Shown here in pieces: positions 1 through 64,000 of a stretch of DNA of 64,000 nt. How positions within the stretch are numbered: the first letter of the stretch is position 1; each line of letters begins with the position of its first letter. The stretch covers positions 1,736,001 to 1,800,000 of the forward strand of contig NZ_CP104040.1 in assembly GCF_025152745.1 (NCBI RefSeq). Reading direction: 5' to 3'. Position numbers and translations under genes: made by a program. The notes beneath the pieces were generated by a model. The model did not search any database and was not told where the DNA came from. It worked only from the letters and a program-made list of their open reading frames with translations. The stretch comes from Rhizobium sp. WSM4643. Lineage in GTDB: Bacteria > Pseudomonadota > Alphaproteobacteria > Rhizobiales > Rhizobiaceae.

Positions 1-1
1 C

Positions 2-259
2 GTCTTCACCCGCCGGGGCCTTGGTTCGGCCCTTCTCGCCCGCATCGAAAAGGAGATCGCCGATCAGGGCCTCGAGAAGGCGGCGATGCAGACCCACTCC
101 GGCAATAGCGAGGCGATCGGCTTCTTCCGGAAGCACGGCTACCGCATCCATTGGCTCTCGGTCGCCTACAATCCGAAGCTTGATCGCGACGTACCCTCCG
201 TTGGACTGAAGAAACAGCTCGTTTCGGATGACCAAGGTGGATATGGGCAGGAATTCTGA
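2..259 (+). CDS. GNAT family N-acetyltransferase, C-terminal part (5' end outside window)
   Basis: The open frame enters the window at base 2 and encodes 85 residues to a TGA. The visible part has the second half of a GNAT fold: an acetyl-CoA binding segment (RRGLGSALLARIE) and the later N-x-x-A-x-x-F-F-x-K-x-G-Y pattern (NSEAIGFFRKHGY) typical of the last core motif. The family moves an acetyl group from acetyl-CoA to an amine; the substrate cannot be read from this part. It is convergent with the DUF1294 gene that follows. The missing N-terminus prevents a closer call. Confidence 0.8.
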   Translation, partial: VFTRRGLGSALLARIEKEIADQGLEKAAMQTHSGNSEAIGFFRKHGYRIHWLSVAYNPKLDRDVPSVGLKKQLVSDDQGGYGQEF

Positions 260-263
260 TGCT

Positions 264-575
264 TCAAAAATCCTGAAGAAGGAAAACGCGCCATTTTGGC
301 GCAAAGATCAGCACCGCGGCCAATGCGCTGTGCAACATCAGGATCGCCGCCAGGATCGACCGGAACGGCTCCTTTCTCGTTTTGTGCCGCAGGAATTGCT
401 GTGCAGCCACCGCGCCGAGGCTGCCGCCGATCAGCGCAAGCGTCAGAAGCGTACGCTCGCTGATCCGCCACCTGCCATCGCGCGCCGCCTGCTTGTCGAG
501 GAAATAGATCGAGAAGACGAGGAGGTTCAGCGCCAGAAACGGTGCGGCCCACTTGGTGATATCGATTATCGTCAT
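264..575 (-). CDS. DUF1294 small membrane protein
   Basis: This is a 103-residue protein with about three hydrophobic segments (roughly residues 10-26, 42-60 and 74-92). It carries the DUF1294 signature: an early Y-x-x-D-K-x-x-A (YFLDKQAA) and a middle GGSLGA-x-x-A-x-x-x-x-R-H-K-T-x-K pattern. DUF1294 proteins are inner-membrane proteins of unknown function, sometimes fused to a cold-shock domain. Here the gene stands alone and converges on the upstream GNAT gene, four bases away. The ATG at 573-575 is the only sensible start. Confidence 0.85.
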   Translation of the reverse strand: MTIIDITKWAAPFLALNLLVFSIYFLDKQAARDGRWRISERTLLTLALIGGSLGAVAAQQFLRHKTRKEPFRSILAAILMLHSALAAVLIFAPKWRVFLLQDF

Positions 576-723
576 GCGACAACTCTACCGTGCGTTGGTT
601 AACACACGACAAATGTCGCCGCCCGCCGTCAAACCGTGATGCGGGCCATGGCGAAAGCCTTGCACCGGTACGCCATTTCCTTTACCTCACCAGTGGAAAA
701 GAACAGCCTGCAAAGAGCATCAG

Positions 724-2226
724 ATGACCCTTGTCGACGTCCGCACGCCTGATCCGAAACGCTTCATCCCCGGCGCCACCGGCGACTGGGAAGTCATCGT
801 CGGTATGGAAGTCCATGCCCAGGTGCTGTCCAATTCGAAGCTCTTCTCCGGCGCCTCGACGGAATTCGGCAAGCCGCAGAATTCGAACGTCTCGATGGTC
901 GACGCCGCCATGCCCGGCATGCTGCCCGTGATCAACGAAGAATGCGTCAAGCAGGCGGTGCGCACCGGCCTCGGCCTGAAAGCCCAAATCAACAAGCGCT
1001 CCCTCTTTGATCGCAAGAACTATTTCTATCCCGACCTGCCGCAGGGCTATCAGATCTCGCAGTTCAAGGATCCGATCGTCGGCGAAGGCAAGATCGTCAT
1101 TTCGCTCGGGCCCGACCGCCAGGGTCAGTTCGAGGACATCGAGATCGGCATCGAGCGCCTGCATCTGGAGCAGGATGCCGGCAAGTCGATGCATGACCAG
1201 CACGCGACCATGTCCTATGTCGATCTGAACCGCTCCGGCGTCGCCTTGATGGAGATCGTCTCCAAGCCCGACATGCGCTCGTCCGACGAGGCCAAGGCCT
1301 ATATGACCAAGCTGCGCTCGATCGTGCGTTATCTCGGCACTTGCGACGGCAACATGGACGAGGGCTCGATGCGCGCCGACGTCAACGTCTCCGTCCGCCG
1401 GCCGGGCGAAGATTTTGGCACGCGCTGCGAGATCAAGAACGTTAACTCCATCCGCTTCATCGGCCAGGCGATCGAATATGAAGCCCGCCGCCAGATCGGC
1501 ATTCTGGAGGAGGGCGGCAAGATTGATCAGGAGACCCGCCTTTTCGATCCGAACAAGGGCGAGACGCGCTCGATGCGCTCCAAGGAGGATGCGCACGACT
1601 ATCGTTATTTCCCCGATCCGGATCTGCTGCCGCTCGAATTCGACGACGCCTTCATCAAGGCGCTCGAAGCCGATCTGCCGGAACTGCCTGACGACAAGAA
1701 GGAGCGCTTCGTGCGCGAGCTCGGCCTGTCGATCTACGACGCCTCGGTGCTCGTTTCCGAAAAAGCGATCGCCGACTATTTCGAAGCCGTCGCCGCAGGC
1801 CGTGACGGCAAGACGGCTGCCAACTGGGTGATTAACGATCTGCTCGGCGCGCTGAACCGCACGGGCAAGGACATCGAGCAGACGCCGGTTTCGCCGGCCC
1901 AGCTCGGCGCCATCATCGATCTCATCAAGGCCGAAACCATCTCCGGCAAGATCGCCAAGGATCTCTTCGAGATCGTGCTCAACGAGGGCGGCGATCCCGC
2001 CGAGATCGTCGAAGTGCGCGGCATGAAGCAGGTGACGGATACCGGCGCCATCGAAAAGGCCGTCGACGAGATCATCGCCGCCAATCCTGACCAGGTCGCC
2101 AAGGTCAAGGCGAAGCCGACCATGGCGGCATGGTTCGTCGGCCAGGTGATGAAGGCGACCGGCGGCAAGGCCAATCCGCAGGCTGTCCAGGCTCTCGTCA
2201 AGGCGAAGCTCGGCATCGAGGAATAA
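724..2226 (+). CDS. gatB: Aspartyl/glutamyl-tRNA amidotransferase subunit B
   Basis: The gene encodes a 500-residue protein of usual length for GatB. With GatA and GatC it converts Glu-tRNA(Gln) and Asp-tRNA(Asn) to the amidated forms; GatB holds the kinase site and binds the tRNA. Recognisable parts are the N-terminal [12 protein letters not shown] start of the cradle domain, the [13 protein letters not shown] segment, the [14 protein letters not shown] motif, and a C-terminal YqeY-like tail ([12 protein letters not shown] to the end). gatC and gatA are not in the window. The long antisense frame over it is a codon-bias shadow. Two GNAT genes follow within 12 bases of each other and may be co-transcribed. 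Confidence 0.97.
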
Positions 2227-2229
2227 GCG

Positions 2230-2733
2230 GTGTATTTCGTCCGCACGGCCGGCGAGCGCGACCTGGAGAAGGTGCGCGCCCTGCTCGTGGAGAGCTTTCA
2301 TGCCAGCTATGACGGCCTGCATGGCAGGGCCAGGGTAGATGAACTGATCACCCATCTCTTTTCGCCGGCGGCGCTGAAAACGCGCCTGGTGCAAAAGGAT
2401 GCCGAATTCCTCGTTGCCGATGACGGCCGTAATATCGGCGGCATGGGGTATGCGGCAATGTCGCAGCAATTGACGAAAACGGTCATGCTGCATCTCCTCT
2501 ACGTCAGGCCGGCGCTACAGCGCCAGGGTATCGGCCGCGATATCTTCGCCGAACTCGAAACCTGCTTTCCGGATGCGGAGATCATGCGTCTCGAAGTTGA
2601 ACCGCAAAACGCTGCGGCGATCGCCTTCTATCTCTCGCACGGCTTCATCGAGGTCGGACGCAACGAAAATAGCGGGGCCGGGCAATCCGGCATTCCGGCA
2701 CTGATCCTCGAAAAACCGCTCGAAGGACATTGA
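2230..2733 (+). CDS. GNAT family N-acetyltransferase
   Basis: This 167-residue protein starts at a GTG three bases after the gatB stop, so it is probably translated from the gatB transcript. It has a complete GNAT layout: an N-terminal acceptor-binding half, the acetyl-CoA motif near residues 95-105 (RPALQRQGIGRDIF), and the closing pattern NAAAIAFYLSHGF. The substrate is unknown. Linkage to gatB does not by itself imply a role in translation. Confidence 0.88.
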   Translation: MYFVRTAGERDLEKVRALLVESFHASYDGLHGRARVDELITHLFSPAALKTRLVQKDAEFLVADDGRNIGGMGYAAMSQQLTKTVMLHLLYVRPALQRQGIGRDIFAELETCFPDAEIMRLEVEPQNAAAIAFYLSHGFIEVGRNENSGAGQSGIPALILEKPLEGH

Positions 2734-2737
2734 AGCC

Positions 2738-3211
2738 GTGGCCGTTGAGTTATCCGACATTCTCATTCGTCAGGCGCGCAAGGACGACCTGTCGGCGCTC
2801 GTGGCTATGTTTGCCGCCGATGCGCTCGGCGGTCACGGCGATACGACCGATCCCGAAGCCTTTCCCGACTATGTCAGGGCCTTCGCCGCCATCGAGTCTT
2901 CGCCCGACCAGACGCTTTACGTCGCAGAGCGCGGCGGCGAGGTCGTCGGCACGTTCCAGACGATGGTGACGACGTCGCTCACCAGCCGCGGCTCCTCGGC
3001 GATGATCATCGAGGCGGTGCAGACGCGCGCCGATATGCGAGGGCAGGGGGTCGGCGCCCTGATGATCGAATTCGCCATTGCCGAGGCAAAAGGCCGCGGT
3101 ATCGGGCGGGTAGCGTTGACCTCGAACGCGATACGCAAGGACGCCCATTGTTTCTACAAAAGGCTGGGCTTCAAGCCCTCGCACCTGGGCTTCAAGATGG
3201 CTTTGAAATGA
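2738..3211 (+). CDS. GNAT family N-acetyltransferase
   Basis: This 157-residue GNAT protein has a GTG start at 2738, four bases after the previous stop, with a GAAGG ribosome site just upstream. The acetyl-CoA loop is ADMRGQGVGALMIEFA, and the end pattern is DAHCFYKRLGFKPSHLGF. It differs strongly in sequence from the GNAT before it, so the pair is not a recent duplication. The short-range W/Y-rich substrate pocket seen in GCN5-like drug acetyltransferases is not evident; the substrate is unknown. Confidence 0.88.
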   Translation: MAVELSDILIRQARKDDLSALVAMFAADALGGHGDTTDPEAFPDYVRAFAAIESSPDQTLYVAERGGEVVGTFQTMVTTSLTSRGSSAMIIEAVQTRADMRGQGVGALMIEFAIAEAKGRGIGRVALTSNAIRKDAHCFYKRLGFKPSHLGFKMALK

Positions 3212-3314
3212 CCTGTGTCCGTCGTGGAATCGCTGGACAATTCGGCTTGGCGACGGCATAAGCGAGGAAACGAATTCTGGTTTGGCTCGCATCTGGCGGG
3301 CACAAGGAAAAGAC

Positions 3315-3713
3315 ATGTGGAATCTTCTGGTTCAGACCTTTACCTGGTGGAACGGTCAGACGATGGGCACGCGTTTTGCGACCTGGCGTTTTGGCAAGCG
3401 CGTCGGCGAGGATGAATTCGGCAACGTCTACTACGAAGGCGGCATGTCTTCCTACGGTCTGCCGAAGCGTTGGGTGATCTACAAGGGTTATGCCGAAGCC
3501 TCCGCCATTCCGCCGGGTTGGCATGGCTGGATGCATCATCGCACCGATGTTCCTCCGTCCAAGGAGAGCTACGTCGCCAAGGAATGGCAGAAGCCGCACC
3601 GTCCCAACCATACCGGTTCATCGCAGGCCTATCGTCCGCCGGGTTCCATCTCCGTTCCGGGCGAGCGTCCACGAGTCACCGGCGATTACGACGCCTGGAC
3701 GCCAGGCAACTGA
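3315..3713 (+). CDS. Complex I NDUFA12 (B17.2)-like subunit
   Basis: The 132-residue product matches the alphaproteobacterial homologues of mitochondrial complex I accessory subunit NDUFA12 (17.2 kDa). Family features visible are the N-terminal WWNGQTMGTR, a DEFGNVYYE strand, the RWVIYKG and PPGWHGWMHH core, and a Pro-rich C-terminal tail. These proteins bind the membrane/peripheral arm junction of NADH:ubiquinone oxidoreductase. The ATG at 3315 is preferred to one 33 bases earlier because the family begins at MWNLL and AAGGAAAAG lies just upstream. The main nuo operon is not in this window. Confidence 0.93.
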   Translation: MWNLLVQTFTWWNGQTMGTRFATWRFGKRVGEDEFGNVYYEGGMSSYGLPKRWVIYKGYAEASAIPPGWHGWMHHRTDVPPSKESYVAKEWQKPHRPNHTGSSQAYRPPGSISVPGERPRVTGDYDAWTPGN

Positions 3714-3829
3714 GACGGCCCGACCGGGGCGATCCCAAGACCCGGCTTTTGGCCACAATTGACCTTTACCCGCAGGTTGGCCGCGCTTGACCGCGGCGGT
3801 GAACTGAAAATGTCTGGAGACGGGTACAC

Positions 3830-4264
3830 ATGAAGCTCTTCACGCGGAACATGGTGCTGCGTGCCGCCGGATCGCTGCTGGCGCTTTTGGCCCTGCTTCC
3901 GCCAGTTGCGGCAAATGCCGCACGCATCGAAAATCCGGTTGCCGTCTTCTCCGGCCTCGACAAGATCACCGGCCGCATCACGACCTTCGACGTCTATGTC
4001 AATGAGACGGTACAGTTCGGCGCGCTGCAAGTGACACCGAAGGCCTGTTATTCGCGCGACCAGGCAGAAGCCCAGAAGATCGACGGTTTCGTCGAGGTCG
4101 ACGAGATCACCCTAGACCGCAAGATCCGCCGGATTTTCACCGGCTGGATGTTTGCCGCCAGCCCCGGCCTCAATGCCGTCGAGCACCCGATCTACGACGT
4201 CTGGCTGAAAGACTGCAAGGCAAACTCGGATGTCCCGGCGCCTGACGGCGCCAAGGCGAAATAA
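3830..4264 (+). CDS. DUF2155 exported protein
   Basis: This 144-residue protein has an N-terminal signal peptide (hydrophobic run about residues 11-27, ending near ANAA) and a DUF2155 domain. That domain shows the typical start IENPVAVFSGLDKITGRITTF, a VQFGALQVTPKACYSR segment and a C-terminal GWMFAASPGLNAVEHPIYDVW. DUF2155 is common in alphaproteobacteria, located in the periplasm, with no assigned function. It lies just downstream of the NDUFA12-like gene on the same strand and converges on aat. An ATG preceded by GGAGACGG supports the start. Confidence 0.92.
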   Translation: MKLFTRNMVLRAAGSLLALLALLPPVAANAARIENPVAVFSGLDKITGRITTFDVYVNETVQFGALQVTPKACYSRDQAEAQKIDGFVEVDEITLDRKIRRIFTGWMFAASPGLNAVEHPIYDVWLKDCKANSDVPAPDGAKAK

Positions 4265-4297
4265 CTGCGTCTTCGCTGGTCTTCGGCACCCTCCACA

Positions 4298-4332
4298 ACC
4301 CGACGCGTGGAACGAGGTGATCCACGACGGGT
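4298..4332. terminator. Hairpin between convergent genes
   Basis: In the gap between the DUF2155 gene and aat there is an imperfect inverted repeat, ACCCG-x-x-GCGTGGA against TCCACG-x-x-GGGT, with a nine-base loop. No U-tract follows on either side, so terminator function is only suggested by its place between two convergent stops. Confidence 0.3.
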
Positions 4333-4374
4333 AAGGACGATATTGTCTGCCGAATTTTACTCTGAAAACGATCC

Positions 4375-4989
4375 TCAGAATTCCAGATGCGGCGATTCCA
4401 TCGCCGCCGCAAGCATCATGGCATAATCGGCCTTCGGAACGTCGATCGCTCCGAACGTCTTCAAGTGCTCGGTAGTGAACTGCGTGTCGAGCAGGGTGAA
4501 GCCCTTTTCCCGCAGCCGGTCGACCAGATGCACGAGGCAGATCTTCGAGGCATCCGTCCGGCGCGAAAACATGCTTTCGCCGAAGAAGGCCGAGCCGAGC
4601 GAGACGCCATAGAGGCCGCCGACCAGTTCATTGCCCTCCCAGGCTTCGACGGTATGGGCATGGCCCATGTCGAAGAGCGTCGCGTAAAGCGATCTGATCG
4701 TCTTGTTGATCCAGGTGCTCGGGCGCCCGGATGTCTCCTCCGCACAGGCAGCAATGACCTGATCGAAAGCGTGATCGAAACGGATATTGAAGCGTTTCTT
4801 GCGCACTGCCTTGGCAAGGCTTTTCGACACATGGAAACGGTCGAACGGCAGCACGCCGCGGAGTTCCGGTTCGACCCAGAAAATCTCCGGATCGTCGGCG
4901 GATTCGGCCATCGGGAAGAGCCCGATGGAATAGGCGCGCAGGAGAATGTCAGGGGTTATGCCTGGTGACTTCCTGCGCGATCCTGCCAT
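4375..4989 (-). CDS. aat: Leucyl/phenylalanyl-tRNA--protein transferase
   Basis: The 204-residue enzyme adds Leu or Phe to the N-terminus of proteins beginning with Arg or Lys, marking them for ClpS-ClpAP. The family pattern [23 protein letters not shown] is near the N-terminus (FPMAE and the W-x-x-P-x-x-R-G block), and later ones include [20 protein letters not shown] (here [23 protein letters not shown]) and [16 protein letters not shown]. The ATG at 4989 was chosen because AGGACAGG lies directly upstream and the family starts there; the frame remains open further 5' into accC. The gene follows accC by seven bases, so aroQ-accB-accC-aat look like one transcript. Confidence 0.96.
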
Positions 4990-4996
4990 TCCTGTC

Positions 4997-6346
<1,350 letters not shown>

Positions 6347-6356
6347 GGGCATCGGC

Positions 6357-6821
6357 CTATTCGATGACGACGAGGGCTTGGCCGTACTCAACGGGATGTC
6401 CGTCATCGACGAGGATCTCGGTCACCTTGCCTGACTTCGGCGAAGGGATCTGGTTCATCGTCTTCATCGCTTCGATGATGATGAGCGTCTGGCCTTCCTT
6501 GACGATTGCGCCGACTTCGATGAACGGACGCGCGCCTGGAGCCGCCGCCATGTAGACGGTGCCAACCATCGGTGCACTGACGACATTGGCCGGGTTGCGG
6601 CTGGGAGCTGCGACGGGCGCGGCAGCGGCTGCCACTGCGGCGGGCGCGGCAAAGGCCGGTGCTGCGATCGGCGCCTGGACATATTGCGGCGTGCCGGCGC
6701 GCGAAACGCGGATACGCAGGTCGTCCTGCTCGACCTCGATCTCCGTCAGATCCGTTTCGTTGAGAATATTGGCGAGATCGCGGATCAGTGCCTGGTCGAT
6801 ACCCGATTTCTTTTCAGCCAT
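6357..6821 (-). CDS. accB: Acetyl-CoA carboxylase biotin carboxyl carrier protein
   Basis: The 154-residue carrier has the three usual parts: an N-terminal helical domain, an Ala/Pro-rich linker (about residues 50-77), and a C-terminal biotinyl domain with the lysine in [11 protein letters not shown]. Biotin on this lysine shuttles CO2 between AccC and the AccAD carboxyltransferase. The start at MAEKKSGID is preferred because the frame's longer version lacks family support. It lies directly after aroQ and before accC. Confidence 0.97.
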
Positions 6822-6841
6822 GGTGTTGCCCTGTCTTCTTC

Positions 6842-7279
6842 TTATGCCGTGATGTTCTTCAGCGCGTGGAGCGCCAGGATGTAGCTGTGAGGCCCGAAGC
6901 CATAGATCACGCCTTTGCATGCCGGCGCGATCATCGACTTGTGGCGGAATTCTTCCCGTGCATGCACGTTGGATATGTGGAGCTCGACGACGGGAATGGA
7001 AATGGCGCGGATCGCATCATGCAGCGCGACCGATGTATGCGTATAGGCGCCTGCATTGATCGCAACGCCGACTGCATTTTCATCGGCCTCATGGAACCAG
7101 TCGACGAGCGTGCCTTCGTGGTTGCTCTGACGGAAATCGATATCGATGCCGAGTTCGCGGCCTGCGGCCTTGCAGTCCGCCTCGATGTCCTTGAGCGTCT
7201 TGCCGCCATAAATGCCGGGCTCTCGTTTACCCAGCATGTTCAGGTTGGGGCCGTTCAGGACAAAAATCGTTTGCGTCAT
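6842..7279 (-). CDS. aroQ: Type II 3-dehydroquinate dehydratase
   Basis: This 145-residue enzyme catalyses the third step of the shikimate pathway, 3-dehydroquinate to 3-dehydroshikimate. Typical type II motifs are present: FVLNGPNLNMLGKREPGIYG with the catalytic Tyr in the flexible lid, INAGAYTHTS with the active-site Asn, and HISNVHAREEFRHKS with the catalytic His. It is the first gene of the aroQ-accB-accC-aat run, the same pairing seen in many proteobacteria. Confidence 0.97.
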   Translation of the reverse strand: MTQTIFVLNGPNLNMLGKREPGIYGGKTLKDIEADCKAAGRELGIDIDFRQSNHEGTLVDWFHEADENAVGVAINAGAYTHTSVALHDAIRAISIPVVELHISNVHAREEFRHKSMIAPACKGVIYGFGPHSYILALHALKNITA

Positions 7280-7439
7280 CGAATGTTCCGTAAAATGTAC
7301 GACGGCAACCTATAGACTCCGCGAGAGCTGAATGAAAGCCCTTACGGATTGGCCAGCTGCAATCGCGCCACATTTGTCCACATGGTTGAAACGCTTCGAT
7401 TTTGGCGATTTGATGGGCTATCGTTTGGCGGTTGATTGC

Positions 7440-8198
7440 TCAGCAGGCGGTCTTGCCGCAGCTGCGCATGTTCTTGACCTTGGCTTCGAGATCGTCGAGC
7501 CCGACGGCACCCGGCACCAGTTCGTTGCCGATCACATAAGAGGGCGTGCCGCTGATGCCGAGACTGGAGGCGAGCTGGTAGGTCGCCTGGACGATACCGT
7601 CATTCGGGCTCTTTGCCATCTCCGCGCGGATCTTGTCCTCGCTGACGCCGAGCGAAGCGGCGACCGCTATCGCTGTTTCGTCAGAGGCGCGGCCTTCGGT
7701 GCCGAGAAGGGTGACGTGGAAATCGGCATATTTCTCGGGTGCCAGCTTGCGGAAAGCGTCAGCCACCTTGTGGGCGGCAACCGAATCCGGCCCGAGGATC
7801 GGGAATTCCTTGAGGACGAAACGGACGTTCTTGTCCTTCTTAAGCATCGCCTGCATGTCGGGCAGCGCATGCCGGCAGTAGCTGCAATTATAATCGAAGA
7901 ACTCGACGACCGTCACATCGCCCTTGGGATTGCCGAGCGTAACGTCGTTCTTCGATTCGAAGATGTCGGTGGTGTTCTCTTCGATCGCCATATTGGCCTT
8001 CACCAACCGCTGGGCTTCCTGCTTCTTCTGCAGCGCGTCCTGGACTTCCAGCATGATCTCGGGATTCTCGATCAGGTATTGCTTGATGAATTCACCGAAC
8101 TCCTTCTTCTGCTGGTCGTCGAGCGCTGCCGCCGGAAGCGGAAGGGCGATCGATGCGGCAAGCACCAGAGCGGTGAAGGTCTTCGGGAAGAATGCCAT
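7440..8198 (-). CDS. Periplasmic DsbA-family thiol:disulfide oxidoreductase
   Basis: The 252-residue protein starts with a signal peptide (hydrophobic run about residues 8-24, Ala-Ala-Ala-Leu cut region), then a charged helical segment, then a thioredoxin fold of DsbA type with a C-x-x-C active site (NCSYCRH) near residue 107 and a cis-Pro loop GISGTPSYVIG. It resembles the Com1/ScsC-like branch with an N-terminal helical oligomerisation part rather than classic DsbA. It probably acts on disulfide formation or isomerisation in the periplasm. Its stop is 160 bases upstream of aroQ on the same strand. Confidence 0.93.
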   Translation of the reverse strand: MAFFPKTFTALVLAASIALPLPAAALDDQQKKEFGEFIKQYLIENPEIMLEVQDALQKKQEAQRLVKANMAIEENTTDIFESKNDVTLGNPKGDVTVVEFFDYNCSYCRHALPDMQAMLKKDKNVRFVLKEFPILGPDSVAAHKVADAFRKLAPEKYADFHVTLLGTEGRASDETAIAVAASLGVSEDKIRAEMAKSPNDGIVQATYQLASSLGISGTPSYVIGNELVPGAVGLDDLEAKVKNMRSCGKTAC

Positions 8199-8409
8199 GA
8201 TATCCTCGTCATCGGCGGTATGGTCGTCTCTTTGTCGAGAAGACGCTCGCCGGGTTAATGGACTTGAATGCCTCGCGTCAAGGTACGGTGCGTTCGGTTC
8301 TGCTCAAACAGGAATTTTTCATCCCCGCATGGCCCTCGCGGGATTGTGATCAGCCGATTAATGCGGCAATTGTCGGGCCGTCATTGCAGAAGCTGAGCGA
8401 GAAGCGATC

Positions 8410-9567
8410 TTGTTTTCCATATCGAAACGCAGCGAAGTCGAGCCTTTTCATGCCATGGACGTTTTGGCGGAGGCGACGAAGCGGCGCGCGAGCGGCCATC
8501 CGGTGATCTCGATGGCGGTCGGTCAGCCCTCGCATCCGGCACCTCAAGCGGCTCTCGAAGCGGCGCGCGCAGCCCTTGTCGAAGGCCGGATCGGCTATAC
8601 CGATGCGCTCGGTACGGCGCGGCTGAAATCGGCACTCGCCTGGCACTACAAGGATCGCCACGGCCTGGAGATCGATCCAAAGCGCATCGCCATCACCACC
8701 GGTTCCTCGGCCGGCTTCAATCTCGCCTTCCTGTCGCTCTTCGATGCCGGCGATGCGGTGGCGATCGCAAGACCCGGTTATCCCGCCTATCGCAATATCC
8801 TCGGCGCACTCGGCCTGAAGGTTCTCGAAGTGCCCGTAACGGCCGAGACCCACTTCACCCTGACGCCGCAAAGCCTCGAAGCGGCGCAGAAGGAAAGCGG
8901 CATCACGCTGAAAGGCGTGCTGCTCGCCAGTCCCGCCAACCCGACCGGCACGGTGACCGGCCGCGAGGGGCTGAAGGCGCTTTCGGATTACTGCGCGGCC
9001 CATTCCATCGCCTTCATCTCCGATGAAATCTACCACGGGCTGACCTTCGCCGGCGAGGAGGCGAGTGCGCTGGAACTGACCGACGAGGCGATCGTCATCA
9101 ACTCCTTCTCCAAATATTATTGCATGACCGGCTGGCGAATCGGCTGGATGGTGCTGCCGGAACGCCTGGTCCGTCCGATCGAGCGAGTGGCGCAGAGCCT
9201 CTACATCTCCCCGCCCGAGCTCTCCCAGATCGCCGCCACGGCTGCTCTTGGCGCTGGCGCCGAACTCGATCGTTATAAGGCAAGCTATGCCGCTAACCGC
9301 GAGCTGCTGATGCGGCGACTGCCGCAGATCGGCCTTTCGATCGCCTCGCCGATGGACGGCGCCTTCTATGCCTATCTCGACGTTATCCGCTTCACCAATG
9401 ACAGCATGGGCTTTGCCAAACGCATGCTCGCGGAAATCGACGTCGCCGCCACGCCCGGTCTCGATTTCGATCCGCTGGAGGGAAATCGAACGCTGCGTCT
9501 GTCCTATGCGGGCTCGCAGGCAGAGATCGCCGAGGCGGTGGAGCGAATCGCAGCCTGGCTGAAGTAG
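8410..9567 (+). CDS. Class I/II PLP-dependent aminotransferase
   Basis: This 385-residue fold-type I aminotransferase has the cofactor lysine in NSFSKYYCMTGWRIGW, the phosphate-site region GSSAGFNLAF, the SPANPTGT loop and the C-terminal R-L-S-Y-A-G. The sequence belongs to the aspartate aminotransferase superfamily; the amino donor cannot be assigned. The start is a TTG at 8410; the protein family begins with a similar MF-x-ISKRSEVEPFHAMDVL, and GAGAAG lies upstream. No in-frame ATG occurs before residue 16, which supports the TTG. Confidence 0.92.
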   Translation: MFSISKRSEVEPFHAMDVLAEATKRRASGHPVISMAVGQPSHPAPQAALEAARAALVEGRIGYTDALGTARLKSALAWHYKDRHGLEIDPKRIAITTGSSAGFNLAFLSLFDAGDAVAIARPGYPAYRNILGALGLKVLEVPVTAETHFTLTPQSLEAAQKESGITLKGVLLASPANPTGTVTGREGLKALSDYCAAHSIAFISDEIYHGLTFAGEEASALELTDEAIVINSFSKYYCMTGWRIGWMVLPERLVRPIERVAQSLYISPPELSQIAATAALGAGAELDRYKASYAANRELLMRRLPQIGLSIASPMDGAFYAYLDVIRFTNDSMGFAKRMLAEIDVAATPGLDFDPLEGNRTLRLSYAGSQAEIAEAVERIAAWLK

Positions 9568-9596
9568 CGTGCGCTGCCGGGCGGCTGCTCGCTGTC

Positions 9597-9633
9597 CTGT
9601 AGCGCCGAGCGTCTTTCGAGACGCGCAAAGGAC
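9597..9633. repeat. Interspersed repeat family B, short degenerate copy
   Basis: The stretch shares the core GCGTCTTT ... ACGCGCAAAGGAC with longer copies at 33384-33441 and 49953-50054. Here the element stops after the first hairpin and the flanking CGCTGT half is altered to CGGCGT. It lies directly between the aminotransferase stop and the HlyD-type relic. Confidence 0.6.
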
Positions 9634-9653
9634 CGGCGTCGGTGGTGCGTGCG

Positions 9654-9893
9654 GGGGTCCGCCTCGATCAGCTGCGCATCGGGTTCGGGAATTGCATTCT
9701 TTGCGATATGGGTGATGACGCCAGGAACCGTGCCGTAGCGTGTGAACGGGAACGCTTCCAGTTTGACGCTCACAGCCTGGCCGGTGCGCACGAAGCCGAT
9801 ATCACCGTTGGGAAGATAGGCCTCGATGCTCAGGGCTGGATCAGCAGGCACGATCCGCATGACCGGTGTGAGTTCGCTTGCTTTTATTGACAT
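9654..9893 (-). pseudogene. HlyD-family membrane fusion protein fragment
   Basis: About 80 codons match the C-terminal part of type I secretion adaptor proteins of the HlyD family: the VMRIVPADPALSIEAYLPNGD strand and the very conserved DIGFVRTGQAVSVKLEAFPF-TRYGTVPG block. The fragment has no upstream coiled-coil or membrane part, and after residue 80 the frame runs into unrelated sequence. An ATT/ATG-like start gives a formally open frame of 129 residues, but as a gene it is a relic. It is evidence that a type I secretion locus once lay here. Confidence 0.75.
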
Positions 9894-9915
9894 TATCGAT
9901 CCAGATCTCGATATT

Positions 9916-10332
9916 CTACATTTTCTGTGTATCGTGCCATCTTTCGCCGACGACTCCGCAACAATTCATGAAGAATGTCGTATCAGATATGTATGTTTTT
10001 CCGTCTCTAATGAATGTATAGCTGATGTCGACTCTCGTTTCTCTTATTCCAAGTATCAAAGGCAATGCAGATTCGATAGGACTTTGTCCGGATCTCGCAG
10101 AACAGCAATTTTTATAGATATCACGAAATCGATCTACCTTAGTAATGTCAGTAGGAATTGTATCTCTCTCGTCGGATAAAACTCGATCAATTCCAATATC
10201 GATAAGTCGTTCGTTGGTAAAAAAGGAAATTTTCTCGTAACAAAATCCAATTACATTTAGAGAAATAAAAGCTGCGCTCAATGTGATCGCAATGAAATGA
10301 TATCTGCTCACGGTGAAACTTTCTTGCTCCAA
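9916..10332 (-). CDS. Hypothetical AT-rich protein with one N-terminal membrane segment
   Basis: A 138-residue frame starts at a TTG (10330-10332). It has a hydrophobic segment about residues 12-30 and no recognised domain. Four to five cysteines occur, including two adjacent pairs (NCCSA and NCCGV). Base composition is clearly more AT-rich than the neighbours and codon use is atypical, so the region was probably acquired. It follows the HlyD relic. I do not recognise the family, and the frame could still be non-coding. Confidence 0.5.
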   Translation of the reverse strand: MEQESFTVSRYHFIAITLSAAFISLNVIGFCYEKISFFTNERLIDIGIDRVLSDERDTIPTDITKVDRFRDIYKNCCSARSGQSPIESALPLILGIRETRVDISYTFIRDGKTYISDTTFFMNCCGVVGERWHDTQKM

Positions 10333-10557
10333 GCGTCATCTGGTGGGCGTGAGATACGTGGCAAATAACTTTCGACTCTCTCCGGCTAGCCTATGAGGTG
10401 CCTTCAACAATAGGCGAAAATAGGTATTCAAGGGGCTGACGCTTGCCTGTCCTGATCTCTGCGGTGAGAGAGAAGATCGCATTGCGCGCAAAGAGCTCCG
10501 CGCTGTATGCGTCTCGCCCAGAACCGTTGCACCCTTCCGGGTGACATACGGCAACGA

Positions 10558-11895
10558 TCAGCTGCGCGACGAAAACAGCGAAGCGAACGTCGAAGACGGT
10601 TTGTTGTTCAGCCTTGGCACCACCACGAGTTGCCTGATGTCGCCGCGCTTGTAGGCGGCGAGGAAGCGGCGGTAGTCCTTGAAGGAGACGCAGCCGTTGG
10701 AATCGCCGTTCTTGCCGAGCATATAAGTATGGGCGAGAAGGCCGACACGGTCATAGATGGCGTCCGAACCCTGGACCGGCGTCAGCCGCAGCGCCTCGAC
10801 CCCATGGAAAAGGCTCTCGCGTATGGTGAGGACATAGGTGTGCGGCGGTGTTGGTCCGCGCATCTTCTTGTTCACATAACGCGGGTTGTCGCGCATCTTG
10901 CCGAGCCCGGAATGGGCCTCGAGCCGTTCGCCGTTCGGCAGATAGACGGTGCTGTTTTCGATATCGTAGATCGCCACGCCTGCGCGCAGCTTCGGCGAGA
11001 ACACCGGCTTGTCGTAGCGCGGCACTGCGTCGTCCTCGTCATCCTCGATCGGCGAGTTCGGCTGGGCATAGGCAAGTGCAGGCTCGCCAGCGCGCTGGGA
11101 ACCCTTGGAGGCCGGTGCCGGTTTGCCGATGAGGCCATCGGGGCGTGCCATCGGCAGCGGCACGGAACCTTCGTCCGGCGCCAGAACGAGATCGAAGGGT
11201 GGCGCGCCGTCCGCGGCGGCGACGACCACTGGTGCAGGTTCCGAGGCGGGAATTGAGGCCGTTTTGACGGGAGAAGCGGTTGGCTCTACCGGAGCCGGCG
11301 CGATTTGCCTGGATCCTGCATCGGCAAGCGCAAGCAGGGCTGTCAGTTCGGCTGCAGCGACCGCCTCCTTCGAGGGAACGATGATCCGGTCGCCGTCGTC
11401 TTCTTCGGTCTCTGCCGAGGCAAGCTCGACCGGCGGCGCGATAACATCGTCCTTGCGGAATTTGGCGCTGTCGGAAATCGCAGCCACAATGGGCTGTTCG
11501 GCAGCCATAGCGAGGCGATTATTTTTGGCGAGAACCGCGAGCGCCGTTGCAGCGGCGGCGGTCTTTTCGGCATGGGATTGAATGAGGCTCGCCGTCAGCG
11601 GGATCGTCGGCTTCGCGTCGAAGGCGGTTAGCCGGTCGGCCTTGCCGACATGGATCAGCCTCTCATGGCGCGGTGTAGGCGCCACCTTCGGCGCAGCCGC
11701 CACCTGTGCCAGGCGATCCGGCGGAGAATAGGGAGCGGCGATCGAGTGCATCGTCGCGAAGGTCGCGATCAGCCATGTCGAGGTCAGAAATCCGGCGCCG
11801 ACAACACTGTAAAGGAAACCGCGAGATCTGCGCCAACGGAAAGCAGATCCGCCAAGAGGGGTGACGTCATCGAACGTCCCGACCGCACACGCCAT
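10558..11895 (-). CDS. DUF2778 (Tlde1-type L,D-transpeptidase-like) protein, single membrane anchor
   Basis: The 445-residue protein has an N-terminal membrane segment (about residues 24-45), a long low-complexity Ala/Pro-rich region (about residues 50-310), and a C-terminal DUF2778 domain. The domain starts near AGVAIYDIENSTVYLPNGERLEAHSG and has the catalytic pattern with His in LLAHTYMLG and Cys in SNGCVSF, as in L,D-transpeptidase-like enzymes. DUF2778 is also the domain of Tlde1 T6SS effectors, but here there is no VgrG or immunity gene nearby, so a housekeeping cell-wall role is more likely. The start at MACAVGT is chosen because the frame's 5' extension lacks an alternative signal. Confidence 0.82.
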   Translation of the reverse strand: MACAVGTFDDVTPLGGSAFRWRRSRGFLYSVVGAGFLTSTWLIATFATMHSIAAPYSPPDRLAQVAAAPKVAPTPRHERLIHVGKADRLTAFDAKPTIPLTASLIQSHAEKTAAAATALAVLAKNNRLAMAAEQPIVAAISDSAKFRKDDVIAPPVELASAETEEDDGDRIIVPSKEAVAAAELTALLALADAGSRQIAPAPVEPTASPVKTASIPASEPAPVVVAAADGAPPFDLVLAPDEGSVPLPMARPDGLIGKPAPASKGSQRAGEPALAYAQPNSPIEDDEDDAVPRYDKPVFSPKLRAGVAIYDIENSTVYLPNGERLEAHSGLGKMRDNPRYVNKKMRGPTPPHTYVLTIRESLFHGVEALRLTPVQGSDAIYDRVGLLAHTYMLGKNGDSNGCVSFKDYRRFLAAYKRGDIRQLVVVPRLNNKPSSTFASLFSSRS

Positions 11896-12102
11896 ACTAC
11901 ACTCGTCTTTCAAACTCGCTACGCAGGCCGGCGGCACTGACTGACTACACTTCGCCGGGGGCCGGTACAGGCGCAAATGGGCCGAATTTAGACCACCCAC
12001 GACGTCCGACTGTTTCGCAAGGATGACGAATTATGGTTTCTAATTTGTTTACGCGGCGTTGCAGTTTCTCACGACGTCTCAAAAAGAGATGCGTTGGGCG
12101 TC

Positions 12103-14016
12103 TCAGGCGCGCTCCATCACATAACTTCCCGGCGCTTCCTCGATGGCGTTCAAGGCGTCGCCGCCGGGTTTGCGGGCCGGCACACGCCTGCCGTCATGCG
12201 TCTCGATCCAGGCCTGCCAATGTGGCCACCATGATCCCGGGGTCTCGGTCGCCTGCTCGAGCCAGGTCTCGTAGTCCCCCTTGGCCGGGCCGCCCGTCCA
12301 GAATTGATACTTCTTCCTGTCGGGCGGGTTGACGACGCCGGCGATATGTCCCGAGCCGGTCACGACGAATTCCACCTTGCCGCCGAAGAACCGGCTGCCG
12401 AGGAAGACGGACTTGGCAGGTGCGATGTGATCCTCGCGGGTGGCGAGATTATAGATCGGGATCTTCACATCCTTCAGCGACACGGACTTGCCGTCGAGGA
12501 TCATCTCGTTCCGCGTCAGCGCGTTCTTGAGATAGCAATTGCGCAGGTAGAAGGCATGGTTTGCCGCCGCCATGCGGGTCGAGTCGGCGTTCCAGAACAG
12601 TAGGTCGAAGGGCAGGGGATCTTGGCCCTTGAGGTAGTTGTTGACGAAATAAGGCCAGATCAGCTCGGAGGCGCGCAGCATGTTGAAGGCCATCGACATC
12701 TTCGTGCCGTCGAGATAGCCGGTCGCCTGCATATGCTCTTCGAGCGCTTCAAGCTGCTCCTCGTCGACGAAGACCTTGAGGTCGCCGGCATGGGTGAAGT
12801 CGACCTGGGTGGTGAAGAGTGTCGCGGTCTTGATGCGCTTGTTCTTCTCCTTGGCATGCAGCGCCAGTGTCGCCGCCAGCAGCGTGCCGCCGACGCAGTA
12901 GCCGACGGCGTTGACGTCCTTTTCGCCGGTCGCCTTCTCGATTGTATCAAGCGCGAAATCGATGCCCTCGCGGGCATAGGCTGCCCAGTCCTTGTCGGCG
13001 TGGCGCGCATCCGGGTTGACCCAGGAAATAACGAAGACCGTCTGACCCTGGTCGACGCACCATTTGATGAAGGACTTTTGCGGGTTGAGGTCGAGAATAT
13101 AGAATTTGTTGATCCAGGGCGGGCAGATCAAAAGCGGCCGCTTCAGCACCGTTTCGGTCGAAGCCTCGTACTGGATGATCTGGCAGATGTCGTTCTGGGC
13201 GATCACCTTGCCTGGCGTCAGCGCCATGTCGCGGCCAACTGCGAATTTCGTCATGTCGGTCTGGCGAAGGCGAAGATCACCATGTCCGGCAGCGATATCC
13301 TCGGCCAGCATCTTCATCCCGCGCACCAGATTGGCGCCGCTGGTTGCGATCGTCTCGCGGTAGAGCTGCGGATTGGTGGCGATGAAGTTGGTCGGCGAAA
13401 GCGCTGCCGTGATCTGCTTCACGTAGAAGCCGGCCTTGTGCTTGGTATGCTCGTCGAGGCCATCGGTCTCCGACACCAGCTTTTCCACCCAGTCGGTGGT
13501 GACGAAATAGACCTGGCGGAGAAAATCGAAGAACGGATTCTTCTGCCAGTCCTCGTCCGAGAAGCGCTTGTCGTTGCGGGTGTCCGGTTCCGGCTGCGTG
13601 GGTTCGCCTTGCATGCCGCGCGTGCCTTGCATGCGCTGCATTGAGCGCATCCAGATGCCGAAGAACGAGGACATCAGCTGCGTCTGCGCCTCGAAGGTGC
13701 GGCGCGGATCGGAAATCCAGTATTCGGTCACCTTGGAAAGCGTCTTGACCATGTCGGTCATCGGATCGACGGCGGTTTCGGCGATCTCGCCGCGCTCGCG
13801 CGGCGCAAGCCAGGCAGACGCTGCTTGTCCGAGATTTTCGAGCGCTCGGGCGAAATTCATCGCCATGGCCTCGGGATCCTTCAACAGATAGGGATCGAGA
13901 TCGGTCGCGTCGAAGCCGGCCTTTTCGCCATTTTTTTGGCCGCCATTCTCCTGCTTGCTGTCGGTCACCATTTCCTCCGGCGGCAGCACCACTCTTTTTA
14001 TCCATTCGTTGTACAT
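12103..14016 (-). CDS. phaC: Class I poly(3-hydroxyalkanoate) synthase
   Basis: The 637-residue enzyme polymerises 3-hydroxybutyryl-CoA to PHB granules; its length fits the rhizobial class I synthases (about 636). The lipase-like box with the catalytic Cys is GYCVGGTLL in the middle of the protein; the active-site Asp region (NLATREDHIAP) and His region (SGHIAGVVNPP) follow. A charged N-terminal stretch of about 100 residues precedes the PhaC_N domain. The ATG at 14016 gives MYNEWIKR, which agrees with the rhizobial proteins; further 5' the frame is open but unsupported. phaA/phaB are not here; a phasin is encoded at 44.6 kb. Confidence 0.97.
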   Translation of the reverse strand: MYNEWIKRVVLPPEEMVTDSKQENGGQKNGEKAGFDATDLDPYLLKDPEAMAMNFARALENLGQAASAWLAPRERGEIAETAVDPMTDMVKTLSKVTEYWISDPRRTFEAQTQLMSSFFGIWMRSMQRMQGTRGMQGEPTQPEPDTRNDKRFSDEDWQKNPFFDFLRQVYFVTTDWVEKLVSETDGLDEHTKHKAGFYVKQITAALSPTNFIATNPQLYRETIATSGANLVRGMKMLAEDIAAGHGDLRLRQTDMTKFAVGRDMALTPGKVIAQNDICQIIQYEASTETVLKRPLLICPPWINKFYILDLNPQKSFIKWCVDQGQTVFVISWVNPDARHADKDWAAYAREGIDFALDTIEKATGEKDVNAVGYCVGGTLLAATLALHAKEKNKRIKTATLFTTQVDFTHAGDLKVFVDEEQLEALEEHMQATGYLDGTKMSMAFNMLRASELIWPYFVNNYLKGQDPLPFDLLFWNADSTRMAAANHAFYLRNCYLKNALTRNEMILDGKSVSLKDVKIPIYNLATREDHIAPAKSVFLGSRFFGGKVEFVVTGSGHIAGVVNPPDRKKYQFWTGGPAKGDYETWLEQATETPGSWWPHWQAWIETHDGRRVPARKPGGDALNAIEEAPGSYVMERA

Positions 14017-14120
14017 CGTGATCGAACGAGAAAACAAGTTCCACCCGCATCGGCTCATGCTATTGCTTTGTGGCTGCGACAAATTTAACAGTCGAGCAGT
14101 CAGAACTGGATTTTTGAGGC

Positions 14121-14534
14121 ATGACAAAGAACGGCATTCGGCGCATCGCAATCCTCAACCGCACCGCACTGATCTGCGCCGCGGCGGCGATGGCGCTTGC
14201 CGGATGCAATCTGACGGCGGAACAAAAGGCCGCAGCTGCCGCTAAGCGGGCGGCGCCGACCGCCGTCGTCATGCCGGCCACCAAGGGCGAGGCGGCCGAG
14301 GGTGGTCTTGCAAAATACCCGGACGGCTATCCGAGTTTCGGTGCGCCGCTGACGGCTGCCAATGTCCAGATGAGTGACGAGCAAGCAGCCGAACTGCAGC
14401 ATCAGCTGACGGCACTTGCCGCTCGGCGTAAGGCCGGCACGATCTCGGAAGCCGAATATCAGGCCAAGGTCGCCGAAATGCGGCGTCTCGCCGCCGAGCA
14501 CGGTGCCGATACACTCTCCGAAATCTCCAAATAG
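14121..14534 (+). CDS. Putative lipoprotein with C-terminal SHOCT-like helix
   Basis: This 137-residue protein has a signal peptide with lipobox LAGC (Cys about residue 29). It is Ala-rich and ends in the segment ALAARRKAGTISEAEYQAKVAEMRRLA, which resembles the short SHOCT-type helical motif seen at the C-terminus of many small exported proteins. It is divergent from phaC with about 104 bases between the two starts. Function unknown. Confidence 0.85.
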   Translation: MTKNGIRRIAILNRTALICAAAAMALAGCNLTAEQKAAAAAKRAAPTAVVMPATKGEAAEGGLAKYPDGYPSFGAPLTAANVQMSDEQAAELQHQLTALAARRKAGTISEAEYQAKVAEMRRLAAEHGADTLSEISK

Positions 14535-14756
14535 ACCTTGCCTTTCAGGCAATTTGGACGCAAAGCCATTCCGAATGGATCGGAAGATACAATTTTTCCG
14601 ATAAAGCGCGTTACGCGGCCTTTCCGTCAAAGATTCGCCGCGTCACTTGGGTCTGATGAACACGGCGTTGCGATTCTGAAGTTCGTGTCGCAGCCGCCGG
14701 AAGACGGAACGAACTTCGACTGCGGCCCGAAATGCCGCCTTTCCATGGGGAATGAG

Positions 14757-15974
14757 ATGGAAGAGTTTCACAAAGTCCGGCGTTTGCCGCCTTACGTTTT
14801 CGAACAGGTCAACCGTTTGAAAGCAAGCGCGCGAGCGGGCGGCGCCGATATCATCGATCTCGGCATGGGAAACCCAGACCTCCCCACTCCCCAGTCGATC
14901 GTCGACAAGCTGTGCGAGGTCGTGCAGGATCCGCGCACGCACCGCTATTCCTCTTCCAAGGGCATTCCGGGCCTGCGCCGCGCCCAGGCCGCCTATTATG
15001 CCCGTCGTTTTGGTGTCAAGCTCAACCCGGATACCCAGGTGGTCGCCACCTTGGGCTCCAAGGAAGGGTTCGCCAATATGGCGCAGGCGATTACGGCGCC
15101 GGGCGACGTGATCCTCTGCCCGAACCCCACCTATCCGATCCACGCCTTCGGCTTCCTGATGGCGGGCGGCGTGATCCGTTCCATGTCGGTGGAGCCGGAT
15201 GCGAGCTTCTTCGAACCGCTGGAACGTGCCGTCCGGCATTCGATCCCGAAGCCCTTGGCGCTGATCCTCAACTACCCCTCGAATCCGACGGCTTTTGTCG
15301 CGACGCTCGATTTCTACAAGGACGTCATCGCCTTTGCGAAAAAGCACGACATCATCGTGCTTTCCGACCTTGCCTATTCGGAAATTTACTTCAACGGCGC
15401 CCCGCCGCCCTCGGTTCTTGAAGTGCCGGGCGCGATGGACGTGACCGTCGAGTTCACCTCGATGTCGAAGACTTTCTCCATGCCCGGCTGGCGCATGGGC
15501 TTTGCCGTCGGCAACGAGCGGCTGATCGCGGCGCTTACCCGCGTCAAGTCCTATCTCGACTACGGCGCCTTCACGCCGATCCAGGTGGCGGCGACGCATG
15601 CGTTGAACGGCGATGGTTCCGACATTGCGGAAGTCCGCAACGTCTATAAACGCCGCCGCGACGTCATGGTCGAAAGCTTCGGCAAGGCTGGGTTCGAGGT
15701 GCCGCCGCCGGCTGCGACGATGTTCGCCTGGGCGAAGATCCCGGAAAAGTTCCGTCATCTCGGTTCGCTGGAATTCTCCAAGCTGCTGGTCGAGAAGGCC
15801 GACGTCGCCGTTGCGCCGGGCATCGGCTTCGGCGAAATGGGCGACGACTACGTCCGTCTGGCACTTGTCGAGAACGAACACCGCATCCGCCAGGCTGCGC
15901 GCAACATCAAGAAGTTCATGTCGACGGCAGACGAGACGATGCACAACGTGATCTCGCTGAACGCCCACCGCTAA
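14757..15974 (+). CDS. alaC: Alanine aminotransferase (AlaC type)
   Basis: The 405-residue PLP enzyme resembles E. coli AlaC (YfdZ) along its whole length: RRLPPYVFEQVN at the start, IIDLGMGNPDLPTP, GSKEGFANM, PNPTYPIHAFG, LNYPSNPTAF and the cofactor lysine in TSMSKTFSMPGWRMGF. It would transfer the amino group between alanine and 2-oxoglutarate; related rhizobial proteins are also labelled LL-diaminopimelate aminotransferase-like. The ATG at 14757 has GGGGAATGAG upstream; an ATG 12 bases earlier is possible. It lies 61 bases before hom on the same strand. Confidence 0.9.
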   Translation: MEEFHKVRRLPPYVFEQVNRLKASARAGGADIIDLGMGNPDLPTPQSIVDKLCEVVQDPRTHRYSSSKGIPGLRRAQAAYYARRFGVKLNPDTQVVATLGSKEGFANMAQAITAPGDVILCPNPTYPIHAFGFLMAGGVIRSMSVEPDASFFEPLERAVRHSIPKPLALILNYPSNPTAFVATLDFYKDVIAFAKKHDIIVLSDLAYSEIYFNGAPPPSVLEVPGAMDVTVEFTSMSKTFSMPGWRMGFAVGNERLIAALTRVKSYLDYGAFTPIQVAATHALNGDGSDIAEVRNVYKRRRDVMVESFGKAGFEVPPPAATMFAWAKIPEKFRHLGSLEFSKLLVEKADVAVAPGIGFGEMGDDYVRLALVENEHRIRQAARNIKKFMSTADETMHNVISLNAHR

Positions 15975-16035
15975 TCCAACCGTTGGGCAGCCGCGTTCGG
16001 CGGCTGCCGCCACACAGACATTTCAGGATCGATCC

Positions 16036-17361
<1,326 letters not shown>

Positions 17362-17391
17362 ACTCTTTTTTGCCACAATCCGGGATGGCTG

Positions 17392-17423
17392 ACCCGCTCT
17401 GTGCACGCAGAGCGGGTTTTTTT
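17392..17423 (+). terminator. Rho-independent terminator after hom
   Basis: A ten-base-pair stem (ACCCGCTCTG with CAGAGCGGGT), a six-base loop and a run of seven or more T lie 30 bases after the hom stop. Confidence 0.9.
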
Positions 17424-17523
17424 ATTGCCTGTTTAACCGCTCTCACGAAAACTTATATTAACAGGTACCGAAACATTGATATAAATAAGCCGGGAGAGGG
17501 AGTCGCCGGCTTTGGAGAACATC

Positions 17524-17778
17524 GTGAACAAGGACAGCCATGCCGGGAAGGGGTATGGTCGCCCGGAAGAGGAACCTCCCGATCATCCTGGTCTGTTTGA
17601 GGAAGTTCCCGAGACGAACCGTGATGAGGTTCGTTACCACCCCTCCGATGGGGCCTCCAATGAGGCCTATGACGACGAAAGCCCGGAAGGCCGCAACTGG
17701 GCCATTCTTCTCACTCTCTTCTCCGTCATCCTGGTGCAACTGGCCGGCATCGCCCTGATCGTCTGGGCGGTATTCTAA
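17524..17778 (+). CDS. Small single-pass membrane protein, acidic N-terminus
   Basis: The 84-residue frame has a very acidic, Pro-rich N-terminal 55 residues and one C-terminal membrane helix (about residues 60-82, ending in VWAVF). No domain is recognised. The GTG at 17524 is preferred to the TTG 12 bases before it because a GGAG lies six bases upstream of the GTG. The TAA stop is also the first bases of an interspersed repeat (family A). It sits alone between the hom terminator and recJ. Confidence 0.7.
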   Translation: MNKDSHAGKGYGRPEEEPPDHPGLFEEVPETNRDEVRYHPSDGASNEAYDDESPEGRNWAILLTLFSVILVQLAGIALIVWAVF

Positions 17779-17881
17779 AGCGTGTCGCGATCTTTCAGAT
17801 TCGCTCTCGCGCTTTGGGTCTTTATTTTTACGCATGTCGTTGTCGCAAAATCGCTGCACGCTTTTGCGCGACATGCTTTGG
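17777..17881 (+). repeat. Interspersed repeat family A, forward copy
   Basis: A 105-base element with terminal inverted repeats (AAAGCGTGTCGCG and CGCGACATGCTTT) and an inner long hairpin (GCATGTCG ... CGACATGC). A diverged copy in the other direction lies at 34716-34815. Both copies start at the TAA stop codon of the gene before them. This type of palindromic element is common in Rhizobium intergenic regions. Confidence 0.85.
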
Positions 17882-17964
17882 TAAAAATCCGTGTCTGCAA
17901 ATCCATCGCTATGTTATCTCCGCTGCTCCTGTAGAAAGAGCAGATGAAGTCAGCGGAGTGTGGC

Positions 17965-19767
17965 ATGGCAGATCTCGTCGACCCCGTACAGCGCGCGTTT
18001 CTCGGCGTGGAGAAATCCGCGCTCGACAATCGCTGGGTGGCGCGGCTCGACCAGGCCGGGCAGAACCGCGCGCTGGCCATGTCGCAGATCCATGGATTGC
18101 CGGATCTGATCGCCCGGGTGCTCGCCGGGCGCGGCGTGACGGTAGACGAGGCGATCGAATTCCTCGATCCGACGATCCGCAGCCTGATGCCCGATCCCCA
18201 TAGACTGACTGATTGCGAAAAGGCCGGGACCCGCCTCCTGCGCGCAATCGAGCGCGGCGAGAGCGTCGCGATTTTTGGCGACTACGACGTCGACGGCGCA
18301 GCCTCCTCGGCACTGATGTTCCGCTTTCTCAGCCATTTCGGTGTCAGGGCGACCATCTATATTCCAGACCGCGTCTTCGAAGGTTACGGCCCCAATCCGG
18401 CGGCGATCAACCAGTTGATCGACAACGGCGCTGAGCTGATCATCACCGTCGATTGCGGCTCCACCAGCCATGAGGCACTGGCCGCTGCCGCGGCGCGCAA
18501 CATCGATGTCGTCGTCATCGATCACCACCAGGTGACACATGAGCTGCCGCCCTGCCATGCGCTGGTCAACCCGAACCGCGAGGACGATCTCTCGGGGCAG
18601 GGGCATCTTTGCGCCGCCGGCGTCGTCTTCATGGTGCTGGTCGCGACACTCAGGCTGCTGCGCGCGGCCGGCAACAAGCGCATCCTGGCGCTCGACCTGC
18701 TGCAATGGCTGGATATCGTGGCACTTGCGACGGTCTGCGATGTCGTGCCGCTGAAGGGTCTCAACCGCGCCTATGTGGTAAAGGGGCTGGTTGCTGCCCG
18801 CCACCAGAGCAATGCCGGACTGGCAGCACTCTTCCGCAAGGCGGGGCTCGCCGGCCCGGTGACGCCCTATCATTTCGGTTTCCTGATCGGCCCGCGCATC
18901 AATGCCGGCGGGCGGATCGGCGACGCCGCACTCGGAAGCCGGCTGCTGACGCTCGATGACGCCGGAGAGGCGGATGTGATCGCGCAGCGCCTGGACGAGC
19001 TCAATCGCGAACGCCAGGCGATGGAGGCGATCATGCTGCAGGAGGCCGAAGCCGAGGCGCTTGCCGAATATGGCGACGGCGAGGGCGCCTCCGTCATCGT
19101 CACCGCCCATGAGAAATGGCATCCCGGTATCGTCGGGCTGATCGCGGCGCGGCTGAAGGAGAAATTCAAACGGCCGGCCTTTGCGATCGCCTTCGATCCC
19201 TCCGGCCGCGGCACCGGCTCGGGCCGCTCCATCAACGGCTTCGACATGGGCAGGATGGTCCGGGCCGCAGTCGACGAGGGGCTGCTCGTCAAAGGCGGCG
19301 GCCACGCAATGGCCGCGGGGCTGACGGTCGAGCGCGCTGATCTCGGCAGGCTGAGGACCTTCTTCACGGAGAAGGCCGAGAGGACGGTGGCTAGCCTCGT
19401 CGCCAACGAAACGCTGAAGATCGACGGTGCGATCGGCGCAAGTGGCGCCACCCTCGAACTCATCGACCGCCTGGAGGCCGCCGGCCCCTACGGCTCCGGC
19501 CACGCACTGCCGCTCTTTGCCATACCGGCGCATCGTCTGCGCGACGCCCGCCTGGTCGGCGAGAAACATGTGAAGGTGACGCTGGAGGCTATGGACGGAT
19601 CGCGGCTCGACGGCATCGCCTTCCGCGCCGCCGACACGCCGCTTGGCAATCTTCTCATCAATTCACGCGGTGCCAGCCTGCATGTCGCGGGTTCGCTCGG
19701 TGCCGACCACTACCAGGGCGCACGCCGCATCCAGCTGCGCGTCTGCGATGCTGCACCGGCGAAATAG
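17965..19767 (+). CDS. recJ: Single-stranded-DNA-specific exonuclease RecJ
   Basis: The 600-residue 5'-3' exonuclease acts in RecF-pathway repair and mismatch repair. The DHH phosphoesterase motifs are visible: FGDYDVDGAASSA, TVDCGSTSHEAL and VVVIDHHQVTHELP, with metal-binding Asp and His residues; the DHHA1 motif GGGHAMAAGLTV and a C-terminal OB-like domain follow. The ATG at 17965 is chosen because GGAG lies six bases before it and the family starts with MADLVDPVQRAFL; an ATG 21 bases upstream is also possible. Confidence 0.96.
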   Translation: MADLVDPVQRAFLGVEKSALDNRWVARLDQAGQNRALAMSQIHGLPDLIARVLAGRGVTVDEAIEFLDPTIRSLMPDPHRLTDCEKAGTRLLRAIERGESVAIFGDYDVDGAASSALMFRFLSHFGVRATIYIPDRVFEGYGPNPAAINQLIDNGAELIITVDCGSTSHEALAAAAARNIDVVVIDHHQVTHELPPCHALVNPNREDDLSGQGHLCAAGVVFMVLVATLRLLRAAGNKRILALDLLQWLDIVALATVCDVVPLKGLNRAYVVKGLVAARHQSNAGLAALFRKAGLAGPVTPYHFGFLIGPRINAGGRIGDAALGSRLLTLDDAGEADVIAQRLDELNRERQAMEAIMLQEAEAEALAEYGDGEGASVIVTAHEKWHPGIVGLIAARLKEKFKRPAFAIAFDPSGRGTGSGRSINGFDMGRMVRAAVDEGLLVKGGGHAMAAGLTVERADLGRLRTFFTEKAERTVASLVANETLKIDGAIGASGATLELIDRLEAAGPYGSGHALPLFAIPAHRLRDARLVGEKHVKVTLEAMDGSRLDGIAFRAADTPLGNLLINSRGASLHVAGSLGADHYQGARRIQLRVCDAAPAK

Positions 19768-19814
19768 AACGGTCGCGCAAGAGCGCTGACGATGTGAAAT
19801 CAAGGGAGAGAAAG

Positions 19815-19889
19815 TGGTACGCCCTAGGGGAGTCGAACCCCTCTTCCCAGAATGAAAATCTGGTGTCCTAACCGATAGACGAAGGGCGC
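19815..19889 (-). tRNA. tRNA-Glu (TTC)
   Basis: A 75-base tRNA with encoded CCA. The anticodon stem CCAGA/TCTGG encloses TTTTCAT, so the anticodon is TTC. The acceptor stem begins GCGCCCT and pairs with AGGGCGT including a G-U first pair. It is nearly identical, with its flanks, to the copy at 20261-20335. Confidence 0.97.
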
Positions 19890-20111
19890 TTCCTTCGTGG
19901 TGGCGCCCTTATAGTCAGCGCCTTCGAAGGCCGCAAGCGCCAAGGCGCGAAAAAATCATCGTTTTCGCCGATTTATTTCGGCTGTGGAAAATCGCGGCAC
20001 AGTCTACGCGGAATGGAGGTCAAGCCGGCGGGCTGGGATGAGCAGCGGCGCGCGAACCCAGAGGGTTCTACACGAGGGGACTCATAGGGCCGGTGGCCTA
20101 TCATCAGGAAT

Positions 20112-20186
20112 TGGTACGCCCTAGGGGAGTCGAACCCCTCTTTACAGAATGAGAATCTGTCGTCCTAACCGATAGACGAAGGGCGC
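20112..20186 (-). tRNA. tRNA-Glu (CTC)
   Basis: A 75-base tRNA with encoded CCA. The anticodon stem ACAGA/TCTGT encloses TTCTCAT, giving anticodon CTC. Acceptor, D- and T-arms equal the two TTC copies on each side; only the anticodon arm and its neighbours differ, which shows origin by duplication. Confidence 0.97.
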
Positions 20187-20260
20187 AGGCAGCCTCGTTA
20201 AAATAGGAGCGTGCGCCGGCTTCTGCAAGCGGAAGTGATGGCTTCTATATAGGGAGAAAG

Positions 20261-20335
20261 TGGTACGCCCTAGGGGAGTCGAACCCCTCTTCCCAGAATG
20301 AAAATCTGGTGTCCTAACCGATAGACGAAGGGCGC
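20261..20335 (-). tRNA. tRNA-Glu (TTC), second copy
   Basis: This is identical in sequence to the tRNA at 19815-19889. The similarity continues for about 30 bases on the 5' side of the gene (CTTCCTTCGTGGTGGCGCCCTTATAGTCA) and about 10 bases on the other side, pointing to a recent duplication or gene conversion. Confidence 0.97.
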
Positions 20336-20532
20336 TTCCTTCGTGGTGGCGCCCTTATAGTCAGGCGTATTGAATCCCGCAAGCGGCAATTGCGGTTTCT
20401 TTCAAAAAAATGACAGGAAATCCGAGCGCGTTCGAGAAGCCGATTATTGAAGCCGAATCAACAGGCTGCCGGTTGTTTCTTTATTGAGACTAGCTGATGC
20501 TGCCGTAACGTAATGCGAAAATCGCGCGGCCG

Positions 20533-21597
20533 TCAGATCGCTCGTGCGGTCGTCATCGGCGCGCGTTTGCCGCCGCAGCCCCAGTTCCAGTCACGACTTT
20601 TGCCGGTATCGAGGTGGACCGAATCCGTATGGCAATAGGTGCCGACGCCGCCGCGGTCCGGCAACGAGCGGATATAGGCGGCGATATCCCATTTCGTAAC
20701 ACCGTCGATCTGGATGTCGGCCGCCTCGCAGCTCTTGTGCATCGATTCGTCAGCCCCGCCGGCCAGGCGGTTGTGCTCTTCGTCTCGATAGCCGGAGGTG
20801 ACGATGACCGGTCGCCCGAAATGGTTTTCGACCGTCTTGATCACTTTCAGCAGGTCGGGCTTGAAGCAACCGACCTCGACCTTGTCGTTCTGGAGATGCA
20901 GCCCGTTCGGCGCGATGCGCGTCATGCCGGGCAGGGCCGCCTTGTGCAGGAGGCCCGAGAGGCTGCCGAGCAGGTTCTGCTTCGGCGCGCTGTAGAGCGC
21001 ATTCATCGTCGAGGTCGGAATGCTGCCCGTCGCCAGCGACGCAGTCTGCACAGGCGCAAGCTGCGTGCTGTTATTCTGCGAGGATTGCTGCGGCAGCACC
21101 GGCTCTGCCGGCTGTGTAGGCACGGGCGACTGGCTATAGACGCTGCTCCGCGCCGGTGCTGCACCTTCCACCGGCACATAGGCCTGCGGCTGAATGACGG
21201 TGGAGGTGCTATTGTTCTGCGGCGCCGGCTGGCGATCTGAAAAGATGCTCATCGACTGCGCGTTGATCCTGGTCGACTGCAGGACCAACCCGCCGATATT
21301 GGCAGGCGCCGCCGTTGCCGAGCCGGCGGGCGGAGCGGCGGCATTTGGATCTTGTGCCACGACCTGAGGCGCGCCCTGGACGCCGGAGACGTTGACGAGC
21401 CGTGGGTCCGTATAGACCGAACGTGGGGCAGGGCCCCCAGGCGCTGCGGTGGCAAGCTGCGGTGCTGCGGCTTGTGCTGGAACAACTGCGGCGGAATCGA
21501 GCGCCTTCTTGTCCGACGCGCAACTGGACAGCGCCAGCACCGAGGTGGCGATCAGCAAAGCGCCCGTCACGGGCATCCGCATCTGCATCTTACGCAA
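20533..21597 (-). CDS. Lipoprotein with M15-type peptidase domain (YcbK-like)
   Basis: A 354-residue protein with a lipoprotein signal (VLALSSCAS) and a long, Gln/Pro/Ala-rich low-complexity region up to about residue 240. The C-terminal 110 residues form an M15_3 / DUF882-like domain: VIVTSGYRDEEHNRLAGG, the S-x-H-x4-A-x-D motif (SMHKSCEAAD) and a final His in SVHLDTG, the three zinc ligands of D-Ala-D-Ala carboxypeptidase-like enzymes. It probably trims peptidoglycan in the periplasm. The TTG at 21597 has GGAGA eight bases upstream; an ATG nine bases later is the alternative. Confidence 0.88.
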   Translation of the reverse strand: MRKMQMRMPVTGALLIATSVLALSSCASDKKALDSAAVVPAQAAAPQLATAAPGGPAPRSVYTDPRLVNVSGVQGAPQVVAQDPNAAAPPAGSATAAPANIGGLVLQSTRINAQSMSIFSDRQPAPQNNSTSTVIQPQAYVPVEGAAPARSSVYSQSPVPTQPAEPVLPQQSSQNNSTQLAPVQTASLATGSIPTSTMNALYSAPKQNLLGSLSGLLHKAALPGMTRIAPNGLHLQNDKVEVGCFKPDLLKVIKTVENHFGRPVIVTSGYRDEEHNRLAGGADESMHKSCEAADIQIDGVTKWDIAAYIRSLPDRGGVGTYCHTDSVHLDTGKSRDWNWGCGGKRAPMTTARAI

Positions 21598-21763
21598 GCG
21601 ACAGTCTCCAGTTGATCCGGAAAATAAGCGAAAACCGCTTCTCTTCCGCTTCGAGTCGTTAGGAGATTGCCTGCGGGGCCGGATCGCGGCAAGCGCCGAA
21701 GCGTCGGCCGGACCCGAAATCGGAAAAGCCGCAAGCCTCGCAAAAGCCTTGCGCCGAAAAGCC

Positions 21764-22204
21764 TTACCAGGCGCCGGTATTGCCCATCGAGAGCCAGGGC
21801 TCAGTGGCCGGAAGCGGGCTGCCCTTTTGCAGGATTTCGATCGAGATACCGTCGGGCGAGCGCACGAACGCCATGTTCCCGTCGCGCGGCGGCCGGTTGA
21901 TGGTGACGCCGTTGTCCATCAGATTCTGGCAGGTCGCGTAAATATCGTCGACCTCATAAGCGAGGTGGCCGAAATTGCGACCTCCGCTATAATCTTCCGT
22001 GTCCCAATTGTAGGTAAGCTCGAGGCAGGGGGCCTTTTCGCTGCGCGCACGGTCGAGATCGTCGCGAGCAGCCAGGAAAACCAGGGTGAAGCGGCCCTTC
22101 TCGTTTTCGTGGCGGCGAATCTCCTCCAGCCCGAAAAGCGTGGTGTAAAAGGCAAGCGAGGCGTCCAGGTCTTTGACGCGCACCATTGTATGAAGATAAC
22201 GCAT
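21764..22204 (-). CDS. gloA: Lactoylglutathione lyase (glyoxalase I)
   Basis: This 146-residue metalloenzyme isomerises the methylglyoxal-glutathione hemithioacetal to S-lactoylglutathione. Visible are the first beta-alpha module (MRYLHTMVRVKDLDASLAFYTTLFGL) with the metal His, LELTYNWDTEDYSGGRNFGHLAYEVDD in the middle with Glu and His ligands, and the terminal FVRSPDGISIEILQKG with the last Glu. The ATG at 22204 has AAGGAG upstream. It is divergent from the cold-shock gene. Confidence 0.95.
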   Translation of the reverse strand: MRYLHTMVRVKDLDASLAFYTTLFGLEEIRRHENEKGRFTLVFLAARDDLDRARSEKAPCLELTYNWDTEDYSGGRNFGHLAYEVDDIYATCQNLMDNGVTINRPPRDGNMAFVRSPDGISIEILQKGSPLPATEPWLSMGNTGAW

Positions 22205-22399
22205 TCTATTTACTCCTTTATTGGGGCTAGCTTTTTTCGGCGAGCCGAGGTCAGCTTCGGGCAAGTCATCTTTATAAAATGTGCACCTGGGAATAACCGA
22301 AAACTAGGACTTGCGCTTATCCGTTACCAAGATGTTAATCTTGATTTCAAGAATCAGTTAACCGTAACAGTGTGACGCGTATTCGAGGGGCTGGCGACA

Positions 22400-22978
22400 A
22401 TGGCTGACAGGATTTCATCGAACGAATACTCCGACCTCGACGAGCTATCGGGAGAGGCGGTCGATCTTGTTGAAATCACCGGCGTCGTCAAGTGGTTCGA
22501 CGTTGCCAAGGGTTTCGGCTTCATCGTGCCAGACAACGGCATGCAGGATGTACTCCTGCACGTGACCTGCCTGCGCCGCGACGGCTACCAGACGATCCTC
22601 GAGGGAACGCGCATCGTCGCCCTCATCCAGCGCCGCGAGCGCGGCTATCAGGCTTTCAAGATCCTCTCGATGGACCAGTCGACCGCGGTTCATCCCTCGC
22701 AGCTGCCGCCGGTGCGCACCCATGTGCAGGTCACCGCAACGAGCGGACTCGAGCGTGCACTTGTCAAATGGTTCAACCGCACCAAGGGCTTCGGCTTCCT
22801 GACGCGCGGCGAGGGCACCGAAGACATCTTCGTGCACATGGAAACGCTCCGCCGCTTCGGCCTGACGGAACTGCGCCCCGGCCAGGTGGTGCTCGTCCGC
22901 TTCGGCGACGGAGAAAAGGGCTTGATGGCCGCAGAGATCCATCCCGACGTTCCGAGCCCGGCAAGCCGGTCGCACTGA
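22400..22978 (+). CDS. Protein with two cold-shock domains
   Basis: The 192-residue protein carries two cold-shock (OB-fold) domains. The first (about residues 28-95) has [18 protein letters not shown] and a slightly changed RNP2-like DVLLHVT; the second (about residues 122-188) has [18 protein letters not shown] and DIFVHMETL. Such double-CSD proteins are typical of alphaproteobacteria and bind single-stranded RNA or DNA. About 195 bases of untranslated sequence precede it, which is usual for csp genes. The DUF192 gene follows after two bases. Confidence 0.94.
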
Positions 22979-22980
22979 AC

Positions 22981-23469
22981 ATGCGCGGCCTAATCCTATT
23001 TGATGCTATCAGAAGCGCCATCCTGGCGCTTTTTTTCATGGTTGGGCTGCCGGCCTTCGCTGACGAGCAGATGCGGTTCGACAAGGAGCCGCTGCTCATC
23101 CAGACTGCTGCGGGCAAGGTGTTGCATTTTACTGTCGAGATCGCCGCGACCCCGGATCAGCGCGCCCGCGGCCTGATGTTTCGCAAGGTGATGGCCGATG
23201 ATGCCGGCATGATCTTCGATTTCGACGAGCCAAGGCGCGTCACCATGTGGATGGAAAACACCATCCTGCCGCTCGACATGCTCTTTGCCGACGACGCCGG
23301 TACGATTCGCCACATCAAGGAAAAGGCAGTGCCCTATTCGCGCGACATCATCGATTCGATGGTTGCGGTGAAATACGTCGTCGAACTCAACGCCGGCATT
23401 GTTGCCAAACTCGGAATCAAGCCTGGCGACAGGATCGTCAGCGCCACGACGACGAAGAAGGCGAAGTGA
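22981..23469 (+). CDS. DUF192 exported protein
   Basis: The 162-residue protein has a signal peptide (hydrophobic run to about residue 26, GLPAFADEQ) and a complete DUF192 domain: an A-x-T-P-x-Q-R-A-R-G-LMFRK block, the DFDEPRRVTMWMENTILPLDMLF core and the C-terminal VELNAGIVAKLGIKPGD. DUF192 proteins are small periplasmic or extracellular proteins of unclear function. The start follows the cold-shock gene stop by two bases, so the two are probably co-transcribed. Confidence 0.93.
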   Translation: MRGLILFDAIRSAILALFFMVGLPAFADEQMRFDKEPLLIQTAAGKVLHFTVEIAATPDQRARGLMFRKVMADDAGMIFDFDEPRRVTMWMENTILPLDMLFADDAGTIRHIKEKAVPYSRDIIDSMVAVKYVVELNAGIVAKLGIKPGDRIVSATTTKKAK

Positions 23470-23526
23470 CGGCGCGTGCCGCGGTGCACCTGCCAAGGAA
23501 TTCAAAAATATCGGGATATTGAATGA

Positions 23527-23549
23527 TCGGAGTGGAGAGATTCGAACTC
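23527..23549. repeat. Displaced tRNA-Pro 3' end, distal attachment site of a small element
   Basis: The 23 bases are identical to the 3' end of tRNA-Pro(TGG) at 24967-24989, in the same orientation. Outside of the repeat the two sites differ at once on one side and after one mismatch on the other (TGA here for TGG of the CCA end). This is the signature of integration into a tRNA 3' end. Confidence 0.85.
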
Positions 23550-23676
23550 GTATAGACTATTGAAAAACAATGACTATTTACACTCTTTGTAACGCTGTTA
23601 CGACCTAACTTCTGTCATACCCAATGATCGTTATGTCGTGTCACCGGGAAGCACAAGAGATCATTCATTCATCGCC

Positions 23677-24387
23677 TTACGCGCCATGGCGCTCGCCGAG
23701 CAATGCCATACGCCAGAATTCATTAGCTTGATCGAGAAAGATCCGCTCTTGTTCGTCCAAGCTGGAGTTGTCCCCGCTGACGGCGATTCGGGCGTTTTCA
23801 ACGAAAGCCTTCGCGCAATCGGTAAGACGGAAAAGTTGATTGTAGATCGGCTTCACGTCCACGTCGGTCATCAGCGAGTGAGCCATGAAAGTATCTCGAA
23901 ATGCCTTTAGCGTCTTCAGTCCGCCACGTCCAAACTGTCCTTTGAATGTTTCGGAGTAGCTTGCTGACACGCGCTCAAGCGCGTTCGCGCAATCTCGCTC
24001 GAATTGGTCAGCGTAGCTTCGTGAACCGGGAATCCAGTTGCGGGCGCGGGCCTTAAGTTCCCTCTGGCATCGCTTCTGTCGAAGTAGCCGGATCGTCAGC
24101 GGGATCGAAGCAATATCGCGGCTGTTGACATGCCGGTTTCTATTTCCCACGTCGTAAAGTCTCGCGAGGTGCATGGCGAGATCAAAGGCCAAGCTCTGCA
24201 TGATGGCGTTGAAAGCAACGGCGCCCGGAAGGGCGTTAGGTAGGTTCGGGATGAGGGCATTACCCGCTTCCATCGTCGCCTCTATCCGGATCGCGTTGAC
24301 GATGTTGCGGTAGAGAACCGGAATCATCATATCGAGCCGGGCAATTGCGTCTGCGTTGGATAGCAGAACCTTCTTCTTTTTCGCCAT
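23677..24387 (-). CDS. HEPN-domain-like protein (AbiU2-type), orphan
   Basis: A 236-residue, largely helical protein with no signal peptide. Near residue 165 it has KAFRDTFMAHS, an arginine and histidine spaced R-x5-H in a helix, as in HEPN ribonucleases (R-x4-6-H). The general arrangement, an N-terminal helical pair and the R/H motif after the middle, resembles AbiU2-type HEPN proteins of abortive infection systems. That assignment is by eye. The start codon is only 30 bases from the start of a divergent micro-ORF. Composition differs from core genes. Confidence 0.6.
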   Translation of the reverse strand: MAKKKKVLLSNADAIARLDMMIPVLYRNIVNAIRIEATMEAGNALIPNLPNALPGAVAFNAIMQSLAFDLAMHLARLYDVGNRNRHVNSRDIASIPLTIRLLRQKRCQRELKARARNWIPGSRSYADQFERDCANALERVSASYSETFKGQFGRGGLKTLKAFRDTFMAHSLMTDVDVKPIYNQLFRLTDCAKAFVENARIAVSGDNSSLDEQERIFLDQANEFWRMALLGERHGA

Positions 24388-24417
24388 ATGATACCGTAGA
24401 GTCGTAGCGGGGGACCA

Positions 24418-24537
24418 ATGGTGACTTTAACTGACGCTTCGAAGGAAATGAAAGAACAAGCTCGCAAGCTCGATGATATGTTGACCCTCGCGTATGGCCC
24501 GCATGCTGAGCACGGGTTTCTTAGGAGGGTAGGGTGA
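24418..24537 (+). CDS. 39-residue micro-ORF, translationally coupled
   Basis: From the ATG at 24418 a 39-codon frame runs to a TGA at 24535-24537, overlapping the GTG start of the next gene by four bases (GTGA). The product would be charged and soluble, with a short helix rich in Lys, Glu and Met. The AGGAGGG ribosome site of the next gene lies inside its last codons. It may be a true small protein or a leader that couples translation. The divergent start of the HEPN-like gene is 30 bases away. Confidence 0.45.
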   Translation: MVTLTDASKEMKEQARKLDDMLTLAYGPHAEHGFLRRVG

Positions 24538-24842
24538 CCAAGCGCGTAAGTATTATCTGTCTAGTCGGTTTCATCATCTGTTTGCTTGGCGTGTTTGCCC
24601 TAGGAATTTTCAGTGGGGGTGTGGAATATATGGGTGTGTTCGTCAGATATACATACAATATTCTTTGGGCGATTCTTGTATTACTATTTCTGCCGGGCCT
24701 GATGAGTTATTTATTTTCGCGGGCGTGGCCGGAGTTTCGCAAGGATAAAGCCAATAGAGAATTCGTGCGCAAGAATCCCTTGTTGACGTTTTTTATATGG
24801 CGCGAAATCAGGGATGAAGGGATAGACGATGGGCATCATTAG
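24534..24842 (+). CDS. Small membrane protein, two or three helices, orphan
   Basis: The 102-residue protein starts at a GTG with an excellent AGGAGGG site. It has hydrophobic segments about residues 7-27 and 40-62 and a basic, soluble C-terminal 40 residues. No family recognised. The position next to a divergent HEPN-like protein in a tRNA-borne element suggests, without proof, a part in a defence or toxin-type module. Confidence 0.6.
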   Translation: MTKRVSIICLVGFIICLLGVFALGIFSGGVEYMGVFVRYTYNILWAILVLLFLPGLMSYLFSRAWPEFRKDKANREFVRKNPLLTFFIWREIRDEGIDDGHH

Positions 24843-24963
24843 GAAGCAGTGACTAAGAATTTGCGCCCGCGGCGACAAGTGCTCTCACGGCGCTCTCACA
24901 AGGCCATCTGCGGGAGCTGCAGCGGAAACATCAAATTCACATTGTTATCAGGGGGAAACACGG

Positions 24964-25040
<77 letters not shown>

Positions 25041-25224
25041 TGCCGTGAATGGCAGGGGAGATACACGGTTCACTTCGCCGTCGCAACCCATAAATCCAGC
25101 TCTGGCCGAATATTCCTCGCCGGACCTGTGGATGCAAGATAGAAAAATCTTGATGGGCGGTCAGTCTGCTTACCAGCGCACTAATCCGTTTGCCCGGCAC
25201 AATTGGCGTCAGGGCAATTCTACC

Positions 25225-25467
<243 letters not shown>

Positions 25468-25745
25468 TCAAGAGATGGCTGGCTCGACCCGAGGGGAAGA
25501 ATGCGCACAGCCGCTTGTCCTCCGACATTCTTTGTTTCCCTAACGCATCGGCTTGTCATGGGATGGAGTCGGCAGCGTCGTCGTGCACCGCCTTTTTCCT
25601 TGAAAAAGCGGGGATTCGCCGCTAAGCAAAATTCATCTCTTTGCGTTATCCTCAGCGATGATGCAAAAGGCCCGGCACGGGCCGGCAACGGGATTGAGAC
25701 CATAAATGGCGGGCATTGTCCCGCATAGTCGGAGACGCTGCAGTC

Positions 25746-26051
25746 ATGTCTGCCAAGATCTATCGTCCAGCCAAGACCGCAATGCAGTCCGGCAAGGCCA
25801 AGACCAATCTCTGGGTGCTTGAGTTCGATCAGGAGTCTCCGCTTAAGATCGATCCGATCATGGGCTACACCTCTTCGGGTGACATGCGCCAGCAGGTGAA
25901 GCTCACCTTCGAAACGCAGGAACTCGCCGAAGCCTATGCCCAACGCAACGGTATCGACTACCGCGTCATCGCGCCGAAGGACCCGACACGCCAGGTTGTC
26001 GCCTATCCGGACAATTTCCGCTATACCCGCACGCAGCCCTGGACGCATTGA
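25746..26051 (+). CDS. Complex I NDUFS4 (ETC_C1)-like subunit
   Basis: The 101-residue protein is an ETC complex I subunit of the NDUFS4 / 18 kDa type. It begins [27 protein letters not shown], continues with [26 protein letters not shown], and ends in [14 protein letters not shown], the RRPxPWTH-like terminal motif of the family. In Paracoccus and mitochondria it binds the peripheral arm. The ATG at 25746 fits the family start; the next gene is tRNA-Arg on the same strand. Confidence 0.94.
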
Positions 26052-26108
26052 GATTTCTGGTCCAGATATGCCGCATCCGGTCGCGCTCGTGAGACGCGGC
26101 CGCCGGAC

Positions 26109-26185
<77 letters not shown>

Positions 26186-26307
26186 CAAATTCAATGACTT
26201 GAAGCCGCCCGTGACCAGCCCGAAGGAGCCTGGTCACCGGGCGCTCACATTTGGACCGCGCCCGGCGAATCCCGCGTACGGCGGCCGGACGGGCGTCCCA
26301 GACCGGT

Positions 26308-26507
26308 GCGGAATTATTGTTTGAACTGATCTCGCAAGACGTCGACGAGTGCCATCTGATCACCAGCAACCTTGCGTTCGAGGAATCCTGGGATCCGAGT
26401 GCCTGACCGGCGCTCTGCTGGACCGCGTCACCCGCCACGTCGACATCCGCGAGATGAACGGCGACAGTTATCGCCTCGCGCAAGTCCGCACTCGAAAGGC
26501 CGGCTGA
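26308..26507 (+). pseudogene. IS21-family istB relic (C-terminal part)
   Basis: Two frame-shifted pieces match the end of IstB helper ATPases of IS21 elements: AELLFELISQD ... LITSNLAFEE, a stop, then in another frame LTGALLDRVTRHVDIREMNGDSYRLAQVR. The Walker motifs and istA are absent. It is a decayed scar of an IS21-type insertion 120 bases after tRNA-Arg. Confidence 0.75.
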
Positions 26508-26691
26508 CAGCCGTCAAAAAAATCGCAGCGCGCGGATGGGATCGCCGTTCGGGCTACGCCCTCCCAGCTTGCTCATCCACGCGCTGAAGTAGTCGAATTT
26601 TGCGCGCCGCGTGGCGGGTTTTACTCCGCCGTCGACACATTTTGTTAGCACGATTGTTGCGGCGATCGGACGACCGCCGCAACAGGTATAG

Positions 26692-28539
26692 TTACAGGAT
26701 CAAATCGCCTGCCCCCAGGTGGACGAGGCCCTGCAGCTGAATCTCGAAGTCATGAACGCCGTCGCCGTTCAGGTCGGCCTGGACAACGGTAATATCGTGA
26801 TCGGATCCAGCATTGTCTTGATAGTGCCAAGCGAGCGCGCCAGCCTTCTTATCGAACAAGGCATTCTCTTGCGCCTGGAAATGGAAGGCTGCATCGCCCT
26901 GCGCAGAGCCATTCGCATCGATCGCCGAGAGGTCTATCTTGTCGACGCCATGCTGGAAGTCGGTGATGACGTCGCGGTTCCAGCCGGACCCGGTCTCCGT
27001 CGCTGTCTTGAAGGTAAACGTATCCGAGCCGATACCACCGCTCATGATGTCCTTTCCGGCACCACCAATGAGGACGTCCGAGCCGGCGCCGCCCTTCAAC
27101 ACGTCATTGCCGCCGAGACCCTTGTAGGTTTCGTTGCCGCCGTTGGACTGACCGGTGTGTGGCAGGTAGTCGTTACCCTCGGTGCCGGTATATACCTTCG
27201 TCGATGTGGTCGGCGTTGTCGGCTCTGTCGGTTGCGTCGGCGTGGTCGGCGTTCCCGAGCCGGAGCTCGGCTGCGTCGGCGTGGTTGGCTCTGTCGGCGT
27301 GGTCGGCGTTGTCGGTTGCGTCGGCGTGGTTGGCGTTCCCGGTGCCGCGCTGGAGCCCGATTCGTAGGCACCCATATCGACAGTTCCAACGACGCGAGCG
27401 TGGCCGTCCAGATCGGTCGAGCCGACGCCGTACTTGGTGGTTCCACCGTCGATCGCCGACGAGCCGGAGCCGAGGTGGAAGTTGTCGGTCGCTGCCCCCG
27501 CGAAATGCGGGTCGACACCGAGCTTGTTGCCGTTCGTCGCACTCGGCATCGCGTTGCCGCCGTCGGTCCTGACCGAGTCCTGGCCGGCCGTGCCGTTGTA
27601 AGTGATGTTGTTGGCCCAGACGGTGTTGGCGTTGGTGTAGCCACCGTACGACGTGTTATCGACAGCGGTGTTGTTCTTGTTCACCGATGGGTCGGCTACG
27701 GCGACGTTGTTGACCCAGGTGTTGTTGCTCGACTGCGCGTTGCTGAGTTCGCCGCGCCAGGTGCCGTCGTTCAGCGGGTCCTGGTTGTTGTGATATGCTG
27801 TGTTGTTCTGCACCGTGACGGAGTCGCTCCAGGCAACCTGGACGCCTTTGCCGCCGTTCTCGTAGACCAGGTTGTTGTCGACGAGGGTCTTAAACGTATA
27901 GTTCGGATGACCATCCGCCTGTGTGCTCTGAAAATCGTCGATGATGATGCCGTTGCCATCGGTGTGCGCACCCGTCTTCGTGACGTTGTCGTGCGAGATG
28001 TTGTTTTGTACGATATTCCGGTAGCCGGTCGTCGAGGTATCGCCGGTGATGTTCCGGTTCTCGTAGATCGAGATGCCCGAGAACCAGCCCGTGGACGCGT
28101 TATGGTAGGTCTCGTTCCCGACGATCTTGACGAAGTCAGAATAGTTGAACTGAATGCCCGACTCGCCGCTGTCGTGGACCTTGTTGTTGAGAATTGAGAC
28201 GTGATGGACGTTGTTCGCTTCGATGCCGTCACCGTTGCCGCCCTTGATGTCGAAGCCGTCGATTGTCACGTAGTTGGCGTTGACACTGATCCCGGTGTAC
28301 GAGCCCGCGGGCGGCCGGATCAGCGCTGCGCCAGGCACTTCCGAGCGTAGCGTGATGTCGCCTGCCGCCGAGCCGTCCTTGTCGATGTTGATGCTCTCGT
28401 TGTAGGTTCCTGGCTTCACCACCACCTCGTCGCCGGGCTTAAGGTTCGCCGACATTGCCTCGCCAATCGTGCGAAAGGGAGTGGAGGCACTTCCGTTACC
28501 ACCGCCGCTGCCGGTCGTCGCTACATAGTATGTCGTCAT
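26692..28539 (-). CDS. Secreted RTX protein with right-handed parallel beta-helix
   Basis: The 615-residue protein has three parts. The N-terminal 390 residues form a parallel beta-helix of the pectate-lyase / NosD type: DUF1565-like TIGEAMSANLKPGDEVVVKPGTY, then many N- and V-rich coils (e.g. VHHVSILNNKVHDSGESGI). A Thr/Pro-repeat linker (TPTTPTQPTTPT-like, about residues 395-455) follows. The C-terminus holds RTX calcium repeats (GGNDVLKGGAGSDVLIGGAG, about residues 470-500) and an uncleaved type I secretion tail. There is no N-terminal signal, as expected for type I export. It may act on polysaccharide (lyase or epimerase), but no catalytic set was identified. The ATG at 28539 has GAGGAA upstream. 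No ABC transporter or HlyD gene adjoins. Confidence 0.88.
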   Translation of the reverse strand: MTTYYVATTGSGGGNGSASTPFRTIGEAMSANLKPGDEVVVKPGTYNESINIDKDGSAAGDITLRSEVPGAALIRPPAGSYTGISVNANYVTIDGFDIKGGNGDGIEANNVHHVSILNNKVHDSGESGIQFNYSDFVKIVGNETYHNASTGWFSGISIYENRNITGDTSTTGYRNIVQNNISHDNVTKTGAHTDGNGIIIDDFQSTQADGHPNYTFKTLVDNNLVYENGGKGVQVAWSDSVTVQNNTAYHNNQDPLNDGTWRGELSNAQSSNNTWVNNVAVADPSVNKNNTAVDNTSYGGYTNANTVWANNITYNGTAGQDSVRTDGGNAMPSATNGNKLGVDPHFAGAATDNFHLGSGSSAIDGGTTKYGVGSTDLDGHARVVGTVDMGAYESGSSAAPGTPTTPTQPTTPTTPTEPTTPTQPSSGSGTPTTPTQPTEPTTPTTSTKVYTGTEGNDYLPHTGQSNGGNETYKGLGGNDVLKGGAGSDVLIGGAGKDIMSGGIGSDTFTFKTATETGSGWNRDVITDFQHGVDKIDLSAIDANGSAQGDAAFHFQAQENALFDKKAGALAWHYQDNAGSDHDITVVQADLNGDGVHDFEIQLQGLVHLGAGDLIL

Positions 28540-28954
28540 GTTCTTGTTCCTCAACCTTAGCGTTGTCTTTGCCGGTACTATTTTTGGTTAATCAGGCGTT
28601 ACGGCGAGGGGTTATAGGGTGACATCCTGGAGGGCGCAACAGTAGAGCGATAGTAAGTGCTTGACAAACATAGCCATATTGCTGCCACATTATCAAAATC
28701 GATCCGAAGTTACGTTTTGAAATATTTAGTGAAATTTGAGTCGCCCAAATTGAGGCAGTATAAAGGTCTCGCTTTCCGCGAATTATTCTTTCTGCAACTA
28801 CCGCGATATACGCCCCTTGAAAACATTGGAAAAACCTGACGGGCGTGAGCGGATTCCTCCCGCGAAGGGCGGAATCGACATTTTTTCTGTATTTAGCGAT
28901 TTTAGGCAGCGCCGCTTTACCGATTGGGACAAATCGAGAGGGTGATGGGAGGGC

Positions 28955-29119
28955 ATGACCGCAGCAGATTCGGCCAAACCCATTGTTCAGCATTTCAAGC
29001 GCCGCCGATTCCCCGCCGAGATCATTGGGCATGCGGTACGACTGTACTTTCGGTTTCCGCTGCGCCTGCGTCATATCGAGAATCTGCGTGCCGAGCGTCG
29101 TATCGATGTCTCGTTCCAG
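28955..29119 (+). pseudogene. IS6-family transposase, N-terminal fragment
   Basis: From the ATG at 28955, 55 codons match the start of IS6/IS26-type transposases: HFKRRRFPAEIIGHAVRLYFRFPLRLRHIE followed by ERRIDVSFQ, the family's "FP-x-E-I-I-x-x-A-V-x-L-Y-x-R-F-P-L" pattern. The match ends exactly where the IS256-type transposase on the other strand also loses its homology (29119/29120). The DDE part is missing. The 28540-28954 stretch upstream holds no gene; part of it may be the left end of this IS. Confidence 0.7.
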
Positions 29120-30153
29120 CGGCGAATCTCCTCGTTGAAGCGCTCGAGCATGTTGGTGCTCTTGAGATGCTTGTGGTGGGTGCGCGGCAGGCGGAAGAAG
29201 GTCAGCGTCTGCTCGATGGCTTCCTCGAGCCAGCCGGTCAGCCGTGGATATTTTCCCGACCATTTACCAAGCCAGGCGGACAGATCGGCCTTCGCCTCGG
29301 CGAGGTCGCGCCGGTCGTAGATCCATCGCAGTTCCTGCAGGCAATCGTCGCCGTGCTTGCGCGGCAGATGGTCGAGCGCATTGCGCAGGAAGTGCACATA
29401 GCAGCGCTGCCAGGCGGCTTCCGGAATGACCTCGCCGATGGCCGCGACGAGGCCGGCATGATCGTCGGAGACGACGAATTCGACACCCTTGAGGCCGCGG
29501 GCTTTCAATCCCAGCAGGAAGTCCTTCCAGGCCGAGCGGCTCTCGCGGCTGGCCATCTCGACGGACAGGATTTGCCGCCGGCCATCCCAATCGATGCCGA
29601 CGGCGATCAGCACCGCCTGGCTCCTGACGACGCCGGCCTCTCTGACCTTCTCATAACGGGCATCGAGGATGAGGTAGGGAAAGGGCTCTTGAAGCGGGCG
29701 GCAGGCAAAGGCCTTCAGGCTTTCATCGAGCCGCTTGTTGATCGCCGAGATCGATGAGGCCGAGAACGCATGCCCACACAGTTCTTCGGTGATCGCCTTG
29801 ACCTTGCGCGTCGACACCCCCTGCACATACATCTCGGCCAGCGTGGCGACCAGCGCCCGCTCCGAGCGCTGGTAGCGTTCGAACAGCTCGGTGGAGAAGT
29901 GCCCCGAGCGGTCCTGCGGCACCCTGAGCTCCAATTTACCCACCCGCGTCATCAGCGTGCGGCCGTAATGGCCGGAGCGGTAGCCGAGCCGTTCGGGCGT
30001 GCGTTCGCCTTTCGCGGCTCCTAAAGCCTCGTCCATCTCGGCTTCAAGGACCTCCTGCATCACCGCGCGCAGCACCTCGTGCAGCCCATCGGGGTTCGAA
30101 AGCAGAATGTCTTTGACGGTAGCAACAGCAGTCTTATCTTCAGTCTTGGTCAT
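29071..30153 (-). pseudogene. IS256-family transposase, C-terminally truncated
   Basis: The 360-residue frame is an IS256/mutator-type transposase. The D residues in LDARYEKVR and VVSDDHAGL and the E in NMLERFNEE are the DDE triad, and the C-x2-H pattern RCYVHFLRNALDHLP is typical. After EEIRR, which normally continues with about 40 more residues, the frame runs into unrelated sequence (WNETSIRR...) that is the complement of an IS6-type gene. The C-terminal part is therefore lost and the enzyme is probably inactive. Confidence 0.88.
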
Positions 30154-30453
30154 GGTGGCGTTCCTTCCAGGGAATCAGGTGACGTTGAACATCACCAGCC
30201 TGCCATGACCGCCCCTCTCAGTGAATTTGCAGAACCTTCCGCACACTACCTACCGATATACGAGGTGGCAGGATTGGCGAGTTCGATCGACCGCAGTTTC
30301 ACCATTTCAAATATCTCTCGACTCAGTCACTGGAGTTCCGCCGCTGGAGGGTAAGGGCGTGACGGTTATCGACTGGTTGCTGTCGGACCGGTCCGGCTCG
30401 ACTTCTGGATGCAAATATGGTCAAGATCACCCTTCCTGCCCGAGGAGGTCAAT

Positions 30454-31047
30454 ATGGCGAGTGACCCTGCATTGGTGCTGTTGACCGCCGAGGAATATCG
30501 GCGGGCCTCAATTATTCTTGAAGGGGTGCCAGGAACTGCGGCTCATCTGGACCCTCGATCGCTTGTTCCAGGCATGACCTATGTTGCCTTTGCGACGGAA
30601 CTTTACTTCAAGTTCCTCTTCCTTAGAGATAAGGGAAAAGACGCCCCAAACGAGCACGATCTGAGAAAACTCTTCAGAATGCTGCGACGCGATATTCAAA
30701 AAAGGATCAAAACGAAATGGGAAAGCCCTGTTGCAGGCGTTTTGATAATACGCAATCCCATAGCCGCCGCGACAAGGAAGCCTCACCCGGATTTTGACGA
30801 AACACTGCGTTTGTCAGCCAACGCATTCATTAGGCTGCGTTATGCCTACCAATATCCTCGTAGTGCACTTAATTATATCGGTGGAGATATCATGGAATGC
30901 GCGCGCGACGTAATCTATGAGGATTATCCGACTGAATATGCAGCATCGAGACTGCCACTGCCGCCCGGCGCAATCAATAAGAGCCAGATAACAGGCGTGG
31001 TCGACAAGTTGGACACCCACCCGCTTCGGCAGCCACCGAAAAAATAG
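30454..31047 (+). CDS. Hypothetical helical protein, possibly HEPN-like
   Basis: This 197-residue soluble protein starts at an ATG with GAGGAGG upstream. The segment MTYVAFATELYFKFLFLRDKGK ... EHDLRKLFRML resembles the first two helices of HEPN proteins (A-x-E-L-x-x-K ... HDL-x-x-L), and NAFIRLRYAYQYP resembles a later helix, but a clear R-x4-6-H catalytic motif is missing. It stands alone, just after the IS scar. Function unknown. Confidence 0.65.
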   Translation: MASDPALVLLTAEEYRRASIILEGVPGTAAHLDPRSLVPGMTYVAFATELYFKFLFLRDKGKDAPNEHDLRKLFRMLRRDIQKRIKTKWESPVAGVLIIRNPIAAATRKPHPDFDETLRLSANAFIRLRYAYQYPRSALNYIGGDIMECARDVIYEDYPTEYAASRLPLPPGAINKSQITGVVDKLDTHPLRQPPKK

Positions 31048-31187
31048 CGTCAAATGCGATCCACACCCAGCAAGCGCGCGGTCTTTGTGCCTCCGCTTCC
31101 AAACCGCCAGCCGCGCCTTGAACAATGGAGCGAGGCCAAAAATAGCCACGCGACCATGGAAATTTGATAAACCTAAGTAATACAAAG

Positions 31188-31469
31188 TCACCGGTAGAGA
31201 ATTGGTCGTGTAAACTTGGCAATAATACGAGCGAATGTGCTGGCAGCTGAAGTCCATGTGTGTGGAGTGACTACATCTATTCCAAGATGCTGGCGTCCCT
31301 TATTCGTCAATGCCAGCGTTTCCGTAAAGCCTAGGTCCCCGCCATGATACTCTTTGGAAATGAGGCCGAGCAACTCGGCTTCCACGTCCAAGGGATAATA
31401 GTGGTCTTCTACGACTTCCATCGCCCCGCCCTTGTCGGCAATCTCCTTAAGCATACCGTCAATATCCAT
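31188..31469 (-). CDS. Hypothetical small protein with winged-helix-like motif
   Basis: A 93-residue frame with ATG at 31469. The C-terminal part has ETLALTNKGRQHLGI, which resembles the LT-x-x-G-R/K ending of winged helix domains, after an acidic N-terminus. No other match. The gene overlaps nothing and converges with the 197-residue orphan gene. The 31470-32160 stretch after it has no supportable gene. Confidence 0.5.
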   Translation of the reverse strand: MDIDGMLKEIADKGGAMEVVEDHYYPLDVEAELLGLISKEYHGGDLGFTETLALTNKGRQHLGIDVVTPHTWTSAASTFARIIAKFTRPILYR

Positions 31470-32160
31470 GCGAAGGCCCTATTAACTTATCGAATTTCGG
31501 ACGGCGCGATCATTGTTGTGATACTCGCGAAATCCTTACTCCTCTTGCATTTAAACAAGGGTGAATCAACTGGTAAGTATTGGTCCGGGATCAGGGGCAA
31601 GCGCACGATCAGCGCAGGATCAATGACGCCGCTGCTCACTATCGGCAGATTGCCGGCTGCGTCGCATGCACGCCAGCTCCGATCCACGCGCTGTCAGTGT
31701 AGAGCCCCGCAGTTTCCGATGCCGATGCAATATCAAAGACGCGCGCCAGTGGTGCCGGAACTGCCCGCTGCGCAGAATTGAAGGTCTGTCGGACGCCGTT
31801 TGTCGGTTTGTCGCGGCCACAACGGTGTTGTTGCTACCAATGATCGGCGTCTGATTTCTATTTCGATTCGCGTGACGCGAAAGACCATGCGGCGGCTTTC
31901 ACGTATTTCATGCCTTTGACGAGGTCCAACGGGTAGCGTATTGCAGCTAGTCACTACAGGTGGGATGTCGTTTCGCCCGATATGATCCACTCACGCCCGC
32001 AGCTCGATCTGGGAGGGCTCACAGGACCAGTGCTATCCCGCATTTCCTCAGCATAGCAGGCAGGCTGCAGCTCTCCGCCATCCATCCTACCTAGCCGCAG
32101 AATTCGGCCTCGGCGATCAGCGTGGCTGCGCGCCGTTTCTGCCCGATCCAGGCGGTGATC
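31470..32160. other. 691-base stretch without supportable gene
   Basis: Only short frames without ribosome sites or known motifs occur on both strands. Codon-position bias is not apparent. Composition is mixed. A faint piece near 32100-32157, read on the minus strand as ITAWIGQKRRAATLIAEAE, may be a relic of a longer protein. I see nothing else. Confidence 0.4.
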
Positions 32161-32424
32161 TCAGTGAACGACCGAGAGGTAGCGGATGCCGGCTTCATCA
32201 GCCGCTCTCATCAGCGCTTCCCGCGCGGCGTTTGCGGGCGTGGTGCCGCGGATCGCGTCGAGGCATGTCTTCACCGCCACGATATACTCCTCGCCATCAT
32301 CCCCAGGCCATTCGGAGATGAGCATGATGGCTGCGTCGCCGAGGGTTCTGACGACGCTGTATTTATCTTGGCCGCTCATGAGCATCCTCAGGGCGGGAAA
32401 CTGATGCGATGTGTACCGATTCAT
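32161..32424 (-). CDS. DUF982 domain protein
   Basis: The 87-residue protein belongs to DUF982, a family much expanded in rhizobia, often on plasmids: VVRTLGDAAIMLISEWPGDDGEEYIVAVKTCLDAI followed by AREALMRAADEAGI. Function unknown. The ATG at 32424 is preceded by AGGACC and is preferred; ATG codons up to 32451 are also in frame. Confidence 0.8.
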   Translation of the reverse strand: MNRYTSHQFPALRMLMSGQDKYSVVRTLGDAAIMLISEWPGDDGEEYIVAVKTCLDAIRGTTPANAAREALMRAADEAGIRYLSVVH

Positions 32425-33201
32425 GACATTTGGTCCTTGCATCATCAACATATTAGTAACCCTGCAAAAAGCGTTCCAACGGGAGCTGCTGCATGATCAT
32501 CCGCGGATGGTTCCGCAACAACGGCCGGCAACGGAACGGGGAGATCGATGCAGTCGCAGAGCGGTCAAACCGATCAAACCGATCTGGGTCAAAGCGCGGC
32601 CGAGCAGATCCGAACTGGTCTTGGGATGCTTCTCGGACGGATGACAGTCTCCAATGAGGGCTGCCGTTACCACCGCACCGGAGTACACCGAGAACACGAG
32701 GTTCTCACTCCGCGATGAAGGCCACCGATCCCATCAAAAACCGTGACATGTCGTTTTACCGTTGAAATCGTAAGTTGTTGTTTTGTCGGGCGCAGCTTTC
32801 GATCGGATTATCTGGATTGTTAAAGTGCTTAGGGCTATTGCCCTTGTCCGATTGGGCAGAAATTCGAGGCAATGCCTAGACAACCAAGTGGCCGGGAACT
32901 TGTTTTAAACACATTGCCGTCCTATTGATTCTTCTATCGAAATTGCTTGTCGAGCTTGGTTTGCGCCCTTGGCGTCCCAGCTGATCTTTCCTTTCAAAAT
33001 CGATTTCTGCGCCGTCCGGCAGCCGCCGGAGGGTGATTGTCATGCCGGTTGAGGGGGATCGTCATGAACGCAGGCAATTCTTTGATCGACGCAAGCCTCC
33101 GCCAAACACCCATCGTCGCTGCCTGATATGCCTTCGGTCTTTGCCCGCGGATGTCAGCGGCGCCATTCAGGCTGGGTTTTCCAGCCATTGAGGAGAATTT
33201 C
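32425..33201. other. 777-base stretch without supportable gene
   Basis: No frame here has a ribosome site together with codon bias or a known motif. The region between 32700 and 32950 is AT-richer and includes a promoter-like area for the small gene at 33202. No repeat was found. Confidence 0.4.
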
Positions 33202-33381
33202 ATGAGCAAGACCAATGCAGAAGCACTGTTGCGTAAAATGCAGCGCCAGGTCGCCAATACCAGTGGCGGTGGCCATCTCGGCGGCACCAACTTCGGTCAG
33301 GGCAATGACGCCAAGACCTCGTCCGGAAGCGGCAATCGACCGGCAGGCAAGGGCAGGCCGCCAAGTGGCGGCAAACGCTGA
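33202..33381 (+). CDS. Small Gly-rich basic protein
   Basis: The 59-residue product starts SKTNAEALLRKMQRQVAN and continues with a Gly/Ser/Asn-rich tail (SGGGHLGGTNFGQGN, ending PSGGKR). GAGGAG lies nine bases before the ATG. No domain recognised. A family B repeat and a strong terminator follow, which supports a real transcription unit. Confidence 0.7.
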   Translation: MSKTNAEALLRKMQRQVANTSGGGHLGGTNFGQGNDAKTSSGSGNRPAGKGRPPSGGKR

Positions 33382-33383
33382 CG

Positions 33384-33441
33384 ACAGCGCCGCGCGTCTT
33401 TTAAGGCGCGCAAAGGACGCTGTAGCATTTTGAAGGGCTGC
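33384..33441. repeat. Interspersed repeat family B, medium copy
   Basis: The copy begins with ACAGCG-CCGCGCGTC and continues TTTTAAGGCGCGCAAAGGACGCTGT, with ACAGCG/CGCTGT as outer inverted repeat, then AGCATTTTGAAGGGCTGCAT. It is nearly the same as the first 60 bases of the copy at 49953-50054 and lacks its second palindrome. Confidence 0.75.
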
Positions 33442-33456
33442 ATCGCGATCGAAGAC

Positions 33457-33485
33457 AACCCCGCCATAATGGCGGGGTTTTGTTT
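33457..33485 (+). terminator. Rho-independent terminator after small Gly-rich gene
   Basis: A ten-base-pair stem (AACCCCGCCA with TGGCGGGGTT) with a three-base loop is followed by TTTTGTTT. Confidence 0.85.
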
Positions 33486-33532
33486 GATGCGCCTCTGAAG
33501 GCCTACGGCGGATTGGATCTGCTCGGCTCTTC

Positions 33533-33844
33533 TCAGCGATCCAGGAAATGATCGAAGTAGACCTGGGGGATGGGGTAGGCGTAGACGCCCCTGTCGACGA
33601 AACTGTACCTATAGAGGCAACTTCTGAGAGCTGCGTTGTAATAGAGGCTATGCGGGTCCGTTGAGCCGCGTCGCCATGAGCCAGCCTCCGGCACGCACCG
33701 TTGAAGCACTTTATCGTATCGAGCCAGGAGCGCCGGGTCGGTATCGACCCGAATGCCGCCGTAGGACTGATAGTTTGAAGGAGATTCTGCGGCCGATATA
33801 CAGCCCAGGCTAAGTGCAAGACCAACGACTGCCATCAATCTCAT
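33533..33844 (-). CDS. Hypothetical exported protein
   Basis: This 103-residue protein has a signal peptide (residues 1-18, cut near ISAAE; a Cys at 15 is not in a classic lipobox). The mature part is rich in Tyr and Arg, with two Cys (QRCVPE and RSCLYRY) that may form a disulfide. No domain recognised. It is a single-gene unit and converges with the small Gly-rich gene. Confidence 0.7.
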   Translation of the reverse strand: MRLMAVVGLALSLGCISAAESPSNYQSYGGIRVDTDPALLARYDKVLQRCVPEAGSWRRGSTDPHSLYYNAALRSCLYRYSFVDRGVYAYPIPQVYFDHFLDR

Positions 33845-34054
33845 TGAATTTATTCCCCCTGATCGATTATCGAAGTATCGGGCAGAACGTTATTAGTTCC
33901 AGTGCCTGCGGGCAAGGCCCGCTTGTTGCGGCCTCTACATCGGCGGCGTGATCTTCCGGATGGCCGACCGTGAGAAATGAGCGAGATCATCTCGCGAAGC
34001 GCACCGGCGGCTTGAGAGCTGCCGCCACGGATGGCGGCAGCAATTTTGTACCGA

Positions 34055-34483
34055 TCAATCCAAGAGATCGGCGGGAACCTTGCCGCCATTTTCCGAAAGC
34101 CGCTTCATCAGCGCCTTGTGCAGCCACACATTCATTTTTGCGGAATCGTTGGCGTCGCCGGTATAGCCGAGTTCAGCGGCAAGTTCCTTGCGCTCGGTTA
34201 GGCTTGCATCCATCCCAACGGCTTTCATCAAGTCCACGATCGAGTGGCGCCAATCGAGTTTCTGGCCGCTCTTCTTCACAGCCGCGTCAAGGATCGGGAC
34301 GATATCGACTGTGGCGGTGGCCGGCTTGCTTTGCGGGGCAGGGGCAGCAGGCGTTGGACTGGGCGCTGCCGACGGTGAGGCAGGCGCTTGCGCCGGCTCC
34401 ATCTTCGGCGCGCCGGCAGCAACGGGTTCGGCTGCTTTCGCCTCTCCGAAGATTGCATGTTTGATTTTGTCGAAAATGCCCAT
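34055..34483 (-). CDS. DUF3597 protein
   Basis: The 142-residue protein has the DUF3597 layout: MGIFDKIKHAIFG at the start, a Pro/Ala-rich linker (about residues 18-55) and a C-terminal compact domain with VDIVPILDAAVKKSGQKLDWRHSIVDLMKAVGMD and KELAAELGY ... MNVWLHKALMKRL. DUF3597 proteins are small, probably cytoplasmic, and functionally unknown, though the C-terminal domain recalls peptidoglycan-binding LysM partners. The ATG at 34483 has GGAGG upstream. Confidence 0.9.
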   Translation of the reverse strand: MGIFDKIKHAIFGEAKAAEPVAAGAPKMEPAQAPASPSAAPSPTPAAPAPQSKPATATVDIVPILDAAVKKSGQKLDWRHSIVDLMKAVGMDASLTERKELAAELGYTGDANDSAKMNVWLHKALMKRLSENGGKVPADLLD

Positions 34484-34666
34484 TCTAAACCTCCAGTTCC
34501 ATCAGATGAGAACATGCTGAAACATGGACTTCCCGCCTGATATATCCAGGCGGGAGGGGAGTTATTTTTAACAGGTTCAATCCTTGGTGGAAAAGCCAAT
34601 GCCGCGTGTGATCGATCTCGAGGAAGAACTCCGATCGGATTATTCGCCGCCTCCCGCTGAACATGC

Positions 34667-34701
34667 AAAACCCGCCGAGCCAGCGGCTCGGCGGGTCTTT
34701 T
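34667..34701 (-). terminator. Bidirectional terminator downstream of aapP
   Basis: An 11-base-pair perfect stem (CCCGCCGAGCC with GGCTCGGCGGG) with a three-base loop is flanked by AAAA on the left and TCTTTT on the right, so transcripts on either strand would end with U's. It lies 112 bases after the aapP stop and closes the aap operon. Confidence 0.85.
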
Positions 34702-34715
34702 CAAAGGATGCTTCG

Positions 34716-34815
34716 ATCTAAAACATGCAAAAGTGAGCAGCGGTTTGCGACAACATGCGTAAAAACAAGGGCCTAAAGCGCGGGGAGAGAATCCGAAAGA
34801 TCGTGACCCGCTTTA
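34716..34815 (-). repeat. Interspersed repeat family A, reverse copy
   Basis: Read on the minus strand this element starts TAAAGCGGGTCACGATCTTTCGG, continues with CGCGCTTTAGGCCC and TTTTTACGCATGTTGTCGCAAACCGCTGCTCACTTTTGCATG. It aligns throughout with the copy at 17777-17881. Its first bases are the TAA stop of aapP. Confidence 0.8.
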
Positions 34816-35586
34816 GTGCAGGATCTGGCTGAGGAACAGCTTGGTGCGTTCGTGCTGCGGATTGTCGAAGAACTCGGCCGGTGAATTCTGCTCGACGATC
34901 TGGCCCTGGTCCATGAAGATGACGCGGTTGGCGACCTGGCGGGCAAAGCCCATTTCATGCGTGACGCAGAGCATGGTCATGCCTTCCTCGGCAAGACCCA
35001 CCATGGTGTCGAGCACTTCCTTGATCATTTCGGGATCGAGCGCCGAGGTCGGCTCGTCGAACAGCATGATCTTCGGGTTCATACACAGCGACCGGGCGAT
35101 CGCCACGCGCTGCTGCTGGCCGCCGGAGAGCTGGCCCGGATATTTGTTGGCTTGCTCCGGAATCTTGACCCGCTTGAGGAAGTGCATGGCCACTTCTTCG
35201 GCTTGCTTCTTCGGCATCTTGCGGACCCAGATCGGCGCCAGCGTGCAGTTTTCGAGGATCGTCAGGTGCGGGAAGAGGTTGAAGTGCTGGAACACCATGC
35301 CGACTTCGCGCCGCACTTCGTCGATCTTCTTCAGGTCGTTGGTGAGCTCGGTGCCATCGACGATGATTTTGCCCTTCTGATGCTCTTCCAGGCGATTGAT
35401 GCAGCGGATCATCGTCGACTTGCCCGAGCCCGACGGACCGGCGATGACGATACGCTCGCCACGCATGACCTTCAGGTTGATGTCGCGTAGCACGTGGAAA
35501 TCGCCGTACCACTTGTTCATGTTGACGATCTCTACCGCCACTTCCGTCGCGGAAACGGTGAGCTTTTTCGCTGGAGCTTCAGCCAT
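34813..35586 (-). CDS. aapP: General L-amino acid ABC transporter ATP-binding protein
   Basis: The 257-residue ATPase has Walker [10 protein letters not shown] (about residues 51-59), signature LSGGQQQR, Walker [14 protein letters not shown] and a switch His in CVTHEMGFA. It powers the Aap permease that takes up many amino acids and is important in rhizobia for nitrogen exchange in the nodule. Last gene in the order aapJ-aapQ-aapM-aapP. The stop codon belongs to repeat family A. Start ATG-GCT-GAA follows aapM by 35 bases. Confidence 0.97.
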
Positions 35587-35621
35587 GACTATTTTCCCTC
35601 ATTTTTATCGTTTTAGCGTTC

Positions 35622-36776
35622 TTATCGTTTGTGGCCGGTATCGAGATGGCGTTCCATGAAACCTGAATAGCGCGACATGCCGAAGCAGAACAGCCAGAAG
35701 ATGAAGCCCGCGAAGATCAGACCCGTGATCGGCGTGACAGCGCTTGCCCAGTTGGCATCTGAGAAGTTCAGCTTGACGATGCCAAGCAGATCGAACATGC
35801 CGATAATGGTGACCAGCGACGTGTCCTTGAACGTTCCGATGAAGGTGTTCACGATGCTCGGGATCACCAGCTTGATGGCCTGCGGCATGATGATCAGCCG
35901 GGTCTTCTGCCAATAGCCGAGGCCAAGTGAATCGGCGCCTTCGAACTGTCCCTTCGGGATCGCCTGAAGGCCGCCGCGGATCACTTCCGCCATATAGGCC
36001 GACGTGAAGATCGACACACCGATCAGCGCCCGAAGCAGTTTGTCCACGTTCCAGCCTGTGGGAAGGAAGAGCGGCAGCATGACACTTGCCATGAACAGAA
36101 CGGTGATCAGCGGAACGCCTCGAATGACCTCGATGAAGGTAACGCAAAGCATCCGGATGACGGGCATCTTCGAGCGGCGTCCCAGCGCGAGCAGAATGCC
36201 GCAGGGTAAAGAGACGGCAATACCGACAAAGGATAGAACGAGCGTCACCATCAACCCGCCCCAGAGCGGAGTATCCACCACTTCGAGGCCGAAGCCGCCG
36301 TGAAGAAGCCAGAAGGCGAGGACCGGCAGGACGGCGAACAGAAGAATGGCGTTCATGCCCTTGCGCGGCGCCGACGGGATCAACATCGGGACCAGCAGCA
36401 GAATGAACAGGATCCCGACGATCGCCGGCCTCCAACGCTCACCGAGCGGATAGCGGCCGAAAATAAACTGATCGTACTTGGCGCTGATGAAGGCCCAGCA
36501 TGCACCGCTCCAGCCGTCAGGCTGGATGCCGCCCTGGATCGTCGTCGCGCAGAATGTGCGGTCCGGGCCTGACCATACGGCCTGGATGAACAGCCAGTTG
36601 ACGAGATGCGGCACGGCCCATGCGATGAGCGCAAGAGCCAGGATCGTCAGGATCACGTCCTTCGGAGTTGCCAGGAGATTGCGGCGTATCCAGGCGACGG
36701 CCCCCGTCTCGCCGGGGGGCGGCGGTTCGGCGGCAAGGATGGACGTTCTGACAAAGGGTTTATCGGCGACCGACAT
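35622..36776 (-). CDS. aapM: General L-amino acid ABC transporter permease AapM
   Basis: The 384-residue membrane protein has about eight hydrophobic segments. The permease EAA loop is [24 protein letters not shown] in the C-terminal half. An extra N-terminal region with a periplasmic loop ([12 protein letters not shown]) distinguishes AapM from short HisM-type permeases. The ATG at 36776 is one base after the aapQ stop, so coupling is very likely; the frame's longer form would reach into aapQ. Confidence 0.96.
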
Positions 36777-36777
36777 C

Positions 36778-37980
36778 TTATCTCTCCACCAGTGCCATCT
36801 TGGCATTGAACCAATTCATGAACAGCGACGTGAGAATGCTCAAGCTGAGATAGACGATACCCCAGATGCAGACGATCTCGATCGCTTGACCGCTCTGATT
36901 GAGGATCGTGCCGCCGACGGCAACGAGATCCGAGAAACCGATCGCGATGGCGAGTGAGGAGTTCTTGGTCAGGTTCAGGTACTGGCTCGTCAGCGGCGGG
37001 ATGATGATGCGCAGCGCCTGCGGCACCACGACAAGTCTCGTCACGCTCGATGGATGCAGTCCCAGCGCACCGGCTGCTTCGGATTGTCCCTTTGCGACGC
37101 CGCGAATGCCGCCGCGAACGATCTCGGCGATGAACGAGGCTGTATAGAAGGACAGGGCGAGAAACAGCGACATGAATTCGGGGCCGACGACGGAGCCGCC
37201 CGTGAGATTGAATTTTCCGGCAATCGGAACGTCGAAGGTGAGCGGAAAGCCGGAGACAACAAAGACCAGCAATGGCATGCCGACGATCAGCGCGATCGAC
37301 GTCCATACAGTGTGGAACGGCTGGCCGGTTGCGGCTTGGCGCTTGTGGGCCCAGCGCACGATGATGATGGTGGCGACAATCGCAATCAGCAGGGCGATGC
37401 CGACCGCTATCATGCCTGTCTCAAAGATCGGCTTCGGGAAGGCTAGTCCTCTGTTGTTGAGGAACATGTTGAACGGCAGACCCACCGACTCGCGCGGCTG
37501 CGGCAAGACGGAGAGAACGCCGAGATACCAGAAAAAGATGACAAGCAGCGGCGGAATGTTGCGGAAAACCTCGACATAGACCGTGCAGAGCTTGGCAATC
37601 AGCCAATTGCGCGACAGCCGGCCGATCCCGATCAGGAAGCCGATGATGGTCGCCGTGAATATCCCGGTCACCGCCACCAGCAAGGTATTCAGAATGCCGA
37701 CGAGAAGCGCGCGCGCATAAGTCGAGTCACTCGAAAAGCTGATCAGCGACTGGCCGATTTCGAAACCGGCGCGACCGCGAAGAAAGCCGAAACCCGATGC
37801 CGTATTGCTGCGGGCAAGGTTCACGGCGGTGTTGTGGGCCACCCACCACACAAAGCCCACGAGAACAACGATTGTTAGAACCTGGTAAAATATGCTCCGG
37901 TATTTCGGGTCGTACATTGCCGACCGGAAACTCCAGCCGGTGCCATGCAAAGGTGTCGTATCCACAGCCTCATGCGTCAT
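36778..37980 (-). CDS. aapQ: General L-amino acid ABC transporter permease AapQ
   Basis: A 400-residue permease with about eight membrane segments, of normal length for AapQ. The EAA loop is [24 protein letters not shown]. With AapM it forms the membrane channel that receives substrate from AapJ. It is separated from aapJ by 103 bases holding a strong hairpin. Confidence 0.96.
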
Positions 37981-38000
37981 GCCGCGCCAATCCCCTTGTG

Positions 38001-38061
38001 CCCGTTTTCGGGCTTTCTTTTTAGCTTTTTGGAAGCGGGAAGGCGGCTTGGCCGCCTTCCC
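38001..38061 (-). other. Intercistronic hairpins between aapJ and aapQ
   Basis: On the transcript a perfect 11-bp stem (GGGAAGGCGGC with GCCGCCTTCCC, loop of three bases, 38037-38061) follows the aapJ stop by 22 bases. A shorter stem (CCCG-TTTT-CGGG, 38001-38012) follows. No U-tract follows, so the structure more likely protects the abundant aapJ mRNA from 3' decay and lowers expression of the membrane genes than ends transcription. Confidence 0.7.
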
Positions 38062-38083
38062 GGTATTTCATGCCAGGGCTCGA

Positions 38084-39109
38084 TTAACGAACCGGCGGTG
38101 CGTACTGGATGCCGCCCTTGTTCCACAGGGCATTCAAGCCGCGTGCGATCTTGAGGGGGCTACCCTGACCGATGTTGCGTTCGAAGATTTCGCCATAATT
38201 GCCGACGCCCTTGATGACATTGGCGGCCCAATCATTGGTCAGGCCGAGGTCGGTGCCGATCTTGGTATCGGCCTCGCTGCCGAGGAAGCGCTTGATATCC
38301 GGGTTCGGCGAGTTCTTCATCTCGTCGACATTTGCCTGGGTAATGCCGAACTCTTCGGCATTGATCAGCGCATAAGCCGTCCAGGAAACGATGTCGAACC
38401 ACTGGTCGTCACCCTGACGGACGGCCGGGCCAAGTGGCTCCTTCGAGATGATCTCAGGAAGGATGACGTGTTCGTCGGGATTCTTCAGCGTCAGACGCAA
38501 CGAATAGAGACCGGATTGGTCGGTCGTGTAAACGTCGCAACGACCGGCGTCATAGGCGGCGTTGACCTCAGGAAGATTTTCGAAGACGACCGGATTGTAC
38601 TGCAGATTGTTCGTCTTGAAGTAATCGGCGAGGTTCAGTTCGGTAGTCGTGCCTGACTGTACGCACACTGCGGCGCCGGAGAGTTCGAGAGCCGACTTCA
38701 CGTTCAGGCCCTTGCGCACCATGAAGCCCTGGCCGTCGTAATAGGTGACAGGACGGAAGTTGAAGCCGAGTGCGGTGTCGCGATTGATCGTCCAGGTCGT
38801 ATTGCGCGAGAGAACGTCGATTTCGCCGGACTGCAGAGCGGTGAAGCGTTCCTTCGCATTTGTCGGCGTGTATTTGACCTTGGTGGGGTCGCCGAACACG
38901 GCCGAAGCGACGGCCTTGCAGAAGTCGACGTCGAAGCCGGCCCAATTGCCGGAAGCGTCAGGTGCGGCAAAGCCGGTAAGGCCGGTATTGACGCCGCACT
39001 GAACGAAACCCTTTGCCTTGACGTCTGAGAGAGTGGTGGCGGAGGCGGCCGAGGCGCCAGCTGCCAAAACTGCTGCGCCGATGGCGGCCGACAGGAGCTT
39101 ATTTTTCAT
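38084..39109 (-). CDS. aapJ: General L-amino acid ABC transporter periplasmic binding protein
   Basis: The 341-residue protein has a signal peptide (hydrophobic run to ASAASA, about residue 24) and a type II binding-protein fold: LSDVKAKGFVQCGVNTGLTGFAAPDASGNWAGFDVDFC, then a TTWTINRD block and RQGDDQWFDIVSW. It binds many L-amino acids. The ATG at 39109 is the family start; the longer frame is not supported. First gene of the operon. Confidence 0.97.
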   Translation of the reverse strand: MKNKLLSAAIGAAVLAAGASAASATTLSDVKAKGFVQCGVNTGLTGFAAPDASGNWAGFDVDFCKAVASAVFGDPTKVKYTPTNAKERFTALQSGEIDVLSRNTTWTINRDTALGFNFRPVTYYDGQGFMVRKGLNVKSALELSGAAVCVQSGTTTELNLADYFKTNNLQYNPVVFENLPEVNAAYDAGRCDVYTTDQSGLYSLRLTLKNPDEHVILPEIISKEPLGPAVRQGDDQWFDIVSWTAYALINAEEFGITQANVDEMKNSPNPDIKRFLGSEADTKIGTDLGLTNDWAANVIKGVGNYGEIFERNIGQGSPLKIARGLNALWNKGGIQYAPPVR

Positions 39110-39214
39110 TTTCCCAACCTTTTCCGTTGTCTTATCTTTTCTTGTGGAGAGTGCGTGCGAACAATCCGTGCCGCCTCCCCATTGTCTCGACACCCTCCCG
39201 GCGCGAGTGACCCT

Positions 39215-39243
39215 ATCACAGTCGCAAATGTCACTATGGTCAA
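39215..39243 (-). promoter_or_regulatory. Putative aapJ promoter
   Basis: On the minus strand TTGACC (39238-39243) and TGTGAT (39215-39220) are spaced by 17 bases, close to the rhizobial housekeeping consensus. The start of transcription would leave a leader of about 100 bases before aapJ. The 361-base gap between aapJ and metC has no other feature that I can support; Ntr-type control of aap is known in rhizobia but no NtrC site was found by eye. Confidence 0.4.
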
Positions 39244-39470
39244 GTGTCGCGCCCAATAATTGCCGCAAAATTCAGAATTTTGGTAGATTGCGCTGCATTC
39301 GTGGGCGGCTGGCTATGAAATAGGCGTCCGGTTGCGGAAAAATAACGCGAAAATCGAAATTTCCATCATTTCGGATCGTCGCCTGCAACCGATCTTCAAG
39401 GGGTTGACCCGAAACGGCGGGGCGTCCAAAAGTCTGGTTTCGCGACCCTTCGCCAAAGGCTATTCCCGAC

Positions 39471-40661
39471 ATGAAAGACAAAGACAGCTTGCTGCAGAAT
39501 GCCGGCATCAACACCCGCCTGACCCATATCGGCAACGACCCGTTCGACTATCACGGCTTCATCAATCCGCCGGTCGTGCATGCCTCGACTGTGTTGTTTC
39601 CGAATGCACGGGCGATGGAGACGCGCACGCAGAAATACACCTACGGAACGCGCGGCACACCGACGACGGATGCGCTCTGCGAGGCGATCGACGCGCTCGA
39701 AGGCTCGGCCGGCACGATCCTCGTCCCCTCGGGCCTTGCGGCCGTCACCATTCCGTTCCTGGGTTTCGTCGCTGCCGGCGATCATGCGCTGGTGGTCGAT
39801 TCGGTCTATGGTCCGACGCGCCATTTCTGCGACACGATGCTGAAGCGCCTCGGCGTCGAGGTGGAATATTACGATCCGGAGATCGGCGCCGGCATCGAGA
39901 CGTTGTTCCGGTCGAACACGAAGCTCGTCCATACCGAGGCCCCGGGCTCCAATACCTTCGAAATGCAGGATATTCCGGCGATCTCGGCGGTTGCGCACCG
40001 CCATGGCGCCGTCGTCATGATGGACAATACCTGGGCAACGCCGCTCTATTTCAGGCCGCTCGATCACGGCGTCGACATCTCGATCCACGCATCGACGAAA
40101 TATCCGTCCGGCCATTCCGATATTCTGCTCGGAACGGTTTCGGCCAATGCCGAGCATTGGGAGCGGCTGAAGGAGGCAAACGGTGTGCTCGGCATCTGCG
40201 GCGCACCCGATGATGCCTACCAGATCCTGCGCGGATTGCGCACCATGGGCCTGCGTCTCGAGCGGCATTATGAAAGCGCGCTCGATATCGCGGAATGGCT
40301 GGAGGGCAGGGAGGATGTCGCCCGCGTGCTGCATCCGGCCCTGCCGAGTTTCCCCTCCCACCATATCTGGAAGCGCGATTTCAAAGGTGCCAGCGGCATC
40401 TTTTCCTTCGTGCTTGCCGCCGATGGTCCCGAGAAGTCCAGAGCAAAGGCGCATGCCTTCCTCGACGCGCTCAGGATTTTCGGTCTCGGCTATTCCTGGG
40501 GCGGCTATGAAAGCCTCGCCTTGCACGCCTATCTCAACGATCGCACGGTCGCCAAGGCTCCGACGGACGGTCCGGTCATCCGCCTGCAGATCGGCATCGA
40601 GGACGTGGCCGACCTCAAGGCCGATATCGAGAGGGGTTTTGCCGCCGCAAGCGCCATCTGA
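39471..40661 (+). CDS. metC: Cystathionine beta-lyase
   Basis: The 396-residue PLP enzyme of the Cys/Met metabolism family cleaves cystathionine to homocysteine, pyruvate and ammonia. It has YGTRGTPTTDAL near the N-terminus, VDNTWATPLYFRPL-type (here MDNTWATPLYF) and the cofactor lysine in HASTKYPSGHSDILLG. The absence of the DLGATHY-type gamma-synthase features and the presence of GTP-x-T agree with MetC. Divergent from aapJ. Confidence 0.95.
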   Translation: MKDKDSLLQNAGINTRLTHIGNDPFDYHGFINPPVVHASTVLFPNARAMETRTQKYTYGTRGTPTTDALCEAIDALEGSAGTILVPSGLAAVTIPFLGFVAAGDHALVVDSVYGPTRHFCDTMLKRLGVEVEYYDPEIGAGIETLFRSNTKLVHTEAPGSNTFEMQDIPAISAVAHRHGAVVMMDNTWATPLYFRPLDHGVDISIHASTKYPSGHSDILLGTVSANAEHWERLKEANGVLGICGAPDDAYQILRGLRTMGLRLERHYESALDIAEWLEGREDVARVLHPALPSFPSHHIWKRDFKGASGIFSFVLAADGPEKSRAKAHAFLDALRIFGLGYSWGGYESLALHAYLNDRTVAKAPTDGPVIRLQIGIEDVADLKADIERGFAAASAI

Positions 40662-40692
40662 TCGGACACGATTTGAAGTCGCTGGCAGCGGC

Positions 40693-41847
40693 TCACGGCA
40701 GATCTGCAGCCCGATAGCCGTAGATCCAGTCGAGATCTGCCGCCAGGCTTAGCGGCGGCTTGAGGCCGAGCACGAGATCGCGGCCGATCCGGATCGGCCC
40801 TTTCGCATGATAGGCAAACCGGTTGAAGGCGCCGCGCTGGCGAAGCTTCGCGATGCGCGGCGCGCGATGTCGTTCGAAGAGCGCCAGTGCTTCCGCCACG
40901 GGACGGTTCGAAAGAAATGCGGCCAGTTCATAGGCGTCTTCGATCGCCATCGCCGCTCCCTGGGCGGCAAACGGCATCATCGCATGTGCGGCGTCGCCGA
41001 TCAGAACCGTCTTTCGGCCGTCCTGCCATGCGCCTGATGTGGTTTCGAACAGTGGCCAGAACGTCAGCTTCCTATTTCGGCTGAGTAGCGAGACGATCGA
41101 GGCGTTCCAGCCGGAAAGGCGCGCCCGCAGCTGCACCCGCTGCTCGGCCGTCGGCTCGCTTTGCCAGGCCTGCGGCGCGATATTGCTGGCGGTGATCGCC
41201 ACCATGTTGAAGCTGCCGGTCTCCCTGAGCGGATAGCAGACGAGATGTGCCGAGCCGCCGAGAAAAGCCGAAACGCTTGCCCGGTCGAGGAAACCAGGCG
41301 CCTCATTTTCGGGAATGGTAAAGCGGTAGGCGATATTGCCGGAAAAGCGCGGCGAGGGGCTGCCCGGAACGAATTGCCGAAGCTTCGACCAGACGCCGTC
41401 GGCGCCGATGATGACATCGGCCGCCCGCTCGAAAGGCGGTAGGGTCGAGTCCATCCGCACGCCGAGGTGAAGCCGGCAGAGCGGATCGGCCGTAACCGCA
41501 TCCAGAAGGGCTTTTTGCAATGTGGTGCGGTGCAGGACGCCATAGGGAGCGCCCCAGCGTTCCCGCGCGAATTTGCCGGCCGGCACCGTCGCGAGCTGGC
41601 GAAGCGAACTGCCTGATATCAGCCGGATCGCGTCCGGCTCGAGCCAGACCTTTGACAGTCCCTCAAGGATACCGAATTCGGCAAGGATGCGGGAGGCGTT
41701 CGGCGAAACCTGCAATCCGGCGCCAATGTCGGTGAGTTCGCCCGCCTGCTCGAAGATCTCCGAACTGATACCCCGGCGCGAAAGCGCAAGCGCAGCGGTC
41801 AGCCCTGATATGCCGGCGCCGATGATGGCGGCATGTTCGATCGGCAT
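40693..41847 (-). CDS. FAD-dependent aromatic-ring monooxygenase-like protein
   Basis: The 384-residue flavoprotein has an N-terminal dinucleotide loop (AAIIGAGISGLTAALAL), the DG motif (DVIIGADGVWSKLRQ) and the FAD-binding GDAAHAMMPFAAQGAAMAIEDA. It is of the PHBH/salicylate-hydroxylase-like family; the substrate is not known. It has no partner genes. It converges with metC. Confidence 0.92.
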   Translation of the reverse strand: MPIEHAAIIGAGISGLTAALALSRRGISSEIFEQAGELTDIGAGLQVSPNASRILAEFGILEGLSKVWLEPDAIRLISGSSLRQLATVPAGKFARERWGAPYGVLHRTTLQKALLDAVTADPLCRLHLGVRMDSTLPPFERAADVIIGADGVWSKLRQFVPGSPSPRFSGNIAYRFTIPENEAPGFLDRASVSAFLGGSAHLVCYPLRETGSFNMVAITASNIAPQAWQSEPTAEQRVQLRARLSGWNASIVSLLSRNRKLTFWPLFETTSGAWQDGRKTVLIGDAAHAMMPFAAQGAAMAIEDAYELAAFLSNRPVAEALALFERHRAPRIAKLRQRGAFNRFAYHAKGPIRIGRDLVLGLKPPLSLAADLDWIYGYRAADLP

Positions 41848-41874
41848 TGTCCGTCCGATCCGGATCTGGACGGG

Positions 41875-42120
41875 TCAGGCCGCCTTCACGTGGAAAACGC
41901 AACCGGCCGGATTGGTCTGGCTGGGCTTGAGCGCGGAATCGAAACGATAGAGCGTCGAGCAATAGGAACAGACCTTCTCGTTGTCGTCGCCCATGTCGAT
42001 GAAGATATGCGGATGATCGAAGGGAGCCGAAGCGCCGGTGCACATGAATTCCTTGACGCCAACTTCGATAACGCTGTGACCGCCGTCGTTCTGGAAGTGG
42101 GGAATGTTGTGGCCGGCCAT
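41875..42120 (-). CDS. Zinc-finger protein, complex I NDUFS6-like
   Basis: The 81-residue protein holds the zinc-finger domain shared with mitochondrial complex I subunit NDUFS6: the ligands are in FMCTG, DHPHIF and VCSYCSTLYRF (C-x-His-x-C-x2-C). Alphaproteobacteria carry this as a complex I-linked protein. ATG at 42120 fits the family start. It follows the monooxygenase gene on the same strand, 27 bases upstream of its start. Confidence 0.92.
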   Translation of the reverse strand: MAGHNIPHFQNDGGHSVIEVGVKEFMCTGASAPFDHPHIFIDMGDDNEKVCSYCSTLYRFDSALKPSQTNPAGCVFHVKAA

Positions 42121-42277
42121 GTCGCTCTCCGAATGCTTTGAAATGTGCGCGAACCTTATAAGCCTTCGCCGCAAATGTGTAGAGCCAAACCGCCGCGCCA
42201 GGCACAGTTTTTAGCCACAGTTTTTGGCTTCACGATGAAAGGCCGCTCGACTATGGTCGCGCCAAAAGGAAGGCCCG

Positions 42278-43063
42278 ATGAATCTGAATACACCCGCATT
42301 TTCAAGCTTCACCCATGATGGATTGCAGCTCGCCTTCTTCGATGAGGGCGATCCGGCCGGTATGCCCGTGTTGTTGATCCACGGCTTTGCCTCGACCGCT
42401 AACGTCAACTGGGTGCATCCGGGCTGGCTGAAGACGCTGGGCGATGCCGGCTACCGGGTGATCGCCATGGACAATCGCGGCCACGGCGCAAGCGACAAGC
42501 CGCACGATGCCGAAGCCTATCGTCCATGGATCATGGCCGGCGATGCGGTCGCGCTGCTCGACCATCTTGGCATCCCGGAAGCCAATGTCATGGGCTATTC
42601 GATGGGCGCGCGTATTTCCGTCTTTGCCGCACTTGCCAATCCCCATCGGGTCCGTTCGCTGGTGCTCGGCGGCCTCGGCATCGGCATGACCGACGGCGTC
42701 GGCGATTGGGACCCGATCGCCGATGCGCTGCTGGCGCCCTCGCTCGAGGCGGTGACGCATGCCCGCGGCCGCGTGTTCCGCGCCTTCGCCGAGCAGACGA
42801 AGAGTGACCGCGTCGCCCTTGCCGACTGTATCCGCGGCTCGCGCGATCTCGTTGCCCGCTCCGATATGGCCAAGCTCGACATGCCGACGCTGATCGGCGT
42901 CGGCACCAAGGATGATATTGCCGGCTCGCCGCAGGAATTGGCGGAGCTGATGCAAAATGCCGAGGCGCTGGATATTCCGGGCCGCGATCATATGCTCGCC
43001 GTCGGCGACAGGGTTTTCAAGCAGGCGGTGCTGGCCTTCTATGCAAGGGTCGCCCATCGCTGA
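42278..43063 (+). CDS. Alpha/beta hydrolase
   Basis: The 261-residue serine hydrolase has the oxyanion HGFAST block (LLIHGFAST), the nucleophile elbow GYSMGARI with Ser near residue 107, an acid in GVGTKDDIAG and a His in GRDHMLAVGD. The family includes esterases and C-C hydrolases; the substrate is unknown. Divergent from the zinc-finger gene with 157 bases between. Confidence 0.94.
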   Translation: MNLNTPAFSSFTHDGLQLAFFDEGDPAGMPVLLIHGFASTANVNWVHPGWLKTLGDAGYRVIAMDNRGHGASDKPHDAEAYRPWIMAGDAVALLDHLGIPEANVMGYSMGARISVFAALANPHRVRSLVLGGLGIGMTDGVGDWDPIADALLAPSLEAVTHARGRVFRAFAEQTKSDRVALADCIRGSRDLVARSDMAKLDMPTLIGVGTKDDIAGSPQELAELMQNAEALDIPGRDHMLAVGDRVFKQAVLAFYARVAHR

Positions 43064-43191
43064 CAACATCGTGATGCCGAAAAACCATGCTAAAAAACCA
43101 TGGCGACGGCACCCATTTATGTTATTGGCGTTTTCCTTTATATATTGGCATTCCGAAAACGGCATTCCTTCCGGCAACGAGGAGAGCGGCG

Positions 43192-44025
43192 ATGGTCGCA
43201 AAGACTGACATCCGTGCTTTTGAGACAGGCCATCCGCTGAAGGTGATGGACCCCATCTGGGACAGCCTGCGCGAGGAAGCCCGGCTCGCCGCCGAACGGG
43301 ATCCGGTTCTCGCCGCCTTCCTCTATTCTACGGTGATCAACTACCATTCGCTCGAGGAATGCGTCATCCACCGCATCTGCGAACGTCTCGATCATCCCGA
43401 CATGCAGGCGAACCTCCTGCGCCAGACCTTCGAGGAAATGCTTCTCGACTGGCCTGACTGGAGTTCCATCCTGCGCGTCGATATCCAGGCGATCTATGAC
43501 CGCGATCCCGCATGCCTGCGCTTCATGGAGGCGGTGCTTTATTTCAAGGGCTTCCATGCGCTGCAGACACACCGTCTCGCCCATTGGCTGCTGAACCGCG
43601 GCCGGCGTGATTTCGCCCTCTATCTGCAGAGCCGCTCTTCCAGCGTCTTCCAGACCGACATCAATCCGGCCGCCCGGATCGGCAAGGGCATCTTCCTCGA
43701 TCACGCCACCGGCCTCGTCGTCGGCGAGACGGCTGTCATCGGCGACAACGTCTCGATCCTGCACGGCGTCACACTCGGCGGCACCGGCAAGGAGGGCGCC
43801 GACCGTCATCCGAAGATCGGCTCCGGCGTCATGATCGGCGCCGGCGCCAAGATCCTTGGCAATATCGAGATCGGCTACTGCTCACGTGTCGCAGCCGGCT
43901 CCGTTGTCTTGAAGGCGGTGCCTCCCAAGAAGACGGTGGCGGGCGTTCCGGCTAAGGTCGTCGGCGAGGCCGGTTGTTCCGAGCCGTCGCGCAACATGGA
44001 CCAGGTGATCGGCGCCGATATCTGA
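43192..44025 (+). CDS. cysE: Serine O-acetyltransferase
   Basis: The 277-residue enzyme makes O-acetylserine for cysteine synthesis. It has the N-terminal helical SATase domain (DPIWDSLREEARLAAERDP) and the left-handed beta-helix with hexapeptide repeats (GKGIFLDHATGLVVGETAVIGDNV), including HGVTLGGTGK. The ATG at 43192 follows GAGGAGAGCGGC and is preferred to an open longer frame. The C-terminus is normal. Confidence 0.96.
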   Translation: MVAKTDIRAFETGHPLKVMDPIWDSLREEARLAAERDPVLAAFLYSTVINYHSLEECVIHRICERLDHPDMQANLLRQTFEEMLLDWPDWSSILRVDIQAIYDRDPACLRFMEAVLYFKGFHALQTHRLAHWLLNRGRRDFALYLQSRSSSVFQTDINPAARIGKGIFLDHATGLVVGETAVIGDNVSILHGVTLGGTGKEGADRHPKIGSGVMIGAGAKILGNIEIGYCSRVAAGSVVLKAVPPKKTVAGVPAKVVGEAGCSEPSRNMDQVIGADI

Positions 44026-44165
44026 GCGCCCGTTGGAAACAGGGATAGGAGAAATCGGCGGGATCCGAGCGAGGAGGGCCATGAGCAGACGGCAACCTTG
44101 CCTTTACACCGCTGCATTTCCTGTGCAAGAAGCGGCCAATCAAGACCGCTTACGGAGATGACAGA

Positions 44166-44369
44166 GTGAAGCCAGAAGAAATCAAGAAGCTCGACGCCTA
44201 TTTCAAGCGCATGTTCAATCCGCAGATGATCGTCAAGGCGCGTCCGCGCAAGGATGATTCTGCGGAAGTCTATCTCGGCGAAGAATTTCTGGGCGTCGTC
44301 TATATCGATGACGAGGACGGTGACCGCTCCTACAACTTTTCGATGGCGATCCTCGACGTCGATCTCTGA
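44166..44369 (+). CDS. DUF3126 protein
   Basis: A 67-residue protein of the alphaproteobacterial family DUF3126: EEIKKLDAYFKRMFNPQMIVKARPRK then AEVYLGEEFLGVVYIDDEDGDRSYNF. Function unknown; fully soluble. The start is a GTG with GGAG nine bases before; the ATG just upstream is out of frame. A strong terminator follows. Confidence 0.92.
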   Translation: MKPEEIKKLDAYFKRMFNPQMIVKARPRKDDSAEVYLGEEFLGVVYIDDEDGDRSYNFSMAILDVDL

Positions 44370-44394
44370 TCGCGTTCGACTAATTTAGCTGAGC

Positions 44395-44423
44395 CGGGCG
44401 GCACGATCCGCCCGGTTTTTTTG
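44395..44423 (+). terminator. Rho-independent terminator after DUF3126 gene
   Basis: An eight-base-pair GC stem (CCGGGCGG with CCGCCCGG), loop CACGAT, then seven T. Confidence 0.9.
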
Positions 44424-44544
44424 TCTTTTGTGCTCACGAGTAAAATTCTTTTTAAAGCTTATAGTTGCAACGTCGGCCCATATATTAGCGAAATCCGTTA
44501 AAGACGTACGTGCCCCGGGACATCGGCTTTGTTTTATTATTGTC

Positions 44545-44568
44545 ATGCAACCCAAAGAGGTGTTGCAT
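44545..44568. promoter_or_regulatory. Inverted repeat upstream of the phasin promoter
   Basis: ATGCAAC and GTTGCAT form a perfect inverted repeat with ten bases between, ending 12 bases before the -35 hexamer of the phasin gene. Place and TGC-rich content fit an operator for a PHB-responsive repressor of the PhaR/AniA type, which is known to control phasin genes; that identity is inferred. Confidence 0.45.
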
Positions 44569-44580
44569 CGCACAAGACTA

Positions 44581-44609
44581 CTTGACTATTTGTGCATTGC
44601 AGCTACCCT
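44581..44609 (+). promoter_or_regulatory. Putative phasin promoter
   Basis: CTTGAC at 44581-44586 and TACCCT at 44604-44609 are spaced by 17 bases, close to the rhizobial sigma-70 consensus (CTTGAC-17-CTATAT). The inferred transcript has a leader of about 26 bases before the ATG, with a GGAGGA ribosome site. Confidence 0.5.
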
Positions 44610-44641
44610 GCGGCCATCAACAGCCCAACGGAGGATGGCTC

Positions 44642-45016
44642 ATGTTCAACTTTGACGATGCTAACAAAAAGAGCAAGGAAGCCGTCGACACGGCCCTGAA
44701 AACCTATTCCGACACGACCAAGGGCTTTCAGGCGATCGCCGCCGAAGCCACTGAATATTCGAAGAAATCCTTCCAGGACGCAGTGACGCATTTCGAAACG
44801 CTGGCCGGCGTCAAGAGCTTCGAGGCGGCCTTCGAGTTGCAGACGAGCTACGTCAAGGCGTATTTCGAAGGCTTTGTCTCCGAGACGACGAAGCTCAGTG
44901 AGATGTATGCCGATCTCGCCAAATCAGCCTACAAGCCCTATGAAGCACCGATCGCCGCTGCCGTCGTCAAGAGCGCCAAGTCGGCGCCGTCGGCGGCGAC
45001 GCCTGCTGCTGCATGA
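44642..45016 (+). CDS. Phasin family protein
   Basis: The 124-residue helical protein has a Phasin_2-type domain: DDANKKSKEAVDTALKTYSDTTKGFQAIAAEATEYSKK, then KSFEAAFELQTSYVKAYFEGF. It ends in an Ala/Pro-rich tail. Phasins coat PHB granules, which links it to phaC at 12.1 kb. GGAGGA lies before the ATG. It is followed by a terminator. Confidence 0.93.
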   Translation: MFNFDDANKKSKEAVDTALKTYSDTTKGFQAIAAEATEYSKKSFQDAVTHFETLAGVKSFEAAFELQTSYVKAYFEGFVSETTKLSEMYADLAKSAYKPYEAPIAAAVVKSAKSAPSAATPAAA

Positions 45017-45059
45017 ACTGATTTTGACGCGCAACCTGCGCTACATATTGAAAAATGAG

Positions 45060-45093
45060 GACCGGCTACGCATCTGTAGCCGGTCTTTTTGTT
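45060..45093 (+). terminator. Rho-independent terminator after phasin gene
   Basis: A ten-base-pair stem (GACCGGCTAC with GTAGCCGGTC), loop GCATCT, then TTTTTGTTT. Confidence 0.9.
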
Positions 45094-45284
45094 TCCACTT
45101 TCGCTGCAGCGCCCGCATGGGATCGACCGGGGACTTTTTTGGTCTTTCCCGTGCATGCGGCCATTTCTTGATTGCAGTGTCTGACAGGGGGCTTAAAATC
45201 AGCCTATTATGAACTAAGTTAGTGTTTCAGATATTCGGCGGGAAAAGCACCCTCCCATGCTCCGCTGGATTGCTTGAGGAATGA

Positions 45285-45641
45285 ATGACAATGATCGCAA
45301 AGCCGATCCGGATGCAGAACGACAGCGAAAGGAACGGGGACAACGCAAATCGAACCTCGGTCATCACGCGCACCAAGCCGAAGACCAAGAAGCCCAATCT
45401 TTATCGTGTGCTGCTTTTGAATGACGACTACACTCCCATGGAATTCGTCATCCATATTCTGGAGCGTTTTTTTCAGAAGGATCGTGAAAGTGCCACCCGC
45501 ATCATGCTCCATGTCCATAACCACGGCGTTGGCGAATGCGGAATATTCACATACGAGGTAGCGGAAACGAAGGTCAGCCAGGTGATGGACTTCGCCCGGC
45601 AGCACCAGCATCCGCTGCAATGCGTCATGGAAAAGAAGTGA
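45285..45641 (+). CDS. clpS: ATP-dependent Clp protease adaptor ClpS
   Basis: The 118-residue adaptor delivers N-degron substrates to ClpAP. It has a variable N-terminal tail, then the ClpS core: [22 protein letters not shown] with the degron-pocket residues, [21 protein letters not shown], and a C-terminal HPLQC. Two ATG codons are six bases apart (45285 and 45291), both near GAGGA; the first is given. It lies 10 bases before clpA, so both are co-transcribed. Confidence 0.96.
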
Positions 45642-45651
45642 GGATCTGAAC

Positions 45652-48144
45652 GTGCCAACATTTTCGCCTAGTTTAGAGAAGGCGCTCCATCAGGCACTGA
45701 CCTTTGCCAACGAGCGGCACCACGAATACGCGACGCTCGAGCATTTGCTGCTTGCCCTGATCGACGATGCCGATGCGGCCGCGGTCATGGGTGCCTGCAA
45801 TGTCGATCTCGACGCGCTGCGCAAGACGCTCGTCGAATATGTCGATAACGAACTTTCCAACCTGATCACCGGTTATGACGAGGATTCGAAGCCGACCTCC
45901 GGCTTCCAGCGCGTCATTCAGCGTGCGGTCATCCACGTGCAGTCGTCCGGCCGCGAAGAGGTGACCGGCGCCAATGTGCTCGTCGCGATCTTCGCCGAGC
46001 GCGAAAGCCATGCCGCCTATTTCCTGCAGGAGCAGGAGATGACCCGCTACGATGCCGTCAACTACATCTCCCATGGCATCGGCAAGCGCCCCGGCGTTTC
46101 GGAAGGGCGCCCCCCGCGCGGCGCCGAAGACGAAGCGGAAAGCAGCAAGCCGACGGCGCGCGGCGGCGAGGAAGAGGGCGGCCCCAAAAAGCAGCAGGAC
46201 GCGCTCAAGGCCTACTGCGTCAATCTCAACGAGAAGGCCAAGGGCGGCAAGATCGATCCGCTGATCGGCCGTCACGCTGAGGTGAGCCGCACGATCCAGA
46301 TCCTGTGCCGCCGTTCGAAGAACAATCCGCTCTACGTCGGTGATCCCGGCGTCGGCAAGACGGCGATCGCCGAAGGCCTTGCCAAGCGCATCGTCGAAGG
46401 CAAGGTGCCGGAAGCGCTCGCCGATGCGACGATCTTCTCGCTCGACATGGGCACGCTCTTGGCCGGCACGCGCTACCGCGGCGATTTCGAGGAGCGCCTG
46501 AAGCAGGTCGTCAAGGAACTGGAAGAATATCCGGGCGCCGTGCTCTTCATCGACGAGATCCACACGGTGATCGGCGCCGGCGCCACCTCGGGCGGCGCGA
46601 TGGATGCATCGAACCTCCTGAAGCCGGCCCTGTCATCGGGCGCGATTCGCTGCATCGGTTCGACAACGTACAAGGAATACCGCCAGTTCTTCGAGAAGGA
46701 CAGGGCGCTGGTCCGTCGTTTCCAGAAGATCGACGTCAGCGAGCCGTCGATCGATGATGCGATCGAGATCATGAAGGGCCTGAAGCCCTATTTCGAAGAG
46801 TATCACCACCTGCGTTATTCGAACGATGCCATCAAGTCGGCCGTCGAATTGTCGGCCCGCTACATCTCCGACCGCAAGCTGCCCGACAAGGCGATCGACG
46901 TGATCGACGAAACCGGTGCGGCCCAGATGCTGCTGCCGCCGTCGAAGCGCCGCAAGCTGATCACCGAAAAGGAGATCGAGGCGACGGTCGCCACGATGGC
47001 GCGCATTCCGCCGAAGACCGTCTCCAAGGACGATGAAGCCGTGCTCGCCAATCTCGAGCAGGAACTGCGTTCGGTGGTCTACGGCCAGGATATCGCGATC
47101 GAAGCTCTTTCGACCTCGATCAAGCTGGCGCGTGCCGGTCTTCGCGAGCCGAACAAACCGATCGGCGCCTATGTCTTCTCCGGTCCGACCGGCGTCGGCA
47201 AGACCGAGGTGGCAAAACAGCTGGCATCGTCGCTCGGCGTCGAACTCCTGCGCTTCGACATGTCGGAATATATGGAGCGGCACACGGTTTCGCGTCTGCT
47301 CGGTGCACCTCCCGGCTATGTCGGCTTCGACCAGGGCGGCCTCCTCACAGATGGCGTCGACCAGCACCCGCATTGCGTGGTCCTGCTCGACGAAATCGAG
47401 AAGGCGCATCCCGACATCTACAATATCCTGTTGCAGGTCATGGACCACGGCACGCTGACCGACCATAACGGCAAGAAGATCGACTTCCGCAACGTCATCC
47501 TGATCATGACGACCAATGCGGGCGCATCCGAAATGGCCAAGGCTGCAATCGGCTTCGGTTCGTCCAAGCGCACCGGCGAAGACGAGGAGGCGCTGACCCG
47601 TCTCTTCACGCCGGAATTCCGCAACCGTCTCGACGCGATCATTCCCTTCGCGGCGTTGCCGACGGCGGTCATCCACAAGGTCGTGCAGAAGTTCATCATG
47701 CAGCTGGAGGCCCAGCTTTCCGAAAGGAACGTCACCTTCGACCTGCACGAGGATGCGATCGCCTGGCTGGCGGAAAAGGGTTACGACGAGAAGATGGGCG
47801 CCCGCCCGCTTGCGCGCGTCATCCAGGATACGATCAAGAAGCCGCTCGCCAACGAAATCCTCTTCGGCAAGCTGAAGAAGGGCGGCGTCGTCAATGTCAG
47901 CGTCGGCCCCAAGGAAGACGGCAAGCCCGGCATCGTGCTCGAAGCCATTTCGGAAACGGCGCCGATCAAGCCGAAGCCCGAAGCCGAGGTCGCCCACCCC
48001 GAAGTCGACGGCGAGGATGACGGTGAGCTGAAGACGAAGGCGGCCCGCAAGGCGCGCGCCAAGACAGCCCCGCGGGCCGAGCCTGAGGTTCGCGACGCTC
48101 CGAAGAAGGGAAGCGCGGTTCCGAAGGTTCCACGCAAGAAGTAA
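45652..48144 (+). CDS. clpA: ATP-dependent Clp protease ATP-binding subunit ClpA
   Basis: The 830-residue unfoldase has the N-terminal repeat domain that binds ClpS (residues 1-140), a first AAA+ module with Walker A GDPGVGKTAIAEG, a second with GPTGVGKTEVAKQ, and the D2-small domain. The C-terminus beyond residue about 775 has a long Lys/Ala/Pro-rich extension typical of rhizobial ClpA. The start is GTG at 45652. It works with ClpP, not encoded here. Confidence 0.97.
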   Translation: MPTFSPSLEKALHQALTFANERHHEYATLEHLLLALIDDADAAAVMGACNVDLDALRKTLVEYVDNELSNLITGYDEDSKPTSGFQRVIQRAVIHVQSSGREEVTGANVLVAIFAERESHAAYFLQEQEMTRYDAVNYISHGIGKRPGVSEGRPPRGAEDEAESSKPTARGGEEEGGPKKQQDALKAYCVNLNEKAKGGKIDPLIGRHAEVSRTIQILCRRSKNNPLYVGDPGVGKTAIAEGLAKRIVEGKVPEALADATIFSLDMGTLLAGTRYRGDFEERLKQVVKELEEYPGAVLFIDEIHTVIGAGATSGGAMDASNLLKPALSSGAIRCIGSTTYKEYRQFFEKDRALVRRFQKIDVSEPSIDDAIEIMKGLKPYFEEYHHLRYSNDAIKSAVELSARYISDRKLPDKAIDVIDETGAAQMLLPPSKRRKLITEKEIEATVATMARIPPKTVSKDDEAVLANLEQELRSVVYGQDIAIEALSTSIKLARAGLREPNKPIGAYVFSGPTGVGKTEVAKQLASSLGVELLRFDMSEYMERHTVSRLLGAPPGYVGFDQGGLLTDGVDQHPHCVVLLDEIEKAHPDIYNILLQVMDHGTLTDHNGKKIDFRNVILIMTTNAGASEMAKAAIGFGSSKRTGEDEEALTRLFTPEFRNRLDAIIPFAALPTAVIHKVVQKFIMQLEAQLSERNVTFDLHEDAIAWLAEKGYDEKMGARPLARVIQDTIKKPLANEILFGKLKKGGVVNVSVGPKEDGKPGIVLEAISETAPIKPKPEAEVAHPEVDGEDDGELKTKAARKARAKTAPRAEPEVRDAPKKGSAVPKVPRKK

Positions 48145-48163
48145 GATAGTGTCACCGAATTGG

Positions 48164-48192
48164 AAAAAGGCCGCGTCACCGCGGCCTTTTTT
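48164..48192 (+). terminator. Rho-independent terminator after clpA
   Basis: A stem AAAAAGGCCGCG with CGCGGCCTTTTT, loop TCAC, T-run included in the stem; also able to end transcripts from the convergent HIT gene. Confidence 0.9.
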
Positions 48193-48231
48193 GGTTTTCG
48201 GCTCGTTCCATCGCTTTGGCTGATATCGACC

Positions 48232-48663
48232 TTACGCCAGCGCTGCCCTGATCTTTTCGGCATTGGCGGCCAGCACGGCACCGTCCTCCATCTTGCCGGA
48301 ATGCGGCTTCAGGGCGGTGCCCTCAAGCCGCGGGATGACGTGGAAATGCAGATGGAACACCGTTTGCCCGGCGGCCGGTTCGTTGAACTGGGCGATGAAA
48401 ACGCCGTCGGCGTCGAAAACATCCTTGACCGCATTGGCGACCTTCTGGACGACGGTAATCGCACGGGTAAGGGTGGCGGGATCGGCATCGAAGATATTGC
48501 GCGACGCCGCCTTCGGAACGACGAGCACGTGGCCCGGCGCCTGCGGCATCACATCCATGATCGCGACGGTATGCTCGTCTTCATAAACCCGGTGCGAAGG
48601 GATTTCGCCGCGGAGGATCTTGGCGAAGATGTTGCTGTCGTCATAGGCGGCTGGGCTGGTCAT
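48232..48663 (-). CDS. HIT family hydrolase
   Basis: The 143-residue protein has the histidine triad HLHFHVIPR near residue 100, an N-terminal YDDSNIFAKILRGEIPSHRVYEDE and the HVLVVPKAASRNIFD strand. HIT proteins hydrolyse nucleotide conjugates such as AMP-lysine. The ATG at 48663 is used; a GTG one codon before it is also near GAGGAG. Convergent with clpA. Confidence 0.95.
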   Translation of the reverse strand: MTSPAAYDDSNIFAKILRGEIPSHRVYEDEHTVAIMDVMPQAPGHVLVVPKAASRNIFDADPATLTRAITVVQKVANAVKDVFDADGVFIAQFNEPAAGQTVFHLHFHVIPRLEGTALKPHSGKMEDGAVLAANAEKIRAALA

Positions 48664-48718
48664 CACGAAAATCTCCTCGTTTCCAGATTATTCGGGTAGC
48701 GCGACCATTGCGGCGGCG

Positions 48719-49909
48719 TCAATCCTCCTGCTGACGCTCGCCCTTGCGGAACGGGCTATGCTCGCTCAGCAGCTCGCTCATCTGTTCGACGTCGGTGCGC
48801 TCGCGGGCGAGATAGTCGCCGATCGCCCGGCGAAGGCCGGCATGGGCGACATAATGGGCGGAATGCGTTGTCACCGGCAGGTAACCGCGGGCGAGCTTGT
48901 GTTCGCCCTGCGCGCCGGCCTCGACCCGTTTTAACCCTTTCGAAAGAGCGAAGTCGATCGCCTGGTGATAGCAGACCTCGAAATGCAGGAAGGGGTGATC
49001 CTCGACGCAGCCCCAGTGACGGCCGTAGAGCGTATCGCCGCCGATGAAGTTGATCGCGCCGGCGACATAGCGCCCGTCGCGCTTGGCCATGACGAGCAGG
49101 ACGTCGTCGGCCATGCGTTCGCCGATCAGCGAATAGAACTTACGGGTGAGGTAGGGCCGACCCCACTTGCGCCCGCCGGTATCCATGTAGAACTTGAAGA
49201 ATTGATCCCAGATGCGTTCTGTCAGGTCGCTGCCGGTCAGCCAGTCGATGCTGATACCGTTTTCGAGTGCGGCGCGACGCTCCTTGCGCAACGCCTTGCG
49301 TTTGCGCGAGGCAAGCGTTTCGAGGAATTCCTCGTGATTGGCATAGCCGTCATTGATGAAATGGAACTGCTGGTCGGTGCGGTGCAGATAGCCGTCCATC
49401 TCGAAGACGCCGATCTCATCATCTGGCACGAAGGTGATATGGGCCGAGGAGATGCCGAGCCGGCGCACGACCTCCTTCAGGCTTTCGGCGATAGCGCTCT
49501 GGATCGGAAGCCGCCGCAGCCCCTCGGCGACAAGAAGACGCGGGCCTGTCGCCGGGGTGAACGGGATCGAGCACTGAAGTTTGGGATAATAACGCCCGCC
49601 GGCCCGCTCGAAGGCGTCGGCCCAGCCATGGTCGAAGACATATTCGCCCTGGCTGTGGTTCTTGAGATAGCCGGGCAGGGCGCCGACCAGTTCGCCGCGA
49701 TCGGTCTCGAGCAGCAGGTGGTGGCCGAGCCAGCCGGTCTCGGCGTCGGCCGAACCGGATTCCTCCAGCGACGATAAAAAGGCGTGCGAAACGAAGGGGT
49801 TGTAGGTAAGCGTACTGCAGGTTTTGGATGCCCCGGAAAGCCTGGACCAACTCTCCGGGGGAATCGCGGTGAAGGAGCGTTCTACGCGAATGGATAGTTC
49901 TTCATTCAT
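48719..49909 (-). CDS. FemAB-like GNAT acyltransferase (DUF482)
   Basis: This 396-residue protein is of the DUF482 / peptidogalycan biosynthesis family, with two GNAT-like halves. Typical blocks are NPFVSHAFLSSLEESG, HLLLETDRGELVGALPGYLK, the HRTDQQFHFINDGY-NHEEFLETLASRKRKALRKERR stretch and GRHWGCVEDHPFLHFEVCYHQAIDFAL. It may transfer an acyl or aminoacyl group in the envelope; its substrate is unknown. Its start is followed upstream by a family B repeat. Confidence 0.9.
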   Translation of the reverse strand: MNEELSIRVERSFTAIPPESWSRLSGASKTCSTLTYNPFVSHAFLSSLEESGSADAETGWLGHHLLLETDRGELVGALPGYLKNHSQGEYVFDHGWADAFERAGGRYYPKLQCSIPFTPATGPRLLVAEGLRRLPIQSAIAESLKEVVRRLGISSAHITFVPDDEIGVFEMDGYLHRTDQQFHFINDGYANHEEFLETLASRKRKALRKERRAALENGISIDWLTGSDLTERIWDQFFKFYMDTGGRKWGRPYLTRKFYSLIGERMADDVLLVMAKRDGRYVAGAINFIGGDTLYGRHWGCVEDHPFLHFEVCYHQAIDFALSKGLKRVEAGAQGEHKLARGYLPVTTHSAHYVAHAGLRRAIGDYLARERTDVEQMSELLSEHSPFRKGERQQED

Positions 49910-49952
49910 GGGGCAAATGGAAGCCTGTGGGAGGATAGTCTCAGCTCTGCCT

Positions 49953-50054
49953 TACGGCGCCGCACGTCTTTCACACGCGCAAAGGACGCTGTAACACTTT
50001 GAGTTGCTGCATAATTTTATCCCCAATTCGATCCGATTTAAGGAATTATGCAGC
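49953..50054. repeat. Interspersed repeat family B, full-length copy
   Basis: The copy has a first hairpin core (CGTCTTTCACACGCGCAAAGGACGCTGT), a linker AACACTTTGAGTTGCTGCAT, and a second palindrome GCATAATT ... AATTATGC. The two other copies in the window are partial. It lies between two minus-strand genes. Confidence 0.75.
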
Positions 50055-50087
50055 AGTCTGCGCATGATCTTGGCCAAAAAGCGAGCG

Positions 50088-50807
50088 TCAAGCAGCCACG
50101 CGCGGATCAAAGCCCTCGAAGGTCATCTGGTCTGCATTGGCGAATGTGCGTCGGCGCCCCTCGTCGTCACGCACCGTCCAGGTGATGACGGGAATGCCCT
50201 TTTCGCGTTCGCCCGTGATGAAGGCATTCGGCAGGTCGTCATAATAATAGGAGATGAAATCGAGACCGATCGCCATCGCCTTCGCATGCGTGTTGAACTC
50301 TTCCGGCGTGTTGCCGTTGGCGGTCAGGCCGAGCGGGTAGGGTGAGTCAAGCGCCTTCAGATCGCGAAGCAGCCAGTGGTCGAAGCTCATCAGCGCCACC
50401 TTGCCCTCATAGCCCTGAAGCACTTCGAGGACGGATTCCGCGAAACCTTCGTCATCGGCCTCGCGGCCCTTGAGCTCCAGCACCAGCGGCACCTTGCCCT
50501 TGACGAGGTCGAGGAGCTGGCGCAGCGTCGGCACCTTGTCGCTGGTGCCGCCGACGGCGATCAGTCCGAGTTCCCTGGAGGTGCGCTCGCGGATGTCGCC
50601 GCTGAGATTGCACAGGCGCTGCAAGTCCTCGTCGTGAAAGATGACCGGCACGCCGTCGGAGGCGTAATGCAGGTCGCATTCGATCGCAAAGCCCGCTTCG
50701 ACGGCACGCGAGAATGCCGAAAGCGTATTTTCCCAGATATGGGTGTTGAGATCGTGATAGCCGCGATGGGCGACCGGCAGGTCCCTGATCCAGGCAGCAT
50801 TGGTCAT
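50088..50807 (-). CDS. ugpQ: Glycerophosphodiester phosphodiesterase
   Basis: The 239-residue cytoplasmic enzyme hydrolyses glycerophosphodiesters to glycerol-3-phosphate and alcohols. The GDPD motifs are present: VAHRGYHDLNTHIWENTLSAF (HR-G and E-N), and the metal-binding IECDLHYASDGVPVIFHDEDL. The start overlaps the stop of the upstream RidA-type gene by four bases. The name ugpQ is by family only; no ugp transport genes are here. Confidence 0.93.
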   Translation of the reverse strand: MTNAAWIRDLPVAHRGYHDLNTHIWENTLSAFSRAVEAGFAIECDLHYASDGVPVIFHDEDLQRLCNLSGDIRERTSRELGLIAVGGTSDKVPTLRQLLDLVKGKVPLVLELKGREADDEGFAESVLEVLQGYEGKVALMSFDHWLLRDLKALDSPYPLGLTANGNTPEEFNTHAKAMAIGLDFISYYYDDLPNAFITGEREKGIPVITWTVRDDEGRRRTFANADQMTFEGFDPRVAA

Positions 50808-51274
50808 TCGGCGATTTCCATGATAGCGTCTATCTCGACGGCGGCGTTCAACGGCAGGGCGGCCATGCCGACAGCAGCACGCGCATGTTTGCCGGCTTGG
50901 CCGAGCACGCCGACAATCAGGTTCGAAGCGCCATTGATAACGAGATGCTGCTCAATGAAGTCGGGCGCCGAGGCGACGAAGCCGTTCAGCTTGACGACGC
51001 GCCGGATACGGCTGAGTTCACCGCCAAGTGCCGCCTTCGCCTGGGCAAGGATGTTGATGGCGCAAAGTTCGGCGCCGCGCTGGCCCGTTGCGACGTCGAC
51101 GGTCTTGCCGAGATGGCCCGATACGGCGACCTTGCCGCCTTCGAGCGGTAGCTGGCCGGAGATGTAGAGGAGATTGCCGCTGATGACATAGGGAACGTAA
51201 TTTGCAGCAGGTGCTGCGGCTTCGGGCAGGGTTATCCCCATCTCAATCAGGCGCGCTGCTATTTCATCGGACAT
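50804..51274 (-). CDS. RidA/YjgF family protein (long type)
   Basis: The 156-residue protein is of the RidA superfamily, long form. The segment YVISGNLLYISGQLPLEGGKV, the QRGAELCAINILAQAKAAL helix and the C-terminal LPLNAAVEIDAIME with the Glu are visible; the enamine/imine deaminase Arg lies before the helix and is not certain. The ATG at 51274 has GGAGG before it. It overlaps the GDPD gene by the ATGA rule, so the two are coupled. Confidence 0.9.
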   Translation of the reverse strand: MSDEIAARLIEMGITLPEAAAPAANYVPYVISGNLLYISGQLPLEGGKVAVSGHLGKTVDVATGQRGAELCAINILAQAKAALGGELSRIRRVVKLNGFVASAPDFIEQHLVINGASNLIVGVLGQAGKHARAAVGMAALPLNAAVEIDAIMEIAE

Positions 51275-51410
51275 TTTCGCCTCCGCTTTTGTTGTCAATT
51301 CTTCTAAAATTATGCATCAAGACTAGAATCTTTAATATGACAGTTTCGAGCCTCGATTTGGCCGAAAGCGTTCTTATAACATCGCGAGCGAGTCCAACAG
51401 GAGTTAGTGA

Positions 51411-52247
51411 ATGTTCCGATCGAGTCTTGTCGCTCTGCTTCTTGCCAGCGTTTCCGCCAATGCATGGGCGGCTGCGCCCGCGGTAAGCGCTGCGATCGCG
51501 ACCGGCCTCGTCGCACATCGTGCGGTCTACGATCTGGAATTGAAGGACGCCTCGGACCGCTCTGGCATCGCCGCCATGTATGGTCGCATGGTCTATGAGT
51601 TCGATGGCAGCTATTGCCAGGGCTTCACCACCAATTTCCGCTTCGTGACGCAGATCGACACCGGCGACAACGTTCGCGTCAGCGACCAGCAGACGAAGAC
51701 CTTTGAGAACCTGAAGGACGGCAAGTTCACCTTCGACACTAAGTCCTTCACTGACGACCAGCTCGACAAGGAGGTCAACGGTGCGGCTCAGGATCAGCCG
51801 GATGGTGTCAAGGTCGATCTGACGCAGCCGGCGAGCCGCGAGCTGCAGCTTTTAGAAAGCCGTTTTCCCACAGAACATATGCTCGACGTGATCCAGCACG
51901 CCAAGGACGGCAAGCGCTTCTTCGAGGCGCGAGTCTTCGACGGTTCGGACGACGGCGACAAGTCGCTGGTGACGACGACGATCGTCGGCAAGCAGGAGAC
52001 GCCGATCGCCGAGGAAACCGATGCCGGTAACGCCGGCGCTTTCTCCAAGACGGCCTTCTGGCCGGTAACGATCGCCTATTTCAACGAGAGTGCGAAATCC
52101 GATGCTTTGCCGGTCTACCGCATGTCGTTCAAGCTTTATGAGAACGGCATCACCCGCGACCTGACGATGGATTATGGCGACTTCGTCCTGACCGGCAAGC
52201 TCGCCAAGCTGGAGCTGCTCGACCGCAAGGCCGAGGTTTGCAAATAG
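51411..52247 (+). CDS. eipB: Periplasmic envelope-integrity protein EipB (DUF1849)
   Basis: The 278-residue protein has a signal peptide (residues 1-21) and a DUF1849 beta-spiral domain. The Cys at residue 69 (GSYCQGFT) and the Cys at 277 are at the places of the disulfide of Brucella EipB (Cys69 and Cys278), which is strong support. EipB keeps cell-envelope integrity. It is followed by a PHO-box-like site and the TelA operon. Confidence 0.9.
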   Translation: MFRSSLVALLLASVSANAWAAAPAVSAAIATGLVAHRAVYDLELKDASDRSGIAAMYGRMVYEFDGSYCQGFTTNFRFVTQIDTGDNVRVSDQQTKTFENLKDGKFTFDTKSFTDDQLDKEVNGAAQDQPDGVKVDLTQPASRELQLLESRFPTEHMLDVIQHAKDGKRFFEARVFDGSDDGDKSLVTTTIVGKQETPIAEETDAGNAGAFSKTAFWPVTIAYFNESAKSDALPVYRMSFKLYENGITRDLTMDYGDFVLTGKLAKLELLDRKAEVCK

Positions 52248-52262
52248 GCGACGAGATCTCGC

Positions 52263-52286
52263 CTGTCATAAAACTGTATCATAAAA
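52263..52286 (+). promoter_or_regulatory. PHO-box-like direct repeat
   Basis: CTGTCATAAAA is followed at once by CTGTATCATAAAA. This is the two-unit PHO box (CTGTCAT-N4-CTGTCAT, 11-base spacing) except for two extra bases (AT) in the second unit. It lies 16 bases after the eipB stop and about 150 bases before telA. PhoB control is inferred. Confidence 0.5.
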
Positions 52287-52438
52287 TTCACTATGGTTCG
52301 GCGATCAGCGATGACTGAGTCGCCGTCTGTCGTCCTGCTTTTCGGGTCGGTGCGATCCGAGCGGCCAAGCCATTGCGATGACGTCTATCTGTCAGACCGC
52401 GTAGACCATTACGCATCGCAAGCTTGAAAGCCCGAACC

Positions 52439-53515
52439 ATGGCCGACACGGATCTCGCGACTGTTCAAAATGCCGCCCTGCCGGTTGTCGTCGGCGATCC
52501 GGCGGAAATTGCCCGCATTTCCGATAGCATCGACATCACCGACCGCGCCGGCATCTCGGTCTATGGTGACCGCGCCCAGCAGGCGGTCAGCGATTATGCC
52601 GACAGGATCCTGCGCGAAGTTCGCAACAAGGACCTCGGCGATGTCGGCCGCCTGCTGACCGACATCATCCTCAAATCGAAGAGCCTCGATCCGGCGTCAT
52701 TGAAGGATAAGGGTTTCCTCAGCCGCATGTTTTTCTCGGCCAAGGCCCGCCTCGAACGCTTCAAGGCGGAATTCGAGGACGTGGCCGGCCAGATCGACCG
52801 GATCGGCCTGGAACTCGACCGTCACAAGGATACGCTGAGGCGCGACATTGCGCTGCTCGACGACCTGCATGAGGAAACCCGGCAATCGATCATGCGGCTC
52901 GAGGCCTATGTCCAGGCCGGCAAGACTTTCGCCGAGCGTTTTCGCAGCGTCGAGCTGCCGAGGCTGAAGGCGCAAGCCGAGGCGGCAGCGACAGGCCCCG
53001 GCGGCGGCATGCTGGAGGCGCAGACCTATCAGGACAGCCTGCAGGCGCTCGACCGGCTGGAAAAGCGGGTCTTCTACCTGCAGCAGGCCCGCCAGCTCGG
53101 TATCCAGCAATTACCGCAGATCCGCATCGTTCAGGCGGGCGACGAAACGCTGATCGAGAACCTGCAGGCGACTTCGGCGCTGACGGTGCCGGCCTGGAAG
53201 CAGAAGATGGTGATCCTGCTCGGCCTGACGCGGCAGAAATCGGCGCTCGACCTGCAGAAGGCGGTGACCGACGCCACCAACGACATGATCCGCCAGGCAT
53301 CCGAGATGATGAAGGATCAGGCGATATCAATCGAGCAGCAGTCGCAGCGCGGCATCGTCGATATCGACACGCTTGCCAAGGCGAACAGGGATCTGATCGA
53401 TACGATATCCGGCGTGCTGCAGGTTCAGGAGGAGGGTCGGCGAAAGCGGGCGCTCGCCGAGCAGCAGATGGAGCAGATGACGATCGAACTCAAGAAGGCG
53501 ATGACCCAGGCGTGA
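52439..53515 (+). CDS. telA: TelA family (toxic-anion resistance) protein
   Basis: The 358-residue protein is all-helical with long coiled-coils and matches TelA/KlaA-type proteins: DYADRILREVRNKDLGDVGRLLTDI early, KDTLRRDIALLDDLHEET, the LQTLDRLEKRVFYLQQARQLG-like segment (here LQALDRLEKR), and QTIPQIRIVQ-like (LPQIRIVQAGDETLIENLQAT). Despite the name, most TelA proteins have no shown role in tellurite resistance. The ATG at 52439 is used; a TTG in frame 15 bases earlier exists. It overlaps the next gene by four bases (GTGA). Confidence 0.92.
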   Translation: MADTDLATVQNAALPVVVGDPAEIARISDSIDITDRAGISVYGDRAQQAVSDYADRILREVRNKDLGDVGRLLTDIILKSKSLDPASLKDKGFLSRMFFSAKARLERFKAEFEDVAGQIDRIGLELDRHKDTLRRDIALLDDLHEETRQSIMRLEAYVQAGKTFAERFRSVELPRLKAQAEAAATGPGGGMLEAQTYQDSLQALDRLEKRVFYLQQARQLGIQQLPQIRIVQAGDETLIENLQATSALTVPAWKQKMVILLGLTRQKSALDLQKAVTDATNDMIRQASEMMKDQAISIEQQSQRGIVDIDTLAKANRDLIDTISGVLQVQEEGRRKRALAEQQMEQMTIELKKAMTQA

Positions 53516-55098
53516 TCGGCAAGATGGCGATGCGAGCACTGCTTTCAGGCTTGGCACTTCTTGCAGCTCTGCCCCTTGCCGGCTGCAATCCCTTCGGCCA
53601 GGGGCCGGATTTCTCGATCGTATCGGGATCGGAGAATACCATTCTGCAGCCGATCGTTGAGGAATTCTGCAAGCAGAAGAACGCCACCTGCACCTTCAAA
53701 TATGAAGGCACGCTCGATATCGGCCTGGCGTTGCAGAGCGACGAGGGCGTCGCGCAGGATGCGGTCTGGCCGGCTTCCAGCGTCTGGGTCGACATGTTCG
53801 ACACCAAGCGCCGCGTCAAGAGCTTGACCTCGATCGCTCAGACGCCGGTGGTCTTGGGTGTGCGCAGATCGAAGGCGCAGCAGCTTGGCTGGATCGGCAA
53901 GGATGTATTCATGAAAGACATTCTCGCTGCTGTCGAGAGCGGATCACTGAAGTTCCTGATGACCTCGGCGACGCAATCCAATTCGGGCGCCAGCGCCTAT
54001 CTTGCCATGCTGTCGAGCGCACTCGGCAACAAACCGGTAATCGAACCCGGCGATCTCGACGACAGACACGTCCAGGAAAGCGTCCGGTCGCTGCTGTCAG
54101 GTGTCGTGCGCTCTTCCGGTTCTTCGGGCTGGCTCGCCGATCTCTATGTCGAATCCGCCGGCAAGGGCACCGTCTATGACGCGATGTGGAATTACGAAGC
54201 GGTGCTGAAGGAAACCAACGACAAGCTCGCTGCCCTGTCGCAGGAACCGCTTTACGCCATCTATCCGGCTGATGGTGTGGCCATGGCGGATTCGCCGATC
54301 GGTTTCGTCGATCATGGCCGCGGGCCAGAAGTCCAGACCTTCTTCAACGATCTGCTCGCCTATCTGAGCTCTGCCCCCGTGCAGCAGCGCATCGCCGATA
54401 GCGGCCGGCGCATTCCGCTGACCGGCGTTGCCGCAAAACCGGAGCCGAGCTGGAATTTCGATCCCGCCCGGCTGGTGACGGCGATCCGCATGCCGGAGGC
54501 GAGCGTCATCCGCCAGGCGCTCAACCTTTATCAGGCGGCGCTGCGCAAACCGTCGTTGACCGCGCTCTGCCTCGATTTTTCCGGCTCGATGCAAGGTGAC
54601 GGCGAGGACCAGTTGCAGAAGGCGATGCGTTTCCTGTTGACGCCCGACGAAGCGAGCAAGGTGCTGGTGCAATGGTCGCCCGCCGATCAGATTATCGTCA
54701 TTCCCTTCGACGGCAACGTGCGCAGCACGTTCGTGGCGAGTGGAAACCCGCTGGAGCAGGAAGGGCTGCTGAACGAGATTTCCCGCCAGAAGGCCGATGG
54801 CGGCACGAACATGTATGCCTGCGCCGAACGAGCTCTGCAGCAGATTGCCCGAACCGACAGGCTCTCGACTTATCTGCCTGCCATCGTCATCATGACCGAC
54901 GGCAAGTCCGATGATCAAAGCCAGGCTTTCATGCGTTCATGGAACGCGATGGAGCCACATGTGCCGATCTTCGGCATCACATTCGGCGATGCCGACAAGA
55001 CGCAGCTCGACAGCCTCGCCAAGCTGAGCTCAGCGCGCGTGTTCGACGGCGGCTCGGACCTCGCCACCGCCTTTCGTACGGCGCGGGGCTATAATTAG
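53512..55098 (+). CDS. Lipoprotein with binding-protein-like and C-terminal VWA domains
   Basis: The 528-residue protein has a lipobox LAGC (Cys about 25), a type II solute-binding fold (residues about 30-330; ILQPIVEEFCKQ, MTSATQSNSGASAYLAML as ligand loop), and a VWA domain from about residue 355 with a MIDAS site (LDFSGSMQG, the D-x-S-x-S motif) and a later ADGGTNMY. A binding-protein fold fused to VWA is unusual. It probably sits on the outer face of the inner membrane or in the outer membrane leaflet. GTG start overlaps telA. Confidence 0.85.
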   Translation: MIGKMAMRALLSGLALLAALPLAGCNPFGQGPDFSIVSGSENTILQPIVEEFCKQKNATCTFKYEGTLDIGLALQSDEGVAQDAVWPASSVWVDMFDTKRRVKSLTSIAQTPVVLGVRRSKAQQLGWIGKDVFMKDILAAVESGSLKFLMTSATQSNSGASAYLAMLSSALGNKPVIEPGDLDDRHVQESVRSLLSGVVRSSGSSGWLADLYVESAGKGTVYDAMWNYEAVLKETNDKLAALSQEPLYAIYPADGVAMADSPIGFVDHGRGPEVQTFFNDLLAYLSSAPVQQRIADSGRRIPLTGVAAKPEPSWNFDPARLVTAIRMPEASVIRQALNLYQAALRKPSLTALCLDFSGSMQGDGEDQLQKAMRFLLTPDEASKVLVQWSPADQIIVIPFDGNVRSTFVASGNPLEQEGLLNEISRQKADGGTNMYACAERALQQIARTDRLSTYLPAIVIMTDGKSDDQSQAFMRSWNAMEPHVPIFGITFGDADKTQLDSLAKLSSARVFDGGSDLATAFRTARGYN

Positions 55099-55105
55099 GA
55101 CAGGC

Positions 55106-55723
55106 ATGCGCAACTGGCTCGGCAATGACGGCAACTGGATCGTAGCGGGACTGGCGGCGGCAATCACCGTGCCGTTCTTGAGCTTTGCCGCCGGCATGCC
55201 GTTCTGGATCGCTGCCATCATCGCCCTCCTGGTCTTTGCCGGCCTTGTCATTCTGCTTGCACCGCGCCGGCTGTTCGAAGGCCTCGATATCAAGCGCATC
55301 GGCAGTGGACGCGTCGCCTTTGCCCGCGACCTGCTGGAGGCCGCCGTTCCCTTTGCCGAACGCCTGGAGACTGCCGCGGATGTGATCGGCGACAAACAGA
55401 TGGCGGCCGCAGTCCGGCATCTCGCTGAAATCGCCGCCGATGTCTTTCGAAAGGTCGAAGCCAAGCCCGAAAGTGCCAATGCCGTGCGGCGGTTCCTCTC
55501 CTATTATCTGCCGCGTTCTGCCGAGCTGGCGGAAGGGTTTGCCGTCATCGAGGCCAAGCGCGTTCCCGACCTCAAGCAGCTGGAGGAAGTGCGCGGCGTG
55601 CTGGTGAAGCTCGAAGAGGCCTTCGTCCATTATGCCGACAGTCTGGTTGATGAGGAACTCGGCACGCTCGACACCGATCTGCGCCTCATCCAGGCATCGC
55701 TCAAAGAGGATATCGGACGCTGA
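55106..55723 (+). CDS. XpaC-like membrane protein (5-bromo-4-chloroindolyl phosphate hydrolysis family)
   Basis: The 205-residue protein has two close membrane helices (about residues 13-30 and 34-52), then a helical, soluble part starting LEGLDIKRIGSG-like (FEGLDIKRI) with LEVVRRFLSYYLPRS-like NAVRRFLSYYLPRSAELAEGFAVIE. This is the arrangement of XpaC, which is paired with a TelA protein (YceH-type) in Bacillus too. Function unknown. It is linked to the genes on both sides by seven bases and a one-base overlap. Confidence 0.8.
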   Translation: MRNWLGNDGNWIVAGLAAAITVPFLSFAAGMPFWIAAIIALLVFAGLVILLAPRRLFEGLDIKRIGSGRVAFARDLLEAAVPFAERLETAADVIGDKQMAAAVRHLAEIAADVFRKVEAKPESANAVRRFLSYYLPRSAELAEGFAVIEAKRVPDLKQLEEVRGVLVKLEEAFVHYADSLVDEELGTLDTDLRLIQASLKEDIGR

Positions 55724-56829
55724 TGGCCCTTTCTCGTCGCGCCTTTGGAGTGGGACTGCTCGGAGCCGGCGTCGCGGGCACCGGCGGTTATTTCGCCGTC
55801 CGGGATCGGCCGGAATTGCAGGGCCTGCTCGGCAGCCGCAAGACGTTGTTCGGCTTCATCGGCGGCGAGAAGGAGGCCTTCCTGGCCGATCCTGACGTCA
55901 TCAGGGCGCTCGGCGGATACGGGTTGACGGTGGACAGCCGCGTCGCGGGCTCCGTGGAGATGGTCCGCGAACAGGCGCTGCTGTCGCAGCGTCCGCAATT
56001 CCTCTGGCCGTCCTCCTCGATCATGGTCGATATCGCCAGGCAAAACGGCATCAATATCCGCGACGACCGCGTCGTGCTGAACACACCGATCGTCGTCTAT
56101 TCCTGGCAGCCCGTCGTCGACGGACTGATGAAAGCGGGATTGGTGACGGTGACGAACGAAGGTCATCATCAGCTCGACCTCAAGGCGTTGCTTGATGCGA
56201 TTCTTGCCGGATCCGACTGGTCGAAGCTCGGCGTCAATTCGCTCTACGGCCGCGCCCGCATCGTCTCGACCGATCCGAACCGCTCGAATTCCGGCTTCAT
56301 GTTCGCCGGCCTCGCGCTCAGCCTTTTCAGCGGCAATGTCGCGACATCAGGTGACCTTGCTACCTTTGGCGGCAAAGTGCAGGCGATCTTCCGCAATATG
56401 GGCTTCAAGTCACCATCCTCAGGCAAGCTTTTCGACCAGTATCTGGCAGGCGGCCTCGGCGGCGAGCCGATGATCGTCGGCTATGAGAACCAGCTGGTCG
56501 AATGGATCCTCGCCGATCCCGCGCGATGGGAACGCATCAAGGCGAGCGCCGGCGCAAAGCCCGTGGTGCTCTATCCGCGCCCGACCGTTTATTCGGCACA
56601 TCCGCTGATCGTCGTCGACGAGAGCGCCAACCGGCTGATCGAAGCGCTGGTGAGCGCGAAGCTCCAGGAACTTGCCTGGACGAGACACGGCTTCCGTGGT
56701 CCGCTGGGAACTGCCACCGGTAATGCCGACAGCACGATCGGCTCTCTGCTGCCGGCCGAGGTCGATGCCATCCTGCCGACGCCGGATGCGGGCGTCATGC
56801 TGTCGCTGCTGCCGACACTGCTAAGCTAA
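55723..56829 (+). CDS. Periplasmic binding-protein-like protein with twin-arginine-type signal
   Basis: The 368-residue protein starts LSRRAFGVGLLGAG, a twin-arginine-like signal. The mature part looks like a type II binding protein of the phosphate/sulfate/molybdate type: ILAGSDWSKLGVNSLYG, and STDPNRSNSGFMFAGLALSLF with a Ser-Asn-Ser-Gly ligand loop. It shares the SNSG loop with the lipoprotein two genes before, so they may be related parts. The ATG uses the last A of the previous TGA (TGATG), so translation is coupled. No ABC permease is nearby. Confidence 0.82.
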   Translation: MALSRRAFGVGLLGAGVAGTGGYFAVRDRPELQGLLGSRKTLFGFIGGEKEAFLADPDVIRALGGYGLTVDSRVAGSVEMVREQALLSQRPQFLWPSSSIMVDIARQNGINIRDDRVVLNTPIVVYSWQPVVDGLMKAGLVTVTNEGHHQLDLKALLDAILAGSDWSKLGVNSLYGRARIVSTDPNRSNSGFMFAGLALSLFSGNVATSGDLATFGGKVQAIFRNMGFKSPSSGKLFDQYLAGGLGGEPMIVGYENQLVEWILADPARWERIKASAGAKPVVLYPRPTVYSAHPLIVVDESANRLIEALVSAKLQELAWTRHGFRGPLGTATGNADSTIGSLLPAEVDAILPTPDAGVMLSLLPTLLS

Positions 56830-57010
56830 GCGGCCAGGTTTTTTCCGCATAAGCCTTGCTTTTGCGCCAAATCGAATGTATGGGCACCGGCATTCCACAC
56901 GTAAGGCATGGGATCGTCCGGGAGAAATCCGGGCTGTTCCGCCCGGTGGCATTCTCGAAGAGGATGCTGTTCGCCTTGCGGAGGTTCAACCGGAAAAGGA
57001 GTAACAAGGC

Positions 57011-57778
57011 ATGGCATTGCCTGATTTTTCTATGCGCCAGCTTCTTGAGGCAGGCGTCCACTTCGGCCACCAGACGCATCGCTGGAACCCGAAGATGAAG
57101 CCGCACATCTTCGGCGATCGCAATAACATCCACATCATCGACCTGGCTCAGACCGTTCCGATGCTGTCGCGCGCCCTTCAGGTCGTCAGCGACACCGTTG
57201 CCCGCGGCGGCCGTGTTCTCTTCGTCGGCACCAAGCGCCAGGCGTCTGAGATCATCGCCGACAGCGCCAAGCGCTCGGCCCAGTACTACGTCAACTCGCG
57301 CTGGCTCGGCGGCATGATGACGAACTGGAAGACGATCTCCAACTCGATCCAGCGCCTGCGCAAGCTCGACGAGATCCTGAACGGCGAAGCCCAGGGCTTC
57401 ACAAAGAAGGAACGCCTGAACCTCGAGCGCGAGCGTGAAAAGCTCGACAAGGCTCTCGGCGGTATCCGCGATATGGGCGGCACGCCCGACCTGATGTTCA
57501 TCATCGACACCAACAAGGAAAAGATCGCGATCGACGAAGCCAAGCGCCTCGGCATTCCGGTTGTCGCCATCATCGATTCGAACTGCGATCCGGACCTGAT
57601 CGACTATCCGATCCCGGGTAACGACGACGCATCGCGCGCGATCGCCCTTTACTGCGAGCTGATCTCCCGCGCCGCCATCGACGGCATCGCGCGTCAGCAG
57701 GGCTCTTCCGGCCGCGATCTCGGCGCATCCTTCGAAGTTCCGGTCGAGCCGGCTCTCGAGGAATCAGCCGAAGGCTGA
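57011..57778 (+). CDS. rpsB: 30S ribosomal protein S2
   Basis: The 255-residue protein has the rhizobial S2 sequence: [22 protein letters not shown] near the start, [41 protein letters not shown]. The 181-base leader after the VWA-cluster stop includes TTGCTT and TATGGG spaced by 17 bases, a weak promoter candidate. GGAG lies before the ATG. First gene of the rpsB-tsf-pyrH-frr run. Confidence 0.98.
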
Positions 57779-57809
57779 TGAAAGCAGGCGGATCGAAAAG
57801 GTCCGCCGA

Positions 57810-57839
57810 TGCTTGCAGAGACTGGGCTTGCAGAGACTG
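57810..57839. repeat. Tandem 15-base repeat in the rpsB-tsf spacer
   Basis: CTTGCAGAGACTGGG occurs twice without gap. It lies just before a large imperfect stem (AAGGCCGC ... GCGGCCTT, 57843-57878). Confidence 0.85.
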
Positions 57840-58034
57840 GGAAAGGCCGCTCGCGACTCATCGAAGTTCGGCGGCCTTGCCTGTTTCAAGGGGAGGGCAT
57901 CAGGCTCTCCGCCCGATAAGTTTCGTTATGACGCGTCTTCATCACGCTGTCATACACACAGGTACATTTCGTGCCTCAATCCGGTGCCGAGCCGCGCTTT
58001 GCGGTCCACCGTATGAACCGACAAGAGGAAGCTA

Positions 58035-58961
58035 ATGAGCGAGATTACGGCTGCAATGGTGAAGGAACTGCGCGAAAAGACCGGCGCAGGCATGATGGAC
58101 TGCAAGAAGGCTCTTGCTGAAACCGGTGGCGACATGGAAGCGGCGATCGATTGGCTGCGCGCCAAGGGCATCGCCAAGGCCGACAAGAAGTCCGGCCGCA
58201 CCGCTGCCGAAGGCCTCATCGGCGTTGCGAGCCAGGGCACCAAGGCCGTCGTCGTCGAAGTCAATTCCGAAACCGACTTCGTTGCCCGTAACGATGCCTT
58301 CCAGGAACTCGTCCGCGGCATCGCCAAGGTCGCTGTCTCGACCGACGGCACTGTCGAGGCTGTTGCCGCTGCGGCCTACCCGGCATCCGGCAAGTCGGTT
58401 TCCGACACGATCAAGGACGCGATCGCAACGATCGGCGAGAACATGAACCTGCGTCGTTCAACCGCTCTCTCCGTCGAGGACGGCGTCGTCGCCACCTATA
58501 TCCACAATGCTGTTTCCGACGGCCTCGGCAAGCTCGGCGTTCTGGTTGCGCTGAAGTCGACCGGCGACAAGGAAGCCCTGAACGCCATCGGCCGTCAGGT
58601 CGCCATGCACATCGCCGCGACCGCGCCGCTGGCGATCCGCCCGGAAGAAGTCGATGCCGCCGTCGCCGAGCGCGAGCGCAACGTCTTCATCGAGCAGTCG
58701 CGCGCTTCCGGCAAGCCTGACAACATCATCGAAAAGATGGTCGAAGGCCGCATGCGCAAGTTCTTCGAGGAAGTCGCCCTTCTCTCGCAGGCTTTCGTCA
58801 TCAATCCGGATCTGACCGTCGCCGCTGCCATCAAGGAAGCTGAAAAGGCCGTCGGCGCGCCGATCGAGGTTGCCGGCATGGCCCGTCTGCTCCTCGGCGA
58901 AGGCGTCGAGAAGGAAGAAACCGACTTCGCAGCCGAAGTCGCTGCTGCCGTCAAGGGTTGA
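58035..58961 (+). CDS. tsf: Elongation factor Ts
   Basis: The 308-residue exchange factor for EF-Tu has the N-terminal UBA-like domain ([24 protein letters not shown]), TDFVARN, and the core domains with [12 protein letters not shown] and a [26 protein letters not shown] segment. Length and features are normal. AGGAAGCT before the ATG. Confidence 0.98.
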
Positions 58962-58983
58962 TCTTCCAGCCATATTTGGGAAA

Positions 58984-59023
58984 ACACGAAGGGCATCGCG
59001 TGACAACGCGGTGCCCTTCGTGT
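58984..59023. terminator. Strong hairpin between tsf and pyrH
   Basis: ACACGAAGGGC-AT-CGCG pairs with CGCG-GT-GCCCTTCGTGT around a six-base loop. There is no U-tract; it may act as partial terminator or mRNA stabiliser in this cluster. Confidence 0.6.
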
Positions 59024-59057
59024 ATCGGGCATTCACGGCAATTTACGAGGAGCCAAG

Positions 59058-59780
59058 ATGTCTTTAGAGCCTGTCTATAAACGTGTTCTACTCAAGGCTT
59101 CCGGCGAAGCGCTGATGGGTGGCCAGGGTTTCGGGATCGATGTGACGGTGGCGGACCGCATTGCATCCGACATCGCCGAGGCAAGGCATATGGGCGTGGA
59201 AGTCGGCGTTGTCGTCGGTGGCGGCAATATCTTCCGCGGTGTCGCGGTAGCGTCCAAGGGCGGCGACCGGGTCACCGGCGACCATATGGGCATGCTCGGC
59301 ACCATCATCAACGCGCTGGCGCTGGCGACGTCGTTGCGCAAGCTGAACATCGATACGGTGGTGCTCTCGGCCATCTCCATGCCGGAGATTTGTGAAAGTT
59401 TCTCGCAGCGCGCGACCCTCTACCATCTGTCGATGGGACGCGTGGTGATCTTTGCCGGCGGCACCGGCAATCCCTTCTTCACCACCGATTCCGCTGCGGC
59501 ACTGCGCGCCGCCGAAATGGGTGCGGAAGCGATCTTCAAGGGCACGCAGGTCGACGGCATCTACACCGCCGACCCCAAAAAATATCCCGATGCGACCCGC
59601 CTCGACCGGCTGACGCACCAGGAAGTGCTGGACAGAGGGCTGGCGGTGATGGACGTTGCCGCCGTGGCGCTCGCCAGAGAAAATTCCATTCCGATCATCG
59701 TCTTTTCGATCCACGAAAAAGGCGGTTTTGCTGAAATCTTGACGGGCGGTGGCCTCAAGACCATCGTCTCCGACAACTGA
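59058..59780 (+). CDS. pyrH: UMP kinase
   Basis: The 240-residue amino-acid-kinase-fold enzyme phosphorylates UMP. It has VLLKASGEALMG, VGVVVGGGNIFRG, GDHMGMLGTIINALAL, and GTGNPFFTTDSAAALRA, all standard. AGGAGC lies 12 bases before the ATG. Confidence 0.98.
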   Translation: MSLEPVYKRVLLKASGEALMGGQGFGIDVTVADRIASDIAEARHMGVEVGVVVGGGNIFRGVAVASKGGDRVTGDHMGMLGTIINALALATSLRKLNIDTVVLSAISMPEICESFSQRATLYHLSMGRVVIFAGGTGNPFFTTDSAAALRAAEMGAEAIFKGTQVDGIYTADPKKYPDATRLDRLTHQEVLDRGLAVMDVAAVALARENSIPIIVFSIHEKGGFAEILTGGGLKTIVSDN

Positions 59781-59786
59781 TATAAG

Positions 59787-59810
59787 CTGCGCCGCGGTTT
59801 CGGCGCAGCC
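59787..59810. terminator. Hairpin after pyrH
   Basis: A perfect nine-base-pair stem GCTGCGCCG/CGGCGCAGC with a six-base loop, seven bases after the pyrH stop. No U-tract follows. Confidence 0.5.
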
Positions 59811-59816
59811 CTCGCT

Positions 59817-59928
59817 AGAACATGATGATTTTAGGCCCGATGGGCCTAAATCTGAATCATGTTCTACATTAGATAGTTAAAGCATGATGTCGCCCGAAAA
59901 CCGCTGACACTTTTCGGCATCATGCTCT
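59817..59928. repeat. Two-part palindromic repeat in the pyrH-frr spacer (family C)
   Basis: The first hairpin is AGAACATGAT ... ATCATGTTCT with inner TTTAGGCCC/GGGCCTAAA; the second is AGCATGATG ... CATCATGCT with inner CGAAAA/TTTTCG. Such mosaic palindromes occur in many Rhizobiaceae intergenic regions. The frr start is 17 bases after it. Confidence 0.8.
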
Positions 59929-59944
59929 GGACGGGAGCATCGAC

Positions 59945-60505
59945 ATGAGTGAAGGTATAGATATCAAGGAACTGAAGCGCCGCATGGATGGCGCGATTTC
60001 CGCATTCAAGGGCGACATCGCATCGCTGCGCACCGGCCGTGCTTCGGCCAACATCCTCGACCCGGTCACGGTCGAGGCCTATGGTTCGCGCATGCCGCTG
60101 AACCAGGTCGCCAACATCACCGTGCCTGAGCCGCGCATGCTGTCGGTCTCCGTCTGGGACAAGTCGATGGTCAGCGCCGTCGAGCGCGGCATCCGCGAAT
60201 CCAATCTCGGCCTCAACCCGATCATCGACGGCCAGAACCTGCGCATTCCGCTGCCGGAACTGAACGAGGAGCGCCGCAAGTCGCTCGTCAAGGTGGCGCA
60301 CGACTATGCCGAAAAGAGCAAGGTGGCGATTCGCCATGTCCGCCGCGACGGCATGGACGGCCTCAAGAAGGCCGAAAAGGACGGCGTCATCGGCCAGGAC
60401 GAGAGCCGGGCGCAGTCGGAACGTGTACAGAAGATGACGGACGAGACGATTTCCGAAGTCGACCGCTTGCTTGGCGAGAAGGAAAAGGAAATCATGCAGG
60501 TCTAG
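59945..60505 (+). CDS. frr: Ribosome recycling factor
   Basis: The 186-residue factor frees ribosomes after termination. Typical parts are [38 protein letters not shown], and [19 protein letters not shown]. The long helices are normal. It starts 17 bases after a repeat; a GGGAG lies five bases upstream. Confidence 0.98.
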
Positions 60506-60542
60506 TGGATCTGTGCCTTTGCCTGGAAAGACCGGACGGGAA

Positions 60543-61286
60543 ATGTCGGAATCTGTATTTGTAACTGTGCCAGAGCATGTTGCCATCATCATGGACGGCA
60601 ATGGCCGTTGGGCCAAGCAGCGTGGTCTGCCGCGCACGATGGGCCATCGCAAGGGTGTGGAGGCGGTACGCGAGACAGTACGCGCCGCTGGCGCCGTCGG
60701 GATAAAATATCTGACCCTCTTTGCCTTCTCCTCGGAGAACTGGCGTCGGCCCGAAGCCGAGGTCTCCGATCTGCTCGGTCTCCTCAAGGCTTTCATCCGC
60801 CGCGACCTCGCCGAGCTCCATCGCCAGAACGTGCGGATCAAGGTGATCGGCGACCGCCACAGCCTGCGCAGCGACATTCTCGGCCTGCTGCTCGAAGCCG
60901 AGGAAACGACTAAGGACAACACGGCGCTGACGCTGGTCATCGCCTTCAATTATGGTTCTCGCGACGAGATCGCCCGCGCCGCAGTGAGCCTTGCCAGGGA
61001 TGTCGAGGCTGGCCGCTTGAGGGCGCAGGACATCACCCCGGCGCTGATCAACGCCCGTCTTGATACAGCAGGTATCCCCGATCCGGATCTCATCATCCGC
61101 ACCAGCGGCGAGGAGCGGCTTTCCAACTTCCTCCTCTGGCAGGCGGCCTATTCGGAATTCATCTTCCTTCCGGAATACTGGCCGGATTTCACCGCCGAGA
61201 TCTTCCGTTCGGCGCTCGAGACATTCGCCTCTCGCGACCGGCGCTTCGGCGGCCTCTCGTCGCAGGCAGCCGCGGTCGGCACCTGA
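60543..61286 (+). CDS. uppS: Undecaprenyl diphosphate synthase
   Basis: The 247-residue cis-prenyltransferase makes the lipid carrier for cell-wall synthesis. The catalytic Asp is in [36 protein letters not shown] and [21 protein letters not shown] follow. The ATG at 60543 is taken; a GTG at 60511 is also in frame. The stop and the cdsA start overlap (TGATG). Confidence 0.97.
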
Positions 61287-62116
61287 TGCAGAGGGAATTG
61301 AAGCTCCGCATTGTTTCAGGGCTGATTCTTGCGGTCATCGTTCTCGCCGCCACCTGGTATGGCGGGCTTGCCTTCCGCATCCTGGCAGTCGTCATTGGCC
61401 TGCTGATCTACTATGAATGGTCGAAGATCACAGGTATCGCCCGCGATTGGGTTGCCAATGCCGTCGGCTGGATCGGCGAGGCGGCGATAGCCTTCCTCGT
61501 GCTTGTCGGCAATTTCGAATTCGCCGCCGGCATGCTGGCCGGCGTCACCGCCGTCGGCATCGCCCTGATCATCTTGCAGGGCACGAGCCGCTGGTTTCCG
61601 ACTGGCCTGTTTTATTCCGGCGCTACCGGCCTGGCGCTTGCCGCGATCAGAAGCGATGACCGGCCCGGCCTTTACGCCATGCTCTTCGTCTTTGCCGTCG
61701 TCTGGGCAACCGATATCCTTGCCTATTTCGTCGGCAGGGCGCTCGGCGGACCGAAGCTTGCCCCTTCGATCTCGCCTGGAAAGACCTGGTCTGGCGCAAT
61801 CGGCGGTGCCGCCTCGGCAGTCGCCGCCGGCGTCGTTCTCGTCCATTTTCTCCTTCCGGGCGCTGAAATCATCGCCGCCTTCGTGGCGCTCGTGCTGTCG
61901 GTTTGCAGCCAGTCCGGCGATCTTTTCGAATCGTTCATCAAGCGGAAATTCGGCGTCAAGGATTCCAGCCGTCTCATTCCGGGCCATGGCGGCGTCATGG
62001 ACCGTGTCGACGGACTGATTTTTGCCTGTTTTTCGGCGTTCTTGCTTGGAGGGCTTTTTTCCCTGATAAAGGGGACCGGAATGACGTCGCTCGGCGCGGC
62101 ATTGTTCGGACTCTGA
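61286..62116 (+). CDS. cdsA: Phosphatidate cytidylyltransferase
   Basis: The 276-residue inner-membrane enzyme makes CDP-diacylglycerol. It has seven or eight membrane segments and the C-terminal signature SQSGDLFESFIKRKFGVKD followed by PGHGGVMDRVD. Start overlaps uppS, so they are translated together. Confidence 0.97.
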   Translation: MQRELKLRIVSGLILAVIVLAATWYGGLAFRILAVVIGLLIYYEWSKITGIARDWVANAVGWIGEAAIAFLVLVGNFEFAAGMLAGVTAVGIALIILQGTSRWFPTGLFYSGATGLALAAIRSDDRPGLYAMLFVFAVVWATDILAYFVGRALGGPKLAPSISPGKTWSGAIGGAASAVAAGVVLVHFLLPGAEIIAAFVALVLSVCSQSGDLFESFIKRKFGVKDSSRLIPGHGGVMDRVDGLIFACFSAFLLGGLFSLIKGTGMTSLGAALFGL

Positions 62117-62140
62117 CAACGCGTCTGACGGAAGGCACCC

Positions 62141-63274
62141 ATGGAAACCCTGAGCGGCATATACGCATTTTTGATGGGGAATATCGTCACCTTCATCCTC
62201 GTGCTGTCACTGCTCGTCTTCGTGCATGAGATGGGCCATTACCTTGTCGGGCGTTGGAGCGGCATTCGCATCCTTGCCTTTTCCGTCGGTTTCGGTCCGG
62301 AGATATTCGGCTTCACCGACCGCCATGGAACGCGCTGGAAGATCTCTGTGATCCCACTTGGCGGCTACGTCCGGTTCTTTGGCGACGAGGATGCCTCGAG
62401 CAAGCCCGACACCGACAAGATCGCCGCCATGTCCGAAGAGGACAGGGCGCGCTCCTTTGCCGGCGCCAAGCTATGGAAACGAGCTGTAACCGTCGCGGCT
62501 GGCCCGATTGCCAATTTTCTGCTGGCGATCGCCATCTTCACCATTCTTTTCTCAGTCTATGGCCGCATGATCGCCGATCCTGTCGTTGCCGAAGTCAAGC
62601 CTGATGGCGCTGCCGCCGCCGCCGGCATCCTTCCAGGCGATCTATTGGTCGCCATCGATGGCGGTAAGGTCGAGACCTTCGACGACGTGCGCCGCTATGT
62701 CAGCATCCGGCCGAGCCAGCAGATCGTCGTGACGATCGAGCGCGCCGGCCAGAAGCTCGACGTGCCGATGGTGCCGCAACGCACCGACACGACTGACCAG
62801 TTCGGTAACAAGGCTGAGGTCGGCCAGATCGGCATCGTCACCAACCAGCAGGCCGGCAATTTCCGCCTGCAGACCTATACGCCGCTCCAGGCGCTGCGTG
62901 AGTCTGTGCTCCAGACCCGGGATATCGTCACCGGCACCTTCAAATATATCGGTAACATCTTCAGCGGAACGATGCGCGCCGACCAATTGGGCGGGCCGAT
63001 CCGCGTCGCGCAAGCCTCGGGCCAGATGGCGTCGCTTGGGATAGGCGCAGTGTTGCAGCTTGCGGCGGTGCTTTCTGTTTCGATAGGATTGCTTAACCTG
63101 ATGCCGGTTCCGGTACTTGATGGCGGCCACTTGATGTTCTATGCGGTGGAAGCGGTGAGGGGAAAGCCGCTCGGCTCTTCGGCCCAGGAAATTGCATTTC
63201 GCATCGGCTTGGCGATGATCCTGACATTGATGGTTTTCACGACCTGGAACGACATTGGCTCGTTGAGAGGGTAA
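62141..63274 (+). CDS. rseP: Site-2 protease RseP
   Basis: The 377-residue inner-membrane zinc protease has HEMGH at residues 29-33 in the first membrane helix, one PDZ domain (about residues 135-210; AAAAGILPGDLLVAIDG), and the third ligand Asp in the NLMPVPVLDGGHL loop. It cleaves anti-sigma factors and signal-peptide remnants. It is part of the cluster before bamA. Confidence 0.97.
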   Translation: METLSGIYAFLMGNIVTFILVLSLLVFVHEMGHYLVGRWSGIRILAFSVGFGPEIFGFTDRHGTRWKISVIPLGGYVRFFGDEDASSKPDTDKIAAMSEEDRARSFAGAKLWKRAVTVAAGPIANFLLAIAIFTILFSVYGRMIADPVVAEVKPDGAAAAAGILPGDLLVAIDGGKVETFDDVRRYVSIRPSQQIVVTIERAGQKLDVPMVPQRTDTTDQFGNKAEVGQIGIVTNQQAGNFRLQTYTPLQALRESVLQTRDIVTGTFKYIGNIFSGTMRADQLGGPIRVAQASGQMASLGIGAVLQLAAVLSVSIGLLNLMPVPVLDGGHLMFYAVEAVRGKPLGSSAQEIAFRIGLAMILTLMVFTTWNDIGSLRG

Positions 63275-63471
63275 ACGCGCAAGCGGGGCCAATTACTATT
63301 TATTTACGATGTTTCAAGGCTGTAGTGGCGAATGGGTCACGCTTGCAAATGAAGTAAACAGAAATTAACGACCTGCCTTGCTTGTATGTCAAAAGCGGGT
63401 AAAACGACACACGTGACCGGAATCGGGTTCTCCCGGAACCGGGGACGAGGGAAACAAAGGTAATAGGTGAA

Positions 63472-64000
63472 ATGAAGGCTGGTTCAAAGTTTTTGAACGC
63501 AGTATCGGCGGTTGCGCTGTCTGCTAGTGTTGTTGCTTCGGGCGCAGGTGCTTTGACGTTCGTTTCCGCTACGGCCGCTGAGGCCGCGGTCATCCAGCGT
63601 ATCGATGTGCGCGGCGCAAGCCGTGTCGGCGCGGAAGCCGTCCGGTCGAACCTTACCATCGCTCCCGGCAAGAGTTTTTCCAACAGCGATATCGATGCCT
63701 CGGTCAAGCAGCTCTACGGGACGGGCTACTTCTCCGACGTCAAGATCTCGGTCTCCGGAAGCACGCTCGTCGTCAACGTCCAGGAAGCCCAGCTCGTCAA
63801 TCAGGTTGTCTTCAACGGCAACCGCAAGATCAAGGACGACAAGCTCGCGACCGTCGTCCAGACCCATGCTGCCGGCCCTTATAGCGACACCCAGATTCAG
63901 GCTGACATCCAGTCGATCAAGGACGCCTATGCCGCCACCGGCCGCAGCGAGGTCGAAGTTACGACGCAGGTGGTGCCGCTCGGCGAAGGCCGCGTTAACC
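63472..64000 (+). CDS. bamA: Outer membrane protein assembly factor BamA, N-terminal part (cut by window end)
   Basis: The first 176 codons are present. A signal peptide (about residues 1-35, ATAAEAA) is followed by POTRA 1 (VIQRIDVRGASRVGAEAVRSNL and YGTGYFSDVKISVSGSTLVVNV) and the start of POTRA 2 (NQVVFNGNRKIKDDKL). BamA inserts beta-barrel proteins in the outer membrane. The frame runs to the window end. The 197-base gap after rseP probably holds its own promoter. Confidence 0.97.
   Translation, partial: MKAGSKFLNAVSAVALSASVVASGAGALTFVSATAAEAAVIQRIDVRGASRVGAEAVRSNLTIAPGKSFSNSDIDASVKQLYGTGYFSDVKISVSGSTLVVNVQEAQLVNQVVFNGNRKIKDDKLATVVQTHAAGPYSDTQIQADIQSIKDAYAATGRSEVEVTTQVVPLGEGRVN

Follow-up and report, generated by a model that had tools for sequence, protein, structure and literature searches.

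A conserved TelA-XpaC gene set with two predicted binding proteins and a putative Pho box in Rhizobiales

RESULTS

Four genes occupy positions 52439-56829 of the window (the whole stretch of DNA analyzed, 64,000 nucleotides of Rhizobium sp. WSM4643) and encode, in order, TelA, an SBP-VWA lipoprotein, XpaC, and SBP4, as assigned from Pfam and the sequence. The existence of this four-gene set is confirmed, and its operon layout is a result of computation. The genes and the predicted upstream elements are as follows.

52263..52280, + strand: CTGTCATAAAACTGTATC, predicted PhoB (Pho) box; a 7-base direct repeat in two copies, 11-base spacing; 12/14 consensus positions
52292..52297, + strand: candidate -10 hexamer TATGGT, 11 bases past the Pho box, proposed from the sequence
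52439..53515, + strand: TelA of 358 aa, from the toxic anion resistance family; PF05816, E 5.6e-94
53512..55098, + strand: SBP-VWA lipoprotein, predicted N-terminal type II binding-protein domain and C-terminal VWA with MIDAS; start 53512, 53524, or 53530
55106..55723, + strand: XpaC, 205 aa, two predicted N-terminal membrane helices; PF10112, E 5.7e-26
55723..56829, + strand: SBP4, the second of the predicted type II binding proteins, without a Pfam family; its N-terminus is Tat-like (SRRAF)

As the earlier note had claimed, the sequence reads GTGA, the 7-base gap GACAGGC, and TGATG at the three junctions. The GTGA overlap between TelA and SBP-VWA carries the caveat that the GTG start of the latter is uncertain, since the close homologue P0121 starts at MRALLSG, corresponding to ATG 53530; a start at that ATG would leave a 14-base gap after TelA and no overlap. 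An alternative TelA start at TTG 52424 is also possible.

TelA covers positions 3-331 of the 332 in the PF05816 model with 315.4 bits (curated cut-off, 30), and XpaC reaches 92.1 bits against PF10112 (curated cut-off, 29.8); each is the sole match to its profile in the genome. According to hydropathy, TelA has no predicted membrane segment, and XpaC has predicted membrane helices at residues 12-30 and 33-51, with the remainder probably cytoplasmic given the positive charges that follow the second helix. Sequence comparison with solved structures gave no convincing relative for TelA and only designed helical proteins for XpaC. A TelA search of plasmids returned 612 records, every one below 60% identity.

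The SBP-VWA protein matches SBP_bac_11 (E 1.4e-11) and VWA (E 4.7e-9) in Pfam and has a lipobox at Cys25. Its MIDAS (D355-x-S-G-S, G430-G-T432, and T462-D-G) is invariant across 27 aligned sequences. Structure prediction gave both exported proteins a binding-protein fold, a point set beforehand as a refuting test of the earlier note, and we accordingly describe them as predicted two-lobe type II binding proteins. The S-N-S-G loops that the note had seen in both are present at residues 156-159 of SBP-VWA and 188-191 of SBP4. The two proteins are paralogues. For SBP4, a sequence search of solved structures extended to E 10 found no relative. For the SBP domain, the nearest solved sequences are P5PA (E 3e-4), the 6lki/6lkg binding protein (E 3e-3), and then ferric-binding proteins (E 0.012); the S-N-S-G aligns on S-G-T-T inside the R-S-S-G-T-T segment of P5PA. 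Foldseek placed 6lkg, a structure that we take to be HptA, first among its top eight matches for SBP-VWA; the remaining places went to AfuA, a pair of ferric binders, and further proteins that bind G6P or P5P. Structure comparison gave sulfate-binding proteins as the best structural match of SBP-VWA. The VIA-align tables are limited to Foldseek's own matches and thus do not exclude families outside them. By sequence and by model, the nearest solved relatives of the SBP domain are binders of phosphate esters, one of which signals with no transporter. Since iron-, sulfate-, thiamin-, and polyamine-binding proteins all share the type II fold, it does not fix the ligand.

Gene order, the second point set beforehand as a refuting test, was conserved in 77 of 80 SBP4-bearing Rhizobiales loci, 75 of them intact and 2 with a split ORF. 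Of the others, two have no adjacent TelA (L052 and L078) and one is cut by a contig end. Selection was by SBP4, keeping the best 80 of 181 loci, which include five named Rhizobiales genera and many near relatives. Because 77 loci keep the order, the association is far beyond chance, and a chance cluster was rejected. Flanking genes differ from genus to genus while the set itself is kept: the EipB and rpsB-tsf flanks were found in Rhizobium, Neorhizobium, and several other Rhizobiales loci but are absent from Devosia, Mesorhizobium, and Bradyrhizobium loci, so membership of the set in either neighborhood was also rejected. In whole-genome searches that scored part of the candidates from a first look, SBP4 occurred in at least 7 of 299 genomes of the phylum; TelA was matched in at least 50 of the 299, and these include every genome with SBP4.

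Forty TelA loci were also compared, a selection that omits the window's close relatives and some of the weak hits. The set recurs in circularly permuted form in Betaproteobacteria and in a single actinobacterial locus, with the same cyclic order across three permutations, and is present without an adjacent TelA in Deinococcus, where likewise a single locus was covered. The corresponding gene in the beta-, actino-, and deinococcal loci is termed XpaC-like: none of eight such proteins matches PF10112, and HHalign finds remote similarity only to XpaC (prob 73, E 3e-5). We found no published description of the four-gene set in the literature searched.

The window agrees with the earlier note in having no ABC permease beside the set. 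Its eight scanned flanking genes, from clpA to tsf, are housekeeping or envelope genes; none is a histidine kinase, and they provide no adjacent permease and ATPase genes of an ABC importer. Elsewhere, Devosia L054 has two ABC permeases and a glycerophosphodiester phosphodiesterase directly upstream of the set, L056 a partial ABC permease, and L172 an exporter-type ABC gene immediately downstream; neighbor clustering found a group including ABC ATPases in 6 of 17 loci, mostly at least 3 kb away. By eye, L052 has an apparent permease fragment upstream. One copper-chaperone gene lies near the set in Sphaerotilus, and in Variovorax one flotillin and one Wadjet gene are nearby. At E 0.1 none of the four proteins had a PADLOC match, and a TelA family is their only strong PHROGs match; a phage or defense cassette was rejected on these grounds. 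A full Ter system was rejected as well, as the genome has 0 TerD matches.

When the upstream region of the window was aligned with those of 45 Rhizobium, Neorhizobium, and other Rhizobiales loci (46 regions in all), its predicted Pho box (dinucleotide-shuffle p=0.0025) proved conserved, and the CACTAT.GT surrounding the candidate hexamer partly so. A raw three-mismatch pattern was not significant in the window (4 found versus 3.43 expected). Box scores on a 14-point consensus were compared between 78 cassettes and 997 control upstreams, the latter belonging to predicted ORFs, some inside operons. A score of at least 12 was reached by 38/78 cassettes versus 4/997 controls, and one of at least 13 by 20/78 versus 0/997; none of 36 TelA loci without SBP4 reached 12. 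The 40 cassettes below 12 include all six loci of the AFS/BK196 group. Because the motif was spotted in Rhizobium before other lineages were tested for it, its score in Rhizobium does not count as independent evidence. Boxes scoring above that of the window occur in Neorhizobium, Devosia, Mesorhizobium, and Bradyrhizobium cassettes: 14/14 is reached in Mesorhizobium L064 and L070, in L047 (Rhizobiales, grouped with Neorhizobium), and in the MAG L056, and 13/14 in Neorhizobium L029, Devosia L052 and L054, and Bradyrhizobium L082 and L083. No clear Pho box was found ahead of the set in L117, L153, L154, L155, L156, L157, L158 (at SBP4), L171, L172, or L173; the box of L138 is borderline (11/14, p=0.0095), and a Streptomyces-type PhoP box at the actinobacterial locus was not significant (p=0.07). 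In Sphaerotilus, the set lies 4 bases downstream of phoX, whose box scores 12/14 (p=0.0005).

The genome itself has nine Pho boxes with at most one mismatch versus none for the reversed pattern. One of the nine adjoins, on the other strand, a DUF3419 gene that is presumably btaA. Strong phosphate induction is reported for btaA (PMC8829014). The other boxes have no assigned phosphate genes, so the scan is a weak positive control only. A paper on phosphate stress in S. meliloti names no tellurite or toxic anion genes in its main text, which bears on the set only if S. meliloti carries it. Like the conservation, predicted folds, and paralogy, the Pho boxes are computed results. At the level of sequence, Pho control is well supported for Rhizobiales as a group, not for every cassette, and PhoB would probably act at 52263-52280.

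DISCUSSION

The predicted PhoB box, the paralogy of the binding proteins, the Tat-like SBP4 start, and the presence of the set beyond its own phylum go further than the earlier note. Our best explanation, put forward tentatively and with somewhat less than even confidence, is an envelope sensor/effector module that is induced on phosphate starvation and has the TelA-XpaC stress pair at its base, the four genes forming one operon of the Pho regulon in Rhizobiales. We infer its ligand, localization, pairing, signal direction, and output as follows. Under low phosphate, PhoB would activate the operon from its box, and the two ancient paralogous binding proteins would act in the periplasm, SBP-VWA as a lipoprotein with VWA/MIDAS and SBP4 with a Tat-like signal that may leave it membrane-anchored. 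Both may bind a phosphate-like anion or phosphate ester, feeding no ABC transporter of their own. Ligand binding would alter the pairing of the two proteins, via the MIDAS, and their pairing with the membrane protein XpaC, which would hold TelA at the inner membrane face. The outcome would be TelA-XpaC envelope protection matched to phosphate supply. The sensing or scaffolding role that the earlier note had proposed in place of transport fits the gene order and folds, but its direct ligand-to-XpaC route is not obvious, because the stretch between the two predicted membrane helices of XpaC is very short.

One of the systems closest to it is the XpaC-TelA (YaaN) pair that Firmicutes carry (xpaC-yaaN in B. 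subtilis, lmo1966-1967 in L. monocytogenes, and llmg_1115-1116 in L. lactis), in which the same two families are encoded by adjacent genes in an envelope-stress setting. That pair consists of two genes only, with XpaC first, its accessible descriptions mention no binding proteins or VWA, and it is under sigma-W or envelope-stress control, whereas a Pho box is found here. It is placed in the core sigma-W regulon of B. subtilis, appears in a transcriptome table of the CesSR (envelope stress) paper, and is linked to the Listeria response under bacteriocin; the literature consulted states its envelope-stress mechanism as unknown. HptA of the S. aureus HptASR system is described as a secreted sensor of G6P, a phosphate ester, that signals to a membrane partner, the kinase HptS; it differs in that this partner is a histidine kinase and in having no VWA, TelA, or XpaC. 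The phosphate-ester binders P5PA, the nearest solved sequence, and AfuA are alike in fold at 10-13% identity, but here one binder is fused to a VWA domain and the window has no importer genes next to the set. Variovorax and Streptomyces have proteins whose name, "substrate-binding and VWA domain-containing protein", implies the same two-domain architecture; the Variovorax one belongs to the same module, and the name comes with no function. Ter stress systems include TelA, with the VWA protein TerF named beside it, but their description, as available, has no binding proteins, and this genome has no TerD.

Among other explanations, the set could be a toxic-oxyanion shield: phosphate uptake under starvation would also admit tellurite or arsenate, the binding proteins would capture the anions, TelA-XpaC would protect the membrane, and the Pho box would time this with uptake. 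The family name (toxic anion resistance), the weak, 2-fold tellurite phenotype reported for a TelA-homologue mutant (PMC12791056), the sulfate-binding best structural match of SBP-VWA, and the reported entry of tellurite into E. coli mainly via the phosphate transporter PitA (PMC3501828) speak for it, but we consider it unlikely. The larger, 4-fold nisin effect in that mutant and the lack of TerD count against it.

Scavenging, in which the binding proteins would pass phosphate compounds to an ABC transporter encoded elsewhere while TelA and XpaC organize the surrounding membrane, draws on the binding-protein fold, the Pho box, the ABC genes of L054 and L056, and the clustered ABC ATPases. We regard it as quite improbable: most loci examined have no adjacent ABC importer gene, as in the window's scanned flanks, and a VWA fusion is unusual for importer subunits.

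The repeat might instead be the site of another regulator, leaving the operon unconnected to phosphate. Only 12/14 positions match in the window, the three-mismatch search was at chance level, and many cassettes score no higher than controls; against these stand the 997 upstreams, the shuffles, the 36 TelA loci without SBP4, and the Sphaerotilus phoX linkage, which make such a misreading very doubtful. Envelope defense, the role proposed for TelA-containing Ter-type systems in resisting phages or toxins, seems least credible: a jumbo-phage review puts TelA among sub-membrane components thought to block entry (PMC7824862) and the Variovorax set lies near flotillin and Wadjet genes, but PADLOC and TerD searches were negative, the window neighbors are housekeeping or envelope genes, and a Pho box would be unexpected.

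Returning to the favored sensor/effector module, a bolder version, possible but rather unlikely in our estimation, is a widespread PhoB-controlled transmembrane sensor of phosphate compounds that uses no kinase or ABC transporter, with the paired binding proteins (one VWA/MIDAS) as ligand-gated outer receptor and XpaC-TelA as inner output. If true, it would explain what TelA-XpaC respond to. TelA-XpaC is here tied to two receptors of a fold whose ligands can be measured and to a well-understood regulon, and this tie makes the long-open TelA-XpaC question testable.

Gene set and export signals

The reading frames, domains and junctions of the four genes match the earlier description of an operon for TelA, a binding-protein/VWA lipoprotein, XpaC and a second binding protein (Pfam; sequence reading). 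The features of the set and its upstream region are as follows (positions in the window):

51411-52247, EipB-like gene (PF08904, E 4.4e-86), its end separated from telA by 191 bases
52263-52280, predicted PhoB box (Pho box), directly past the stop codon of the EipB-like gene
52439-56829, the set, in this order:
gene 1, TelA (Pfam)
gene 2, SBP-VWA, a lipoprotein with SBP_bac_11 and VWA domains (Pfam)
gene 3, XpaC (PF10112; Pfam)
gene 4, SBP4, the second binding protein, with zero family matches in a Pfam scan

The start codon of gene 2 is uncertain because a close homologue starts 18 bases downstream. The genome holds one TelA match and one XpaC match, both inside the set. That the four genes form one operon and a self-contained module, and that the two binding proteins are paralogues, is well supported. 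Gene 2 has a lipobox, which lies within 40 residues in 112 of the 117 full-length homologues among 120 listed. Gene 4 begins with MALSRRAFG, a Tat-like motif that, by the known consensus, we take to be a putative Tat signal; RR occurs near the start of all 117 full-length homologues among 120 listed, and [STN]RRx[FL] in 113 of them.

Conservation and permutation of the gene order

A contig search with the gene 4 alignment gave 181 loci encoding a relative, of which 80 were kept for comparison (compared loci carry L-numbers); they are titled Rhizobium, Neorhizobium, Devosia, Mesorhizobium and Bradyrhizobium, or other Rhizobiales, Rhizobiaceae and alphaproteobacterial isolates. The set is conserved, as the order TelA, SBP-VWA, XpaC, SBP4 is intact in 75 of the 80 and present in two more (L017 and L062) with one split reading frame. 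TelA is not adjacent in L052 and L078, and L080 ends at a contig end. The genes split into two frames are TelA in L017 (6664-7793) and SBP-VWA in L062 (7807-9407), which may reflect sequencing errors or decay. An upstream EipB and a downstream rpsB-tsf are common to Rhizobium, Neorhizobium and several other Rhizobiales loci and absent from those of Devosia, Mesorhizobium and Bradyrhizobium. The set is patchy: gene 4 was present in 2 of 151 sampled family genomes and in 7 of 299 sampled phylum genomes, all seven falling within the 50 that have a TelA match.

The set appears to be a variant of the TelA-XpaC kind. Among 40 TelA loci drawn from the order and phylum surveys, TelA occurred with XpaC in 26 and SBP4 was found in 4; neither was detected in 10. 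Two orphan TelA genes (L131:6415-7515 and L132:6353-7492) resemble the cassette type (E ~1e-165); neither XpaC nor binding proteins were detected around them. At L142:7537-8958, TelA is followed by two tandem XpaC-type genes. On IncP plasmid pBS228 (L159:3192-5128), the gene preceding klaB encodes a short TelA-like protein (E 1e-10), so this locus has two TelA homologues.

Relatives of genes 2 and 4 also lie near each other in Nonomuraea (Actinomycetota), Deinococcus, Variovorax and Sphaerotilus (plasmid records). Searching protein sequences for relatives of the SBP4 from Nonomuraea returned 1563; among the 120 listed, those that carry a name are mostly actinobacterial, and 38 of the 120 have RR near the start. 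Gene orders outside the main set were read with profiles from broad alignments. The order SBP4, TelA, SBP-VWA, XpaC-like was found in L138, L155, L157, L158, L171, L172 and L173, and SBP-VWA, XpaC, SBP4 with a divergent TelA at L153:2856-7555, evidence that the module is permutable; the three orders are rotations of a single cycle. Since the XpaC model was built with L138, L153 and L155-L158, only L171-L173 are independent hits among the permuted loci. In the Deinococcus locus (L156), the set lacks an adjacent TelA. Pfam recognized the XpaC protein of L153 (E 8e-20) and none of the eight XpaC-like proteins of the beta, actino and deinococcal loci, and the comparison of XpaC and XpaC-like profiles was moderate (prob 73, E 3e-5).

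Neighboring genes were clustered in 17 loci. The largest group (6 loci: L056, L081, L117, L153, L155 and L172) includes ABC transporter ATPases. Distances of about 3 kb or more separate most genes of this group from the set; L172 has an exporter-type ABC gene beginning 27 bases downstream of XpaC. A glycerophosphodiester phosphodiesterase group covers 4 loci (L007, L029, L054 and, as a fragment that Pfam did not recognize, L056), and a LysR-regulator-like group 3. Upstream of the set, Devosia L054 carries two permeases along with the phosphodiesterase, and in Sphaerotilus a phoX gene (PhoX, E 1.1e-169) ends 4 bases before the set starts. On the Variovorax plasmid (L157), a flotillin gene and its OB-fold partner lie near the module, as do Wadjet JetA-type genes (3503-5898, 15256-16816).

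Predicted Pho boxes upstream of the set

When the region upstream of the set in the window was aligned with those of 45 loci (46 regions in all), a strongly conserved block emerged, GTCATAAAACTGT. It is built like a PhoB box, for which a passage of PMC4415409 gives two directly repeated 7-base units separated by four bases (CTGTCAT in E. coli). Sites were scored against CTGTCATNNNNCTGTCAY at 14 positions, from 250 bases upstream to 50 inside; L076 and L080 were excluded for their short flanks, leaving 78 cassettes. Scores of at least 12 were reached in 38 of the 78 and at least 13 in 20, compared with 4 and 0 of 997 regions upstream of predicted genes elsewhere in these loci.

Cassettes with a Pho box score of at least 12, by our own grouping
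R. leguminosarum/etli: 12 of 15
AFS/BK196: 0 of 6
R. tropici group: 8 of 21
Neorhizobium with R. populisoli, R. terrae and L047: 4 of 4
Devosia: 3 of 3
Mesorhizobium: 8 of 21
L056/L078: 1 of 2
Bradyrhizobium: 2 of 6

In dinucleotide shuffles, the best sites in five groups gave p 0.0005 and the window box p 0.0025; a plain pattern search of the window alone was not significant. None of the 36 TelA loci without SBP4 scored at least 12, and one scored 11. In L052, which lacks an adjacent TelA, the box precedes the remaining genes. Pho boxes in front of the set are well supported in several Rhizobiales lineages. The phoX gene of Sphaerotilus carries a box as well, scoring 12/14 (p 0.0005 by mononucleotide shuffle). 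Against a Pho link stand, besides the non-significant search of the window, a borderline box in L138 and the lack of a clear box in L117, L153, L154, L155, L156, L157, L171, L172 and L173. Elsewhere in the genome that holds the window (L180:1501-2753), a one-mismatch box stands directly before a DUF3419 gene on the opposite strand.

Proposed function

Excerpts of earlier work list XpaC and TelA homologues as core sigma-W regulon members in B. subtilis (PMC3498285), tabulate them with transcriptome values in the L. lactis CesSR study (10.3 and 3.44; PMC3139573) and place them among Listeria genes up on bacteriocin (PMC12791056); the last, citing Collins 2010, gives a 4-fold increase in nisin sensitivity and a 2-fold increase in tellurite sensitivity for a TelA-homologue mutant. 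Portions of other papers describe HptA as sensing glucose-6-phosphate and relaying the signal to HptS (PMC8774646), and PitA as the main tellurite entry route in E. coli (PMC3501828).

The boxes and the nearest relatives point to a phosphate-type ligand. The binding proteins might pair through the VWA MIDAS, XpaC would serve as membrane anchor for TelA, and the output may be envelope protection. How the binding proteins would connect to XpaC is the least secure step, because the two predicted membrane helices of XpaC lie almost back to back.

No published description of the set was present among the literature matches listed; Anantharaman 2012, outside that scope, may list part of it. The set proposed in the earlier note is real, conserved and without description in the literature searched, and the sensing idea put forward there takes a specific, testable form: phosphate starvation.
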